Below are positions 1 through 53,392 of a stretch of DNA of 53,392 nucleotides, piece after piece. How positions within the stretch are numbered: position 1 is the first letter of the stretch; every line of letters begins with the position of its first letter. A model generated the notes under the pieces. The model did not search any database. It saw only the letters and a list, made by a program, of their open reading frames with translations, and was not told the DNA's origin. A program made the position numbers and the translations under genes. Source of the DNA: Lentisphaerota bacterium (GTDB taxonomy: Bacteria; Verrucomicrobiota; Lentisphaeria; Victivallales; Victivallaceae); the NCBI GenBank assembly GCA_015061745.1, contig SUWB01000018.1, forward strand, positions 1 through 53,392, read 5' to 3'.

Positions 1-120
1 ACGATATCTTCATCCGGTATAATGAACTGCACTCAAGTTACTGAACCGCCGTATGCCGAACGGCACGTACGGTGGTGTGAGAGGACGGCTGTCCAAATAA
101 TGGACAGCCTCCTACTCGAT
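1..120 (+). ncRNA. Group II intron, 3' end (domains V and VI), partial
   Basis: The sequence folds into the two 3' domains of a bacterial group II self-splicing intron. Domain V: bases 45-53 pair with 68-76 (nine pairs, one G-T), followed by a two-base bulge (66-67), a four-pair upper stem (54-57 with 62-65) and a GAAC loop. This is the canonical domain V shape. Domain VI: 79-81 pair with 115-117, 82-85 with 110-113, and 87-95 with 101-109. A114 is left unpaired at the usual place of the branch-point adenosine. The intron should end at GAT (118-120), which fits the AY 3' end rule. The 5' domains and any reverse transcriptase/maturase gene would lie left of the window. No interrupted gene can be recognised downstream, so the insertion site is probably intergenic. 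The structural class is not assigned. Confidence 0.88.
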
Positions 121-172
121 TCTTTGGGGGAGATGCTTTTGCAGGAGAAAAAGGCATTTTTAAAATATGCTC

Positions 173-200
173 TTGACATTTTTATTTTTTGTGTTACATT
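173..200 (+). promoter_or_regulatory. σ70-type promoter for the EamA transporter
   Basis: A TTGACA -35 box (173-178) is followed after 16 bases by TACATT (195-200), 43 bases before the ATG at 243. It lies just downstream of the intron end and would drive the transporter and probably the following pilT-like genes. Confidence 0.6.
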
Positions 201-242
201 ATCCAAATACTGTTTTTGTTGATATAAAGGACGATTTTTTCT

Positions 243-1199
243 ATGACAGTTACAGCTGCAATTCTGATTTTTATTTCTGTATTTATGCACGTTGCCTGGA
301 ATATGCTTTCAAAATCCACCAGGCCCTCCACTGCTTTTTATCTCATTATGAATTTTGTAGGCGGGATTATCTGGCTGCCTTTTTTTATTCAAATTGCCCC
401 TTCTTTTTGGGGATTGCCTTGCCTGTTTTATTGGCTTCTGGCCGGAAGCTGCGTCTTTGAAGTCGTTTATATGTACGGCCTTGCTCACGGGTATAAAAAC
501 GGGGATATTTCTCTGATCTATCCCCTTGTCCGGGCTTTACCGGTGGTGATGCTGGCTGTCATTACCCTGGCTGCCGGTATAGGAAAACCCTTTGATCTGC
601 TCACTTTCGGCGGTATGGTGATGATCGCGGCCGGGTGCTTTATTATGCCTTTTGCTTCTTTCAGGAATATCTCTCTGCGTTCGCTTAATAAACTGGCTCT
701 GCTTTTTATTGCTTTGGGAGCCATTGGCACTACGGGGTATACTTTGTGTGACAGTCAGGCATTGAAGTTTCTGGTTTCTGGAAGTGCTCCTGTTTCAACC
801 TCGGTGACTTTGGGGTATCTTTTTCTTATTCAAATGGGGCTTTCTCTGGGAGAGGTGCCTCTGATTCTCTTTGACTCCGCTGAGAGAACAGCCTTTAAGC
901 AGTTTTGCGGAAAAAGCATTATTTATCCTGTAATTGCCGGTGTGTGCAGTTCCGGAGCCTATGCTCTTATTCTTTTTGCGATGCAGTATGTGACCAATGT
1001 AAGTTTTATTCAGGCGTTCCGGCAGTTGAGTTTGCCCCTGGGATTTTTGGCAGGAGTTATTTTTCTTCACGAAAAAAGTTCCCCTACCAAGGTGACGGGG
1101 CTTGCCCTTATTCTTACGGGACTTCTTATCACCACCGGCATCGTCCACTTGTTTTTTGAATACTTGTGCCGGATATGTGCCCAGATTTCAACAATGTGA
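243..1199 (+). CDS. EamA/DMT-family transporter
   Basis: A 318-residue, very hydrophobic inner-membrane protein with about ten predicted transmembrane segments. It has the two-fold EamA repeat typical of the drug/metabolite transporter superfamily, including an N-terminal helix with an AWN motif and a late half containing FRQLSLPLGF before the last helices. Members export or import amino acids, sugars or other small metabolites. The substrate cannot be read from the sequence. The ATG at 243 has an AAAGGA ribosome binding site at 226-231 and a promoter upstream. The gene ends 11 bases before the start of the next gene, so the two are probably cotranscribed although unrelated in function. Confidence 0.8.
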   Translation: MTVTAAILIFISVFMHVAWNMLSKSTRPSTAFYLIMNFVGGIIWLPFFIQIAPSFWGLPCLFYWLLAGSCVFEVVYMYGLAHGYKNGDISLIYPLVRALPVVMLAVITLAAGIGKPFDLLTFGGMVMIAAGCFIMPFASFRNISLRSLNKLALLFIALGAIGTTGYTLCDSQALKFLVSGSAPVSTSVTLGYLFLIQMGLSLGEVPLILFDSAERTAFKQFCGKSIIYPVIAGVCSSGAYALILFAMQYVTNVSFIQAFRQLSLPLGFLAGVIFLHEKSSPTKVTGLALILTGLLITTGIVHLFFEYLCRICAQISTM

Positions 1200-1210
1200 A
1201 AGGTTTGGTT

Positions 1211-2902
1211 ATGTTGTTAGACGTTCAATGGTTTATTTATGCACTGATCAGTAATGGTGCTTTGTCGCCTGAAGATGCTGTGGCAATCTATAATTCCCTC
1301 GGCGAGGAAGTGACTCTTGAAACTTATGCTCAGGCTCTGCTTGAACAAATGGCTGCCGGATACAGCGAAGAAGAACTGCCGACTCTCCTCGAACAGATCC
1401 AGGAGGTGGTCAACTATGCTGTCGCTCAGGGCGAAACCGGGGAGTGTCCTCCGCTTGAATTGCCTGAGCCCTCTGCTGAAGAAGCTGCAGCTCCGGCAGC
1501 AGCTGTTCCCCGGCAGAATTTTCCGCCGCCCCGGCGCAGCGGTGCAGTACCGCCTCCCAGACGTAATGCCGGTGCTCCGCCCCGGCGCGGAGGAACTTCC
1601 GCACGGCCTCCGCAGGCATCGCCTGATGCCGGAGATGATGATGAACCCGTGCGTAAGAAAGGCAGCAAAAGGGCCGGGCTTGTTATGGATACTCCCAGAA
1701 CTTTTGCTGACCTTGATATTGATTTTTCAGCGATCAACGGCTTTGAAGATCTGCCCAGCCTTTCAGATACTGCCTATCTGGATGACAGTGCCCTTGAAGA
1801 ACGGATGATCTATCTTCTGAGCTGTCTGCGCCATTTGGGATGCAGCGATTTGCATATTTCTGCCGGTTCTCCTCCTTTTGTTCGCCGCCAGCTGATAATC
1901 GAACGTATTGACAGCTATGTGCTTACTTCTGAAGATGCGGAAAGGCTCAATCTGTGCCTGCTTTCTCCGGAACGGAAGGCATTTTTTGTGAAAGAACAGG
2001 ATACCAGTTTCTCTCTTGAAGTGGGCTCCAACCGTTTCCGTGTTTGCCTTATGTACCAGAAAGATGGTATTTCTGGCAGTTACCGTCTTGTGCCTGACCA
2101 TATCTGCTCCCTTGAGGAGCTGGGATTTATGGATCGGGATGCCGCGACGATCAAAAGATTGTTGGACTACAACAACGGTTTGATCCTTGTGACAGGACCT
2201 ATCGGTGCCGGTAAGACCACCACCCTTGCGGCAATGGTCAACGTGGCCAATGAAAAACGTGAGGATCACGTTATCACTGTGGAAGAACCTATTGAAATCC
2301 TCCAGATGTCCAAGAAGTGTTCTGTCACTCAGCGTGAGATTGGAAAACATACCATTTCTTATCATTCTGCTCTCAAAGCTGCTTTGCGTGAAGACCCCGA
2401 TATCATCGTTGTGGGAGAAATGCACGACCTTGAGACCATTGAAAACGCTATTACCGCCGCTGAAACGGGACACCTTGTCATCGGTACGCTTCATACCGGC
2501 GATGCCGCCAACACCCTGAACCGTCTTCTGGATGTGTTTCCTCCCTCCCAGCAGGCTCAGATCCGTGCTATGACCGCAGGAAGTTTGCGGGGCATCATCT
2601 GTCAGAAGCAGATCCCCAACGGTATGGGGGGAATCGAACTTGTGTACGAGATCCTTATCAACTCTCAGGCGGTCGCCAATCTGGTCAGCGAAGGAAAAAC
2701 CTATCAGCTCAAAGCCACAATGGCAATCGGTTCAAAGCTGGGTATGTTTACAATGGATCAGCTGATTATGGATAAATTCAATGCTGGCCTCATTACCTAT
2801 GAAGCGGCTCTGGAACGTATGCAGGACAGTGAATCCATTGCTCAAATGGAACGTATGCACGCTATGGAAGAAGCGAAAAAGCTCGCTGCAGGAAAAAAGT
2901 AA
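1211..2902 (+). CDS. PilT-like type IV pilus ATPase with N-terminal extension
   Basis: A 563-residue cytoplasmic secretion ATPase of the PilT/PilU family. After an acidic and proline/arginine-rich N-terminal extension of about 200 residues comes the PilT-type domain: SDLHIS motif, Walker A GPIGAGKTTT, a Walker B/Asp-box region with DPDIIVVGEM, the His-box GTLHTGDA, and a C-terminal AVANLVSEGK that matches the AIRNLIREGK motif of retraction ATPases. The family powers pilus retraction. The extension and the altered P-loop (GxGAGKT rather than GPTGSGKST) suggest a specialised paralogue. An in-frame ATG at 1166 exists inside the preceding gene, but the ATG at 1211 is preferred because GAAAGG lies seven bases upstream. 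It is followed 18 bases later by a second PilT gene, so the two probably act together. Confidence 0.85.
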   Translation: MLLDVQWFIYALISNGALSPEDAVAIYNSLGEEVTLETYAQALLEQMAAGYSEEELPTLLEQIQEVVNYAVAQGETGECPPLELPEPSAEEAAAPAAAVPRQNFPPPRRSGAVPPPRRNAGAPPRRGGTSARPPQASPDAGDDDEPVRKKGSKRAGLVMDTPRTFADLDIDFSAINGFEDLPSLSDTAYLDDSALEERMIYLLSCLRHLGCSDLHISAGSPPFVRRQLIIERIDSYVLTSEDAERLNLCLLSPERKAFFVKEQDTSFSLEVGSNRFRVCLMYQKDGISGSYRLVPDHICSLEELGFMDRDAATIKRLLDYNNGLILVTGPIGAGKTTTLAAMVNVANEKREDHVITVEEPIEILQMSKKCSVTQREIGKHTISYHSALKAALREDPDIIVVGEMHDLETIENAITAAETGHLVIGTLHTGDAANTLNRLLDVFPPSQQAQIRAMTAGSLRGIICQKQIPNGMGGIELVYEILINSQAVANLVSEGKTYQLKATMAIGSKLGMFTMDQLIMDKFNAGLITYEAALERMQDSESIAQMERMHAMEEAKKLAAGKK

Positions 2903-2920
2903 AAGAAGGAAATTTTTAAT

Positions 2921-4072
2921 ATGGCTGACGAACCCATTATCAATCATTATCTGCGGCAAATGCTGGAGCTGGGCGGATCTGACTTGCATCTTTCCATCAA
3001 CTTCCCTGCCAAAGCCCGTATCCACGGCGGAATCCAGTGTCTTGACGATGAGGTGATTACTCCTGAAAAAATGGAGTACCTGATGAAAGAGATCTGTTTC
3101 CCGGAACACCGCTGGACAACTTTTATGAATACACACGATCTCGACTTTGCCCACGAGATCCCCGGCTTGGCACGATTCCGCTGCAACTATTTTTACAACT
3201 ATCACGGTATGGGCTGCATCTTGCGGCAGATTCCCAGTAAGATCCTGACTCTTGAAGATCTCCACCTGCCTGAAGTCCTCAAAGAAATTTGCGGTTTTCA
3301 CAGCGGGCTGGTGCTGGTCACCGGACCTACCGGTTCCGGTAAATCCACCACTCTTGCGGCTATGATCGACTACATCAACGCCACGATGAGCAAGCATATC
3401 ATCACTATCGAAGACCCTATCGAATTTGTGCACCAGAACAAACTGTGTACCATTGTTCACCGGGAAGTCGGTATCCACAGTCACTCCTTCCCCTCTGCGC
3501 TCCGGGGAGCTATGCGCTCCGACCCTGATATCGTGCTTATCGGTGAGATGCGTGAAAACGATACCATCCGTCTGGGACTGACTTGTGCCGCTATGGGTAT
3601 GCTGGTTTTTGGAACGCTCCATACCAACAACGCTCCCAAAACGGTTGACCGTATTATCGACGCTTTCCCTGCGGATGAACAGGCTCAGATCCGTACAATG
3701 CTTGCGGAGTGTTTGACGGGAGTTGTTTCCCAGCTGCTCTGCCGTAAGAAAGGGGGCGGCCGTGTGGCTGTTCACGAAGTGCTGCTGCGTACGGACGGTT
3801 TGCCCAACGTTATCCGTGAAGGTAAGATTTCCAGTCTGCGGACCATTATTGATGCTGGCGGTGACAGGGGAATGTGCTCTATGGAATCTTCCCTCGAAAA
3901 ACAGCTCCTTGCGGACAAGATCACTGCTGAAGAAGCCTATATGAAGTCCAGTGATAAAAACCGGTTCCGGGCAGCATACGAAGCTGAACGGGCTGCCGCT
4001 GAAGAAGCAGAGCGGCTGGCTGCGGAAGCTGCTGCAGCTGCGGCGGCAGGAAGTGAAGAAGCTCAGCAGTAA
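2921..4072 (+). CDS. pilT: PilT-family twitching-motility ATPase
   Basis: A 383-residue hexameric ATPase of the PilT/PilU type. Visible motifs in order are GGSDLHLS near residue 18, Walker A GPTGSGKSTT, IEDPIEF, DPDIVLIGEMR (Walker B), GTLHTNNA (His box) and NVIREGK, the AIRNLIREGK-like retraction motif. The length is close to the usual 345-380 residues. The excess is a C-terminal alanine/glutamate-rich tail of about 35 residues that is probably helical. The ATG has an AAGGAA site upstream. Together with the longer paralogue before it and the prepilin at 39135-39992, it indicates a type IV pilus or pseudopilus machine in this organism. Pilus assembly genes proper (pilB, pilC, pilQ) are not in the window. 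Confidence 0.88.
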   Translation: MADEPIINHYLRQMLELGGSDLHLSINFPAKARIHGGIQCLDDEVITPEKMEYLMKEICFPEHRWTTFMNTHDLDFAHEIPGLARFRCNYFYNYHGMGCILRQIPSKILTLEDLHLPEVLKEICGFHSGLVLVTGPTGSGKSTTLAAMIDYINATMSKHIITIEDPIEFVHQNKLCTIVHREVGIHSHSFPSALRGAMRSDPDIVLIGEMRENDTIRLGLTCAAMGMLVFGTLHTNNAPKTVDRIIDAFPADEQAQIRTMLAECLTGVVSQLLCRKKGGGRVAVHEVLLRTDGLPNVIREGKISSLRTIIDAGGDRGMCSMESSLEKQLLADKITAEEAYMKSSDKNRFRAAYEAERAAAEEAERLAAEAAAAAAAGSEEAQQ

Positions 4073-4078
4073 AAGCGT

Positions 4079-4624
4079 ATGTGGAAACTTTGGCTCAAGA
4101 TCTGCGGTGCACACCGTTCTGATGATCAAACTGAAGCGGCAGGGGTAAGTGAATTTTTTATCCCCAGGATGACCCGCAGTTTTTTTCTCAGGGCCGGAAT
4201 TGTGGCTGTCGCTGCGGCAGTCGTTTTCGGGTTTATCCTGCGTCCCTGTTTTATTGACGGGGGCAGTATGCTGCCTAATTGGCCGGAAAAAGGCTTTACC
4301 TTTTGTTTCAAATGGCGATATCTCTTTGCTCCGCCTCAGAGGGGGGATGTGGTTGTGGTGCGTTACAGCAGCCGTGTTTTCTTTCTCAAGCGTGTTGTGG
4401 GACTTCCGGGGGATACTGTGGCGTTTTTCCGGGGGCGGCTCATTGTGAACGGCAAGGTGGTCAAAGAGCCCTATGTGAAATATATTTCCAATTGGAATTT
4501 ACCTCCCCGCCAGGTTTCTCCCGGACACTTTTATGTGGTGGGGGACAACCGTTCCCAGCATATTTCAGCACATAAGTTCGGTCAGGTCAGAGCTTCCCGG
4601 ATTATAGGTGCTCCTGTTTTTTGA
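4079..4624 (+). CDS. lepB: Signal peptidase I
   Basis: A 181-residue S26-family peptidase that removes signal peptides from exported proteins at the outer face of the inner membrane. One transmembrane helix lies at about residues 36-56. It is followed by the catalytic serine in GGSMLPN, the QRGDVVVV box, the catalytic lysine in FLKRVVGLPGD and the C-terminal GDNRSQ box. It is at the short end of the family. The ATG at 4079 follows the pilT stop by six bases with no strong ribosome binding site, so translation may be coupled. An internal ATG at 4169 would remove part of the N-terminus but keep the helix. A terminator follows, making it the last gene of the unit. Confidence 0.9.
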   Translation: MWKLWLKICGAHRSDDQTEAAGVSEFFIPRMTRSFFLRAGIVAVAAAVVFGFILRPCFIDGGSMLPNWPEKGFTFCFKWRYLFAPPQRGDVVVVRYSSRVFFLKRVVGLPGDTVAFFRGRLIVNGKVVKEPYVKYISNWNLPPRQVSPGHFYVVGDNRSQHISAHKFGQVRASRIIGAPVF

Positions 4625-4643
4625 GCAGAACTTTCGGGGCAGA

Positions 4644-4673
4644 CGTCCTCCCTCCGGGGGGGGCGTTTTTTTT
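4644..4673 (+). terminator. Rho-independent terminator after lepB
   Basis: A GC-rich stem (4644-4652 with the G-run and CG ending at 4665) is followed by eight T residues (4666-4673). Confidence 0.7.
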
Positions 4674-4706
4674 GCTCAAGGCGGCTCAGGGAAGCCGCTT
4701 TGAGCA
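4673..4706. repeat. Long stem-loop between convergent genes
   Basis: Bases 4673-4686 pair with 4693-4706 with a single mismatch and a short loop, giving a 14-pair stem between lepB and the leftward MFS gene. It carries no T-tract on either strand. It may act as a transcription barrier or mRNA 3' end stabiliser rather than as a classical terminator. Confidence 0.55.
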
Positions 4707-4719
4707 TTCAGGCAGAACC

Positions 4720-5868
4720 TTACTTTATTCCTGCCTTGCGGAGCATAATTTGCTGCCCGATCAGGGCGCAAGCGGTCATAATGGCTCCGGCGATGAAGAT
4801 CCAGTGTGAACTTGCAGGGGTAATGAGTGCTCCTCCCAGCAAAGGACCTATGACACCGGTAGCTCCCACGATCGTTTCGTTCCCGGCTACATAGCGGGCA
4901 CTTTTTGTGGGGTGGACAAGGGAATGAAAGACAAAGAAAAAGAAGAATCCGCCTGAATAGATACCGACGAGCAATGCTGCAATCAGGAAGCTTGCAAAAC
5001 TGTTTCCGAAAGCAAACCCGAGCAGTGCGATGATACCGACACTGTTGAGCAATATTCCGGGAATCTTTTTATACATCCAGTTACGACTGAAGTAAAGCAT
5101 ATATCCGACAATACTCTGGGCAAAGCTGACCGCAGCAATAATGATGCCCATTTCCTCTCTGCTCAATTTCAGCACGGTGACACCTCTGAAAGGTCCCATT
5201 GTACGGACAAGAGCAATGACAACGCAGCCGATTCCGCCCACCAGATAGCCCATCCAGACCATATCCGGGTAGCGGGAGTAGTCCACTGTTTTTGCAGCTG
5301 ATTCCGGCAGGTTTTCCGGCTGCTGCGAAGTGCGCAGCCGGGGCAGAAATTCAAGGATGCAGAATCCCGCTGCCATAAGAATTCCTGCTGCGATACAGCA
5401 GCTAAAGGCCGTTTCAGGGGCAAGCAGTCCGAAAAGAATGGGACCCAGTGCAAAACCCATACTCCAGGAACCGGTGTAAAGAGCTGTTGAATGAACGATC
5501 CCTGACTTGCCGTCGGGAATATAACGCTTCATATACATCTGGAACGGAGTGAAAAAAAGTGCGCCGCAGCAGCCGGTGAGGATCAGCCAGAGGAACTGGG
5601 TGTACAATCCGTTGAAAACCAGAAACCCCAGGGAAACAAGGGCGATACCGATGCTGGAACCCACCAGAACTTTATGGGATTTTTCAGGTTTGATCACAAA
5701 GCCGCTGGTCAAAGCCAGAAGTGTATAGATGACAGCCCAGGCCGCCATCGTGGCTCCCACCATCCAGCCGGGAACATTAGCTCTGGAAAAACGGTCGGCG
5801 GCAATAAAGAGGAAGCCTCCCACAATAATGTCCATTACAAGAGGAAAGAGATAGATAAGGTTTCTCAT
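4720..5868 (-). CDS. MFS transporter
   Basis: A 382-residue major facilitator superfamily permease with about twelve hydrophobic segments and a central hydrophilic loop (around residues 180-205). It is the last gene of a leftward unit that starts with a GH2 enzyme (9399) and a D-threonine-aldolase-like enzyme, with only 20 bases between it and the aldolase gene. That context suggests uptake of a sugar or amino-acid derivative released by the other two, but this is inference and no substrate-specific motif is seen. Confidence 0.78.
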   Translation of the reverse strand: MRNLIYLFPLVMDIIVGGFLFIAADRFSRANVPGWMVGATMAAWAVIYTLLALTSGFVIKPEKSHKVLVGSSIGIALVSLGFLVFNGLYTQFLWLILTGCCGALFFTPFQMYMKRYIPDGKSGIVHSTALYTGSWSMGFALGPILFGLLAPETAFSCCIAAGILMAAGFCILEFLPRLRTSQQPENLPESAAKTVDYSRYPDMVWMGYLVGGIGCVVIALVRTMGPFRGVTVLKLSREEMGIIIAAVSFAQSIVGYMLYFSRNWMYKKIPGILLNSVGIIALLGFAFGNSFASFLIAALLVGIYSGGFFFFFVFHSLVHPTKSARYVAGNETIVGATGVIGPLLGGALITPASSHWIFIAGAIMTACALIGQQIMLRKAGIK

Positions 5869-5888
5869 TTATGACACATCTTTCAGAA

Positions 5889-6974
5889 TCAGAAAAATTT
5901 TCCACGCAGGTCAATGGCGATCTCCTCAAGGACCTCATCGCCCCGGCAGAGGAAAATGGAGTCGTGCAGATTGATGGTGGGATCACAATGGGGCAGTATC
6001 AGTTCCACCACCTCTCCCAGTGCAGGACGCTCCCCCTGAGGGAAATAGAGTCTGCCGTGTTCATCGCCGAACCATTCATAACGCCAGTTGGGAACGGGAA
6101 GTCCGGAACTCCCTTTACAGGGCGGTGCGTGAGGAGTGAAGTAAAGGGCTTTAAGGCCCGCATCAATGGTGACAAATTCCTTTTGATTGGTGCTGACCAC
6201 TGTGGAAAGACAGCTCAAGGCACAGGGGAATGCTTCGCCGACGCCTTCAATAGCGTAATATTCGTGATCCATCATACAATAGGAACCCACCTGGATATCG
6301 GTCAGTTCAGGGATCTCCACATCAAAGGCGGCAGTACCTGTTCCGGTACCGGTGAGAATGTCACAGGAAATGCCGTCTTTGCGCAGATTTCTGACAAGAG
6401 CGGCGGCTGTGCGCATAACTTCCACCGTTGCAGCAGAACGTTCCGCTGCATTGGTGACGTGCTGCAGATTTCCGGCGTAACACTGAATTCCGTGGAATCT
6501 CAAATTGGAACACTTGAGGATCTCTTTGACAAATTCGGGTACGTCCTCAAATTCCACGCCGGTGCGTCCCATATTGGGATTTACATCGGCAAGAACATCA
6601 AAGGGGATCCCGCAGGCGTTGAGGGCTCGCAGATTTTCCACATTGTCAACGGTGATCCACAAGCCGGGATGAGCATATTTCAGCTCGGCAAGGCGTTGGA
6701 TACGGGCAGGTGCCACCACCGGAGAGGTAAGCAGCACATTTTCAATGCCTTTTTTGAGCAGGACTTCAGCTTCACCCAGCTTTGCTGCGCAGACTCCGGC
6801 ACAGTTGCCGGCCTTGAGCTGCCGTTTGGCGATTTCAGAAGACTTGTGGGTTTTGGCGTGGGGACGGAGCTTTTTACCCGCCCGGGCAGCCAGAGAAGCC
6901 ATATATTCAAGAGCGTTGTTGAAACGTTCAAGATCCAGTATCAGTGCCGGAGTCGGCAGTTGATTTCTTTTCAT
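5889..6974 (-). CDS. D-threonine aldolase-like PLP enzyme
   Basis: A 361-residue fold-type III (alanine racemase-like) PLP enzyme. The N-terminus TPALILDLERFNNAL and the RPHAKTHKS segment with the Schiff-base lysine match the D-threonine aldolase/3-hydroxy-D-aspartate aldolase family. The C-terminus has the metal-site region LPHCDPTINLHD. Such enzymes cleave D-β-hydroxy-amino acids to glycine and an aldehyde, or dehydrate them. The gene lies 16 bases after a GH2 enzyme and 20 bases before an MFS transporter, all leftward, so it belongs to a small catabolic operon. The exact substrate is unknown. Confidence 0.82.
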   Translation of the reverse strand: MKRNQLPTPALILDLERFNNALEYMASLAARAGKKLRPHAKTHKSSEIAKRQLKAGNCAGVCAAKLGEAEVLLKKGIENVLLTSPVVAPARIQRLAELKYAHPGLWITVDNVENLRALNACGIPFDVLADVNPNMGRTGVEFEDVPEFVKEILKCSNLRFHGIQCYAGNLQHVTNAAERSAATVEVMRTAAALVRNLRKDGISCDILTGTGTGTAAFDVEIPELTDIQVGSYCMMDHEYYAIEGVGEAFPCALSCLSTVVSTNQKEFVTIDAGLKALYFTPHAPPCKGSSGLPVPNWRYEWFGDEHGRLYFPQGERPALGEVVELILPHCDPTINLHDSIFLCRGDEVLEEIAIDLRGKFF

Positions 6975-6990
6975 AGTTACAGAGCTTTAC

Positions 6991-9399
6991 TTATTTTATT
7001 TTGCTGAGGTCGATACCGGTTTCTTCCCAGAAAAGGGTGTCTTCCACAGGTTTGTTGTCGATTTCCCAAAAGTGATTCATCACATCTTCCACCACCAGCG
7101 GGGCGTTGGCCAGGTAATCTTTCAAAGTTTCAAGAGCGATGGAACTTTCTGCCTTGAAAGATGCCGCATTGTTGAGAAGCGAGGCAAAGAAACTTGCTGC
7201 CGCAGGTTTTGTGCAGGAAGCTGTGTTAAAGGTACAGACGATCAGAGTACCCTTGCCCGCATTGATGAGACCGCAGTGACAGAAATTCCGCAAAGTATCA
7301 TCGGCAACGTAACCTTTGACGCCGTGGATGAGTCCTTTCATACGGTCACGCACAGGTTTGTCCACACCGGAGATCAGTTCTGTCATTTTTGCGGGGAAGT
7401 GATCCAGATTGAGCTTGTATCCCGCTTCGATCAAATCATAAAGGGGAGCATTGAAGAACTTGCCGCAACCGATGGCTTTGCGGAATTTTTCTTCCTTGAT
7501 GATACCGCCCAGGTTGCTGCCCCGGTCCCAGATGCAGGGTTTGAAACGTTCCAGAGAACCGGGCCAGTAGTATTGTTCCTGACCGGGATTGTCCCGGTGA
7601 TAGAAAAGCACAACGGTTTTTCCGGCTTCAAGGTCAGCGAAAAGTTCTTCATTGAGACGGTCGCGCAGAACGATATTTGAGTTTTCCGCACCGTTAACGG
7701 TATTGAGGAGGATCCAGGAAGCAAAATCGCTGTTTTCAAGTTTGAGATCAAATTTGGAATTAATGGGGGCTGCCGCAGGATAACGCCAGATTTTCCAGTC
7801 GTTGCGGCAGGTGATGCCGGGGGCGGAAAATTCAGCGTAAACGGTATATTCTTCAGGGGCATCCAACCGGGGCAGAGTCACTTTGATGTCAATAAGTTTC
7901 TGGACACCGGGAACGGCAAAAATGTTATCCTGATCGTAAAGCACCATTTTACCGGAACCGCTTTCAATGGTGACTTTCAAAGTTCCGAAACCGTATTCGG
8001 CAGCAGTAAAGTTGGAAAGATGAATGGGCAGATCGATCACAGTGTTATCAGCGAAACATTCTTCGGGCAGATCGGTCAGCAGCACTGCATCATCGTTGAA
8101 CTGGCGCATCCAGGCGGCATCAATATATTTGTCATCGTCAAAACAGTCAACGATACCGTTTTTGTTTTCATATTTGAAACAGTCTGCAAACTGGAGCATT
8201 TCAAAGCCGCAGAGACCGGAAAGACGGAGCCGTTCAATGTAGGTTTTGAGTCCGAACTTTTTGAAGTTTTCTGAAGCAGTCCGGTAATCGGGCAGCCGGT
8301 CAACGATTCCCTTCTGTCTGGCAAGTTCGGTAAACTCGGTCATAAAGCGGGGTTTTTTGATTCCGTTCTGTTCAAGGAATCCTGCTCCCATCCGGGCGGC
8401 GAAAGCATCAAACTTGGCATTGAGTTTCTCGTAATCGGGAATCTCGATGTAGTGGACGGCTTCGTGGGCCAGAGTGGGTTTCACAGGGTTGGCATAACGC
8501 CGGACTTCCACATTTTCCTTTTTTTCGGTCATCGGCGTATCTTTGGCTGAACCGTTCATATGCCAGCAGGCATCGGAAATGAACATATCCCGGTGGGATT
8601 TGTAGGGGAAAAAGTAAGCAATGTGCTGAGAAAGGATATCCGCACTTGAACGGTCAAATTCACCCCAGCCGGAGTTGTCGAGGATCAGCTTGGCAGGTGC
8701 AAGGGCTTTGCCTTCTTCATAAAGCTTATGGACCAATACCTGGTGACCGGAATTATGCATTTCATTACCGATGCAGAAAATTGCCACGGAAGGATGATTG
8801 CGGTAGCGGATAATCGTTTCACGCCAGTTGGCATTGTTCAGGGCGAGGTTTTTCTTTTTGCCCTGTTCATCGTATTCATAGGCAAAACCGATTTCCATAT
8901 GGATGAAAAGTCCCAGTTCATCAGCGGCACGGACGAAATCCTCTGAGGGTACTGTGCTGTGGAACCGGACAAGGTTGAAACCATATTTTTTTGCCTGACT
9001 GATGTGGTAACGGTAGCTTTCATAATCGCTTTTGCCGGAAAGATTCGGATGGTCGTGGGCCACGATCCCCCGGATGTAGCCGCGGAAACAAAAGGCTTTG
9101 CCGTTAACCAGAATGGTTTTGTTGCCTACGGCGGTCAATTCATTAAGACCGAAAACTTCAGGTTTCAGACCATCGGCCTTAAAGGTGTAAAGGACAGGAT
9201 TTTCAGGCGTCCAGAATTCCAGTCCTGCTGCATCAAAGGTATGACGGACAATGCCGGAAGATAAAGTTTCCCTGCGCAGCAGCGCAGGGGTGATGACTTT
9301 GCCGCAGGGGGCGGTAATGGTACAGTTGGCGATGGATTCCGGACCGTCGCAAAAAAGCAGACCGGCAGCGGTGGAACTGTGGATGTAAATATCGCTCAT
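6991..9399 (-). CDS. GH2-family glycoside hydrolase lacking the N-terminal jelly roll
   Basis: An 802-residue enzyme. Residues 1-90 look like the immunoglobulin-like domain of GH2 (FWTPENPVLYTF, then VNGKAFCFRG). They are followed by the TIM barrel with the acid/base glutamate in CIGNEMHNSG and a probable nucleophile region PRFMTEFTEL. The last 350 residues form a β-rich domain and an α/β domain resembling the glutamine-amidotransferase-like or β-galactosidase trimerisation fold. The usual 180-residue N-terminal sugar-binding domain is absent and there is no signal peptide, so it probably acts in the cytoplasm on oligosaccharides. The ATG has GGGAAAA upstream and a good promoter at 9458-9487. 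Linkage specificity (galactoside, glucuronide or mannoside) cannot be told. Confidence 0.78.
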   Translation of the reverse strand: MSDIYIHSSTAAGLLFCDGPESIANCTITAPCGKVITPALLRRETLSSGIVRHTFDAAGLEFWTPENPVLYTFKADGLKPEVFGLNELTAVGNKTILVNGKAFCFRGYIRGIVAHDHPNLSGKSDYESYRYHISQAKKYGFNLVRFHSTVPSEDFVRAADELGLFIHMEIGFAYEYDEQGKKKNLALNNANWRETIIRYRNHPSVAIFCIGNEMHNSGHQVLVHKLYEEGKALAPAKLILDNSGWGEFDRSSADILSQHIAYFFPYKSHRDMFISDACWHMNGSAKDTPMTEKKENVEVRRYANPVKPTLAHEAVHYIEIPDYEKLNAKFDAFAARMGAGFLEQNGIKKPRFMTEFTELARQKGIVDRLPDYRTASENFKKFGLKTYIERLRLSGLCGFEMLQFADCFKYENKNGIVDCFDDDKYIDAAWMRQFNDDAVLLTDLPEECFADNTVIDLPIHLSNFTAAEYGFGTLKVTIESGSGKMVLYDQDNIFAVPGVQKLIDIKVTLPRLDAPEEYTVYAEFSAPGITCRNDWKIWRYPAAAPINSKFDLKLENSDFASWILLNTVNGAENSNIVLRDRLNEELFADLEAGKTVVLFYHRDNPGQEQYYWPGSLERFKPCIWDRGSNLGGIIKEEKFRKAIGCGKFFNAPLYDLIEAGYKLNLDHFPAKMTELISGVDKPVRDRMKGLIHGVKGYVADDTLRNFCHCGLINAGKGTLIVCTFNTASCTKPAAASFFASLLNNAASFKAESSIALETLKDYLANAPLVVEDVMNHFWEIDNKPVEDTLFWEETGIDLSKIK

Positions 9400-9457
9400 A
9401 ACAAATTTTCCCTTAATCTTGAAAAAAATTCACCTTTACTCATATTGTCTTTGATAT

Positions 9458-9487
9458 AATATAACCCCGTAAGAGGGGGAATGTCAA
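9458..9487 (-). promoter_or_regulatory. Promoter of the GH2-aldolase-MFS operon
   Basis: On the minus strand TTGACA (9482-9487) is separated by 18 bases from TATATT (9458-9463). The spacer contains a CCCC/GGGG inverted repeat (9465-9479) between the two boxes, a place where a repressor could act. It diverges from the clpC promoter. Confidence 0.65.
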
Positions 9488-9506
9488 GTAAAAAACATTT
9501 TCTTGC

Positions 9507-9535
9507 TTGACTTTTCAAGCTAATGTTGTTATATT
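9507..9535 (+). promoter_or_regulatory. Promoter of the clpC operon
   Basis: TTGACT (9507-9512), a 17-base spacer and TATATT (9530-9535) lie 53 bases before the clpC start. No CtsR- or CIRCE-type inverted repeat was recognised. Confidence 0.7.
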
Positions 9536-9588
9536 GTAAGATGAGAAAATAGAACTACTGTCTTAATACTCCCGGAGAATGAATTTTT

Positions 9589-12165
9589 ATGGCAAATGAC
9601 AACGGCTTTTCTGCCCGGGCCCGCTATGCTTTGGTTATGGCCAAAGAGGAGGCTCACAAGATGAACGCTGAATCCATCGCTGCTCACCATCTGCTTCTGG
9701 CTCTGCTTGCGATGGAAGATATGATCGCTGTGACCGTATTGAAAAAATTTAACGTTAATATTGCCCGGCTGAGAATGGAAATCGAAAAAAGCTGCGGTTC
9801 GCCCGGAGGGGCTCCCGCAGACGGAGCCCTTGAAGGGCTGCCGCTGCCTTTCAGTGTCGAGATGAAGCGGGTGCTTATCAAAGCTCACGAAGAAGCTGTG
9901 GCAATGCACAGTGCCGCCATCGATACAGTCCACCTCTTGATCGGTATCCTTGCCAACGAATCTTCAGATGCCTGCCGTATTCTCAAGAATATGGGCTTCA
10001 ACCCCGAAAATTCCCGGGACGAGGTGATGCGGACTCTGGAATCTGTCAACCTGCCTCCTTCTGAAAAAAGCAATCCCGGCAGTGCTATGGAACGGTTCTT
10101 TGAACACTCCGATATACCGTACTACGACGAAGACGATCTGGAAAATCCGGACGATAACTCCAGTTTGAGCGGCGATCTGCCGGCTTTGAATACCTATGGC
10201 CGCAATATGACTGAACTGGCTGCCGCCGGTAAACTTGATCCCGTCATCGGCAGAGCAGATGAAATCGAAAGAGTTATTCAGATCCTTTGCCGCCGTACCA
10301 AAAACAATCCTGTCCTGATCGGTGAAGCCGGCGTCGGAAAAACTGCTATTATTGAAGGTCTTGCTCAGGCTGTTGCAGCAAAAAAAGTTCCTGAAATCCT
10401 GTGTGACAAGCAGATTTATTCTATCGACCTGCCCCTTATGGTGGCGGGCACAAAGTACCGGGGACAGTTTGAGGAACGTATCAAAGCTGTGATTGATGAA
10501 GTGCGCAATTCCGGCAAGGTCATTCTCTTTATTGATGAGCTTCATACCCTTGTGGGAGCAGGAGGAGCCGAAGGAGCTCTCGATGCCGCCAATATTATTA
10601 AACCTGCTCTTTCCCGCGGAGAACTGCAGTGTGTGGGGGCGACAACTCTTGATGAATACCGCAAAGGTATTGAAAAAGATGCCGCCCTTGAACGCAGGTT
10701 TCAGAGTGTGCTGGTGAATCCTCCTTCAACAGAGGATTCCATCAAGATCCTTGAAGGTCTCAAAGGAACTTACGAAACCTATCATAATGTGCACTACACT
10801 TCAGAAGCTCTTAAAGCCGCTGTGGAACTTTCTGACCGTTATGTAACAGGGCGGTTTCTGCCTGATAAAGCCATCGATCTGATGGATGAAGCAGGTTCCC
10901 GGGCCCGTATCAATTCTTCAGGTGAAGTTCCCGATACGGCCGAACTTGAGGAAAAACTCAAGCAGGTGCGCAGCGATAAAGCCGCCGCCTGTGTCAAGCA
11001 GGATTTTGAAAAGGCCGCCCAGCTGCGGGATCTGGAATATGAATTGCAGAGCGAACTTGAGGAAATTCTGCAGAAATGGCGCAGTGAAGCTGTCAGACGG
11101 CGGTCTGAAGTGGGTGCTGCCGATATCCGTAAAGTGGTGGCAAAATTGACCGGAGTTCCCCTTGAACGTATGTCCGAAGGGGAAAATACCCGTTTGCTCA
11201 AGATGGAAGAAGAACTTTCCGGCAAGGTCATCGGTCAGAACGATGCCATCAGTGCCATTGCCAGGGCTTTGCGCCGCAGCCGTGCAGACTTGCGTAATCC
11301 GGGCCGTCCTATCGGGTCATTTATTTTCCTGGGCCCCACAGGGGTGGGGAAAACGCTCCTCGCCAAGGCTCTTGCTGAATTTATTTTCGGAGATCCTGAT
11401 TCTCTGATTTATGTGGATATGTCTGAGTATATGGAAAAATTCAGTGTATCCCGTCTGGCAGGAGCTCCTCCCGGATATGTGGGATACGGAGACGGCGGGG
11501 AACTGACTGAACCCGTGCGCCGCCGCCCCTATTCTGTGGTGCTTTTTGATGAGATCGAAAAGGCTCACCCCGATGTGATGCACACGCTGCTCCAGATCCT
11601 TGAAGAAGGACGGATCACTGATTCTCTGGGACGGCGGGTGGATTTCCGCAATACCATTATTATTATGACCAGCAACGTTGGAGCTGCGGAATTGAGCCGT
11701 TCCAGTGTCCTCGGATTCAGCGGAACAGAGATCGACTCCGGTGCAGCACGGCTGCTGGAGGTGGCAAAACGCACGTTCAAACCCGAATTTCTCAATCGGA
11801 TCGACGATATCGTTGTTTTCAGAAAACTCACCCGGGAAGATCTGGTTGCCATCGTGGATCTTGAAGTCGCCAAACTCAAGAGCCGGCTCAAAGAACGTTC
11901 TCTGGATATGGAGATCTCTCAGGAAGCCCTGGAGTTCATCGTGGAAAAAGGCAATGCAGCTGAATATGGAGCCCGTCCTTTGCGCCGTGCCGTGGAACGC
12001 TATCTGGAAGATCCCCTTTCTGAAGCCTTGCTCAGAGGTGACCTGGAAAAGGCTTCCGGTGTTAAAGTTGCCGCCGGCAAAGAGGCTCTGACCCTGACTC
12101 CGGTGCTTCCCGAAGCGAAGAAACGGAGTACCCGTAATGGAGCAGGAAAGAAGAAACTCTCTTAA
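9589..12165 (+). CDS. clpC: ClpC-type AAA+ unfoldase
   Basis: An 858-residue Hsp100 chaperone with two AAA+ domains that unfolds proteins for ClpP. The N-terminal Clp_N double repeat occupies residues 1-150. The first Walker A (GEAGVGKT) is at about 245-252 and the second (GPTGVGKT) at about 582-589. A short middle region with a UVR-like coiled coil (around 452-490, [11 protein letters not shown]) separates ClpC from ClpB, which has a longer middle domain. An LGF loop after the second Walker B fits the ClpP-docking loop. The C-terminal D2-small domain ends in a lysine-rich tail. It is the first gene of a rightward unit with the phosphoesterase, mnmA and possibly ispF. ClpP itself is not in the window. 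Confidence 0.93.
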
Positions 12166-13009
12166 GCGTCTTTTCAGACTTCTGGAGTGGGGCTTTTGCG
12201 GCTGTATCGTACTCATACTCTTGTGGGGAGGCGTTATTGAACCGAATATGCTCTGCGTCCGCCGCTGTGATGTGACATTGCCCGGATTGCCGGAACGTTT
12301 CAGGGGAGCCCGGGCGGTGATCATCGCAGATACCCATTTCGGCAATACTTTTATTGACCGCTTGAGAAAGGCGCGGATCGTCAGGTATTTCAAAAAGGAA
12401 AAACCGGAACTTTGTCTGCTGCTGGGGGATTATATCGCTGTGGGGTCTATTCCCGGTTACGGCGCGATGACTGAAAAAGAGTTGATCCGTTTTTTCTCTG
12501 AACTCAAAGCTCCCTGGGGGACTTATGCCGTCCTGGGCAATCACGAGCTTTGGTATGGCAGAAAACGTATGGCAGATATTCTCGAAAAAGCCGGCATCAG
12601 AATGATCGAAAACCAGCTTGTCAAAGTCAAAGGTCTTGATGTTGCAGGTGTTCCTGATGCTTCAGTTGTGCCCTTTGACCGGAAGCAATACAATGCTCTG
12701 ATCCGGGGTGAGGGGAGTTTGCTGCTGCTTTCCCACAAGGGGGGTATGCTCAGGCAGATCGACAGCTCAAGGAGTGTGCTTATGCTCTCTGCTGATACTC
12801 ACGGCGGACAGATACGGATTCCCGGAGTCGGTTCTTTGAAAGACTTTCTCAGTCGCCGCAAAGAATTTGCTCCCGGGCTTTCAAACTGGTGGGGCAAGAA
12901 ACTTTTTATAACGGTCGGGGCAGGGGGGCATCGGCTGGGATTCCGTTTGTTCTGTCCCCCTGAGATCGCTGTTGTGACATTCAAAGAGGAAGGGAAGTCA
13001 GCTATATGA
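12137..13009 (+). CDS. Membrane-anchored calcineurin-like phosphoesterase
   Basis: A 290-residue metallophosphoesterase with one N-terminal transmembrane helix (about residues 17-35). Metal-binding motifs in order are DTH, GDY, GNHELWYG and the LLSHK histidine, then ADTHGGQ where the family has GHTHGGQ. The family resembles YaeI/YkuE, which act on UDP-sugar lipids or unknown phosphoesters at the membrane. The Gly-His to Ala-Asp change in the last motif replaces one conserved histidine by aspartate, which could still bind metal but is unusual. The start overlaps the clpC end by 29 bases, and its stop overlaps the mnmA start as ATGA, so translation is coupled. Confidence 0.8.
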   Translation: MEQERRNSLKRLFRLLEWGFCGCIVLILLWGGVIEPNMLCVRRCDVTLPGLPERFRGARAVIIADTHFGNTFIDRLRKARIVRYFKKEKPELCLLLGDYIAVGSIPGYGAMTEKELIRFFSELKAPWGTYAVLGNHELWYGRKRMADILEKAGIRMIENQLVKVKGLDVAGVPDASVVPFDRKQYNALIRGEGSLLLLSHKGGMLRQIDSSRSVLMLSADTHGGQIRIPGVGSLKDFLSRRKEFAPGLSNWWGKKLFITVGAGGHRLGFRLFCPPEIAVVTFKEEGKSAI

Positions 13010-14043
13010 AAATCGTACTTGCGATGTCCGGAGGCGTTGATTCCGGCTGTGCCGGAGCCCTGCTCCGCAGGAGCGGCCACGAAGTCATCGGCGTAACGAT
13101 GCTTATTGACGGATTTCCCCCTTCCCCGGCAATGGACAGCGGCGTTAAAGAGTGCTGTGAAAAACTGGGGATCGAACACCATTATATTGATGTTTCCTCT
13201 CAGTTCAAAGAAAAGGTCATTCTGCCTGCCGCCCGGGAATATGCTTCAGGAAGAACGCCCAATCCCTGTTCTCTCTGCAATCCCGCTATCAAATTCGGTG
13301 AACTGCTCAAATTCACCAGAGATATGAAAGCAGACTGCCTTGCCACCGGACACTATGTCCGTTTGGGCTATCGTCAGGGAGAACCCTTTTTGCGCCGGGG
13401 AGCTGACCGGGCCAAAGATCAGAGTTATTTTCTGGCTCTGCTGGGAAAAGAGGTTTTTAAGGAGGTAATGTTCCCCCTGGGAGAATTGACTAAACCTGTG
13501 GTGAGGGCTGTGGCATCTGATTTCGGATTTCACTTTCATAAAGCTGAAGACAGTGAAGAACTCTGTTTTGTGCCTCCGGGCGTAAATTCCGGAGATGAAC
13601 TTTTCCGCCGTGCCGGTCTCACTCCCCGTCCCGGAAGGATCTTTTACAGAGGGAAAGCCGTGGGAACCCATCAGGGGATCCACCGGATCACGTTGGGGCA
13701 GCGGCAGGGATTGGGAGTTGCCTTGGGCGTTCCCGCCTTTGTCAAATCCATTGACGGAACGCTTCACCGGGTGGAACTTGAAACAGATCCGGCAGCGTTG
13801 ATGTGTCAGGAGTTTTTCCTTGACCGCTGGGGTGATGCTCCGTTACCGGAGCCGGGAGAATATGAAATTCAAATCCGCTACCGTTCCCGTCCCGCTCCCT
13901 GTGAGGTGGTGAGCTGTGATGAAACGCAATGCAAGATCCGGACCCGGCAGCCCTTGCGGGCCGTGACTCCGGGGCAGATCGGAGCCCTCTACCGGGGCGA
14001 AGAACTTTGCGGCGGCGGTATTATCAGGCTTGAACAACAATAA
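13006..14043 (+). CDS. mnmA: tRNA-specific 2-thiouridylase MnmA
   Basis: A 345-residue enzyme that places sulfur on U34 of tRNA for Lys, Glu and Gln using persulfide sulfur and ATP. The N-terminus has the PP-loop MSGGVDS. The catalytic cysteine lies in TPNPCSLCN and the partner cysteine in SEELCFVP. The GHYVRL and DQSYFL segments are also present. Length is normal for the family. It overlaps the preceding phosphoesterase stop by four bases. A cysteine desulfurase-like gene lies far away at 47551-48642 and need not be its partner. Confidence 0.92.
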   Translation: MKIVLAMSGGVDSGCAGALLRRSGHEVIGVTMLIDGFPPSPAMDSGVKECCEKLGIEHHYIDVSSQFKEKVILPAAREYASGRTPNPCSLCNPAIKFGELLKFTRDMKADCLATGHYVRLGYRQGEPFLRRGADRAKDQSYFLALLGKEVFKEVMFPLGELTKPVVRAVASDFGFHFHKAEDSEELCFVPPGVNSGDELFRRAGLTPRPGRIFYRGKAVGTHQGIHRITLGQRQGLGVALGVPAFVKSIDGTLHRVELETDPAALMCQEFFLDRWGDAPLPEPGEYEIQIRYRSRPAPCEVVSCDETQCKIRTRQPLRAVTPGQIGALYRGEELCGGGIIRLEQQ

Positions 14044-14098
14044 AAGTTTTCTTCCGGCATCAACGGGAGGAAATAATCAAATCGGGAGAAAAGATATT

Positions 14099-14578
14099 AT
14101 GACAGATTTCAGAGTCGGCCAGGGATTTGATGTCCACCGTCTTGTTCCGGAGCGTAAATTGATTCTTTGCGGTGTGGAAATTCCTTACGAATTGGGATTG
14201 CTGGGACACAGTGATGCCGATGTGGCGATCCACGCTTTGATAGATGCGCTGCTTGGAGCTTTGGCTCTGGGGGATATCGGAGAAATTTTCCCCGATAATG
14301 AAGCCCGCTGGAAAGGGGCCGACAGTACAAAACTGCTGCAGATGGTCTTGCAGCTGCCGGCATTCAAAGAGTGGAAGATCAGCAATGTTGACATTACCAT
14401 TGTGGCCCAGAGACCAAAACTTGCTTCTTATAAAAAAATAATGCAGCAGCGTATGGCTGAAGTTATGGCTTTGGAGCCGGAAAGAATTTCCATAAAAGCC
14501 ACCACCACTGAAAAACTGGGCTTCACCGGCCGCGGCGAAGGTATTGCCGCAACGGCTGCTGCTGCATTGGTCAAATAA
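14099..14578 (+). CDS. ispF: 2-C-methyl-D-erythritol 2,4-cyclodiphosphate synthase
   Basis: A 159-residue enzyme of the non-mevalonate isoprenoid pathway. It converts CDP-methylerythritol 2-phosphate to the cyclic diphosphate with release of CMP. Metal ligands are visible in GFDVHRL near the start and in LGHSDADVAIHALIDALLGA. The C-terminus has the ATTTEKLGFTGRGEGIA signature. An in-frame ATG upstream at 14030 lies inside mnmA. The ATG at 14099 is preferred because it gives the standard family length and has GGGAGA ten bases upstream. Confidence 0.93.
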   Translation: MTDFRVGQGFDVHRLVPERKLILCGVEIPYELGLLGHSDADVAIHALIDALLGALALGDIGEIFPDNEARWKGADSTKLLQMVLQLPAFKEWKISNVDITIVAQRPKLASYKKIMQQRMAEVMALEPERISIKATTTEKLGFTGRGEGIAATAAAALVK

Positions 14579-14781
14579 GTTTTTCCCTTTATGTTGCGAT
14601 TCCTGCGTCCGCTGGAATTATAGGCCGATGTCAGGGCCTTAAGTTCTGATTTTTAATTGCGTCCTGCAGATTTGCTGTATTATCACACAAAAATCCCCAA
14701 AAAAAGAGATTTTTCTGTCATTTTCAGAAAAATACGTTCTCTATTTAAGAAACAGATAAACAGCAGAAAGGAAAAATTGTT

Positions 14782-14991
14782 ATGGACGAAACAAAAGCAA
14801 CTTGTACAGGTGTCATCGGCGGTGCCGCAGCAGGATTGGGGATTACCGCAGTTGGAACTCTTGCTTTACCGGTACTCGGACCGGTTCTGGCAAGTTATGT
14901 TGTGATCGGCGGTATGGTTGGAGGAGCTGCCGCAGGAGGGAAAATCGCTCTCAGAATCGCAGAAAAAGTTAACGGAACAAGAAAAAACTGA
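14782..14991 (+). CDS. Small glycine-zipper membrane protein
   Basis: A 69-residue protein, mostly small residues (Gly, Ala, Val), with two hydrophobic segments (about 9-34 and 38-56) carrying GxxxG/AxxxG spacing such as GGMVGGAAAGG. This is the look of glycine-zipper membrane peptides. The ATG has AAAGGA upstream. The stop lies four bases before the ATG of rtcB, so the two are translationally linked. No assigned function. Possible roles are a membrane-associated companion of the downstream genes or a small pore-like peptide, but nothing in the sequence proves either. Confidence 0.65.
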   Translation: MDETKATCTGVIGGAAAGLGITAVGTLALPVLGPVLASYVVIGGMVGGAAAGGKIALRIAEKVNGTRKN

Positions 14992-14995
14992 AACT

Positions 14996-16225
14996 ATGGA
15001 TAAATATTATGATAACGGTCGTCCGGAAACCGTAACCGGAGATTTCGGTACAGCCTGGATCACCACACAGGATAATGACGATGAAACGGTAAAAATGATC
15101 CGTTCGGTGATGAATTCATCCCTTTCGGAAAACACCCGGGTTGTCATTATGCCTGATTGTCACGTGGGGAAAGGCTGTGTGGTCGGATTCACTCAGAAAC
15201 TCAATGAAAACAATTTGCGTATTTCTCCTGAAATCATCGGCGTGGATATCGGCTGCAACATTACTTCTATGAAGTTCAAAGCAGATCCCGCATTTATGGA
15301 AAACGAAGAAACTCTTGCTCTGCTTGATGCTTTTACCCGTGCCCATATCGGGATCGGTATTGCAGCTTATTCTGCAGATGGACTTTCTGCCAGAGAAAGA
15401 GGTATGATCTCCAAAGAAGATTTGAAAGCCTTTGCTGATGCGGAAAGGCTGCTGAAAGAGGATATGCCCAATCCCAGAGAAAAGGATTCTTCTCCCGGAA
15501 TTGAACGTCAGCTGAAATCGGTCGGTTCCGGCAATCACTTTGTGGAACTTGGCAAAGATCCCGAAGACGGTTTCTATTGGCTGACCGTTCACAGCGGTTC
15601 CCGGTATTTCGGGCAGAAGGTATGTCATTACTACACGTATCACGCGGTCCGTAATTGTGGCGATAATACGGCAAGGAATTACAAGTATTTTGATAACACA
15701 TCTTCTTATCTGGAGCACTACCTTGTCTGTGTGGACGCCTGTCAGCGTTTTTCACGGTTGAATCATCAGCTGATCCTGAATAAACTCAGTGAATTTGTCG
15801 TCAGAGGAACTTGCGGGAAACCGTTGGATTATATCGGCACGATGCACAACTATATTGATTTGGAACATATGATCATCCGCAAAGGTTCGGTCAGTGCCCA
15901 GGCGGGAGAACGGTTGCTGATCCCCTTCAATATGCGTGACGGTGTGGCTGTTTGTGAGGCTAAAGGGAATCCTGATTGGAATTTTTCTGCACCGCATGGT
16001 GCAGGCAGATGCCTTTCCCGGGCTGAAGCCAAGCTGCTGTTGAATGCCCGGAATGCAGCTGAAGATCTTAAACAGCATAATGTGTTTTCCACTTCTGTGG
16101 AATACAGTGTCGATGAAACGCCTGATGCTTACAAGCCGATGGCACAGATCCTTGAACTTATCAAGCCCACTGTGGATGTGAAGTTTTTGGTTAAACCCAT
16201 CTGGAACATCAAAGGGAGATCCTGA
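14996..16225 (+). CDS. rtcB: RtcB-family RNA ligase
   Basis: A 409-residue manganese- and GTP-dependent RNA ligase that joins 2',3'-cyclic phosphate or 3'-phosphate ends to 5'-OH ends. Motifs seen are MPDCHVGKGCVVG, the metal cysteine in GVDIGC, GSGNHFVEL, HSGSR and the HGAGR box of the nucleotidylated histidine. Upstream in-frame codons from 14918 overlap the small glycine-zipper gene and are not family-like, so the ATG at 14996 is chosen. It has no clear ribosome binding site, which fits coupling to the preceding stop. A VanW gene starts two bases after its stop. No RtcA or archease gene is present. Confidence 0.9.
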   Translation: MDKYYDNGRPETVTGDFGTAWITTQDNDDETVKMIRSVMNSSLSENTRVVIMPDCHVGKGCVVGFTQKLNENNLRISPEIIGVDIGCNITSMKFKADPAFMENEETLALLDAFTRAHIGIGIAAYSADGLSARERGMISKEDLKAFADAERLLKEDMPNPREKDSSPGIERQLKSVGSGNHFVELGKDPEDGFYWLTVHSGSRYFGQKVCHYYTYHAVRNCGDNTARNYKYFDNTSSYLEHYLVCVDACQRFSRLNHQLILNKLSEFVVRGTCGKPLDYIGTMHNYIDLEHMIIRKGSVSAQAGERLLIPFNMRDGVAVCEAKGNPDWNFSAPHGAGRCLSRAEAKLLLNARNAAEDLKQHNVFSTSVEYSVDETPDAYKPMAQILELIKPTVDVKFLVKPIWNIKGRS

Positions 16226-16227
16226 TA

Positions 16228-17055
16228 ATGACGGAAAAGAGGCGGAAACTGTTTTGTGAGATTTCACCGCTTTGCTATAAGATTTCTGTATTCAAATGCT
16301 GTATGCTGCGGCGTTTGCAGGATCTTTTGGGCAAAGAACGTTTCTGCCGCAACCGTGATACGGAGTTGCTGCCTGTGGTGATCTATAAGCATAAGTCACT
16401 TATCCGCAGACAATTGGGCGATGTGGATATGACTTTGCAGGAAAACAAAGCGGTCAATCTTTCTCTGGCCGCTCCTGAAATTTCAGGTGTGCTGATCCGT
16501 CCGGGAGAAACTTTTTCTTTGTGGCACCTTGTGGGGAAAACTTCTGCCCGCAAGGGCTACAAAGAAGGATTGATGATAAAACAGGGAAAACCTGACCGGG
16601 GCATCGGCGGCGGCTTGTGTCAGCTGAGCAATCTGATTCATTGGCTTGTGCTGCATACTCCTTTTGAAATCACCGAACACCATCATCACGACGGAGTGGA
16701 CCTGTTTCCGGATTTCGGGCGGCAAGTCCCTTTCGGTGTGGGGACAAGTATCAGTTACAACTATCTGGATTACCGTTTCAAAAACGGGACAGATCAGACC
16801 TTTCAACTTGTTGTATATACCGATGACCGGTACCTCAATGCCGAATTGCGTGCAGAAAAACCTCTGGAAGTCAAGTACCATATTGAAAGCTTCAAAGAAC
16901 ATTTTACACTGGAACAGGGGCACTGGTACCGTAACGGTGAGATCAGGAGACAATGCATTGACAAAAGCTCCGGAACGATTCTTGAGGACAAGGTGATAAA
17001 AATCAATCACGCCAAAGTTATGTATGATGAAAAGTATATAATAAATCGCAGTTGA
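16228..17055 (+). CDS. VanW-family protein
   Basis: A 275-residue protein with the VanW core: a segment IRPGETFSLWHLVGKTS, then GYKEGLMI and the hallmark GGGLCQLSNLIHWLVL. These are followed by a histidine-rich EHHHHDGVD and a β-rich C-terminus. VanW is found beside some vancomycin-resistance clusters and in many genomes without them. Its biochemical role is not established and it should not be read here as a resistance determinant. There is no clear signal peptide. The ATG follows the rtcB stop directly with GGGAG upstream, so both are in one operon. Confidence 0.85.
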   Translation: MTEKRRKLFCEISPLCYKISVFKCCMLRRLQDLLGKERFCRNRDTELLPVVIYKHKSLIRRQLGDVDMTLQENKAVNLSLAAPEISGVLIRPGETFSLWHLVGKTSARKGYKEGLMIKQGKPDRGIGGGLCQLSNLIHWLVLHTPFEITEHHHHDGVDLFPDFGRQVPFGVGTSISYNYLDYRFKNGTDQTFQLVVYTDDRYLNAELRAEKPLEVKYHIESFKEHFTLEQGHWYRNGEIRRQCIDKSSGTILEDKVIKINHAKVMYDEKYIINRS

Positions 17056-17098
17056 AACAGATGAAATAATACAGTTATTCAATCAAAAGGGAAAAAAA

Positions 17099-17716
17099 TT
17101 GAATTATTCAAGAGTAAATTGTATATTGCTGCTGCTTTTTACCATCGTTTCTGCCGTTGACTGCTTTTCGGCGCAGCCTGATGCCCTTTGCCGTCTGCTT
17201 CAGAAATGGCCTTATGAGGTCGAGCAGGCCATTGCTGCCAATAAGGAACGGATCATTGTTGTCCGGGACTCGCTTGTGTGCGGTGAATATTATTGGAAAA
17301 CAGATGAATATCTGAAATCACCCTCAAAAGATAAACTGCAGCGGGCCGATTTTACTCAAATCTATAAGCTTTACAATCATACAGAGCGGATCATATTGGA
17401 AAAATTCCTGAAAAAATCTCCTTTCCGTTTGTGTTCCAAAGAAGAAACTTCAAAATTGACTGCGCTTCTCGATAGAGGCAAGTCACAGAAGAAGTATTGC
17501 GATGGCTCCATCTGGGAGCTGGACAAAGCAATTTATCTGGCCATTTTTTCGCAGGGAGGCTGTTTCTGTGAAATAGACTATATTTTTTTCATAGTTACCA
17601 ACAACTCAGCCGTTGTGGCAGATAAATATGGCGGTCCTCCCTCAAAAAAGGAGCTTCAGGCAACAGCCCGACGTATCCGGGAGATCTTCCAAAAGCGTAA
17701 GCCCTCTGTCAAATAG
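17099..17716 (+). CDS. Secreted protein of unknown function (TTG start)
   Basis: A 205-residue protein with an N-terminal signal peptide: a short basic start, a CILLLLFTIVSAV core and a likely signal peptidase I site near CFSA-Q. The rest is mixed and basic with six cysteines, two of them in GGCFCE. The start codon is TTG at 17099, with AAAAGGGA seven to eight bases upstream, and no ATG is available nearby. Not recognised as a known family. It lies 43 bases after the VanW gene and 23 bases before another unknown gene. Confidence 0.6.
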   Translation: MNYSRVNCILLLLFTIVSAVDCFSAQPDALCRLLQKWPYEVEQAIAANKERIIVVRDSLVCGEYYWKTDEYLKSPSKDKLQRADFTQIYKLYNHTERIILEKFLKKSPFRLCSKEETSKLTALLDRGKSQKKYCDGSIWELDKAIYLAIFSQGGCFCEIDYIFFIVTNNSAVVADKYGGPPSKKELQATARRIREIFQKRKPSVK

Positions 17717-17739
17717 AGCGTTTTTTAAGGAGAAATATT

Positions 17740-18213
17740 ATGGACAGACGCCAATACATATTGAGACGGTTGAAAAAAGAACTGTGTGCTCTGGGATATG
17801 AGGAAGAAAACTTATGCCGATTCGGGGACGAAGGCATCGGAGCCGTTTTTATGATGAATGAAGGAACAGAGGAATGTTATTCTGTGCAGCTGCGCTGGTT
17901 CTTTGATGATACGATTTACGAAAGAATCTTTTTTCAGGCAAGACGGGAAAACGAACAGGTTATTGAAGAAAACGAAACTGAGATCCTGCGTTTCTGCAAC
18001 GATTGGAATAAACAGGGCCTCCCCTGTTCAGCTGCTTACGACAAAGAATATGCCGGGCTGCACGTTTATTACACATTGCCCCTGGCCGAACGCATCAGTG
18101 ATATATTTCTGATGCTTCAGCTTTATCTGATGCCCGCCAGATGTGCCGAAGATTTTTTCAAAGAAACACAGCAGAAATTCAAATGGCAGCTGCGGAACAG
18201 GAAGGGGAAATAA
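17740..18213 (+). CDS. Hypothetical protein, YbjN/chaperone-like
   Basis: A 157-residue soluble, acidic α/β protein with AAGGAG before its ATG. The alternation of a short helix, β-strands (AVFMMNEG, YSVQLRWFF) and two C-terminal helices loosely resembles the YbjN/type III chaperone-like fold. The resemblance is weak and no catalytic motif is seen. It ends ten bases from a convergent MFS gene. Confidence 0.5.
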   Translation: MDRRQYILRRLKKELCALGYEEENLCRFGDEGIGAVFMMNEGTEECYSVQLRWFFDDTIYERIFFQARRENEQVIEENETEILRFCNDWNKQGLPCSAAYDKEYAGLHVYYTLPLAERISDIFLMLQLYLMPARCAEDFFKETQQKFKWQLRNRKGK

Positions 18214-18223
18214 AATACTCTTT

Positions 18224-19525
18224 TTATGCTTCTTTGATGTTTTTTTCAGAGTCGGCAAGGAGTTTGTTGAAGTAGAGTGAAGCACCGAAAAGAACTCCGA
18301 AAAAGGGGAGCGTCAGCAAAAAGTAGGTGTGAAGTCTTGCCGAAAGATCGGCAGCCCCGAAACAGCCTGCAAAGGTGTAAAGGGCTGAGCCCATAAGCAA
18401 GCCTGCGGATAATCCGCCGTTGAAACAAATACTGTATGCAGCCACAGTTGCTTTCAAATTTTTCTGACTGGTCAGTTTGCTTGAAGCGGAATATTCCCCC
18501 ACGTTCATCCAGCCGCCTGCGGGATTGGTGTTGCAATCCCAGCACAGCAAGGCAAAAACAGGCAGGACAAGCAAACTTTTCCAGCAGAGTCCGAAAAGGG
18601 TTGCACCCAGCAGCATTGCTCCTGAAAGGACAATGAAAAATCTGCCGTACCCCCAACGGTCCATCGCTTTCCCTGCTCCCGGCATCGTCACGGTCAGGAT
18701 CATTCCCAGGGCAATAGTGATACTCAGCAGAGTTGTCATACTGAAGCGGGCCACTTCAATAAAGTAAACGGTGATATAGGCTCCCATAAATCCGTTGACG
18801 AACCGGTGCAGAATATTGATGAGCAGAACCATACGGATCTTTTTATCCCGGTAGGGGGCGAGCATATTGATTTTTTCAGTTCCCTGCAAAACAGTCCGGG
18901 GCACTTTGACCCGTAAGAGACAGAAGATCGCCGGGAACTCAAAAGCCAGTGTCACCAGTTGGGAAATACCGAAGGCCAGAAAGAAATGGAAGTTGCTTAA
19001 ATGTTCCATTTTATCCAGCACCCAGGCAAAAGGCAGTCCCAGCAGATAGGTGGCCAGGGCAAAAAACATATTGATCATACCAATGGAATAGTTGTATTTT
19101 TCGGCAGGAATGACTTTGCGGTAAATGGTCATCAGCGTGTTGTTGGCAATGACTGCGAACATCATTCCTGCGGGCAGCAGGATAATGGTCCACCAGGTGA
19201 GGATCTTCCGGTCATCAGTCATCAGTGCCAGAAAGGGCAGCAGCCCCGGCAGCAGGACCCGTAAAAAGTAGCTGACAGCACAGATCTGCACCTCTTTCTG
19301 ACTTTTTCCCAGCAGCACTGCGATGAACTGATAGATTATGGCCGGCAGAAGAAACATTACACCTTTGATCGTGCCCAGCAGTTCCAGGTCAATATTCATC
19401 CGCAGCATCAGCTTGTCCATAAAGGTGAAACTGGAAACAATGGTTAATGCACATCCCAGAAAAAGGTTGTACATATAAAGATTCCACACAGGGGAATTGT
19501 TTTTGGGTAAAAGTTTTATAAACAT
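18224..19525 (-). CDS. MFS transporter
   Basis: A 433-residue integral membrane protein with about twelve hydrophobic segments, arranged as an MFS permease with a central basic loop near residues 205-225. It is a different subfamily from the MFS protein at 4720-5868. The ATG at 19525 lacks a good ribosome binding site. The ATG at codon 18 is an alternative. It reads leftward and is separated from the polysaccharide operon upstream by a strong hairpin, so it is probably its own unit. Substrate unknown. Confidence 0.72.
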   Translation of the reverse strand: MFIKLLPKNNSPVWNLYMYNLFLGCALTIVSSFTFMDKLMLRMNIDLELLGTIKGVMFLLPAIIYQFIAVLLGKSQKEVQICAVSYFLRVLLPGLLPFLALMTDDRKILTWWTIILLPAGMMFAVIANNTLMTIYRKVIPAEKYNYSIGMINMFFALATYLLGLPFAWVLDKMEHLSNFHFFLAFGISQLVTLAFEFPAIFCLLRVKVPRTVLQGTEKINMLAPYRDKKIRMVLLINILHRFVNGFMGAYITVYFIEVARFSMTTLLSITIALGMILTVTMPGAGKAMDRWGYGRFFIVLSGAMLLGATLFGLCWKSLLVLPVFALLCWDCNTNPAGGWMNVGEYSASSKLTSQKNLKATVAAYSICFNGGLSAGLLMGSALYTFAGCFGAADLSARLHTYFLLTLPFFGVLFGASLYFNKLLADSEKNIKEA

Positions 19526-19600
19526 TAGAGGCAGATTGCTGTTACATTATTTTTACTTGTCGACAGGGAAAATTTTTTCAATGGAATCAGGACGCAGCAG

Positions 19601-19638
19601 AAAAAGGCCCGCAAGAGTCCGGACTGCTTGCATTTTTT
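19601..19638 (-). terminator. Terminator of the polysaccharide operon
   Basis: The arms 19611-19620 and 19621-19631 form a ten-pair stem with one bulge. On the minus strand it is followed by GGGCC and a T-run (complement of 19601-19605). A T-run also follows on the plus strand (19633-19638), so it may work both ways. Confidence 0.7.
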
Positions 19639-19639
19639 A

Positions 19640-20836
19640 TCAAACTTCCAGTTCCACAGCATACATTTTTTCAAAGTTCTCAATAATGTACTTCATATCC
19701 TCGCGGGATTTGTATTTCATCAGCAGAACTCCCAGGGCTGTATTGGCTCCGGTAAAGGATTCCACCTGATCGCCAGGTTTTGCATAGATATATTTTTCGA
19801 TACACCGATTGGTCAATTCTTCACTCAGAACGATTTTTTTCAGCACGCCGGGCTGCCGGGAATGCAGGATCAGATGACTGAAAAATCCTTGTTGAGCAGT
19901 CCGCTGTTCAGGAACATCTTTGCCGCAGGCAACGGCCAGAGCGGCATCCAGAAAATTGAATCCGGCTGCATATTGGATGATACGGGGAGTAAAGTTTCCG
20001 CCGTTTCTTGCGCCGATGTCGATAATATAAGGTTTCCGGTTTTTTGCCGATATCCTCAATTCAACATTGAAGCCGCCGTTTTTGAAACCGACTTTTGAAA
20101 TAAAACGCTGGATCTCATCCAGACAATCCCGGACTTCTTCCTGGGAATGGGCTGTGGGATAAGCTGTTGAATAGGGCACCAGATTGTTGATTGCTTCATC
20201 AAAGTAGTGGTCGCCCAGGTATAAAAAGGTGACTTTGCCCTCTGAAACAAAAACGTCTCCGTGGAGCTGACGGCCGTGGGGAACGATATATTCCTCAATG
20301 ATACAGCGACCGCAGCGGGATTTGGACAGCGCAGTTTTCAGAGCTTCCGGCAGGGCGGATTTGTCTTTGATCACAGTACAGCCCTTGCTGCCGGAAGAAT
20401 CTACCGGTTTTATAATGACCGGGTAAAGAGTTTCCGGTATTTCAGGAACAGAAGCCGAATTTTTATCGTGTGAAATAAATTCAGGATGATTCAGATTGTT
20501 TTCACGCAGAAAATGACGGAAAAGATCTTTTTCGGACATCGTTTTTACAGTTTGATACGGATTGCCCGGCAAGTGGAGCTTTTCTGCCACAAACGCCGCT
20601 GTCGGAGCTGCCGGATCGGAGTTATAGGTCATAATCGCATCAATTTGCAATTTCTGCGCCAAATGCAGCACAGCTTCCAGATCAGTGGTACTGTCAAGAT
20701 GACTTTCATCTGCGATCTTATGTCCGGGAGCTTCCGGGATGTAATCGCAGGTAATGGTGTAAAATCCCAGTTCTTGAGCCCGGCGGATCAGAGGCAGGTG
20801 CATTTCCATAGCTCCGAGGATTAATATTTTTTTCAT
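19640..20836 (-). CDS. ATP-grasp enzyme of the polysaccharide cluster
   Basis: About 398 residues. The N-terminal Rossmann-like pre-ATP-grasp region (KKILILGAMEMHLPLIRRA) is followed by an ATP-grasp domain with PVIIKPVDSSGSKG (nucleotide-binding loop), IIEEYI and the metal-binding end IIDIGARNGG. The family resembles carbamoyl-phosphate-synthase-like and D-Ala-D-Ala-ligase-like carboxylate-amine ligases. It directly follows a sugar aminotransferase, so it may form an amide between an amino sugar and an amino or carboxylic acid. That role is inferred. Two starts are possible: ATG at 20848 has no ribosome binding site, and ATG at 20836 is preferred because GGA lies nine bases upstream. Confidence 0.75.
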   Translation of the reverse strand: MKKILILGAMEMHLPLIRRAQELGFYTITCDYIPEAPGHKIADESHLDSTTDLEAVLHLAQKLQIDAIMTYNSDPAAPTAAFVAEKLHLPGNPYQTVKTMSEKDLFRHFLRENNLNHPEFISHDKNSASVPEIPETLYPVIIKPVDSSGSKGCTVIKDKSALPEALKTALSKSRCGRCIIEEYIVPHGRQLHGDVFVSEGKVTFLYLGDHYFDEAINNLVPYSTAYPTAHSQEEVRDCLDEIQRFISKVGFKNGGFNVELRISAKNRKPYIIDIGARNGGNFTPRIIQYAAGFNFLDAALAVACGKDVPEQRTAQQGFFSHLILHSRQPGVLKKIVLSEELTNRCIEKYIYAKPGDQVESFTGANTALGVLLMKYKSREDMKYIIENFEKMYAVELEV

Positions 20837-20854
20837 CTTTGATTCCATATATGT

Positions 20855-21979
20855 TTACTTTGCAGAGCGCACTGTTTTGATGATATGCTGCAGTTCTGTT
20901 TCTGTGATTTCTGCGTACAGCGGCAGGCACAGGATCCCGGCAGCAACCTTTGTTGCTGTGGGCAGATTGGCGGGGGCCGCACTGGGCAGTCCCCGATAGG
21001 TGGGGAAATCGCTGTACAGAGGAAAGAAATAACGGCGGGAAAAGATGTTGTTCTGTTTCAACTTTTCGTACAGGGCATCCCTGCTCATACCGAACTTTTC
21101 TGCATCGATCAGAATTGGGAAATAAGCATAGTTGTGTTTTACTCCGGGCAAATCATAAAGCATACGGATGCCTGAAATATCTGCCAGTTCTTTGCGGTAC
21201 TTTTCCGCAGCTGCTTTCCGTTTGGCGATTTCACCGTCGACCCGTTCCAGCTGCAGAAGTCCGAATGCGGCACGGAATTCATCCATTTTTCCATTGCTTC
21301 CGGGAGCGACAACAGTCAACTCATCTGCAAAACCGAAGTTTTTTAAGAAGTCGATACGTTTTTTCAGAGATTCATCATTTGTGACAAGAGCTCCCCCCTC
21401 AAAGGTGTTGAAAACCTTGGTGGCGTGGAAACTCAGCATCGAAAGATCGCCCCAGCTGCAGACAGCTGTATTGTTTTTTCTGACACCGAAAACGTGGGCG
21501 GCATCGTAAAAAAGTTTCAAACCGTAGGTGTTGGCGATCTTTTGCAGCTTTTCGTGTTGACAGGGATTGCCGTAAACGTGGACTGGCATAATGGCTGTGG
21601 TCTTTGGGGTAATGAGGCTTTCAACTTTTTCCGGATCAAGAGTAAAGGTGTCGGGCTCAATGTCACAGAAAACAGGCGTACAGTTGTTCCAATGGATCGC
21701 GTGAGTGGTTGCCGCAAAGGTAAAGGGCGTTGTGATCACTTCGCCTGTGATCCGCAAGGCCTGCATACCGACTTGCAGGGCGATCATACCGTTGGTAAAA
21801 AGACTTACATATTTCACGCCCAGATATTCAGCAAGTTTCTGTTCAAATTCCTTATGAAATTCGCCGCAGTTGGTCAGCCATTTATTTTCCCAAATCTTTT
21901 CCAGATAAGGAATGAAATCCGCAAGCGGCGGCAAGGAGGGCTGAGTAACGAAAATCTTTTCAGAAATGTTTGACTTCAT
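20855..21979 (-). CDS. DegT/DnrJ/EryC1-family sugar aminotransferase
   Basis: A 374-residue PLP-dependent aminotransferase that converts a nucleotide-linked 4-keto- or 3-keto-6-deoxysugar into the amino sugar. Features are the N-terminal LTNCGEFHKEFE, the cofactor region FYDAAHVFG, the Schiff-base lysine in SFHATKVFNTFEGGA and a GKMDEF motif. These look like the VioA/FdtB/WecE group that makes dTDP-4-amino or 3-amino sugars. The start overlaps the end of the WecF-like gene by 20 bases. Genes for dTDP-glucose synthesis (rmlA, rmlB) are not in the window and must lie elsewhere. Confidence 0.88.
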   Translation of the reverse strand: MKSNISEKIFVTQPSLPPLADFIPYLEKIWENKWLTNCGEFHKEFEQKLAEYLGVKYVSLFTNGMIALQVGMQALRITGEVITTPFTFAATTHAIHWNNCTPVFCDIEPDTFTLDPEKVESLITPKTTAIMPVHVYGNPCQHEKLQKIANTYGLKLFYDAAHVFGVRKNNTAVCSWGDLSMLSFHATKVFNTFEGGALVTNDESLKKRIDFLKNFGFADELTVVAPGSNGKMDEFRAAFGLLQLERVDGEIAKRKAAAEKYRKELADISGIRMLYDLPGVKHNYAYFPILIDAEKFGMSRDALYEKLKQNNIFSRRYFFPLYSDFPTYRGLPSAAPANLPTATKVAAGILCLPLYAEITETELQHIIKTVRSAK

Positions 21980-23150
21980 TTTTAATGATCTCGTAATTTT
22001 TTTGAAATGTTTGTATCATAGCAGCAAAGTCGTAATCTGTCAGATGCTGTCTGTTGTTTTCAACTTCTTCTTTTGAGAGGGGAGTGCTCAACTCTTCTGC
22101 TGAAATTTCTTCTAATGAAAAAATCCTGACCCCTTTTTCCCGGAAAAAACGCCAGGTACAGGATTCCCGGGGAAGAAAAACCTTTTTCCCGAAAGCCAGC
22201 AACAGGTTTATATTTCCCAACGCTTGCTGACGGTAACTGTAAAATATGGCGGAATTACACGAATAGAGCAGATCCATATATTCCTGAAGCGGCATAAACT
22301 TTCTCAGTCCTTGCATATGGGGTCCGAAAAGTTCACATCCTTTCCTTTCAACAATATTGGCATATTCCTTATTCCCATAGCTCAAAGGCACGATGACATC
22401 GGCATTTTCAGGCAGCTTACCGCGGAGCAGTTCAAAAGCATCCAGATGATTCATTGCTGGTGCGGCGGCCTGTCCGACCAGCACATTACGCTTGTCTGTG
22501 GGGGCTCTTTGAACCCGGATATTGTCACATACCCATTGAGGCGGCGGGACTGTAAAACTCATAAATTCTGCTTTAAAAAAGGGATTCTTTTTCAAATCTT
22601 CAAATTCCGCAGGCAGCACGGTTGAACAGTAGTCGATCCTTGCCACAGCCTTTTCAAACTGTTTCCGGGACATAAAGAAACGTTCAGGCGACAGCAGCAG
22701 AAATCCGCACTGCATAATCAAATTTTTAAGAGCCTTTTTCAAAGAGAATCCCCGCTGTGCGTTCAAAGCAGCGGTCAACGGCGCAAAACGCCGGCAGGGA
22801 GCCAGATCGGAACTGTTTTTCCATATCTGGCTGTTTGAATAAATGTCATAGCCCCAGGAAGACCACCATACCTTTATCTGAGAAGGGATTTGAGGCAATA
22901 TTTTCAGATCAACAGCTTTCAGGCTGTGGATGAATAAAACATCATAATCAGCGGACAATAACCTTTTCCGGAATTTCCTTCTGCTTGTGAAAATCCTGAC
23001 TTTTTCGGCCAAGGGGCCTGTCAAATAGCGCACCGATTGGTGAAATTGATTGAAACAGATAAACTCGTGTTCACCTGTCCCGGTTTTTTCAATTATCTCA
23101 TAAATGCCGGCGATGAATTTTTCATCCAGTACGCAATGCAGAAACTTCAT
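21960..23150 (-). CDS. WecF-like 4-acetamido-4,6-dideoxygalactosyltransferase
   Basis: A 396-residue glycosyltransferase resembling GT56 (WecF, the dTDP-Fuc4NAc transferase of enterobacterial common antigen). Family-like features are the N-terminal FLHCVLDEKFI, the VGQAAAPAMNHLDAF block, VIVPLSYGNKEY and FMPLQEYMDLLYSC. Its neighbour is a sugar aminotransferase able to make a 4-amino-6-deoxy sugar donor, which supports the assignment. It overlaps the PssE-like gene by four bases. The acceptor is unknown. WecF uses lipid II of the ECA pathway, which need not be present here. Confidence 0.8.
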   Translation of the reverse strand: MKFLHCVLDEKFIAGIYEIIEKTGTGEHEFICFNQFHQSVRYLTGPLAEKVRIFTSRRKFRKRLLSADYDVLFIHSLKAVDLKILPQIPSQIKVWWSSWGYDIYSNSQIWKNSSDLAPCRRFAPLTAALNAQRGFSLKKALKNLIMQCGFLLLSPERFFMSRKQFEKAVARIDYCSTVLPAEFEDLKKNPFFKAEFMSFTVPPPQWVCDNIRVQRAPTDKRNVLVGQAAAPAMNHLDAFELLRGKLPENADVIVPLSYGNKEYANIVERKGCELFGPHMQGLRKFMPLQEYMDLLYSCNSAIFYSYRQQALGNINLLLAFGKKVFLPRESCTWRFFREKGVRIFSLEEISAEELSTPLSKEEVENNRQHLTDYDFAAMIQTFQKNYEIIKNEVKHF

Positions 23151-23626
23151 AAACTGTATCCCTTGCCGTTGTCGATGACCTTTATGATATTTTCTTGAAA
23201 CATCTGCAGTTTTTCAGTGCTGAAGGGATAGGGCTTGTGGGGGGTCATAACAAATTCAGCAGTCAGTTTTTCAAGATCAGGGAAATAGAGTACCCCATAT
23301 CTTTTGTGCAGTATCTCACAGGTTTCCAGCTGATGATTGTCATTATGTTCACCATATTCAGCCAAGCGCGGCACAACGACAAAGGGAACCCCCATAGAGA
23401 GCAATTCGCTTTGTACGCCCAAACCTGCGTGAGCGATCACAAGAGAAGCTTCGCGGAAATACTCTTTCAAAGAGGGGGCATAATCAAATGTCCTGCAATA
23501 CTTTGCGGTCTGGGGAGTTCTTCCCGTCTGAGCGATAATTTCCACTTGCGTTTCCTGTGCCAGTTTATCCAGATGAGCCAGCAGGCGCGGGAAAGGCTTG
23601 GCAGTTCCGAATGCTGCAAAAATCAC
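23147..23626 (-). CDS. PssE/Alg13-like glycosyltransferase catalytic subunit
   Basis: A 159-residue GT28 C-terminal-type domain. It begins with IFAAFGTAKPFPRLL and contains the donor-binding AHAGLGVQSELLSMGVPFVVVPR with its glycine-rich loop, then EHNDNHQLE. This is the catalytic half of a two-protein transferase (Cps14G, PssE, EpsF). The membrane-anchoring partner is the next gene upstream, joined by an ATGA overlap. The pair usually adds the second sugar onto a lipid-linked glycan primer. Confidence 0.82.
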   Translation of the reverse strand: MIFAAFGTAKPFPRLLAHLDKLAQETQVEIIAQTGRTPQTAKYCRTFDYAPSLKEYFREASLVIAHAGLGVQSELLSMGVPFVVVPRLAEYGEHNDNHQLETCEILHKRYGVLYFPDLEKLTAEFVMTPHKPYPFSTEKLQMFQENIIKVIDNGKGYSL

Positions 23627-24072
23627 AGTATACCCCCGATGTATTTGGCTTTTTTACCATAAATTTTAAGAGATTCCTCGTGCTGGACATAGAAATGATC
23701 CACCAGAGGATAACAGATCTTGGCCGCCATAGTCTTTGTGCGGTAACGGGAAGCGGTTTCAATGTGTATTGTTTTTCGGAACAGCAGTTTCCCTGCGATA
23801 ATGGCGGCGGTCCCGCATTCTGCTCCGGTCGAAATGACCCATTCAGGACGTTCTTTGCAGATGATATAGAGAGCTTTCAGCCAGGCAAGGAACATACGCA
23901 AAAGCTGAGAATTATACGGCCGTTTGTATGAATAGGTCTTGCAGGTCAATTTGGAAAGACGGGAAGATTCTTCGGAAAATACGATTTTCCGGGAGTCGTC
24001 GACTTTTTCAAAAAGCGTTAAGATTTGTGTCAAATGTCCGCCGCTTGTTCCGGACAGTAAAAGTTTTCCCAT
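23623..24072 (-). CDS. PssD/Alg14-like glycosyltransferase subunit
   Basis: A 149-residue protein starting GKLLLSGTSGGHLTQ, the nucleotide-sugar transferase partner motif, with VISTGAECGTAAIIAGKL and an ETASRYRTKT segment near the end. These fit Cps14F/PssD/Alg14, including the family length of about 150. An in-frame ATG at 24267 would add 65 residues that overlap the upstream gene. The ATG at 24072 is chosen because AGGGA lies just upstream. It works as a heterodimer with the following PssE-like protein. Confidence 0.83.
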   Translation of the reverse strand: MGKLLLSGTSGGHLTQILTLFEKVDDSRKIVFSEESSRLSKLTCKTYSYKRPYNSQLLRMFLAWLKALYIICKERPEWVISTGAECGTAAIIAGKLLFRKTIHIETASRYRTKTMAAKICYPLVDHFYVQHEESLKIYGKKAKYIGGIL

Positions 24073-24106
24073 TATTTTTTCCCTATATTTTGTGTGTACA
24101 CCGTAT

Positions 24107-25006
24107 TTAATCCAAAATAGAATATTTTTTACAAAATTCAAGAATATTTTTTTCACTCTGTCCCAAAGGCGGAGCGTCCTCAAAAATATTGTCGTAATGA
24201 TTATGGTAATCAGCCAGATAATCTGTGATTTCTTTTGAACATCTTGTTGCAGACAAAACTTCCGCATTGCCTTGCTTGATCAGGCAGAGGTGCGGCCGGG
24301 CAGCATTGTCATTGCTTGGACTCAGCCCGAGAGCGTTGGTCATCAGAGGCAGATTAAAAGAGATCTTTCTTGAAGTGAGATATGAAAGCGCATCATACAA
24401 AAACAATTTCAGGCACCGGAACCAAGACAGCTTTTTCCTAAAGGGCAGGCCGGAAACAGTTTTGTTCCGCAGCTCTATTTCGTCAATGACAGACAAGATG
24501 CCCTGTTCCGGTAAATATAAAAGAGAACCGTCCCCGATGAGAGTGCACTCCGGAGTCAGAAGTTTCTCAAGGGCATACCGGGTTTTTCCTGCTCCGGGAT
24601 GGGCAAAAAGAAATGTCGTTTCAACAGCATCACGATAGGCCGTGCCTAATGTGTAAAATCCTCCCCCGGCAACGGCCAGACGCCACAAAAGAGGCAGAAG
24701 AACGATCCTGAAAAAGAGAAATTGCCGGAAAATCAATCCATAAAAGCAAATTGCCTCGATTCTGCCTGAATCATTGTATCTGACGCACCCTTTCCACGGA
24801 ATACCTTTGTAAAAGTGCCACTTCTGATCTTTCAGCATTTTTCGTGCTTCACTTCCGCACCAGAGAGCTATGGAATCTTTTGCCGGGACAGCCACGGCAG
24901 AAGGGTGAAGTTTTTTCAGCAGATCCGGCAGGCACGGATCACCGCAGAAGTGAAAAGCAATGGTGCCGCCCAGAACAAAGGGATGTGTTTTTTCTGATTT
25001 TTTCAT
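24107..25006 (-). CDS. HprK-like P-loop protein in the polysaccharide cluster
   Basis: A 299-residue protein with an N-terminal region of unknown fold, a hydrophobic stretch around residues 100-125, and a P-loop HPGAGKTRYALEKLL followed by a GDGSLLYL strand-loop, as in HPr kinase/phosphorylase-related proteins. The paired acidic residues of true HprK are replaced by GDG. Proteins of this kind occur in exopolysaccharide and exosortase clusters, where their substrates are unknown. The ATG at 25006 overlaps the flippase stop as ATGA. A longer start at 25051 would lie inside that gene. Confidence 0.68.
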   Translation of the reverse strand: MKKSEKTHPFVLGGTIAFHFCGDPCLPDLLKKLHPSAVAVPAKDSIALWCGSEARKMLKDQKWHFYKGIPWKGCVRYNDSGRIEAICFYGLIFRQFLFFRIVLLPLLWRLAVAGGGFYTLGTAYRDAVETTFLFAHPGAGKTRYALEKLLTPECTLIGDGSLLYLPEQGILSVIDEIELRNKTVSGLPFRKKLSWFRCLKLFLYDALSYLTSRKISFNLPLMTNALGLSPSNDNAARPHLCLIKQGNAEVLSATRCSKEITDYLADYHNHYDNIFEDAPPLGQSEKNILEFCKKYSILD

Positions 25007-26253
25007 TGATGTTTCAATTTCTTTATGCTGTGTTCCAGTACAATGCAGCACAGCAGGGCAAATATGGCGTGAGTTGTCAGCATCGCCCAGGCGGCACCGC
25101 AGAAATCAAGATGTTTAATCAATATATAGTTCAGCACTATATTGCACACAAAAGTAATCAGAGAAATAACACTCATACTGCGGAGCTGTTTCAAACAGAT
25201 GATGATCTGCATCAAAAAGTTTCCCAATGTAAAAAATACAAGCCCCACACAGAGTATCGGTATGGCCGGAGCTGCGGCAATATAACGCACATCAAAAAGA
25301 AAACGGATCAGAAACTCCGATGTGAAGTAAAAGAATCCCCACACCGGAAGCAATGCTGCCAGGGCGATCAAAAGTGCATACCTGACAAATGCAAGAAGTT
25401 TTGTGTATTCTTTATTTTTGTTCAGTTCCACCGCAATCGGCAGAAAAACCGCAGGAAAAACCATCCCCGCTTGAACGATCTGCATAACAGGCAGAGCCGC
25501 ATTGTACAAGCCGACACTTTCGTGGGATTTCAGAGCACTGAGCATAACGGTGTCCAGATAATATCCTGCTGAAATAAGGGTGGTGCAGACTGCGATCACC
25601 CCGCCTGTGGTCAGCAGTTCCCTGCAAAGCCCCGGGTCGAATTCCATACACAGCCGTCCCAAACCGGTAAAGCGGGAATAAAACCACCCGCTTACCAGAC
25701 CAGCCAGAGTGGACGCAAAAAAGAAAAATGCCGCCCGGGACAAGGTGATTTTTGCATCCGGCAGCAGACATAAAAGTGTCAGGGCGGATATCAGTAAAGG
25801 GAACAATTGCTGGGTGGCGTATTTTTTTTGACCGTTCCACAATGCGTGCAAAGCCCCGAGAAGGGTTTTGCATACAAACAACCCGGAAAAGAGCACGATG
25901 ATACTGCGGCTCAGCTCACTGTATTGCCGGAAACACCAGAAAGCCGCAGCAACGGCACAGCAGAGTGAAAGTAAAACTTTTAACTGGAACACTCCGGTAA
26001 AGACTTTGTCGCGCCGCTTCGTGTCTTCGCCTGCTGCGGCTATCAGAAGCGTTCCTGTCCGGCCCAGCCCCAATTCCATAAAGCAGAAAATTATTGAATA
26101 AAGAGAAAAAACACCGTAAAAAATACCGTAGTCAGCAACAGACAGTTCCACGCTGAGCTGCCGTCGGATAAAGAAATTGGCAAGGCCGAAAAGTCCCGCC
26201 CCGAACAATGATATGACACTGCCGCGCATAAATGTTTTCAGATAATTATTCAT
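25003..26253 (-). CDS. Wzx-like polysaccharide flippase
   Basis: A 416-residue integral membrane protein with about twelve to fourteen hydrophobic segments. It begins LKTFMRGSVISLFGAGLFGLANFFIRR, as in polysaccharide transporters of the PST/MATE superfamily. It would move lipid-linked repeat units across the inner membrane. Its presence with glycosyltransferases suggests a Wzx/Wzy-type pathway. No Wzy polymerase is recognised, though the 536-residue membrane protein at 28232-29842 is the largest other membrane protein in the cluster. Confidence 0.82.
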   Translation of the reverse strand: MNNYLKTFMRGSVISLFGAGLFGLANFFIRRQLSVELSVADYGIFYGVFSLYSIIFCFMELGLGRTGTLLIAAAGEDTKRRDKVFTGVFQLKVLLSLCCAVAAAFWCFRQYSELSRSIIVLFSGLFVCKTLLGALHALWNGQKKYATQQLFPLLISALTLLCLLPDAKITLSRAAFFFFASTLAGLVSGWFYSRFTGLGRLCMEFDPGLCRELLTTGGVIAVCTTLISAGYYLDTVMLSALKSHESVGLYNAALPVMQIVQAGMVFPAVFLPIAVELNKNKEYTKLLAFVRYALLIALAALLPVWGFFYFTSEFLIRFLFDVRYIAAAPAIPILCVGLVFFTLGNFLMQIIICLKQLRSMSVISLITFVCNIVLNYILIKHLDFCGAAWAMLTTHAIFALLCCIVLEHSIKKLKHQ

Positions 26254-26278
26254 AACAGATATCAGCCGGAAGAACCTT

Positions 26279-27103
26279 TCATTTGTGCGGCACTTTTGCC
26301 ATACGGTATGATTTTGAATAAAACTTCATAAGGACCTTTGCAATTCCTGCGCCCCAAATGCCTGAAAAGATCCGCAGATCTTCATTGTAACGGCGGTTGT
26401 CCTGAATGGCCGCACTGGTTTCTGTCGTTTCATCTATGCGGTGAGCCATTAAGCGTTTGCGCCGGTAACTGAAGGAACCGGGCCGCCGGGCCAGTTCGAC
26501 CCATTTTGCCCAATCAAGATTGACCGAGTAACTGCGGTCGAAGCGCAGTTCGCCAAGATTTCTGAGATTGTAGGAAACAGAAGGACAGCAGACTGCATTG
26601 CCGAAACTCAAAGGCAGTTTTTTGATGGATCTCATACGCCAGGTACTTTTCAGATAAAAGGGCCAGAGCAGAATACGCTTTATCCATAAATATCCGCGGT
26701 CACCTGAGAATTTTTCCCCGATCAGGTCACAGTAATCTGTGAAAACGATCAGTGAGTCAGGATTTTTACGGAAACTTTCAAGCACAGAAGCCGCATATTC
26801 AGGAAAATATATATCATCCTGATGTGCAATGGTCACAAATTCTGTTTTGGCACAGGAAACTGCAAATTCCCAGTCCGCAGCGATACCGCCGCCCCGGACA
26901 GGATTGACAAAGCACTCCACTGCGTATTTGCGGGCGATATTTTCGATAAAATCCGAAGGCGTGGATGTGGCAATAAGCACCCGGACAGCAACTGTCTGAC
27001 TGCACGCAGAGCGGACAGCTTCTTCCAGATAGGCACTTTTTCCATAAGCACATACTGCCAAAGTCAATTCATTTTTCAGCATTGTTTTTACGGGTTCTTT
27101 CAA
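26279..27103 (-). CDS. GT2-family glycosyltransferase
   Basis: A 274-residue GT-A enzyme. The N-terminus LTLAVCAYGKSAYLEEAVRS is the nucleotide-binding strand-helix of family 2. The metal-binding acidic motif is AHQDDIYFPEYA, and a C-terminal basic region FYSKSYRMAKV may contact the membrane. An internal ATG (codon 8) would give a start closer to the fold core. It lies between the flippase and the DUF2304 gene in the same leftward operon. Donor and acceptor sugars are unknown. Confidence 0.82.
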   Translation of the reverse strand: MKEPVKTMLKNELTLAVCAYGKSAYLEEAVRSACSQTVAVRVLIATSTPSDFIENIARKYAVECFVNPVRGGGIAADWEFAVSCAKTEFVTIAHQDDIYFPEYAASVLESFRKNPDSLIVFTDYCDLIGEKFSGDRGYLWIKRILLWPFYLKSTWRMRSIKKLPLSFGNAVCCPSVSYNLRNLGELRFDRSYSVNLDWAKWVELARRPGSFSYRRKRLMAHRIDETTETSAAIQDNRRYNEDLRIFSGIWGAGIAKVLMKFYSKSYRMAKVPHK

Positions 27104-27133
27104 TGTTGGGGCACGGTAATTTTCAGGGGGATT

Positions 27134-27499
27134 TTATTTATTTTTGCGCAGTTTTTCCAGCTCATTTTTTAAAAGGGCTATTTCCTGGGCCATACGGCTG
27201 ATCTTTTCCTGATTTCTGCTCAAAAGCAGCGCATATTGGAACAGAATCAATATGATTCCGGCCAGCAGCAGCAGAAAAAAGGTCGCAGGCGGATAAACAA
27301 TGCCGATCAACTCGGAAATCAAACGCAGACTCCGGGGCCAGATCGAGAAAAACAGAATGACCACACCTGTAAAAAGCCACAGCAAGGCGTAGGCTTCTTT
27401 GAGCTTTTTCTGACGGACACTCCACAAAACCACAAACAGAAACAACAGACTGCCCGCTACTGCAATGAGCTGTATGATGGGAATAGGCATTTCATACAC
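27134..27499 (-). CDS. DUF2304 membrane protein
   Basis: A 121-residue protein with three transmembrane segments (about 7-26, 37-54 and 66-92) and a C-terminal coiled-coil tail rich in Lys, Glu and Leu. This is the architecture of DUF2304, which typically accompanies dolichol-phosphate-mannose-synthase-like transferases. Here it lies seven bases after such a gene. It probably anchors or assists the transferase. That role is inferred from the pairing. Confidence 0.8.
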   Translation of the reverse strand: MYEMPIPIIQLIAVAGSLLFLFVVLWSVRQKKLKEAYALLWLFTGVVILFFSIWPRSLRLISELIGIVYPPATFFLLLLAGIILILFQYALLLSRNQEKISRMAQEIALLKNELEKLRKNK

Positions 27500-27505
27500 T
27501 CCTTT

Positions 27506-28231
27506 TTATTTGACCACCGGCGGACGGAACGCCGCCATAACGACTGAAAAAAAGACTTTCAGCATATAGTAAACCGCTTTCAATGGCGATATGGAAGAAG
27601 ACCCGCCCTGACGGCACGCCATTACAACAGGGACTTCCACGATCTTGAAACCGTTTTGTGCCATTAAAATCACCTCCTCCGGCTCCGGATAGTCAAAGGA
27701 AGGATAATGTTTTTCGGCAAAAAGCAGTGCCCGGCGGCTGTACGCACGGAATCCGGAAGTGTTGTCGGTTATGGTCTGCCGGATCAGCAGAGAATTCAAC
27801 ACCCGGAAAAAGGTGATCCCCATACGGCGGCAGAATGTAGACTGGAAACCTTCTTTTTCCAAAAAACGTGAGCCGATGACCATATCCGCATTTTCTTTCC
27901 GGAGTGCTTCAAGAAGCCGGGGAATCTGATCCACCGGGTGCTGTCCGTCACCGTCCACTTTGACCGCATATTCAAAACTGTTGCGTGCCGCATAGCAAAA
28001 GGCGGTCTGCACCGCACCGCCGATACCGAGATTGATCGGCAGGTCAAGCAGAATGACGTGATCGTTCAGAGCCGCTTTTTCGCTGATGATCCGGGCTGTG
28101 TTGTCCGCAGAACCGTCATTGACCATAATCAGATAAACTTCAGGCAGAACTTGGGTAATGGAGTCAATGACATCGGCAATACAGGCTTCTTCGTTGTAAC
28201 AGGGCATCAACAGAGCTGTTTTAGGCTGCAT
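27506..28231 (-). CDS. DPM1-like polyprenyl-phosphate glycosyltransferase
   Basis: A 241-residue GT2 enzyme of the dolichol-phosphate mannosyltransferase type: MPCYNEEACIADVIDSI at the N-terminus, VNDGSADNT, the DGDGQHP metal motif and VIGSRFLEK. It would charge undecaprenyl phosphate with a hexose. The product can serve the GT39-type enzyme encoded immediately upstream, whose stop is adjacent to this start, and it is paired with DUF2304 downstream. Confidence 0.85.
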   Translation of the reverse strand: MQPKTALLMPCYNEEACIADVIDSITQVLPEVYLIMVNDGSADNTARIISEKAALNDHVILLDLPINLGIGGAVQTAFCYAARNSFEYAVKVDGDGQHPVDQIPRLLEALRKENADMVIGSRFLEKEGFQSTFCRRMGITFFRVLNSLLIRQTITDNTSGFRAYSRRALLFAEKHYPSFDYPEPEEVILMAQNGFKIVEVPVVMACRQGGSSSISPLKAVYYMLKVFFSVVMAAFRPPVVK

Positions 28232-29842
28232 TTATTTTCTCCTTTCCCGGGGGGCAAAGACCACATAGTCCCGGAAAGATGTTTCCAGCTGCCGCAGATC
28301 CTGCCGTGCCCTGCAGCCGTCAATGGCTGCTTTGTCCTTCCGGGGGACAAAGAGCAGATCGAATCCTGTGACATATTGCAGGGAGGGGACATACTCCCCA
28401 TAGTGAAAGAGTATGTCTTCTCCGCAGCGGAAAAGGATACGGCTGTCGGCGTGGATAATCAGTTTCCGGGTGGCGTTTTCCGGCAGCAGCTCAGAGCGTT
28501 TCTGCAGAACAAACTCTCTGGCGTGAAGTTCATCCCATTCAGATTTGCCGGTCATCCACAGCCAGGGGTGCAGGGGTTGAAGCACAAAGGCTGTCCCCAG
28601 GATCACCCCCAGGCAGTTTCCGGCGTGGATGCGTCCCGCCAGAGACAGCAAGACGCACATCCCCCGCAGGGTGAACACCATCAAAAGCGGTATGTAAAAG
28701 ACGAAATAACGGTGGGAAACTGAAAAGAAAATAAAACAGAAGGGAATAAACAGACAATAACCCAGCAGAAATGAATATTCTTTGCGCCACTCCCTTGCTT
28801 TCAGCATCGCAATGAGCCCCAGAATCGTCAACACCAGATAGGCTTCATTGGCCCCCCGGGAAACTGAATGAGGCAATTTGAAAAGCCGTTTGCGGCTGTT
28901 TTTCCAACTGGAAGCACTTCCTTTAGGCTCTCTTGTGTGAGGCAGCAGCCGGGGATCTTCACCGGAGACCGTTTCTTTGGGGGAAAAACAGTGCTTGATC
29001 CCCGGAATGATCCGGATGACTCCGATCATACGGGCATCGGTCACAGGGTAGCCGGTGACAACATAGTTGTGATACAAGGTGGGAGCCATAACCGCCAACG
29101 CACAAACAGCTGCAATAAGGCAGGGCTTAAAAATTTTCTGAAAAAAGAGTTTCCCGGAACTCCACACCTCTTTGCCGTGAATCAGCAGTCCCAGAGCAAC
29201 CGCACCTGCCATAACGATCCCTTCGCCGCGGGCAAGGGTCAGCAGCCCCAGGGAAAATCCCAACAAACACCAGTGGTGCCATTTACACTCCCTGTTCCAG
29301 CTTTTGAAAAGCAGATAAAAGGCGGCAACAAGAAAGAAATCTCTGGCCGATTCCAACAATCCTGTCCCCGAAAAACGCAGCAGTCTGGGGGCAAAGGCAA
29401 AGAAAAGACACCCTAAAGCCGCCATACGTTCCGGAAGATACAGTTTCAGCATCTTATAAAGGGGGAAAAGAGTGAGCCCCATAAAAATCAGTGACACTGT
29501 AATGATGCTTGAATAAGCTTCCACCCCGCAGCGCACCAGAAGCCCTCCCAGAAAGATATGCAGCGGAGGAACTTTGGAAATCGGTTCGCTCCACCAGATG
29601 CCCTTGCCGAATTCAGCGGCATACCAGGCGTAGACACCGCCCACATCACGATAGATCTGATAATTGAAAAAAAGCGAGATCACTGCGTGGATCACCAGCA
29701 GTATGATCGCTGCCGCAAGAATGCGTTTTGCCGTAAAAAAATTATTGATCCGCCCTGCGGGGACGGATAAAAAATCGTCACATTTCTTCAATATCGCTCC
29801 CACTGCGGACAGAGGGCGAATTTTATTCTTTTGTATTTTCAT
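28232..29842 (-). CDS. GT39/ArnT-like membrane glycosyltransferase
   Basis: A 536-residue polytopic protein with about eleven hydrophobic segments. An acidic motif follows the first transmembrane helix (YRDVGGVYAWYAAEF), as in GT-C transferases of the PMT/ArnT group. It also has a periplasmic loop region (about 285-315) and a hydrophilic C-terminal tail. GT-C enzymes take sugar from polyprenyl-phosphate donors at the periplasmic face, which fits the DPM-like donor synthase next door. It is the first gene of the eleven-gene leftward operon and has a strong promoter. Confidence 0.8.
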   Translation of the reverse strand: MKIQKNKIRPLSAVGAILKKCDDFLSVPAGRINNFFTAKRILAAAIILLVIHAVISLFFNYQIYRDVGGVYAWYAAEFGKGIWWSEPISKVPPLHIFLGGLLVRCGVEAYSSIITVSLIFMGLTLFPLYKMLKLYLPERMAALGCLFFAFAPRLLRFSGTGLLESARDFFLVAAFYLLFKSWNRECKWHHWCLLGFSLGLLTLARGEGIVMAGAVALGLLIHGKEVWSSGKLFFQKIFKPCLIAAVCALAVMAPTLYHNYVVTGYPVTDARMIGVIRIIPGIKHCFSPKETVSGEDPRLLPHTREPKGSASSWKNSRKRLFKLPHSVSRGANEAYLVLTILGLIAMLKAREWRKEYSFLLGYCLFIPFCFIFFSVSHRYFVFYIPLLMVFTLRGMCVLLSLAGRIHAGNCLGVILGTAFVLQPLHPWLWMTGKSEWDELHAREFVLQKRSELLPENATRKLIIHADSRILFRCGEDILFHYGEYVPSLQYVTGFDLLFVPRKDKAAIDGCRARQDLRQLETSFRDYVVFAPRERRK

Positions 29843-29889
29843 TATTCAGTTAATTCTCCGAAAACAATATACCGGATATTCAAGAATAG

Positions 29890-29918
29890 AATATAGCACA
29901 ACCCGGCTCATTTGTCAA
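29890..29918 (-). promoter_or_regulatory. Promoter of the polysaccharide operon
   Basis: Minus-strand TTGACA (29913-29918), a 17-base spacer and TATATT (29890-29895) are close to consensus and lie about 48 bases before the GT39-like start at 29842. A near-palindrome with CACGG/CCGTG arms (29947-29951 and 29958-29962) sits about 30 bases upstream of the -35 box and could be a regulator site. Confidence 0.75.
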
Positions 29919-29984
29919 GGAAAACTTACTTTCATTTCCCCGGAAGCACGGTAATTGCCGTGGACGGAATCAACACAAAAGAAG

Positions 29985-30057
29985 TGCGGCATCTGATACA
30001 GAGGTAAAAAAACAATAATGATACAATATCAGTTTAACCCATCTGAAAGATGCCGCA
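29985..30057. repeat. Ten-base inverted repeat with inner hairpin
   Basis: TGCGGCATCT (29985-29994) is repeated inverted at 30048-30057. Between them lies a second small hairpin (30019-30023 with 30027-30031), next to an A-run that reads as a T-run on the minus strand. The region follows the DA1-like gene on the minus strand and precedes the polysaccharide promoter, so it may be the terminator of the former or a small repeat element. Confidence 0.5.
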
Positions 30058-30081
30058 ACGGTCCGGAAAAAAAGGTGAGTT

Positions 30082-31116
30082 TTACCTGAGTGTTTTCAGC
30101 TTCTGCAAGATCCCCTGCACGCCGCCGCACCCCGGAGCCCAGGAACGTATGATCCTTGCACCTTCGCCATATATGGGATCGGGATTTTTAAAGAGAGCTA
30201 TATTCATTCTTGCCCGTCCCTTGGATAAATTATATTCCGATGCAACATATTGGCAAAAGCCTTCTTCATATAACTTATTCCTGAACTGCGGCAAATGGAA
30301 CGCAACCAAGTCGTGACATATTTCGTGAGCCAATACTTCTTCTGTTTGTTCCGGTGTCAAGCCGCATAAGAGATAGATCTGACATTTGACAAAGCGTGTT
30401 TTAGAGCTGAGCAGTCCTCTTTCTTGCACATAAGAGACATTGTAAAATCCTAATTCTGATTCAATCCGTGAACCTATGACTTCGGACAATTTGTCTTTCG
30501 ACAACATTATGGGCAGGGGAGAACGGCACGAAAACCCATAACTTTTTTTAAAGAAAGCAACAACCCGATCCCAACATTCGTTCAAGCGGGGATCGGAATA
30601 TTTCAGGACTTTGGTAAAGCATTCAGGACAGTAGTTTTCCCCCTCATAAACTTCCCGGGTGACAGGCACAGGAAGGCTGCAGACCCGGCAGGGGGGATGC
30701 TGAGCGCATTCAGCGCAGTAAAAAGCCTGTTTGCCAGAGGAAGTTTGCAGATGATGCACCCCTGAATCAAGTGACTGGCCGCAGCCGTAACAAGACATCT
30801 TGCTGACGCAGCTATGGCAATAGGCGAGCGGCTTGCCGGAAGTGCCGCCAAAAATAATCGCTGACGAGTGTGCATCGATTTTTCTGCGGCATCCCTGACA
30901 GGTAAGGCTGCTTACACATTTTTTACAATAGGCCTCTCCCTGACCTGAGGAGGGATCTGTCATAAAGAAAGCTGCCTCTGAAATAGTCAGTTTTTTGCCG
31001 CAGATACGGCAGCCTTGAAAGTGTTTTTCCCAACAAGACGGGCACAAGATCTCATTCCCGAGATCGGCATATTCTGAATGGGACGGTTTTTTACAGTGAC
31101 TGCAAATAGGTGACAT
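30082..31116 (-). CDS. DA1-like metallopeptidase with five CxxC zinc modules
   Basis: A 344-residue protein. The N-terminal half holds five LIM/treble-clef-like modules with paired CxxC motifs at about residues 5/8-25/28, 36/39-64/67, 73/76-100/103, 109/112-134/137 and 143/146-163/166. The C-terminal half is a zinc-metallopeptidase domain with HEICH at 264-268, then YEEGFCQYV where Glu285 is the likely third ligand. The EEG-CQ pattern downstream of HExxH is characteristic of the plant DA1 ubiquitin-activated peptidases, which also carry LIM domains. No signal peptide, so cytoplasmic. AAGGAG precedes the ATG and it has its own promoter. Substrates in bacteria are not known. It could act on a protein partner recognised by the zinc modules. 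Confidence 0.82.
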   Translation of the reverse strand: MSPICSHCKKPSHSEYADLGNEILCPSCWEKHFQGCRICGKKLTISEAAFFMTDPSSGQGEAYCKKCVSSLTCQGCRRKIDAHSSAIIFGGTSGKPLAYCHSCVSKMSCYGCGQSLDSGVHHLQTSSGKQAFYCAECAQHPPCRVCSLPVPVTREVYEGENYCPECFTKVLKYSDPRLNECWDRVVAFFKKSYGFSCRSPLPIMLSKDKLSEVIGSRIESELGFYNVSYVQERGLLSSKTRFVKCQIYLLCGLTPEQTEEVLAHEICHDLVAFHLPQFRNKLYEEGFCQYVASEYNLSKGRARMNIALFKNPDPIYGEGARIIRSWAPGCGGVQGILQKLKTLR

Positions 31117-31131
31117 ATGTTTTACTCCTTG

Positions 31132-31162
31132 TCAGTTTGCCGGCCTGCGGTCTGCAAACTGA
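31132..31162 (-). promoter_or_regulatory. Leader hairpin before the DA1-like gene
   Basis: A perfect nine-base inverted repeat (31132-31140 with 31154-31162) lies in the 5' leader, immediately upstream of the AAGGAG ribosome binding site at 31124-31129. Such a hairpin could modulate translation. Confidence 0.5.
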
Positions 31163-31224
31163 GTCTTGACTGCAGATACGAAAATATTTAATACTGTTTT
31201 TTGGTAATATTTATCGGCTTGAGA

Positions 31225-31253
31225 AATATACTACATAACAGCACTGATTGCAA
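31225..31253 (-). promoter_or_regulatory. Promoter of the DA1-like gene
   Basis: Minus-strand TTGCAA (31248-31253), a 17-base spacer and TATATT (31225-31230). The 302-base gap 31117-31418 holds this promoter, the leader hairpin and the terminators of the upstream operon, and no further gene is seen. Confidence 0.65.
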
Positions 31254-31286
31254 ATGAAAAAAAGTATATTTTCAGGATTTTTTCAG

Positions 31287-31402
31287 CAGACATATAAAAA
31301 GTTCCGGCTTTTTATATCTGCGTTTTTTATGTCTGAAAACGAGGGCAAAAAAAGGGGGCTGCTGCAAAAACTGTAAAGAAGTTTTGCAACGCCCCTTTTT
31401 TT
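31287..31402 (-). terminator. Terminators of the prepilin/glycan-degradation operon
   Basis: A hairpin whose outer arms are A7G4 (31347-31357) and C4T7 (31392-31402), with inner pairing of GCAAAA and TTTTGC, ends in T-runs on both strands. A second hairpin (31287-31301 with 31308-31320) lies just beyond on the minus strand. Together they separate the operon from the DA1-like gene. Confidence 0.75.
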
Positions 31403-31418
31403 GTCAGGAAAATACGCT

Positions 31419-33764
31419 TTATTCAGCCCCCAGAACGACGGGACGCCAAATGCCGCCCTGTCCGCCCCTGTCGTGGACCTTGACAATAAGAGTCTGGGGT
31501 TTTTTGCTCCAGTCGATATTCTGGTCAATACGGATCTCAAAGGATTTTTTCCAGTCATCTTCTTCTTTGTAGATTCTTTCGCCGCAGAATTTCCCGTTAA
31601 GGTAGATCCAGGCGGATTCATCCACAGCGGCAAAAATCAGATAGATTTTTTTGCCTTTCCAGTTCTGAGGGATACGCAGATCCAGAGCGTACCAGCCGGT
31701 ACCGTCGTAGTTTTTCATAAACTTTTTCATTGCTTCTGGTGCACGGGATCCGGGAACTTCCCAGCCGGAATCGGTTTTGATCATATCCCAGCAGCTCACG
31801 GCTTCGTCAAGAGAGCTCTTGTGCCAGTTGTTTTTGCTGCCTTCATTTTTGGGGTCAGGTGTGAAATACCAGTAAAGAGGCAGAGACTTCCCGTCAGAGA
31901 AGCGGCCCATTTTTGCTGCAAGTTTTCCGCCGGTCACATCGCCGAAACCGGATTCGATCTGGAAAAGGAAATACCAGTTCATATTGACCTTGTCCCAGTT
32001 CTGTTCCCGGAATGTGTGGAGTGCTTTGGCTGCTCCGAGCTTTGACTGACCGCTTGCGGACATTGCTCCATAGCTCAATCTGGCGTGTTTATTGGAAAGA
32101 AGCAGCTGTTCCAAAAGTGCTTTCTGACAGCTGTTGAGTTTCTTTTTCAAGCCTTTTTTCAAGATTGCATCTGTGTTATCAAAATCTTTGATAAAGTAGT
32201 ACCGGGGCAGATCCCACATAAGACCGCGGCGGAAATTGCCGTAACGGCCCTTGCGGCCGATTTCTTCACGGTTGGGAAAAAGACGTTTGACAAAAATCTC
32301 CTTACGCCAGTAATTGTAATAGGCTTTGACTTCAGGAGCCGCCGCGCCGTAAGCGGAACAGTATTCATCAAGATGCTCCGCAAAACTCTTTTGGGGGTAA
32401 ATATGGGCTCTGGCAAGAATATAGTCGGCAATACCGGTCGCTCCCCAGAATCCGTGAAGTGAATCGTAGTCCGTACCGATCATACCGTTTTTATAACCGA
32501 TCTGGAAATGATTGAACATAACTTCTTCGATACCCATAGGGAGACCTGTGTTGATATGCTGATCGTTGGGCCTTTGGAACATAGCTTTTGCGCCCCATTT
32601 GCGCCATTCTTTATACATAGTATCTGTCTGTTGAGCAGTGAGCATACGGGGCACAAAGCCGATGATGATCCCGTCTGATACCCGGAACTTGCGGGGCGGG
32701 AAGCGGTAAACGCTGTAAGCGTAGAAACAAACCTGCACTTTGGGGTCTATTTTACGGGCGCGTCTGAGAACTTCGTTGGCCATCCAGAGATAACGGTCGG
32801 TCAAATCGGCATCCCATTTCTGTCCGGGTCTGGCAGGGGCATCCAGTTTGCGGCAGGCGGCACATTCGCAATAGTTTGTCCAGTCGTTTTCGCAAACGTT
32901 GATCATTGATGAACGCACTTTTTCATTTTTCCAGTTATCAATGATCCGGTCGATGAAAGCGGAATTGGAAGGACACATCTTGATATTGGCGGGATCTCCC
33001 CAGGGAGCACGTTTCCCTTTGTGCAAGGCGAAATATTCAGGATGTTTTGCACCATACCGTTTCCACCAGGTGGTAAAAGCGTGTCCGTAGCGGAAAAATA
33101 CACTGGCTCCCATACGCATCTGCTTCTGCCAGCGCAATGCTTCAAGATTTCTTTTGGGAACATCAACGGGGGCTTTTTTACGGTAGGATTCAGGAAATTC
33201 CTGATTGTTCACGATCGCCTTGACGTTGAGCATATTGTAGCGGAGGGATCTTTTGACCAAACTTCCCGGCTCCCAGCTGTTTTTGCCGGTCTTGAGTTTG
33301 AGAACGGCGGCAGGGGAAAAACTGGTTCCCAGTTTTCCGGGAGCGATAAAAAGGAATCCCAGCTGTCGTTCAAGGAAATCATAGACGGCAGTCAGATCTC
33401 CTGAACGGGAAGCACGGCGGAAAATACCTTCATCACCGGTACGGGGGTGCAGGGGGGTGGAGTCTCCGTAGAAACGGGTCCGGGTTTCAGTTGTTTCCCA
33501 GACTGCTTCTTCGGGTTTGAGTTTCACATTGGCAGGTTTCTGGAAGAGAAAAACATATTTCCCGGGGGCCGCTTCGGGGACAATGGGAATTGTTTTACCT
33601 GTCATCATCTTAACAAAATACTGCAGTTCCCGGGCGGCAAGGCGGGCAACAGCACCTTCTTTGGGGGAGACAACGATCAAAGCGTTTTCAGGTTTGACTG
33701 AAAACTCTTTGGCAAAACCTGTCAATGCGGCGCACAACAACAGCAGAGTCAATAATTTTTTCAT
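31419..33764 (-). CDS. Secreted DUF4838-domain glycan-active protein
   Basis: A 781-residue exported protein with signal peptide (LLTLLLLCAALTGFA). Residues 20-135 resemble the N-terminal domain of α-glucuronidases (VARLAARELQYFVKMMTGK). The middle is a DUF4838-type TIM barrel with a conserved CENDWTNYCEC segment and an acidic YDSLHGFWG motif. The last 120 residues form a galactose-binding-like sandwich (FAAVDESAWIYLNGKF). DUF4838 proteins are abundant in Lentisphaerota and Planctomycetota and are presumed glycoside hydrolases. It is the last gene of the prepilin-led operon and probably works with the β-glucuronidase on uronic-acid-containing glycans. Confidence 0.82.
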   Translation of the reverse strand: MKKLLTLLLLCAALTGFAKEFSVKPENALIVVSPKEGAVARLAARELQYFVKMMTGKTIPIVPEAAPGKYVFLFQKPANVKLKPEEAVWETTETRTRFYGDSTPLHPRTGDEGIFRRASRSGDLTAVYDFLERQLGFLFIAPGKLGTSFSPAAVLKLKTGKNSWEPGSLVKRSLRYNMLNVKAIVNNQEFPESYRKKAPVDVPKRNLEALRWQKQMRMGASVFFRYGHAFTTWWKRYGAKHPEYFALHKGKRAPWGDPANIKMCPSNSAFIDRIIDNWKNEKVRSSMINVCENDWTNYCECAACRKLDAPARPGQKWDADLTDRYLWMANEVLRRARKIDPKVQVCFYAYSVYRFPPRKFRVSDGIIIGFVPRMLTAQQTDTMYKEWRKWGAKAMFQRPNDQHINTGLPMGIEEVMFNHFQIGYKNGMIGTDYDSLHGFWGATGIADYILARAHIYPQKSFAEHLDEYCSAYGAAAPEVKAYYNYWRKEIFVKRLFPNREEIGRKGRYGNFRRGLMWDLPRYYFIKDFDNTDAILKKGLKKKLNSCQKALLEQLLLSNKHARLSYGAMSASGQSKLGAAKALHTFREQNWDKVNMNWYFLFQIESGFGDVTGGKLAAKMGRFSDGKSLPLYWYFTPDPKNEGSKNNWHKSSLDEAVSCWDMIKTDSGWEVPGSRAPEAMKKFMKNYDGTGWYALDLRIPQNWKGKKIYLIFAAVDESAWIYLNGKFCGERIYKEEDDWKKSFEIRIDQNIDWSKKPQTLIVKVHDRGGQGGIWRPVVLGAE

Positions 33765-33807
33765 CTTTACAATCCTTTAGTTTGGCAGAATTCTAACAAC
33801 AGGGGAT

Positions 33808-35496
33808 TTATTCGTCACCCAGCAGCTCGAGGCCGAGGCCTTTTTGGTCTGTCCACGCCTGCCGGACGGCAAAGGCGGCGAGCTTGGGCTCACGGTTGCG
33901 TGAAAAGATCCCTTTGCGATTGCCCTGCACCCGCAAAGGAAGCTGATTGGTGCTGAAGTCGGCAAAGTGCCAGATGTGCATTCCTGCCACATCGGGACGG
34001 TTTTTCAGACAAGTGATGTAACGCTTGAGGAACTCAGCCTGAAACTCCTCGGTAAACTGCTGGCCGAACATAGAATGATGTCCGGAAATGCAGTCGGCAC
34101 CGAATTCGGTGATAATAAAGGGTTTTTCCATCGTTTCGCTGAATTTGTCAAGTTCCTGATTCAGCAGTTCAATGGCCCGTTTCATATCCCCCGGTTCGCC
34201 GGGAGTGCCCCATTGGGGATAGGCGTACCACCCGTAATAACGGTTGATGCCGATAATGTCGGCAAATTTATAGGCGTGATCCTCCCCGGGACGGGTGAAT
34301 GCCACCAGTGTGGTGGGCCGGTTCGGGTCGGCAGAACGGACTTCATTTGAGACGATACGGAAAAATTCTTCCGATTCAGGAGCTTCGATCTGGCACTCAT
34401 TTCCCAGCGACCAGGAAACGACTGAGGGATGATTGAAGTCCCGGTCGATCAGGCGTTTCACCATAATCACAGCATTTTTTTGCAGTTCTTTATCTGCCAT
34501 CTGATCTTTTTTAAGTGAAGAAAAGGGCAGTTCGTCAATGACGAGAAAACCCAGTTCATCGGCAAGCTCAAGGATCTCCTCGCAATAGGGATAATGACTG
34601 GTGCGGAAGGAGTTGGCTCCACACCATTTCATCAGTTCAAAATCCCGGACATTCAGAGCATCGTTCACCCCTTTGCCGATGATATAAAAATCCTCGTGGC
34701 GGCAGAAACCGTCAAAGCGGCATTTCCGGCCGTTGAGCAGCAGATCTCTGCCGGAAACTTCAAAAGTGCGGAATCCGGTTTTCAGATCAAATGTGTCACA
34801 CACTTTGTTTTGCTCAAACAACTGTGCAGAAAGGGTGTAAAGTTTAGGGTTTTCAGGACTCCAGGGGGTAATGCCTGAAATCGTTTTTTCCCCTGCACCG
34901 GCAGGGGCATCAAAGGAAAATTCCTGACCGTTGACCGTAAAACGGATCTTGTCGCCCCCGGTGGTTTGCCAACGCAGTTTCAAAGAGCCTGCGGCAGAAG
35001 TTTCTGCTTTCAAATCTGTTATACGGACAGCGTTGACGATTTCAAGAGTCACCGGACGGTGGATGCCGCCGTATTCATAAAAATCTCCGTGACCGATGGC
35101 CTGACTGTCATAGCGGTCACCGTCGATACCGGCAATAAGCAGATTTCCGGAGGCGGACAAAAGTTCTGTCACATCATATTCCACAGGCATAAGACCGGTA
35201 TTATCCTCACCGAGTTTCTGTCCGTTGAGATAGAATTCTCCACGGTACAGCACTCCGGAAAAACGCAGCAACGCTCTTTTGCCTTCCGGAAGTTCCGGCA
35301 GAGAAAAGCGGTACTGATACCAGACCCGGCCTTTGTGGTGATAGAGAGAGTTGTGCTGTTCGTTCCACGAAGCAGGAACAGCCAGACGCCCTTCCGGGAC
35401 AAATTCTTTTCCCGGAAGCGGGCAGCTTTTTGCGTATTCCCAAACACCGTTGAGAGAAATGACAAAACGGTGTGAATTGCATTGAGGTTTCAACAT
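33808..35496 (-). CDS. uidA: GH2 β-glucuronidase
   Basis: A 562-residue enzyme with all three GH2 core domains. The jelly roll starts ISLNGVWEYAK, the Ig-like domain precedes LLNGRKCRFDGF, and the TIM barrel has the acid/base glutamate in SWSLGNECQIE and the nucleophile in PFIITEFGADCISG. The C-terminus carries NRKGIFSRNREPKLAAF. This preserves the Asn-x-Lys motif that contacts the glucuronate carboxylate in E. coli GUS. That motif is the main reason to call it a glucuronidase rather than a galactosidase. No signal peptide. An upstream in-frame ATG at 35589 lies in the preceding gene, and the ATG at 35496 has AAAGGA upstream. The gene sits 25 bases after the GH123-like gene. Confidence 0.88.
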   Translation of the reverse strand: MLKPQCNSHRFVISLNGVWEYAKSCPLPGKEFVPEGRLAVPASWNEQHNSLYHHKGRVWYQYRFSLPELPEGKRALLRFSGVLYRGEFYLNGQKLGEDNTGLMPVEYDVTELLSASGNLLIAGIDGDRYDSQAIGHGDFYEYGGIHRPVTLEIVNAVRITDLKAETSAAGSLKLRWQTTGGDKIRFTVNGQEFSFDAPAGAGEKTISGITPWSPENPKLYTLSAQLFEQNKVCDTFDLKTGFRTFEVSGRDLLLNGRKCRFDGFCRHEDFYIIGKGVNDALNVRDFELMKWCGANSFRTSHYPYCEEILELADELGFLVIDELPFSSLKKDQMADKELQKNAVIMVKRLIDRDFNHPSVVSWSLGNECQIEAPESEEFFRIVSNEVRSADPNRPTTLVAFTRPGEDHAYKFADIIGINRYYGWYAYPQWGTPGEPGDMKRAIELLNQELDKFSETMEKPFIITEFGADCISGHHSMFGQQFTEEFQAEFLKRYITCLKNRPDVAGMHIWHFADFSTNQLPLRVQGNRKGIFSRNREPKLAAFAVRQAWTDQKGLGLELLGDE

Positions 35497-35521
35497 AAAT
35501 TTATGTTCCTTTGAAAACAAA

Positions 35522-38500
35522 TTATTTTTTGAAAATTTTATTCCACGCTTTCTCGCCGTCGGCTCCGCTGAATCCCTTAAGGTATACACGGAAACTCAAC
35601 TCTTTGCCGGGCAGGATCGAAAGAGGGGTATTGGCATTTTTGTCCCCCGGCTTTTTCAGCAGGAATGAGCGCACTACTTCAAGAGTGTAGAGAGGCTGTT
35701 TTGCCGGATTGCGGCTGCGGTCATCGAACCAGATATAGCTGAAACCGACTATTTCCGGTGTGCCCGTCAGGACAAATCCCCGTTGAGCGTTGCTGTCAAA
35801 CGCTCCGGCAAAGGGAGCTGTCAGAGGGAACAAACCGGAATAGAATGAGGCATTGCCTGTGTTCATCTTTGCTTTGGGCATTGCTTTGAGTGTAGGCAGA
35901 CAGACCATATCGTGAGCAGCTCCGTCGGCACCGATACCGGGCAGCAGGCGCAGACGCCAGGGCAGACGGAAACTTTCAGGATCGTCGGACTGAAGATCTG
36001 CGGGGGCAGTATTGCGGATATTGTAATCAAATTGGATCTCTGAAGCACCGGCTTTCAAAGTTGCCACACGGCGGAGTTTGAAAGGTGTTCCGGGGATCAT
36101 ACTTGAAAAAGCAATGGCAGCTTGTTTGTCAGAAAGTTCAAGGATCTCCATATCCCAGTCCACCGCTGAAATGGTCCAGCGGCGGTTGTTGCCTGAAGCA
36201 TCTTCCATACCGCCGTATTCGGGCATATTCAGAACAAGCTCTTTGGCGGGCTGCCGCCGGGCACGTTCTCTGGGGGAAAGGACTTTTTTCCATTCCGGAC
36301 GGGCAAAGGTTTCCACCTTGTTCACCTTAAAGGAGATCATACGGCCCCCTGTTTCAAGGAATCTGGCAGAAACGATCCCGTTGTCAAGTTCAATGCCAAA
36401 GTGTTCTTTCTGCACAAAGGGTGTGACTTTGACAGCAGATTTGCCGGAAGAAGCGGGGACTTTTTTTGCCAGAGCGATGTAGTAGGCTGTCCGTTCAGGG
36501 AAGTTCCACTTGAAGCACATTTCCGCCTGACGGACCAGGGCTTTGCTCAGGGGGGAAGTTAATTTCCGAACCTTTGCCAGATCTTTGGTCAAACGGTCAT
36601 TTTTGATAGCGGAGATCCGCTTTGCAACGGCATTACGCATAGAGGGAGTGTAGACAGTATCCTCACATTTTTTGAGCAGAGCTTTGTCCGCAGGAGAAAC
36701 GGCGAGGGTTTTGAACTCCTTGAGCAGAGGATCGGCCAAAAGCGTGTACTGCCGGAAGATATGTTTCTTTGCTTTACCGTGGGCAACGGTGAATTCCAGT
36801 TTGTTCTGCCCCAGTTTGGGCAGTACCGCTTTGAAGTCAACTTTGCCGTTTTTTCCGGCAGTGTATTTTTTGCCGCCGGGAACGGTGATGACTGTTCCCG
36901 CAGGAGCAAGGAGCGTAAAGTTGATTTCAGGCAGCAGCAGCTCGCTGTTTTCCACAGGGTTGGAACGCAGCAGCACAACCGGCTTGAGGGGGAAGGATTC
37001 GATTTCGTCGCCGATACGTTCCCGGACAGAGGTAATCTTGTCGGGATCGTTCAGGTATTTGAAGGGGGCTTCAGGAATGACCTCTTTTATGATTTCAAGA
37101 ACTCTCTTTCTGCCCTGACCGGGATAGGTTTTGTCGATGCATTCTTCCAGCAGTTTGAGATAGTCGTAATCCTCAAGAGATTCTCCCCTGTGCCGCAGAC
37201 GGATAGAGGGAACGATCCTTTCTCCTGCTTTGCGGGGCGGATAAAACATAGAGACCAAACCGCAGCCGTAGGTCAGTTCCATATCGGTCCAGGGGTTGCA
37301 GGGATTGGTCAGTGAACCTGTGTGGTTACTGTGCCAGCCTAAAGCACCGCAGCTGTTGACGGTGTAACAGAGCCAGGGGTAGAGACGGTTGATGTGGTAG
37401 GTGTTGTTATCAAGAGGAGCGTTCCAGTTGTAGTGCCAGATTTCTCTGTTGCCCAGACGGTTGCGTTCCTTTTCATTCCAGAGAAACCCGGGGGCAAGGG
37501 GCATACAAAAGGCGAAAGCTGAGTCGATGTATTCAAGGCTGTGGCCTCCGGTGAGAAAGATCTTGCAGTCGGGAGCAGCTTTCATAACAGCACGGAAAAC
37601 TTTCTGCACATCTTTGGTGAGCCAGGCGGGGGGTTCGTCGTAAAAAAAGGCATAGCCGATGACCCAGGGAAATTTCTGTTTCAGCCGTTCATAGTAAAGC
37701 CGGGTCACTTCGCCCAGATATTTCAGTCCTTCATCAGAAAGCAGCGGTTTTCCCATAAAGAGGGGTTCTTTCTGGCCCTTGCCGCGTAAAAACCAGCCGC
37801 CGTGAGCTCCGAATGTGGGCAGCGGCAGACGGACACGGTCAAAGCCGCAGTCAACGGCAAGTTTTTTGACGCTGGCATCAAATCCGCTCCAATCGGTAAC
37901 TGCGGGGAGACCGTTGCGGATCTCAAATTTGGGAGCTGTGACCTCTACGCCGCCTTGAGGATTGATCCGTTCATCCCGGCAGAGTTGAAGCATATCGTCA
38001 ACAATAAAGTTGATCTTGCGGCGGTCAAATTTGCGGAATCCCTTATGGGCCCGGATAGGCATATAGGTTTTCAAACGGGGATATTGGGGCAGGGCAAAGT
38101 TCCGTACAGTGAGTTCGTAAGGCGTTGAAGCGATGACTTTGCCGTCTGCTTTAAGTTTGATCTCTCCTTTGAGAACTCCGGAAACACCGGTGCGGGGAAC
38201 GGCAAATTCCACATAGAAACAGCTGTTGATCCCGGGAGTTCCGGCAGCAAAAGATTCAGGCAGGAGAGGATCTGAATGAAATCCTTTCATTGCGGGATTG
38301 TCAGGATTACGCATTTCAATGAAGCCGAGGGTATTGACCCGCACCATATTTTTGAAAGCTCCGGGAGCGGAAATTTCAAGTTCCAGACGCTTTGCGGCAG
38401 CTTTGGGGGCGACGCCCAGGATCACGGCTGTTTTTTCACCTTTGGCAGCTTTCAGACGCAGTACAGAAATCTTTTGACCGTTACCGGGAACTCCGGTACG

Positions 38501-39112
38501 GGGGATACGTCTGTCTGCCGGAGCGGCAAACCAGGTGCCGAAAGCTCCTTGTGCCAGAATTTCAGCTTTGCCGGCAGAAGTTTTGACCCTTTGAGCCGCT
38601 CCGAATGACACATCGTCCAGATAGGAACGCATCTTGCCTTTGAACCAGATGGTCGCCTGAAGTCTGCGGCATTCCGGCTTGGGATAAACGATGCAGGAAA
38701 CGCTTTGCCATTCTCCCTTTTTAGTGGTGGCGGTAAAGAATTTGAGGGGCTTTATTGCTTTGCCCTTGGCATCCAGCTGCATAATTCTGCCGCTGACGGC
38801 GGGTTTGTTTTCGGATTCTGCGATGAAATAGTGAAATTTCAGTTCGACGCCCCCTTGAGCAGCGGGCCGCTCAATGGTGTAATTGAAGTGAAATGTCCTC
38901 TCTGGCAGTGTGGAATTAAGTTCCAGAGAAAAGTTGCCGTTGTGTGCTTTCAAGCCTGAGCGTTCAAAACTCATCCCCGGAGCTTTGAGAACATTTTTAT
39001 AGCCCACATAAGTTCTGACGACCCATTCTTTAGACGGTTTTTCAAAGTCGATCGTCCCGGCATTGAGCATAAACGCTGCCGACAGCAAAAGAAGAAGTGG
39101 TGATTTTTTCAT
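35522..39112 (-). CDS. Large secreted GH123-like (DUF4091) enzyme
   Basis: A 1196-residue exported protein with signal peptide (PLLLLLSAAFMLNAG). Residues 20-175 form a carbohydrate-binding-like sandwich. The TIM barrel at about 340-690 has the catalytic Asp-Glu pair in FFYDEPP (about 492-493), ALGWHSNHTG and the DUF4091 signature RLRHRGESLEDYDY. The last 500 residues are β-rich with an extended accessory domain. GH123 members are β-N-acetylgalactosaminidases using substrate-assisted catalysis with an Asp-Glu pair, which makes host or microbial glycans with GalNAc plausible targets. It follows the prepilin gene by 22 bases and is followed by a β-glucuronidase, so together they could take apart a GalNAc/uronic acid glycan. 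The start has only a purine-rich leader, no strict AGGAGG. Confidence 0.82.
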   Translation of the reverse strand: MKKSPLLLLLSAAFMLNAGTIDFEKPSKEWVVRTYVGYKNVLKAPGMSFERSGLKAHNGNFSLELNSTLPERTFHFNYTIERPAAQGGVELKFHYFIAESENKPAVSGRIMQLDAKGKAIKPLKFFTATTKKGEWQSVSCIVYPKPECRRLQATIWFKGKMRSYLDDVSFGAAQRVKTSAGKAEILAQGAFGTWFAAPADRRIPRTGVPGNGQKISVLRLKAAKGEKTAVILGVAPKAAAKRLELEISAPGAFKNMVRVNTLGFIEMRNPDNPAMKGFHSDPLLPESFAAGTPGINSCFYVEFAVPRTGVSGVLKGEIKLKADGKVIASTPYELTVRNFALPQYPRLKTYMPIRAHKGFRKFDRRKINFIVDDMLQLCRDERINPQGGVEVTAPKFEIRNGLPAVTDWSGFDASVKKLAVDCGFDRVRLPLPTFGAHGGWFLRGKGQKEPLFMGKPLLSDEGLKYLGEVTRLYYERLKQKFPWVIGYAFFYDEPPAWLTKDVQKVFRAVMKAAPDCKIFLTGGHSLEYIDSAFAFCMPLAPGFLWNEKERNRLGNREIWHYNWNAPLDNNTYHINRLYPWLCYTVNSCGALGWHSNHTGSLTNPCNPWTDMELTYGCGLVSMFYPPRKAGERIVPSIRLRHRGESLEDYDYLKLLEECIDKTYPGQGRKRVLEIIKEVIPEAPFKYLNDPDKITSVRERIGDEIESFPLKPVVLLRSNPVENSELLLPEINFTLLAPAGTVITVPGGKKYTAGKNGKVDFKAVLPKLGQNKLEFTVAHGKAKKHIFRQYTLLADPLLKEFKTLAVSPADKALLKKCEDTVYTPSMRNAVAKRISAIKNDRLTKDLAKVRKLTSPLSKALVRQAEMCFKWNFPERTAYYIALAKKVPASSGKSAVKVTPFVQKEHFGIELDNGIVSARFLETGGRMISFKVNKVETFARPEWKKVLSPRERARRQPAKELVLNMPEYGGMEDASGNNRRWTISAVDWDMEILELSDKQAAIAFSSMIPGTPFKLRRVATLKAGASEIQFDYNIRNTAPADLQSDDPESFRLPWRLRLLPGIGADGAAHDMVCLPTLKAMPKAKMNTGNASFYSGLFPLTAPFAGAFDSNAQRGFVLTGTPEIVGFSYIWFDDRSRNPAKQPLYTLEVVRSFLLKKPGDKNANTPLSILPGKELSFRVYLKGFSGADGEKAWNKIFKK

Positions 39113-39134
39113 TTTTTTCTTTTTTTATGATAAA

Positions 39135-39992
39135 TTATTTGTAATAAGCATCAAGATATGTGCCGCGTTTGTTGAAAAGGAAACTTTTGTTCATCCTTGA
39201 AGTATGGCCGTCCATATGGCAGAGCATTTGAACTGAGCCGCCGGTGTGCTGGGAGTTATAATATCCCCAGTCGGAGGTGTTGAAATGGGTGGATAAATTC
39301 GCCTCAGTCATATAGACTTTGACCGAAGGATTGTTGATTCTGGTCAGTTTTCCGATACGCCAGGGGCCGTTTTTGACCTTATTGGTCTTGGCAACATACC
39401 AGGGGATACAGTAGGACGTTTGCTGTTTTACTGAGGCAAGGTGTACGGGATTGGCAGGGCAGAAAAAGACTTTGGGGCGGGGAAATTTATTCTGGTAAAA
39501 ATTTTCTTTGACAGCTCCCAGATATCCGCCGACACGGACATACCACGCCGGGCTGGAGGCGGTGGCAAGACCCTGATATGTTTTGATTTCAGGTTCGTAT
39601 TCACCAAGAGGCAGATAGTCATTATTGTCCATACAATAGGAAAACATAGCATTCCCCTGCTGTTTCAGATTGGAAAGGCAGCTGCTCTCTTTGGCTTTGT
39701 CGCGGGCCTTTTGCAAGGCAGGCAGCAGCATCGAGGCCAAGATAGCAATAATGGCAATCACAACCAGAAGTTCAATCAGCGTGAACGCTGATTGAGTGAA
39801 GCACGGCTTCGCTGTATGAAGCATTTGCCTCCGGCAAATATGAAGCACACCGTTGGTGTATGAAGCACTTGCTTTGCAAGTATTATAAGGCATCTTTTTA
39901 TAAAATTTATTGAAATAATGCAGCGGGGAAACACATACTTGACAAGTTTTGTTTACCAACAGTCCAATCAGCGTGAAGAAAGATTTTTTCAT
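39135..39992 (-). CDS. Prepilin-like protein with 64-codon insert in its leader
   Basis: A 285-residue precursor of a type IV pilin-like (pseudopilin) protein. The mature part begins at Phe70: [20 protein letters not shown], the classical N-methylated helix, then [20 protein letters not shown] and a C-terminus with a QHTGG...MDGH motif related to the H-X9-DG domain (here eleven residues between His and Asp-Gly). The first residues ([13 protein letters not shown]) are a second, imperfect copy of the same leader/helix start. Residues 6-69 correspond to an insertion flanked by a 13-bp direct repeat. The ATG at 39992 has AAAGGAG and a strong promoter. ATGs at 39893 and 39824 are alternatives, the last giving a 13-residue leader ending SA-F. 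It heads an operon of glycan-degrading enzymes, which suggests a surface or periplasmic glycan-binding role. Confidence 0.85.
39773..39882. repeat. Array of five short hairpins inside the prepilin gene
   Basis: Read on the plus strand, a TGAAGC linker is repeated four times, each followed by a perfect or near-perfect hairpin and an A. The stems are 39803-39807/39811-39815, 39823-39829/39833-39839, 39847-39851/39855-39859 and 39867-39872/39876-39881, each with a three-base loop. The stem sequences differ but complementarity is kept. At the left end a fifth hairpin (39773-39781/39786-39794, TGAA loop) covers the codons of the prepilin cleavage site. Unit length is 20-24 bases. Not a CRISPR. Confidence 0.85.
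39965..39977 (-). repeat. 13-bp direct repeat flanking the prepilin insert (distal copy)
   Basis: CAATCAGCGTGAA at 39965-39977 is identical to 39773-39785. The offset is 192 bases (64 codons), so loss of one copy plus the insert keeps the reading frame and gives MKKSF followed directly by FTLIELLV. Confidence 0.9.
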
Positions 39993-40334
39993 TCGGTTCG
40001 ACTCCTTTGTGTTGTACAGTTAAAAGATAAAATCAAGTTGATATAACCTTTATCAATTCCAATATGAAAATAATTTTTCAGAATATCTGATCCGTTAAAT
40101 GTTCTGTTTACATAAATTCCTTTTCTGTTCCCTGATCTTTTTCAGCGGGCAAATCAGGAATTTTTTGTGTTTTTACAAGTATACCATAAAAAGTAACTGA
40201 TTTCAAGTGCATCTTAGCTCCGGAGTGTTTTTTTGCAGAGAAAAACAGAAAAAAGTCATTTGCAATATTTCCGACAGGTGCTATATTTAATTCAAATCAA
40301 TATTTATATTTTTATGCAATGTCAAGGAGTTTTT
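39993..40334. promoter_or_regulatory. Divergent promoter region, 342 bases
   Basis: Leftward, for the prepilin operon: TTGAAA (40201-40206), 17-base spacer, TATACT (40178-40183), giving a leader of about 180 bases. Rightward, for the C_GCAxxG_C_C gene: TTGCAA (40260-40265), 16-base spacer, TATATT (40282-40287), and AAGGAG before the ATG at 40335. No gene is seen in the interval, and the long prepilin leader contains no obvious riboswitch. Confidence 0.68.
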
Positions 40335-40790
40335 ATGACTGAAGCTGAAAGAGCAAAAGAACTTTTTATGCAGGGAGCCAACTGTGCCCAGGCGGTTTTT
40401 GCCGCCTTTGCCCAGGAGTGCGGTCTGACTGTTGAACAGGCGTGCATTATAAGTTCCGGTTTCGGCGGCGGTATGGGCAGAATGCGTGAAGTCTGCGGGG
40501 CCGTCAGCGGTATGGTGCTGGTGCTGAATATGATTTACGGTTCAGCAGATTTGAACGATAAAGAGGCCAAAGACCGGCAGTATGCCCGGATTCAGGCTGT
40601 GGCTGCCGCGTTCAAGGCTGAATGCGGTTCCATTATTTGCCGGGAACTTCTCGGACTGGATAAAAAAGAGCCTGCTTCACCCCGGTCTGAGGCCCGGACT
40701 CCTGAATACTACAAAAAACGCCCCTGTGCCGATATGGTGGCTCTGGCGGCAGAAATCACAGCAAGATATTTGAAAGATAATCCAAGATAA
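40335..40790 (+). CDS. C_GCAxxG_C_C family protein
   Basis: A 151-residue soluble protein. It has the family pattern: an early cysteine in GANCAQAVF, a second in EQACIIS, the glycine-rich GFGGGMGRMREVCGAVSG, and two C-terminal cysteines (CGSIICREL, RPCADM). The conserved cysteines suggest redox or metal binding. The biochemical role is not established. Codons upstream to 40233 are in frame but not family-like. The ATG at 40335 has AAGGAG at the right distance. It is followed after 12 bases by a TIM-barrel enzyme. Confidence 0.85.
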   Translation: MTEAERAKELFMQGANCAQAVFAAFAQECGLTVEQACIISSGFGGGMGRMREVCGAVSGMVLVLNMIYGSADLNDKEAKDRQYARIQAVAAAFKAECGSIICRELLGLDKKEPASPRSEARTPEYYKKRPCADMVALAAEITARYLKDNPR

Positions 40791-40802
40791 GGAGATAGAA
40801 AA

Positions 40803-41690
40803 ATGGCTGAAAAACATATCCCGTTGGCATTCTTTTATTCCTGGCAGCACGTTACTGACAGTATGATCCCAAACATTATGGCTGAATTCAAATGGCACGG
40901 GGTGGATAATCTGGTCTTTACGGATTATTTGCTCCGTCGGGTGGTCGATGAAGTGCGCTTCTGGAGTCTGCTCCACCGGCACGCGATGATTCAGGGAATC
41001 AATCTGATCGAGGCCCACGGCCTGCTGGGACAGGGAAATGATCTCTGCTGCCCTGAAAAAGGACGCCGCAGCGGTATGATCGAAGATCACAAACGGGCTA
41101 TGAACTACTGTGCCGAAAGCGGAGGCAAAACCTACACCGTGCACATCGGGGCCTATGAAAGCGTTTTCTACAAAACCCCCAACGAAGTGCTGCGTCCTCT
41201 GGTGCTGGATGCCCTTGAAAATCTGCTTCCCACCGCCGAAAAACTGGATCTGGTCATCGCTGTGGAAAACAGTTACGAGCGTTCCAATACTCCTGATGAA
41301 GTGGCTTTTTACATCGAACACTTCAACTCCCCCTATATCCAGTGCTGTCTTGATGTGGGACACGCTCATCTGATGGCTCCTGCTCCTGATAAAAAGAGAG
41401 ATAAATATTTTCCGGAAATGGATTGGGCCTGGGGCGAAAAAATCGACGAATACACCGGTGCCTGGGAACGTCTTGCTCCCTACATCGTTACCTGTCATCT
41501 GCACGACAATGACGGATACAGCGATGCCCACCAGCTGCCCGGACGCGGCACCATCGACTGGAAAAAGGTGATCTCTCAAATCAAGCGTTCCCCCAATCTT
41601 ATTTCTATGCAGACTGAAGTTACTACCGCCGGTGGACTTTCCATTGCCAAACTGGTGGAAACATTCAATAAGATTATGCAGGCTGAATAA
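40803..41690 (+). CDS. Xylose isomerase-like TIM-barrel sugar epimerase/isomerase
   Basis: A 295-residue protein of the AP-endonuclease-2/xylose isomerase-like superfamily. Metal-ligand motifs are IAVENSYE (Glu), CCLDVGHAHLM (Asp, His), VTCHLHDNDG (His, Asp) and the closing MQTEVT (Glu). Members isomerise or epimerise sugars and inositols, or cleave related carbohydrates. It lies between a C_GCAxxG_C_C gene and a large β-helix glycan protein, with AAGGAG upstream, so it may process a monosaccharide from the same glycan. Exact reaction unknown. Confidence 0.82.
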   Translation: MAEKHIPLAFFYSWQHVTDSMIPNIMAEFKWHGVDNLVFTDYLLRRVVDEVRFWSLLHRHAMIQGINLIEAHGLLGQGNDLCCPEKGRRSGMIEDHKRAMNYCAESGGKTYTVHIGAYESVFYKTPNEVLRPLVLDALENLLPTAEKLDLVIAVENSYERSNTPDEVAFYIEHFNSPYIQCCLDVGHAHLMAPAPDKKRDKYFPEMDWAWGEKIDEYTGAWERLAPYIVTCHLHDNDGYSDAHQLPGRGTIDWKKVISQIKRSPNLISMQTEVTTAGGLSIAKLVETFNKIMQAE

Positions 41691-41722
41691 AATTCACAGC
41701 CTTAAAACAAAGGAGAGCTTCT

Positions 41723-44700
41723 ATGAGGAAAATATTGTGTTTACTCCTTCTTTGTTTCACTGCACTTCTGGGAGCAAAAGAATATTTTGTCGCCCTCAAC
41801 GGCAGTGACACTGCTCCGGGGAGTAAAGAACGGCCCCTCGCTACTTTTAAGAAAGCGATCGAATTGATGCAGCCCGGAGATACCCTGACCATTATGCCGG
41901 GGGAATACCGTCAGGTCATTGACGGCTCTTTTTTGCGCACTTCCCCTGACAAAAGGACCACTATCCGGGCTATGATCCCCGGAACGGTTCTGATCCGGGG
42001 AGATGTGGATGCAACCGCATTCAAAAAAGTTCCCGGAACCCTTTTTACCTATGTCTGTCCCTGGGAAGATAAAATTGAAGCGGTCTATGAAAAAGACACC
42101 TTCAGCACCTATGCTTTCCGGGGCACTCCTGACGGTCTCGATTTTGAACGGGGTGTCTGTGCTGTGGACCCGGAGAAAAAACTGCTTTATGTAGTCACCA
42201 CCGACGGCCGGGCTCCGGAGCATCACAGTGTCACGATCAGTGTCAGTACCAGGTACGGTGTCCTGATCGGCCGCCATTCTGCGGCCCATCCCACTCATAA
42301 TGTGCTCCTTGAAGGCATCAGTGTCACCGGATTCAATCTGAGCGGCAATGCCGGAGGCAGACCCAGCCCTGTTGAAGGTATCAAGGGCGTTTATCTGCGG
42401 AACAGCATCATCCGCAACTGCGATGTGACCTTTTGCGGCGGCGGGATACGCTTGTGGCGTCCTGTAGATTGTGTCATCGACACTGTCCGTACCTTTTGCA
42501 ACGGCGTTTCCTATTCCGGTTCCGGGGGCAATATTATTGTCAATGGTCCTGCTCTTAACTGTATCATCCGTAATTGTGATGCTTTCGGTTCTCCCACTGC
42601 GGGCATCCGCTACTACGGCGGAACCATTACCAATTCCCACATCATCAACTGCCGCGGCGGTTTCAACGGCTACGGCGATATGTGGTGCAAGGGGATCGCT
42701 GACGGCAAGTCCTTTATTGAAAACTGTACGGCTCTGGGAAGTATTTATCCCTCAAGCAAAGTTCCCGGTATGGCCTCCACTGAACGCAATAATGTGTACT
42801 ACTATGTAGGATACTGCCGGAATCCCAATTCCATAATGACCCTTAAAAGCACGCTGAACTTTGACCGTACTTTTGCCGATCCCGGCAACTGGGACTACCG
42901 GCTGCAGGCGGGAACGGGACTCAAAGCCGGTTTGAAAAGCGACGGGAATATCTATTTCCTTTCTCCCAAAGGCAGCGATGCCAATGACGGTAAATCCATT
43001 GTCACTCCCTGGAAAACCCTGAAGAAAATTCCTGCCGGAAGTACGGTATATCTGATGCCCGGGGTTTATGCTCCGTTCAGGATCGACGTTCCAAATGTCC
43101 GTTTTGCCGGACGGGGGATCCACGGCAATGTCATTATCAAAGGCGGCAGAACCGGTATGGAAATCACCGCTCCCGGTGTTACTGTTAAAAGGATCAACTT
43201 TGTCGGACAATCCGGAACTCCTGTGGTCATCAAAGCGTCAGATGTGACCGTTACCAACTGCGGATTTGCTTCTGAAAAAGCTGCGGTGAAAGCTGCAAAG
43301 GTCAAAAATATCACTCTGACTCACTGTGCATTTACAGGAGTGCCTTATGAATTCAATGCTGTTTCAGGCAATGTGCACTCCAATATTATGGCCAAGCCCG
43401 GGAAAAAAGATGCCGCTTCTCTGGTGTTTCATCACTCCAATGCGTTTCCTGTGAAAACTGCTGAAGCCGGCAGCCGTGTCATCGTTCCTGTCTATCAGGA
43501 TGCTGCCAACGGCAGCTTCTTGCTCAGAAATCCCTCCTCTTTCAACGGACGGGGAATGTTGGGATTCCCGGTGGGACCCTGGAGACGTTTGGAATACAGA
43601 GATCTGCCTGTCACACACAAGATGCAGATCCACGCTGCAAGTGCCAAAAGTGCCACGCTGGAGTTTTTCAACGCCGTAGACAAAGTCGAACATCAGATCC
43701 AGATGGGGGAAGCCCCCTCAAAAATGAAAATCGTCATCCACCGGTGGCGGGATAAACTGACTCCTTTCAGGACTTTTACCTTCAACGGTTTGAAGCCGGG
43801 GACAAAGTACTTTTTCAGAGTGGATACGTTGATGCCCAAACGGCTGATCCTGAGCAATGAGGATATCGGCCCTGAAATGACGGCAAAACTTAAAAAGCAT
43901 TTCAAGGGCAAGATCCTTGAATTTACCACCGCTTCCCGCGATCTGCCCGCAAAAGAATATCACGTCAGCGTCAAAGGCAGTGACAGCAATCCCGGTACAG
44001 CGGAAAAGCCCCTTAAAACTATTTCCCGTGCGGCGGGATTGGTCAAAGCCGGTGATACGGTAACTGTTCACGGTGGTGTTTACAATGAATCTGTCCGTCT
44101 CCGGGCAGGGGGAGAACCGGGGCGGCCCATAACTTTCCGGGCAGCTCCCAAAGAAAAGGTTTTCTGGGAAGGAGCCAACCAGAAATATACGTGTGCTTTC
44201 AGTGCTCAGAATAAATCCCACGTCTACATCGACGGTTTCCGTTTCCGTCTTTTCAGCGGCAGGACCCACGGCAATGTGATCCTGAGCAACGGACGGGATT
44301 TCAAGGTCACACGCTGTATTTTTGACGGCCGCGGCCCGAACTATTCAGGGGGCAGTGTCTACGGCGAAGATATCAAAGATCTGCTGGTGCAGAATTGTAT
44401 GATCGTCCGGGGATTCCAGGGTATGACCCTCTATAACTGCGACAATGTGACTTTGAAAAACAACCTTTTCCTGGTCAATCAGCTTTCTCCGCTGGCTTTG
44501 GGATACAGCCCGATGAATCTTACTGTGACCAACAACATCATTTTTGATACGATCATCACCAAGCAGACCAATGTGCTGATGGCATCTGTTTCGCCTGATA
44601 AGATGAAAATTGAGAACAACTGTTTCTATTTGCGTATTCCTCCTTCAGAACGTTTGGCAACAGGTTCTCTTATGGGAGCTGTTACCAACCGGATGACTTT

Positions 44701-44986
44701 CACGGCTTACCGCAAGATGAAAGGGGGCAAAGAGACAAATATTTTCGTCAATCCCGGAATTCCTGCTGTGCCGCAGATTGCCGCATTCAAGTCTATGGCT
44801 GACCGGAACAGGAATTATCAGAAATTCCTCAAGAGCGAAAATGAAAAAGAAAACGGTAAGCTCGCTTCAGGAGCGTACAAATGGTGGGATTGGCCGGAAC
44901 TTTTCCCCACGAATCCCCTGTGCAAAAAGAAAACCGCAGGCAGTCCTATGGGGCCTGATCCTGCGGCGTTCAAAGATATTCTCTGA
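41723..44986 (+). CDS. Secreted protein with three DUF1565-type β-helix modules
   Basis: A 1087-residue exported protein with signal peptide (LCLLLLCFTALLGA). A DUF1565-like start occurs three times: YFVALNGSDTAPGSKERPLA near residue 21, IYFLSPKGSDANDGKS near 411 and YHVSVKGSDSNPGTAEKPLK near 747. Each is followed by a GDT/GST and PG-Y or GGVY turn and then right-handed parallel β-helix coils, as in pectate-lyase-like and alginate-lyase-like proteins. A fibronectin type III-like stretch (about 640-740) separates the second and third helices. It may be a polysaccharide lyase or hydrolase, or a binding scaffold. No catalytic triad is assigned. AAAGGAG precedes the start. Confidence 0.83.
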   Translation: MRKILCLLLLCFTALLGAKEYFVALNGSDTAPGSKERPLATFKKAIELMQPGDTLTIMPGEYRQVIDGSFLRTSPDKRTTIRAMIPGTVLIRGDVDATAFKKVPGTLFTYVCPWEDKIEAVYEKDTFSTYAFRGTPDGLDFERGVCAVDPEKKLLYVVTTDGRAPEHHSVTISVSTRYGVLIGRHSAAHPTHNVLLEGISVTGFNLSGNAGGRPSPVEGIKGVYLRNSIIRNCDVTFCGGGIRLWRPVDCVIDTVRTFCNGVSYSGSGGNIIVNGPALNCIIRNCDAFGSPTAGIRYYGGTITNSHIINCRGGFNGYGDMWCKGIADGKSFIENCTALGSIYPSSKVPGMASTERNNVYYYVGYCRNPNSIMTLKSTLNFDRTFADPGNWDYRLQAGTGLKAGLKSDGNIYFLSPKGSDANDGKSIVTPWKTLKKIPAGSTVYLMPGVYAPFRIDVPNVRFAGRGIHGNVIIKGGRTGMEITAPGVTVKRINFVGQSGTPVVIKASDVTVTNCGFASEKAAVKAAKVKNITLTHCAFTGVPYEFNAVSGNVHSNIMAKPGKKDAASLVFHHSNAFPVKTAEAGSRVIVPVYQDAANGSFLLRNPSSFNGRGMLGFPVGPWRRLEYRDLPVTHKMQIHAASAKSATLEFFNAVDKVEHQIQMGEAPSKMKIVIHRWRDKLTPFRTFTFNGLKPGTKYFFRVDTLMPKRLILSNEDIGPEMTAKLKKHFKGKILEFTTASRDLPAKEYHVSVKGSDSNPGTAEKPLKTISRAAGLVKAGDTVTVHGGVYNESVRLRAGGEPGRPITFRAAPKEKVFWEGANQKYTCAFSAQNKSHVYIDGFRFRLFSGRTHGNVILSNGRDFKVTRCIFDGRGPNYSGGSVYGEDIKDLLVQNCMIVRGFQGMTLYNCDNVTLKNNLFLVNQLSPLALGYSPMNLTVTNNIIFDTIITKQTNVLMASVSPDKMKIENNCFYLRIPPSERLATGSLMGAVTNRMTFTAYRKMKGGKETNIFVNPGIPAVPQIAAFKSMADRNRNYQKFLKSENEKENGKLASGAYKWWDWPELFPTNPLCKKKTAGSPMGPDPAAFKDIL

Positions 44987-45001
44987 AAAAACAATCAGAG
45001 A
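44980..45001. terminator. Hairpin joining two convergent stop codons
   Basis: TCTCTGA (44980-44986) and TCAGAGA (44995-45001) form a seven-pair stem. The left arm contains the TGA of the β-helix gene, the right arm the TGA of folC on the other strand. The loop is A-rich, and no T-run of terminator quality follows. Confidence 0.45.
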
Positions 45002-46275
45002 TTGAGTACCTCGTCAAGAGGGACTTCACGTTGAAGTACATCTCCCGTCAGGTAAAGTGAACCGGAAATCACCGCCACGCCTGACGGGGATTTTTTTGCT
45101 TTGGCTTTGGAAAGGGCGGCGGCAATATCTTCCTCATATTCCCAGGGAATGTTATACCGCTCTGCCAGAACGCCCAGCTCCTCTTTTGAAGCGACAGGCC
45201 GTTCCGCAGCAGGCACAGGAACAAAGATAAATTCAGAAGCGATCCGGCTCAAAAGTTCCACGCAGCTTTTATAATCTTTGTCTCTGAATGCTCCATAGAC
45301 CACCGGATGTTTCACTCCGGGATAAAGTTCCTGCAACGCCGCAGTAAAGGCTGTGACACCGTCCGGGTTGTGTCCTCCGTCGATCATCAGGGTATTGCGA
45401 ACAAGCTGACATCTGCCCGGCCAGCAGGTTTCCTCCAGGGATTCAAGGGCCTTTTGAGCATCAAAGTGCCATTTTTCGCCGAAATAGCGTACCACGTTGT
45501 ACACAGTACGGAAGTTTTCCCGCTGCATTGCTCCGGGAAGGGGAAGCGTAAATTCTTTTCCCTGATAGGTGAAACGCTGACACATCATTCCTGCTTTTGA
45601 AAGGGAATATCCGCCGCATTCAGGAACTTCCGCTGCGGGGGGGAATATTTCACAATGGAGCTCCCGGGCTCTTTTTTCAATGACTTCTTTTGCTTCATCA
45701 ACCAGACGGTTGTAAAAAAGAGGGACACCTTCTTTCAGAATACCGGCTTTTTCAGCGGCAATCTCAGCGAGCGTATTGCCCAGCAGATTCTGGTGGTCAT
45801 AAGCGATATTGGTAATAACTGAAGCACAGCTTTGAACCGCATTGGTGGCATCCAGTCTGCCGCCGAGACCGGTTTCCCAGATGACCACATCCACTCCGGC
45901 ACGGCAAAAGATCAATGCCGCAAGGACAGTGGCAAATTCAAAGTAGGTGAAATCCCCCCCTTTGGCAGCATCGGCAAGCTCTTTACCGAGAGCGTTGAAA
46001 ATTTCTTCAGGAACAGCTTTGCCGTTGACCCGGAATCTTTCACGGACGTCGATCAAATGGGGGGAGGTATAAAGTCCTGTCACATATCCGGCACTGCGGA
46101 AAGCCCGTTCCAGCATTGCCGCTGTGGAACCTTTGCCGTTGGTGCCTGCAAGATGAATGAACTTCAAATACTTGTCAGGATTCCCCGCACGTTTAAGAAG
46201 ATCTTTTGTTGCATCCAGCCCGAGGCGGATACCGAACATATTGGAATTTTCCAGATATTCTGCCGTTGAAAACAT
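44995..46275 (-). CDS. folC: Folylpolyglutamate/dihydrofolate synthase
   Basis: A 426-residue Mur-ligase-family enzyme that adds glutamate to folates (and often to dihydropteroate). The P-loop is HLAGTNGKGSTAAML, followed by LYTSPHLIDVRERF, the EFATVLAALIF helix and ETGLGGRLDATN. The C-terminal domain has LMIDGGHNPDGVTAF. The frame extends upstream to 46302, but that overlaps the TolB-like gene. The ATG at 46275 lies just after its stop and has ACAGGAAA upstream. Confidence 0.92.
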   Translation of the reverse strand: MFSTAEYLENSNMFGIRLGLDATKDLLKRAGNPDKYLKFIHLAGTNGKGSTAAMLERAFRSAGYVTGLYTSPHLIDVRERFRVNGKAVPEEIFNALGKELADAAKGGDFTYFEFATVLAALIFCRAGVDVVIWETGLGGRLDATNAVQSCASVITNIAYDHQNLLGNTLAEIAAEKAGILKEGVPLFYNRLVDEAKEVIEKRARELHCEIFPPAAEVPECGGYSLSKAGMMCQRFTYQGKEFTLPLPGAMQRENFRTVYNVVRYFGEKWHFDAQKALESLEETCWPGRCQLVRNTLMIDGGHNPDGVTAFTAALQELYPGVKHPVVYGAFRDKDYKSCVELLSRIASEFIFVPVPAAERPVASKEELGVLAERYNIPWEYEEDIAAALSKAKAKKSPSGVAVISGSLYLTGDVLQREVPLDEVLNL

Positions 46276-46277
46276 TT

Positions 46278-47492
46278 TTATTTTCCTGTTTTGGGAGCGC
46301 ACTGGGACCAGCTGGGCATAGACACGGGAAGTCCCGGTGAAGCCAGAAGCCGGACTTTTCCGCTCCAGGTATCAATAACATAAAGTTCCTGTTTGCCCTT
46401 CCAGGTGCGTTTGCACACCAGTTGGCGGTTATCCGCCGCCCAGCCGGGGGATTCCCATTCTCCGGGCAGGTCGATCACAGTTTTGTTTTCTTCTTTGGCC
46501 GGATCATAAACGGCAATGGTGTAACGTCCGTTGACCCGTGTGGCATAGGCGATCTTGAAATCCCCTGAGCAATCAGGCGTTACGGCGTCAGCTCCCACTG
46601 TGGGCAGACGTTTGCGGCGATTGGTGGCAAGTTCGTGGCGGATGATCCGGGGACGGCCGCTTTCGTCGCTGACATAAAAAACATATTTGCCGTCAGGGCT
46701 CCAGCAGGGGGAGGCTTCCACTGCTTTATCCTTTGTCAGCCGCCGTCTTTTACCGGAGGCCAGGTCAATGGTGTAAAGATCCACCTGATGATCGGGGCTG
46801 CGGATCACGGCCATACGCTGACCGTCGGGACTGACGGCGGCTCCGGCGTTGATTCCCTGAGAGCCGGAAATCAAACGGCTGCGGCGGGGTTTGGCAATGG
46901 TGGTTTCAAGGACATCTATTCCTGTACGTCCGTATTTTGAATAACAGATACTCACCCCCAGAGGACTCCAGCAGGGTTCAACGCAAAGAGCCCGGAAACT
47001 GGTCACTTGTTCAATGCCGTGTCCGTCGATATCACAAGTGTAAATATTGCTTACTCCGGGAGAAGTTTTGGCGCAAAAAGCGATGCGGGAACGGCAGAAA
47101 CCTTTAACTTTGAGGGCTTTGAATGTCTTTTCAATAATGGTGTCAACGGCGATTTTTGCACTTTCACGGACGGCGGCGTGTTTTCTGAACCGCCAGGCTC
47201 CTGCAGGAGCTCCGCCCATTTTCAAATAGAGAACAAAACTGCTTCCTTCATCTTTGCCTTCGAGGGTGTAATCCGCCTGTTTTGCCGAATTGACACAATC
47301 GAACCAGCCGCAGGCTCCCAGAAAACGCTGTAATGCGTCATTCAGGGCACTGTTGCCGGGAATCCCTGCAAAATAGATGGCGGGATTCTGGCTGGTGGTT
47401 TTGGAAACGGTCAATTTCCGGACCGGTGTATCACCTGCAGAAGCTGCACTGATGAAAAACAGAGGCAAAAGAAGACAAAAAAGCTTTCTCAT
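46278..47492 (-). CDS. TolB-like periplasmic β-propeller protein
   Basis: A 404-residue exported protein with signal peptide (LFCLLLPLFFISAASAG). Residues 25-135 are an α/β domain as in TolB. From about 160 on there are repeated WD40-like PD40 blades with SPLGVSICYSKYG, SPDGQRMAVIRS, SPDGKYVFYVSDESGRP and SGDFKIAYATR. TolB is part of the Tol-Pal envelope system. No tolA, tolR or pal gene is beside it here, so it might be a standalone propeller. It is cotranscribed with folC, three bases downstream. Confidence 0.82.
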   Translation of the reverse strand: MRKLFCLLLPLFFISAASAGDTPVRKLTVSKTTSQNPAIYFAGIPGNSALNDALQRFLGACGWFDCVNSAKQADYTLEGKDEGSSFVLYLKMGGAPAGAWRFRKHAAVRESAKIAVDTIIEKTFKALKVKGFCRSRIAFCAKTSPGVSNIYTCDIDGHGIEQVTSFRALCVEPCWSPLGVSICYSKYGRTGIDVLETTIAKPRRSRLISGSQGINAGAAVSPDGQRMAVIRSPDHQVDLYTIDLASGKRRRLTKDKAVEASPCWSPDGKYVFYVSDESGRPRIIRHELATNRRKRLPTVGADAVTPDCSGDFKIAYATRVNGRYTIAVYDPAKEENKTVIDLPGEWESPGWAADNRQLVCKRTWKGKQELYVIDTWSGKVRLLASPGLPVSMPSWSQCAPKTGK

Positions 47493-47550
47493 AAAATTTC
47501 TCCTGATGAAAAGTCAATGATTTATGCGTTCAGCACAATGTATAACCGAA

Positions 47551-48642
47551 TCAATAATTTTTCAAGACCGAAAGGAGATTTTCTGCTAAAAATTCCGCTT
47601 CCTGCCGGGTGAAGTCGAAACCGAAACTCAGCCGTAAGCCGGAAAAACTTTCCTTTTTGCTGAACCCCAGTGCCCGCAGCACAGGTGATCCGGAATCGCT
47701 TTCTGCATTACAGGCACTCCCTGCTCCTGCCATAATTCCTTTTTCGCTCAGCTGACGCACCACCACTGCACCCTGCTTGCCGGGAAGACGGCAATGGAGA
47801 ATATAAGGGGAACTTTCCTGCTCCGGAACAGAAAAGCAAATAGAGGAACAACTTAATTCCTGTCGCAAAAAACTGTTGAGAGCGTGCATATTTTCAAGAG
47901 ACTCCGCAAGAAGCTCCTTGCGTTTGTGCAAGGCGTAGGCACAGCTCAAAGCCGCAGGCGGAAAGACCCTGGGCAGTGTATATTCCGGATGCCGTGCCTT
48001 TTTCACCGCTTCAAGAAACTTTGCACTCCAGGGCGTTTGGGTGCGTACCAGCAATGCCCCACTTCCGGGACAGCCGAACTTGAATCCTGAAATGGCAATC
48101 AAATCAGCAGAAAGAGCCAGTTCTTCCATCGGCAGTTTTCCTGCCATTTGTACTGCATCAACAAAACGGATACACCTTTCCGGCAATCCGGAAAACAGCT
48201 GATGTATATCCTGTATTGTCCCAAGTTCGCTTTGGACTGCGGTAAAAGCGGCAAAGTCAAACTCCCCTTCCACAGGAAGAATCTTGCCGTAACGGTCACA
48301 GGGGGCGAAAGTCAGGGAATCACTTTCCCGTTTGAGCATTGCAGTCAGGGCGGGGTGTTCCAGACGGGAAGTCAGGATCCGCTTTTGCTTCACAATTCCT
48401 GCGGCACTGAGCAAATGAAAAACTCCCGTGCCGGAATCGGCAAAGCAGACAGTAAAATCATTCCGCCCGGTCAAATCCAGGACAAGTTCCTGACCCGCAG
48501 CTTCAAGGGCTTTGCGCACCTCAAAAGCCTCCTGATGCAGTGCCTCCTGATTGGTCCCGGCAATACGGCAGACTTTGGAATGAAACGCCAGCACATCTTC
48601 ATCTATCCGCATCGCGGCAGCCTGATCACAATTGAGCAACAC
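47551..48642 (-). CDS. Divergent cysteine desulfurase-like aminotransferase (GTG start)
   Basis: A 363-residue class V aminotransferase of the NifS/IscS group. Family landmarks are RLEHPALTAML, RFVDAVQMAGKLPMEEL, a Schiff-base lysine in SGFKFGCPGSGALLV and a catalytic cysteine loop GAGSACNAESDSGSPVLRALGF. Changes from typical members include LNCDQAAAMR in place of LDNAATT, SELGTIQ in place of NNETGTIQ, and Phe in place of the His before the lysine. The frame is open upstream to 48732, but the promoter lies inside that stretch. GTG at 48642, with AGAGG six bases upstream, is chosen. It may be a specialised sulfur donor or an enzyme with altered substrate. Confidence 0.75.
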   Translation of the reverse strand: MLLNCDQAAAMRIDEDVLAFHSKVCRIAGTNQEALHQEAFEVRKALEAAGQELVLDLTGRNDFTVCFADSGTGVFHLLSAAGIVKQKRILTSRLEHPALTAMLKRESDSLTFAPCDRYGKILPVEGEFDFAAFTAVQSELGTIQDIHQLFSGLPERCIRFVDAVQMAGKLPMEELALSADLIAISGFKFGCPGSGALLVRTQTPWSAKFLEAVKKARHPEYTLPRVFPPAALSCAYALHKRKELLAESLENMHALNSFLRQELSCSSICFSVPEQESSPYILHCRLPGKQGAVVVRQLSEKGIMAGAGSACNAESDSGSPVLRALGFSKKESFSGLRLSFGFDFTRQEAEFLAENLLSVLKNY

Positions 48643-48679
48643 AAAACACCTCTTTGTCTGTTCGTTTTTGATAATACAT

Positions 48680-48708
48680 AGTATATCCTCATTCGCACAA
48701 AAAGTCAA
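48680..48708 (-). promoter_or_regulatory. Promoter of the cysteine desulfurase-like gene
   Basis: Minus-strand TTGACT (48703-48708), a 17-base spacer and TATACT (48680-48685), near consensus, 38 bases before the GTG start. Confidence 0.75.
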
Positions 48709-48768
48709 GTTTGAGAAAAATTTTCCTGACATCTTTTTTTAATGGTGAAAGGAGAGGCAAAAGGACTT

Positions 48769-49158
48769 ATGATCGTTGAATTAAAATCACTGTTACCCTT
48801 GATTTACGGGGAAAACCTGGAACAGAGTGCGGAACTTTCCGCTGCACCGCCGGAAACATATTTTCCCGGACGCATAATGAATCTGGAACAGAGTGCGGAA
48901 CTTCCCGCTGCACCGCCGGTGGAATCGCTGCAAACGGTATTGCCGGCCCTTGCCGGAGAGAGCAGTTACTCTTTGATGCAGGGAATTTCTGCTGCCGGCG
49001 GAGAACAGAACGGGGGGGCTGAATTGCAGGAACAGTCCCGTGTGACTGATCTGTTGGAACAGCTTATTGCCGTTTCAGAAAAAAACGCTGAATCGTCAGA
49101 ACGGATCGCCGATTTGCTGGAACAGCAAAACAGCCCGTCTGCATTGCTTTATGATTGA
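48769..49158 (+). CDS. Small acidic protein with internal repeat
   Basis: A 129-residue soluble acidic protein. It contains a tandem repeat of 22 residues (LEQSAELSAAPP and LEQSAELPAAPP). At the DNA level the two copies (48817-48853 and 48883-48919) share 36 of 37 bases. The C-terminal third is predicted coiled coil (LLEQLIAVSEKNAESSERIADLLEQQ). The ATG at 48769 has AAAGGA upstream. An earlier ATG at 48742 has none. Not recognised as a known family. Its neighbour 33 bases downstream looks phage-related, so it may be a small phage-type structural or chaperone protein. Confidence 0.55.
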   Translation: MIVELKSLLPLIYGENLEQSAELSAAPPETYFPGRIMNLEQSAELPAAPPVESLQTVLPALAGESSYSLMQGISAAGGEQNGGAELQEQSRVTDLLEQLIAVSEKNAESSERIADLLEQQNSPSALLYD

Positions 49159-49190
49159 CACACAACAAATTTGACAGGAACAATTTTTTT

Positions 49191-50036
49191 ATGCCCGAAT
49201 GTAAACTGAAAAATCTTTCCACCCGCTCCCTTAATTCCGGAGGAACCTGCCGCAATGCCCGGCTCAACTATATCGTTTCCGGCGTTGCCGCCGCAGACGG
49301 CGATCCGGAATCAGCTGCTCTGGCAGTCGTCCGTGCTGCTGCGCCCGATGAAATGGACGGTGCAGCACTGGCACGGCTCACTCTGATCAAAAGCCACGGC
49401 AGCGGTATTTTTGAAGTTCAGGCCGAATATGAACAATCTGTCTCTGACCGGACTGCCCGGAAAAGGATCGGTGACCGGACCTGGCTATTTGATACCACCG
49501 GCGGCAGAGAAAATGTGATTTACGGCGAACTTATCAATTCTGTTTCGCCGGATCCCTCCGGAAAAGCACCATACCCCGGTCCTTTTATCAACTGGAACGG
49601 CAAACACGGAGACCGTTTTCAGGTCAGCGGTACTTCAAAGATCGTCGCTTCTTTGCGTGAAAGCTGTGTGGCGGTTTTTAAGAGCAGTGATATGACAGCC
49701 TCATTCCGCAGGACGATTATGGAATTGACAGGCTGCGTCAATGGAACTGTTTTTCACGGTTGGCAGCCGGGGGAAATGCTTTTTCTCGGTGCTTCAAGTG
49801 CTTCACCGTTCCGCAATAACAGCGGCGTTATGCTGGTGGAAGTTACCTTCCGTTTCGCCATTAAAAACAATGTCGATTCTCTTGTGTATGCCGGTGTCAA
49901 TCTGGGCAAAGCCGGCGGCTGGGACGTGCCGTGGTGTATCACTGATCCGACTGTGGCTGACTTCAGCCCCACCGTTATCGGTGTGTACTTGAGTTCCATA
50001 TACAAAAAAGGAGATTTTTCCCGCTTGAAACTGTGA
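49191..50036 (+). CDS. Possible phage-type structural protein
   Basis: A 281-residue soluble β-rich protein. A segment MLFLGASSASPFRNNSGVM followed by a strand VEVTFRFAIKNNV and the ending GVYLSSIYKKGDF resembles proteins I recall from phage-like regions of Planctomycetota and relatives. That is a memory-based comparison and no named family is claimed. The internal YPGPFINWNGKHG is proline/glycine-rich. The ATG at 49191 has AGGAA eleven bases upstream. With the coiled-coil protein before it, it might be a remnant or domesticated phage module, since no capsid, portal or integrase gene is next to it. Confidence 0.45.
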   Translation: MPECKLKNLSTRSLNSGGTCRNARLNYIVSGVAAADGDPESAALAVVRAAAPDEMDGAALARLTLIKSHGSGIFEVQAEYEQSVSDRTARKRIGDRTWLFDTTGGRENVIYGELINSVSPDPSGKAPYPGPFINWNGKHGDRFQVSGTSKIVASLRESCVAVFKSSDMTASFRRTIMELTGCVNGTVFHGWQPGEMLFLGASSASPFRNNSGVMLVEVTFRFAIKNNVDSLVYAGVNLGKAGGWDVPWCITDPTVADFSPTVIGVYLSSIYKKGDFSRLKL

Positions 50037-50044
50037 TAGTCAAC

Positions 50045-50111
50045 TTGAAAAAAAACCTTTTCCGGGGTATAGTAAGCAACAGTCAAGTATATAAGGGCAA
50101 ATGTTGCCCTT
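50045..50111 (+). promoter_or_regulatory. Promoter and leader hairpin before the DUF4091 gene
   Basis: TTGAAA (50045-50050), a 17-base spacer and TATAGT (50068-50073) are followed in the leader by a perfect eight-pair hairpin AAGGGCAA-ATG-TTGCCCTT (50093-50111). No T-run follows, so it is more likely an operator or mRNA structure than a terminator. Confidence 0.6.
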
Positions 50112-50149
50112 GGATATAAATACAGCCAGATTTATTGCAGGAGTGAATT

Positions 50150-51859
50150 ATGCTTGAAGTCCGTCTTATAAGTGCCCTGGAAAAGGTTTTGCCTGAAACC
50201 CAGGCTTTGAAGGCCCCTGAAATCAATTCAGATGTGGCCGCCCGCGGAGAGGTTTATTCTTTTCAGATTGCACTGCGTTCAACTGAACGTACCATTATGC
50301 GCATTGAAAGTGCAAGCAAACTCAACACCCGTGTCCGTGTTGTAAAAAATGTTCCCGTTATGTACGCCGGAAGCGGCTGGGATAATGATGTCCTGAGAAA
50401 CAATCTGCCCGGGCTTTATCCGGATTTGCTGGCTGAACCCGATTTTGCCGATCAGTTCCGGCTGATCAAAGATGTGTGGCAGTGTCTCTGGGTGACAGTT
50501 TATGTGGGCAAAGATCAGCAGCCCGGTAAATATCCTGTGGAAATCGTCCTCAGGGATATGGGAACAAATGAAGTCGCTGCCTGCCCGAAATTGACTCTGG
50601 ACGTGCTGGACTTTGAACTGCTGCCTCAGGAGATCACCAATTTCCACTGGTTCCACGTTGACTGCCTTTTTGACTACTACAAGGTGCCCTGCTGGAGCGA
50701 AGAACACTGGCAGATCGTTGAAAACTTTGCCCGTAACGCTTTTGATCACGGCATCAATATGCTGTACACTCCCTTGTGGACTCCGCCCCTGGATACCGCT
50801 GTCGGACACTCCCGTCCTGCCTGTCAGCTGCTGGATATCACCTTTGATCTGGAAACTCTGACTTATTCTTTTAACTTTGACCGTCTGCGCCGTTACATTG
50901 AAATGGGACAGCGTATCGGATTCAAAAAGTTCGGTATGAGTCACATTTTCACTCAGTGGGGTGCCAAGGCCTGTCCCAAGATCCAGGCAACGGTTATCAA
51001 CACGGCCAAAAGCAAGGTCAAAGAACGTTACGGCGAACTGTGTGACTGGAAGAAATTTGTGTCTGACCAGTTCGGAACCATTTTCGGCTGGGGGATGCCT
51101 TCCACTTCTCTTGAGTATGCGGACTTCCTCAAGCAGCTTTTCCCGGCTTTGCTGCCTGTGCTCAGAGAATACGGATTTGATAAAGAGAGCTGCTACTTCT
51201 CTCTTTCTGATGAACCTCACGCCGAGCATATTGAAACCTATGCTCAGCTGGTTGAACTGACCCGGCCGCTCCTTGAAGAATTTGAAACTGTGGAAGCTCT
51301 TTCAAAGCTGGATTTTTACAAGCAGGGCCTTGTTCAGAACCCGGTTCCTTCCATTGCTCACATTGAGGAGTTCAAGGAAACTGTCACCTCTCCTTTGTGG
51401 GCCTATTACTGCTGCGGTCCTGAAAGAAACTATCCCAACCGTTTCATCGGTATGCCTTCACGGCGGCCCCGGAGCATCGGTATGCTTGCCTACATCTACG
51501 ATCTGGCAGGATTCCTGCACTGGGGATACAACTTCTACTATTCTCAGTACTCCTGGCGTTCCATCGACCCCTTTGCCACCACCGATGCGGAAGGAGCTTT
51601 CCCCGCTGGCGATGCTTTCCTGGTCTATCCCGGCAAGTACGGTGATCCGCTGGATGCCATCCGCAACGAAGTCATTTTCGCCGGCTGGCAGGATTTGCGT
51701 GCCTGCCGTACTCTGGAAAAGAAAATCGGCAGAGAAGCGGTCATCGCTCTGTTGAATGAAGGTGCCGCCCGCCCCCTTAAAATGAATGATTTTCCCGCTG
51801 ACGATGCCTTTTTGCTGGGCCGCCGCCGGGCCGTTTATGAAGCTATCGCCGCCAACTGA
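50150..51859 (+). CDS. Cytoplasmic DUF4091/GH123-like enzyme
   Basis: A 569-residue protein with no signal peptide. The N-terminal β-sandwich (about 1-165) is followed by a TIM barrel with NFHWFHVDCLFDYYKVP at its start, the Asp-Glu pair in FSLSDEPH (about 354-355), and the DUF4091-like end GFLHWGYNFYYSQYSW and AVYEAIAAN. It is the intracellular counterpart of the secreted enzyme at 35522-39112 and may cleave imported GalNAc-containing oligosaccharides. AGGAG precedes the ATG. The gene is followed by metY in the same direction after 33 bases. Confidence 0.8.
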   Translation: MLEVRLISALEKVLPETQALKAPEINSDVAARGEVYSFQIALRSTERTIMRIESASKLNTRVRVVKNVPVMYAGSGWDNDVLRNNLPGLYPDLLAEPDFADQFRLIKDVWQCLWVTVYVGKDQQPGKYPVEIVLRDMGTNEVAACPKLTLDVLDFELLPQEITNFHWFHVDCLFDYYKVPCWSEEHWQIVENFARNAFDHGINMLYTPLWTPPLDTAVGHSRPACQLLDITFDLETLTYSFNFDRLRRYIEMGQRIGFKKFGMSHIFTQWGAKACPKIQATVINTAKSKVKERYGELCDWKKFVSDQFGTIFGWGMPSTSLEYADFLKQLFPALLPVLREYGFDKESCYFSLSDEPHAEHIETYAQLVELTRPLLEEFETVEALSKLDFYKQGLVQNPVPSIAHIEEFKETVTSPLWAYYCCGPERNYPNRFIGMPSRRPRSIGMLAYIYDLAGFLHWGYNFYYSQYSWRSIDPFATTDAEGAFPAGDAFLVYPGKYGDPLDAIRNEVIFAGWQDLRACRTLEKKIGREAVIALLNEGAARPLKMNDFPADDAFLLGRRRAVYEAIAAN

Positions 51860-51892
51860 AAAACAACTCTTTCCTATAAGGAGATTACAATT

Positions 51893-53173
51893 ATGGAAAA
51901 CAATTGGAAACTTGAAACCCTCGCCGTTCAGGCCGGATATACTCCCGGAGACGGCGATGCCCGTATTGCCCCCATCGTTCAGAGCACCACTTTCAGATAC
52001 GACAACGCTCAGAGTGTCGCCGATCTGTTTGACCTGAAAAAAGCGGGATTTTTCTACACCCGCCTTGCCAATCCCACAGTGGATTGCTTTGAAAAACGTA
52101 TCGCCGCTCTCGAAGGCGGTGTGGCGGCTGTTGCCGTTTCCAGCGGTCAGACCGGTAACTTTTCCGCCCTTGCCAACATTGCCAAATGCGGCGATCACAT
52201 CGTTGCCATTGCTGCGCTTTACGGCGGAACCGTCTCTCTTTTCAGCAACACAATGAAAAAGTTTGGCATTGAGTTCACCTTTGTAGCTCCCGATGCCGGG
52301 GCTGAGGAAATCGAAGCTGCTTTCCGGCCCAACACCAAAGCTCTTTTCTGCGAAACTCTTGCCAATCCCGCCCTGATCGTCGCCGATCTGGAACTCTTTG
52401 CTGATATTGCCCACAAAAATCAGGTTCCTCTGGTGGTGGACAACACCTTCCCCACTCCTGCTTTGTGCCGTCCCTTTGATTTCGGAGCGGACATCGTTGT
52501 GCACTCCAGCACCAAGTATCTTGACGGACACGCCACTTCTGTGGGCGGTGTGGTCATCGAAAAAGGCGGATTTGACTGGAAATGCGGCAAGTTCCCCGAA
52601 TTTACCGATCCTGACAAGAGCTATCACGGAACGGTTTACACCCGGGACTTCCCCGATTGTCCTTTCAGCGTGAAACTCCGTGTCCAGCTGGTGCGTGATA
52701 TGGGATTTCCTATGATGCCTTTCAATGCGTTCCTCACTCATCTGGGGGTGGAAACTCTGGCTTTGCGTATGGAACGTCACAGCGACAATGCTCTGAAACT
52801 TGCTCAATTCCTGAAAAATCATCCTCAGGTGGGCTGGGTGAACTATCCCGGATTGGAAGAGTCGCCTGAATATGCTAAAATCAAAAAATATATGTCCAAA
52901 GGTGCTTCCGGCGTCCTGACCTTTGGTGTCAAGGGCGGTTCTGCTGCCGGTGAAAAGGTGATGAACGCTCTGAAACTTGCCGCTATTGCCGTTCACGTTG
53001 CCGATGTGCGTACCTGTGTGCTGCATCCGGCAAGTATGACCCACCGTCAGCTCTCTGAAGCTGAACAGATCGCTGCCGGTGTCAGTCCTGATCTGATCCG
53101 CGTGTCTGTGGGTATCGAAAACATCGACGATATCATTGCCGATTTCGATCAGGCTCTCAAGGCTTCCTGCTGA
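51893..53173 (+). CDS. metY: O-acetylhomoserine sulfhydrylase
   Basis: A 426-residue PLP enzyme of the Cys/Met metabolism family. It uses O-acetylhomoserine and sulfide (or methanethiol) to make homocysteine or methionine. Features are an N-terminal ETLAVQAGYTP, the FYTRLANPTVD motif, SSGQTGNFSAL, the cofactor-binding DNTFPTPALCRPF and the lysine in HSSTKYLDGH, with the HPASMTHRQL end loop. Length is right for MetY. AAGGAG precedes the ATG and a terminator follows. No SAM riboswitch was recognised upstream. Confidence 0.92.
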   Translation: MENNWKLETLAVQAGYTPGDGDARIAPIVQSTTFRYDNAQSVADLFDLKKAGFFYTRLANPTVDCFEKRIAALEGGVAAVAVSSGQTGNFSALANIAKCGDHIVAIAALYGGTVSLFSNTMKKFGIEFTFVAPDAGAEEIEAAFRPNTKALFCETLANPALIVADLELFADIAHKNQVPLVVDNTFPTPALCRPFDFGADIVVHSSTKYLDGHATSVGGVVIEKGGFDWKCGKFPEFTDPDKSYHGTVYTRDFPDCPFSVKLRVQLVRDMGFPMMPFNAFLTHLGVETLALRMERHSDNALKLAQFLKNHPQVGWVNYPGLEESPEYAKIKKYMSKGASGVLTFGVKGGSAAGEKVMNALKLAAIAVHVADVRTCVLHPASMTHRQLSEAEQIAAGVSPDLIRVSVGIENIDDIIADFDQALKASC

Positions 53174-53231
53174 AACACCGACCTCAGGGAATGTTCCAAT
53201 TACTTGTGACATTCCTCAGTAATAAAAAGAA

Positions 53232-53270
53232 CCCTCTGTCCGGGGATTTTTTCCGGTACAGAGGGCTTTT
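53232..53270 (+). terminator. Terminator after metY
   Basis: CCCTCTGT (53232-53239) pairs with ACAGAGGG (53258-53265) within a longer stem, followed by C and a T-run (53267-53272). Confidence 0.8.
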
Positions 53271-53285
53271 TTCATTGCTTCAGCG

Positions 53286-53310
53286 CAAAAAAACTACCGG
53301 CAGAGCCGGT
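53286..53310 (-). terminator. Minus-strand terminator of a gene beyond the right edge
   Basis: On the minus strand ACCGGC-TCT-GCCGGT (53296-53310) is followed by a T-run (complement of 53287-53294). It implies a leftward gene entering from the right. The last 83 bases hold only its possible C-terminal end (a frame ending MRLANLA) and nothing else recognisable. Confidence 0.55.
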
Positions 53311-53392
53311 ATGTTGCCGGACAGCTTCAGCTTTAAGTCTTTAAAAAAGTAAACTCCATGCTATGTTATGCAAGGTTCGCCAACCGCATATA

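Follow-up and report, generated by a model that had tools for sequence, protein, structure and literature searches.

Probable motif-targeted mobile elements in the prepilin leaders of gut Lentisphaeria

How does a prepilin gene come to carry its N-methylation motif twice, and what is the DNA that separates the two copies? The question is raised by the ORF at 39135-39992 on the minus strand of the window, the 53,392-nucleotide stretch of Lentisphaerota DNA analysed here. The ORF encodes a prepilin-like protein of 285 aa and includes two copies of CAATCAGCGTGAA, at 39773-39785 and 39965-39977, spaced 192 bp apart. These were found as reported in a preliminary description of the sequence. The translation also agrees with that description: both copies start the FTLI sequence, with Phe6 and Phe70 as the first residues of motif copies 1 and 2, and the 64-codon unit between them is open. 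A Pfam search of the 285-aa protein matched PF07963 (N_methyl) to residues 67-90, which include the second motif copy only. The hydrophobic helix comes directly after this copy, and the combination of N-methylation motif and helix is that of a type IV prepilin or pseudopilin.

The true repeated unit in the gene is not 13 bp long, but corresponds to the 24-bp FTLIELLV motif. After 13 identical bp the two copies diverge, with differences at motif positions 13, 17, 18 and 23. The junction rule derived from other genes predicts an inserted unit at approximately 39765-39956. The features of the locus are as follows.

39135..39992, minus strand: prepilin-like gene encoding 285 aa, in which the N-methylation motif is followed by a weak match to DUF1559 (ORF and Pfam matches)
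39765..39956, minus strand: predicted inserted 192-bp unit of family B, from the V8 codon of the upstream motif copy to the L7 codon of the downstream copy, ends accurate to a few bases (from junctions in other genes)
39954..39977, minus strand: upstream motif copy, which has become FTLIGLLV (E to G) and is regarded as original to the host gene (motif comparison)
39762..39785, minus strand: downstream motif copy FTLIELLV, with a probably element-derived 5' part, TTCACGCTGATTG, and the presumed mature N-terminus (Pfam match and family-specific sites)
39773..39794, no strand assigned: 22-bp palindrome CAATCAGCG-TGAA-CGCTGATTG, which runs from the end of the element into the FTLIE codons and is characteristic of families B, C and D (sequence and folding)
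39795..39881, no strand assigned: array of short hairpins with ATGAAGC spacers, resembling intergenic arrays elsewhere in the genome (sequence, folding and matches)
40002..40008, minus strand: Shine-Dalgarno sequence AAAGGAG for the original start codon, ATG 39990-39992 (sequence)

Recurrence and distribution of the inserts

When the window insert was compared with the DNA of its own genome, at least 51 matches were obtained. At least eight of these are long (120-191 bases, E 8e-96 to 2e-31), with 40 of 74 candidates scored. The insert is thus a short palindromic repeat present in many copies, as are the Rickettsia palindromic elements. A single occurrence, which the preliminary description had named as evidence against its reading, was not what we found: the insert DNA recurs both in the genome and in its relatives.

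A search of the genome for the N-methylation family gave at least 136 matches (150 of 181 candidates scored), and the surrounding stretches were examined together with the window. They contain at least 94 ORFs with a strict prepilin motif. The motif, intact or degraded, is repeated upstream in frame in 54 of the 94, which amounts to 72 in-frame cassettes. Because the same insert family recurs in at least eight long matches, and 54 of the 94 prepilin ORFs have cassettes at this place, 72 in total, the repeat in the window is beyond chance.

The cassettes were assigned to families by simple endings, and the copy numbers are lower bounds: 40 belong to family A (mostly 78 codons), eight to family B, which includes the window insert, 18 to families C and D, and six to family E. 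The cassettes and the family-A copies were found via open frames. The families are mosaics, in which, for example, the heads SKTCQICV, TTAQQNC, SAACKVRV and KRSHLCC are combined with the tails SLPSPAP, FTQSA and VKLYS. Among the 40 genes without a detected motif repeat, eight end in an A or C tail, and six of these eight adjoin a contig end. Eight contigs of the window's genome (G000), C5, C8, C22, C47, C52, C57, C63 and C66, start or stop inside a family-A element. Assemblies therefore probably undercount the elements.

Two further observations concern the diversity of the leaders. In several leaders that lack a motif repeat (L040, L041, L042, L066, L070, L071 and L087), a palindrome such as TTCACCTGCCTGCAGGCAGGTGAA is located directly before the motif and resembles the tail of family E. 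Genes that share the native leader NNFRKSIMKR were found empty (L332, G049:C85), with a chimaera of D head and B tail (L188, G013:C2) and with D plus A (L116, G000:C71), a set that suggests exchange between element modules.

In the DNA examined, the elements are restricted to prepilin leaders and have a single orientation. The family-A consensus DNA, for which 40 of 92 candidates were scored, had at least 41 long matches, and every match listed was in a prepilin locus; 40 were found by script to be open and followed by FTLIELLV, and the remaining one, on C54, reads through by eye. All 72 inserts were then used as queries against 337 kb of prepilin stretches. They matched 90 places, 84 of which overlap open leaders, 68 lying wholly inside and 16 spilling past the motif. 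The other six comprise three places at contig ends and three partial matches in intergenic hairpin arrays on C37 and C26. In 20 other stretches (400 kb), chosen by eye and found to contain no prepilin motif, the 72 inserts had no match, the sole place in the sample being that of the window itself. The remaining three quarters or so of the genome is covered only by the matches listed in the two DNA searches (40 of 74 and 40 of 92 candidates scored). No insertion into a variety of unrelated genes was observed among the 90 places in 337 kb or in the 400 kb of motif-free stretches. Of 30 loci checked, 27 show the prepilin motif; L352, L197 and L198 do not, and in L197 and L198 the match extends to the end of the available locus.

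The intergenic arrays carry ATGAAGC spacers and resemble the inner hairpins of family B. One is located in L131 (G000:C37:1-3000) at approximately 580-930 and the other in L132 (G000:C26) at approximately 1990-2056, where the inserts match in part, over 68-72 bp. The C37 array has tRNA-His on one side and a 120-aa ORF matching PF05635 (23S rRNA-intervening sequence protein) on the other, and the C26 array comes after tRNA-Pro.

With a family-B query, matches were obtained in at least 21 of 34 genomes of the genus, at least 78 of them in G013. Across the class, the query matched 26 of 197 genomes, from 7 of 85 genera. The named records comprise 18 loci in Lentisphaeria MAGs from the gut of sheep, yak and roe deer. 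The preliminary description had pointed to double-leader prepilins in Victivallis-type genomes. Such prepilins do occur in relatives, but the group can be given more narrowly as one genus of MAGs, together with ruminant-gut relatives recorded as 'Lentisphaeria bacterium'.

Empty sites, junctions and the element-borne motif

Interrupted and uninterrupted prepilin genes were aligned, as the preliminary description had proposed, and empty orthologues were found in sister species. Orthologue pairs were drawn from 85 prepilin genes of G012 and 70 of G049, plus five of G013, which are a subset of the prepilin genes of those genomes. Among 41 reciprocal-best pairs between G012 and G049 (at least 90% identity), 15 have no element tail, 15 have a tail in one member and 11 have one in both. 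In five of the 15 one-tailed pairs, the contig breaks off within the filled leader. One orthologue trio consists of two empty genes, L202 (G049) and L205 (G013), and a filled one, L203 (G012), with a 147-bp insertion in DNA that is otherwise 97% identical between G012 and G049. Given the two empty relatives, this difference is therefore a gain.

Twelve pairs were re-measured at single-base resolution with all insert lengths allowed. The best lengths were 147 bp (four pairs), 108 bp (four), 156 bp (two) and 231 bp (one), with 192 tied with 200 in the remaining pair; since they were selected over all lengths tried, 11 of the 12 inserts are plainly multiples of three. The start codon is the same in 10 of 11 listed pairs, and for L272/L336 the sequence compared does not extend to the shared start. 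The inserts extend the leader: in one pair it has 6 residues when empty and 55 when filled, in another 5 and 41. L267 and L250, which are 99.6% identical, differ by a second, tandem insertion. In-frame insertion within ORFs that have uninterrupted orthologues is again a property of elements of the Rickettsia palindromic type. The interpretation of the window repeat as an insert in a prepilin leader is supported by its recurrence, by its motif boundaries and by the empty orthologous sites.

The origin of the downstream motif copy can be read from its synonymous sites. In family A, the right-hand copies begin TTC ACC TTG, with positions 2, 5 and 8 fixed as C, C and G in 36 of 36 copies and position 6 fixed in 35 of 36. 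Right-hand copies of families B, C and D begin TTC ACG CTG, with C, G and G at positions 2, 5 and 8, and all four sites agree in 16 of 16. The same sites vary in the 32 element-free genes (the 40 without a detected repeat minus the eight with element tails), and the left-hand copies vary too at most of them. Because these sites are fixed per family while host genes vary, the downstream copy is element-borne. Host-like variation returns in the right copy by positions 20-23, and the left copy is host-like up to approximately position 20. A target-site duplication of the kind made by MITEs was considered and set aside: left and right copies differ in a family-specific manner with no strong association within genes, and position 23 is equal in none of 28 genes with a single family-A element. 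As a rule, the FTLIELL codons thus come with the element, and the 13-bp repeat is not a target duplication.

The pairs place the junction near the end of the motif. Nine of the 12 are compatible with a junction inside motif positions 18-25, several of them only as part of a wide range. In the cleanest pair, L222/L308, the junction falls at positions 18-23 with zero mismatch. Other fitting junctions are at 21-24 (L203), 21-23 (second gene of L267), 19-23 (L313) and 24-25 (L268), and wide ranges that include position 22 were obtained for the other gene of L268, L288, L218 and L267/L250. Three of the 12 pairs fall outside 18-25: L261/L270 at 7-11, L272/L336 at 0-2 and L264/L228 at approximately -12. 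In L272 (G012:C75)/L336 (G049:C143) and L264 (G049:C116)/L228 (G012:C75), the emptier gene has one motif copy, which looks like the right-hand copy in the fuller gene, and these two of the three misfits could be losses by recombination between motif copies. The preliminary description had taken the 13-bp repeat as the boundary of the insert. The inserts are indeed bounded by the prepilin motif, but the 13-bp repeat itself is neither boundary nor target duplication, as the downstream copy is element-borne and the junctions that can be resolved mostly fall close to the final codons of FTLIELLV.

We consider it likely that the inserts are non-autonomous, site-specific mobile elements targeted to the motif, for which the prepilin leader is a safe harbour with FTLIELL rebuilt behind them. 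Several hairpin-rich families, with units of approximately 108-234 bp, would insert one-way near codons 7-8 of FTLIELLV, open and in frame. The 3' end of the element would be its own FTLIELL copy, by which the motif is rebuilt before VIAIIAIL and the mature pilin left unchanged, and the rebuilt motif would be a fresh target for the next insertion. The extra residues would lengthen the N-terminal leader, which may tolerate arbitrary open sequence, and the elements would be selfish DNA of nearly neutral effect, rapidly gained and lost. A circular or single-stranded form of the element could be inserted in trans, either by a recombinase in a single-crossover-like event or by the annealing of a single strand that bears hairpins.

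The main competitor of this proposal dispenses with a dedicated element. Homologous recombination or gene conversion among the roughly 100 paralogous prepilin genes would copy leader cassettes, with the conserved motif codons as homology. Copies are seen only in paralogues that share motif DNA, and the elements are mosaics of common heads and tails, as this mechanism would give. Some filled genes have extra changes directly 3' of the motif (four in L203), as expected of gene conversion. In element-free pairs, too, the motif differs more than the rest of the gene, with 30/336 differences at positions 0-23 versus 127/2520 beyond position 150. These two observations make some exchange among paralogues likely. 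The three of the 12 junctions that do not fit likewise speak for conversion and weaken the case for mobile elements.

However, the homology on the left would be merely 24 imperfect bp. On the right, the crossover would be expected often in the next 60 bp, but the family-specific sites yield to host-like variation by positions 20-23. The flanks have changed no more than in element-free pairs: at positions 24-60, we counted 34/540 differences in one-element pairs, 35/504 in element-free pairs (14 of the 15, the other being apparently misaligned) and 33/396 where both members carry elements. A coarser, hand-made grouping, whose 'same' group included some different-element pairs, gave 49/720 and 53/720. 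Since positions 24-60 differ about equally with and without an element, insertion does not generally drag the flanks along. Conversion as the sole source of the cassettes is therefore an unlikely explanation, albeit one that deserves some weight.

Translation, selection and leader cleavage

The mobile-element interpretation takes the inserts to be translated as part of the leader; a stop codon in at least four of the matches listed from relatives counts against it. If translation instead restarted inside the insert, a short-leader prepilin would be made and the upstream part would not be translated. The family-B copy in the window has an ATG 13 codons before Phe70 with GGAGG ahead of it. Its G013 orthologue L201 (G013:C43:24370-24999), the best match to the mature pilin of the window (63% identity), has an in-frame TAA in its family-B insert and retains the downstream ATG 13 codons before the motif. 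However, all 72 cassettes are open in the frame of the gene (though they were found through open frames), an internal Met is absent from 17 of 18 cassettes of families C and D, and the GGAGG of the window ends just 3 nt ahead of the ATG. We regard restart as an improbable account of the inserts.

If the inserts were functional leader domains, for example in export regulation, peptidase recognition or mRNA stability, selection on their residues would be expected. Family-A copies differ from their consensus at codon positions 1, 2 and 3 in 123, 109 and 100 cases. The distinct changes are 26 synonymous and 88 nonsynonymous, where 26% and 71% are expected, and no stop was seen where approximately three distinct ones are expected; this consensus comparison ignores the tree of copies. 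Because the codon positions change about equally and synonymous and nonsynonymous changes are close to expectation, the residue sequence of family A thus appears near-neutral, with openness and the last motif kept. The upstream motif decays: 18 of 72 upstream copies deviate from FTLIELLV versus none of the 94 last copies, for which the finder demanded a near match.

The DNA itself is strongly folded in several element stretches. The tails of families A, B and C and the whole of family E fold better than all 200 shuffles (z -6.7, -5.2, -7.3 and -4.0), and the family-A head folds less strongly (z -2.5, three shuffles as good). The last hairpin of families B and C is formed between CAATCAGCG, which belongs to the element, and CGCTGATTG, which belongs to the motif. 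The hairpin region of family A is also less divergent, 2.5% off the consensus versus 4.7% for the part before it. This folding and conservation would suit a functional domain, but the equal change at codon positions, the coexistence of orthologues with and without insert in sister species and the occupation of the same site by different sequences make selection for such a function quite improbable.

That an assembler misled by repeats joined the wrong leaders and genes is hardly credible: although the MAG is in 75 contigs and several of these start or stop inside an element, filled and empty orthologues agree on both sides in separate genome records, the frames remain open and the pattern recurs in 26 of 197 genomes.

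The genome contains a single Peptidase_A24 match and at least 94 prepilin-like ORFs. The preliminary description placed the insert in a discarded leader; we infer that this one prepilin peptidase would remove it with the leader by cutting before Phe70. Residue -1 of the last motif in the 54 cassette genes is Pro in 35, Ala in 16, Ser in two and Tyr in one; it is diverse elsewhere and not conserved in the genus. Pro at this position is unusual for a prepilin peptidase substrate. Cleavage of the leader is therefore not to be taken for granted.

Relation to known mobile elements

Several candidates for a parent or carrier were considered. One family-A and one family-B sequence gave no Pfam match. 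Phage carriage was rejected, as none of 43 viral-contig stretches that fit the peptide patterns encodes a relative of the family-B query. For a Y1 transposase parent of the REP/RAYT or IS200/IS605 type, two Y1 fragments are all that the 91.55% complete genome yielded. IS110/IS1111 elements, with their DEDD transposase, are not co-distributed with the inserts: they occur in five of the 34 genomes, which are drafts, and in none of the element-rich G012, G013 and G049, with a partial copy in the window's genome. No recombinase or autonomous partner was found among these two families, Y1 and IS110.

The closest precedent is the Rickettsia palindromic elements, and in-frame palindromic selfish elements are already known as a kind. 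They are described as short, palindromic and non-autonomous, present in frame in protein-coding genes and translated; the genes that they enter are unrelated, and almost half of the set first described is in ORFs (PMC10969869). The Lentisphaeria copies that we examined, in contrast, are found at a single motif in a single gene family and carry the target codons with them. PARCELs are likewise translated, spreading palindromic DNA, with tandem domains of 25 residues, but their abstract describes no motif-targeted insertion (PMC2996958). The inserts resemble MITEs in being short, non-autonomous and hairpin-rich with lineage-specific bursts, and differ in that no target duplication is seen and no parent transposase was found among the two families tested (Y1 and IS110).

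Integrative elements and phages can restore the gene that they enter, and integron cassettes are comparable. The single-crossover-like outcome, the mostly host-derived left copy, the element-derived right copy, the restored gene and the tandem cassettes are all shared with these systems. Unlike them, the Lentisphaeria inserts have as target a coding motif in approximately 100 paralogues, are approximately 108-234 bp long and carry no cargo gene.

In the literature searched, at the level of titles and abstract openings and with few subscription journals, no paper describes such prepilin-leader inserts. As far as that search extends, three features are new: the elements are concentrated on one motif of a single gene family, they bring with them the repair of that motif, and several element families occupy approximately 100 paralogues. 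A bolder proposal is that the inserts represent a new class of motif-targeted mobile DNA, whose own recombination system reads the FTLIELLV coding sequence and which carries a gene-restoring copy, with the cleaved leader as a renewable safe harbour over approximately 100 paralogues. We put this forward tentatively, as a serious possibility about which we remain rather doubtful.

What appears to be selfish DNA here uses a removable part of a protein as its landing site, and close relatives show the site both occupied and vacant. The inserts point to an insertion mechanism that has a coding sequence as its target. How long a prepilin leader can be, and which residues are allowed at -1, would become open to direct test, and the inserts would also account for 'double-leader' pilin sequences and for broken contigs in the genomes of gut Lentisphaeria.
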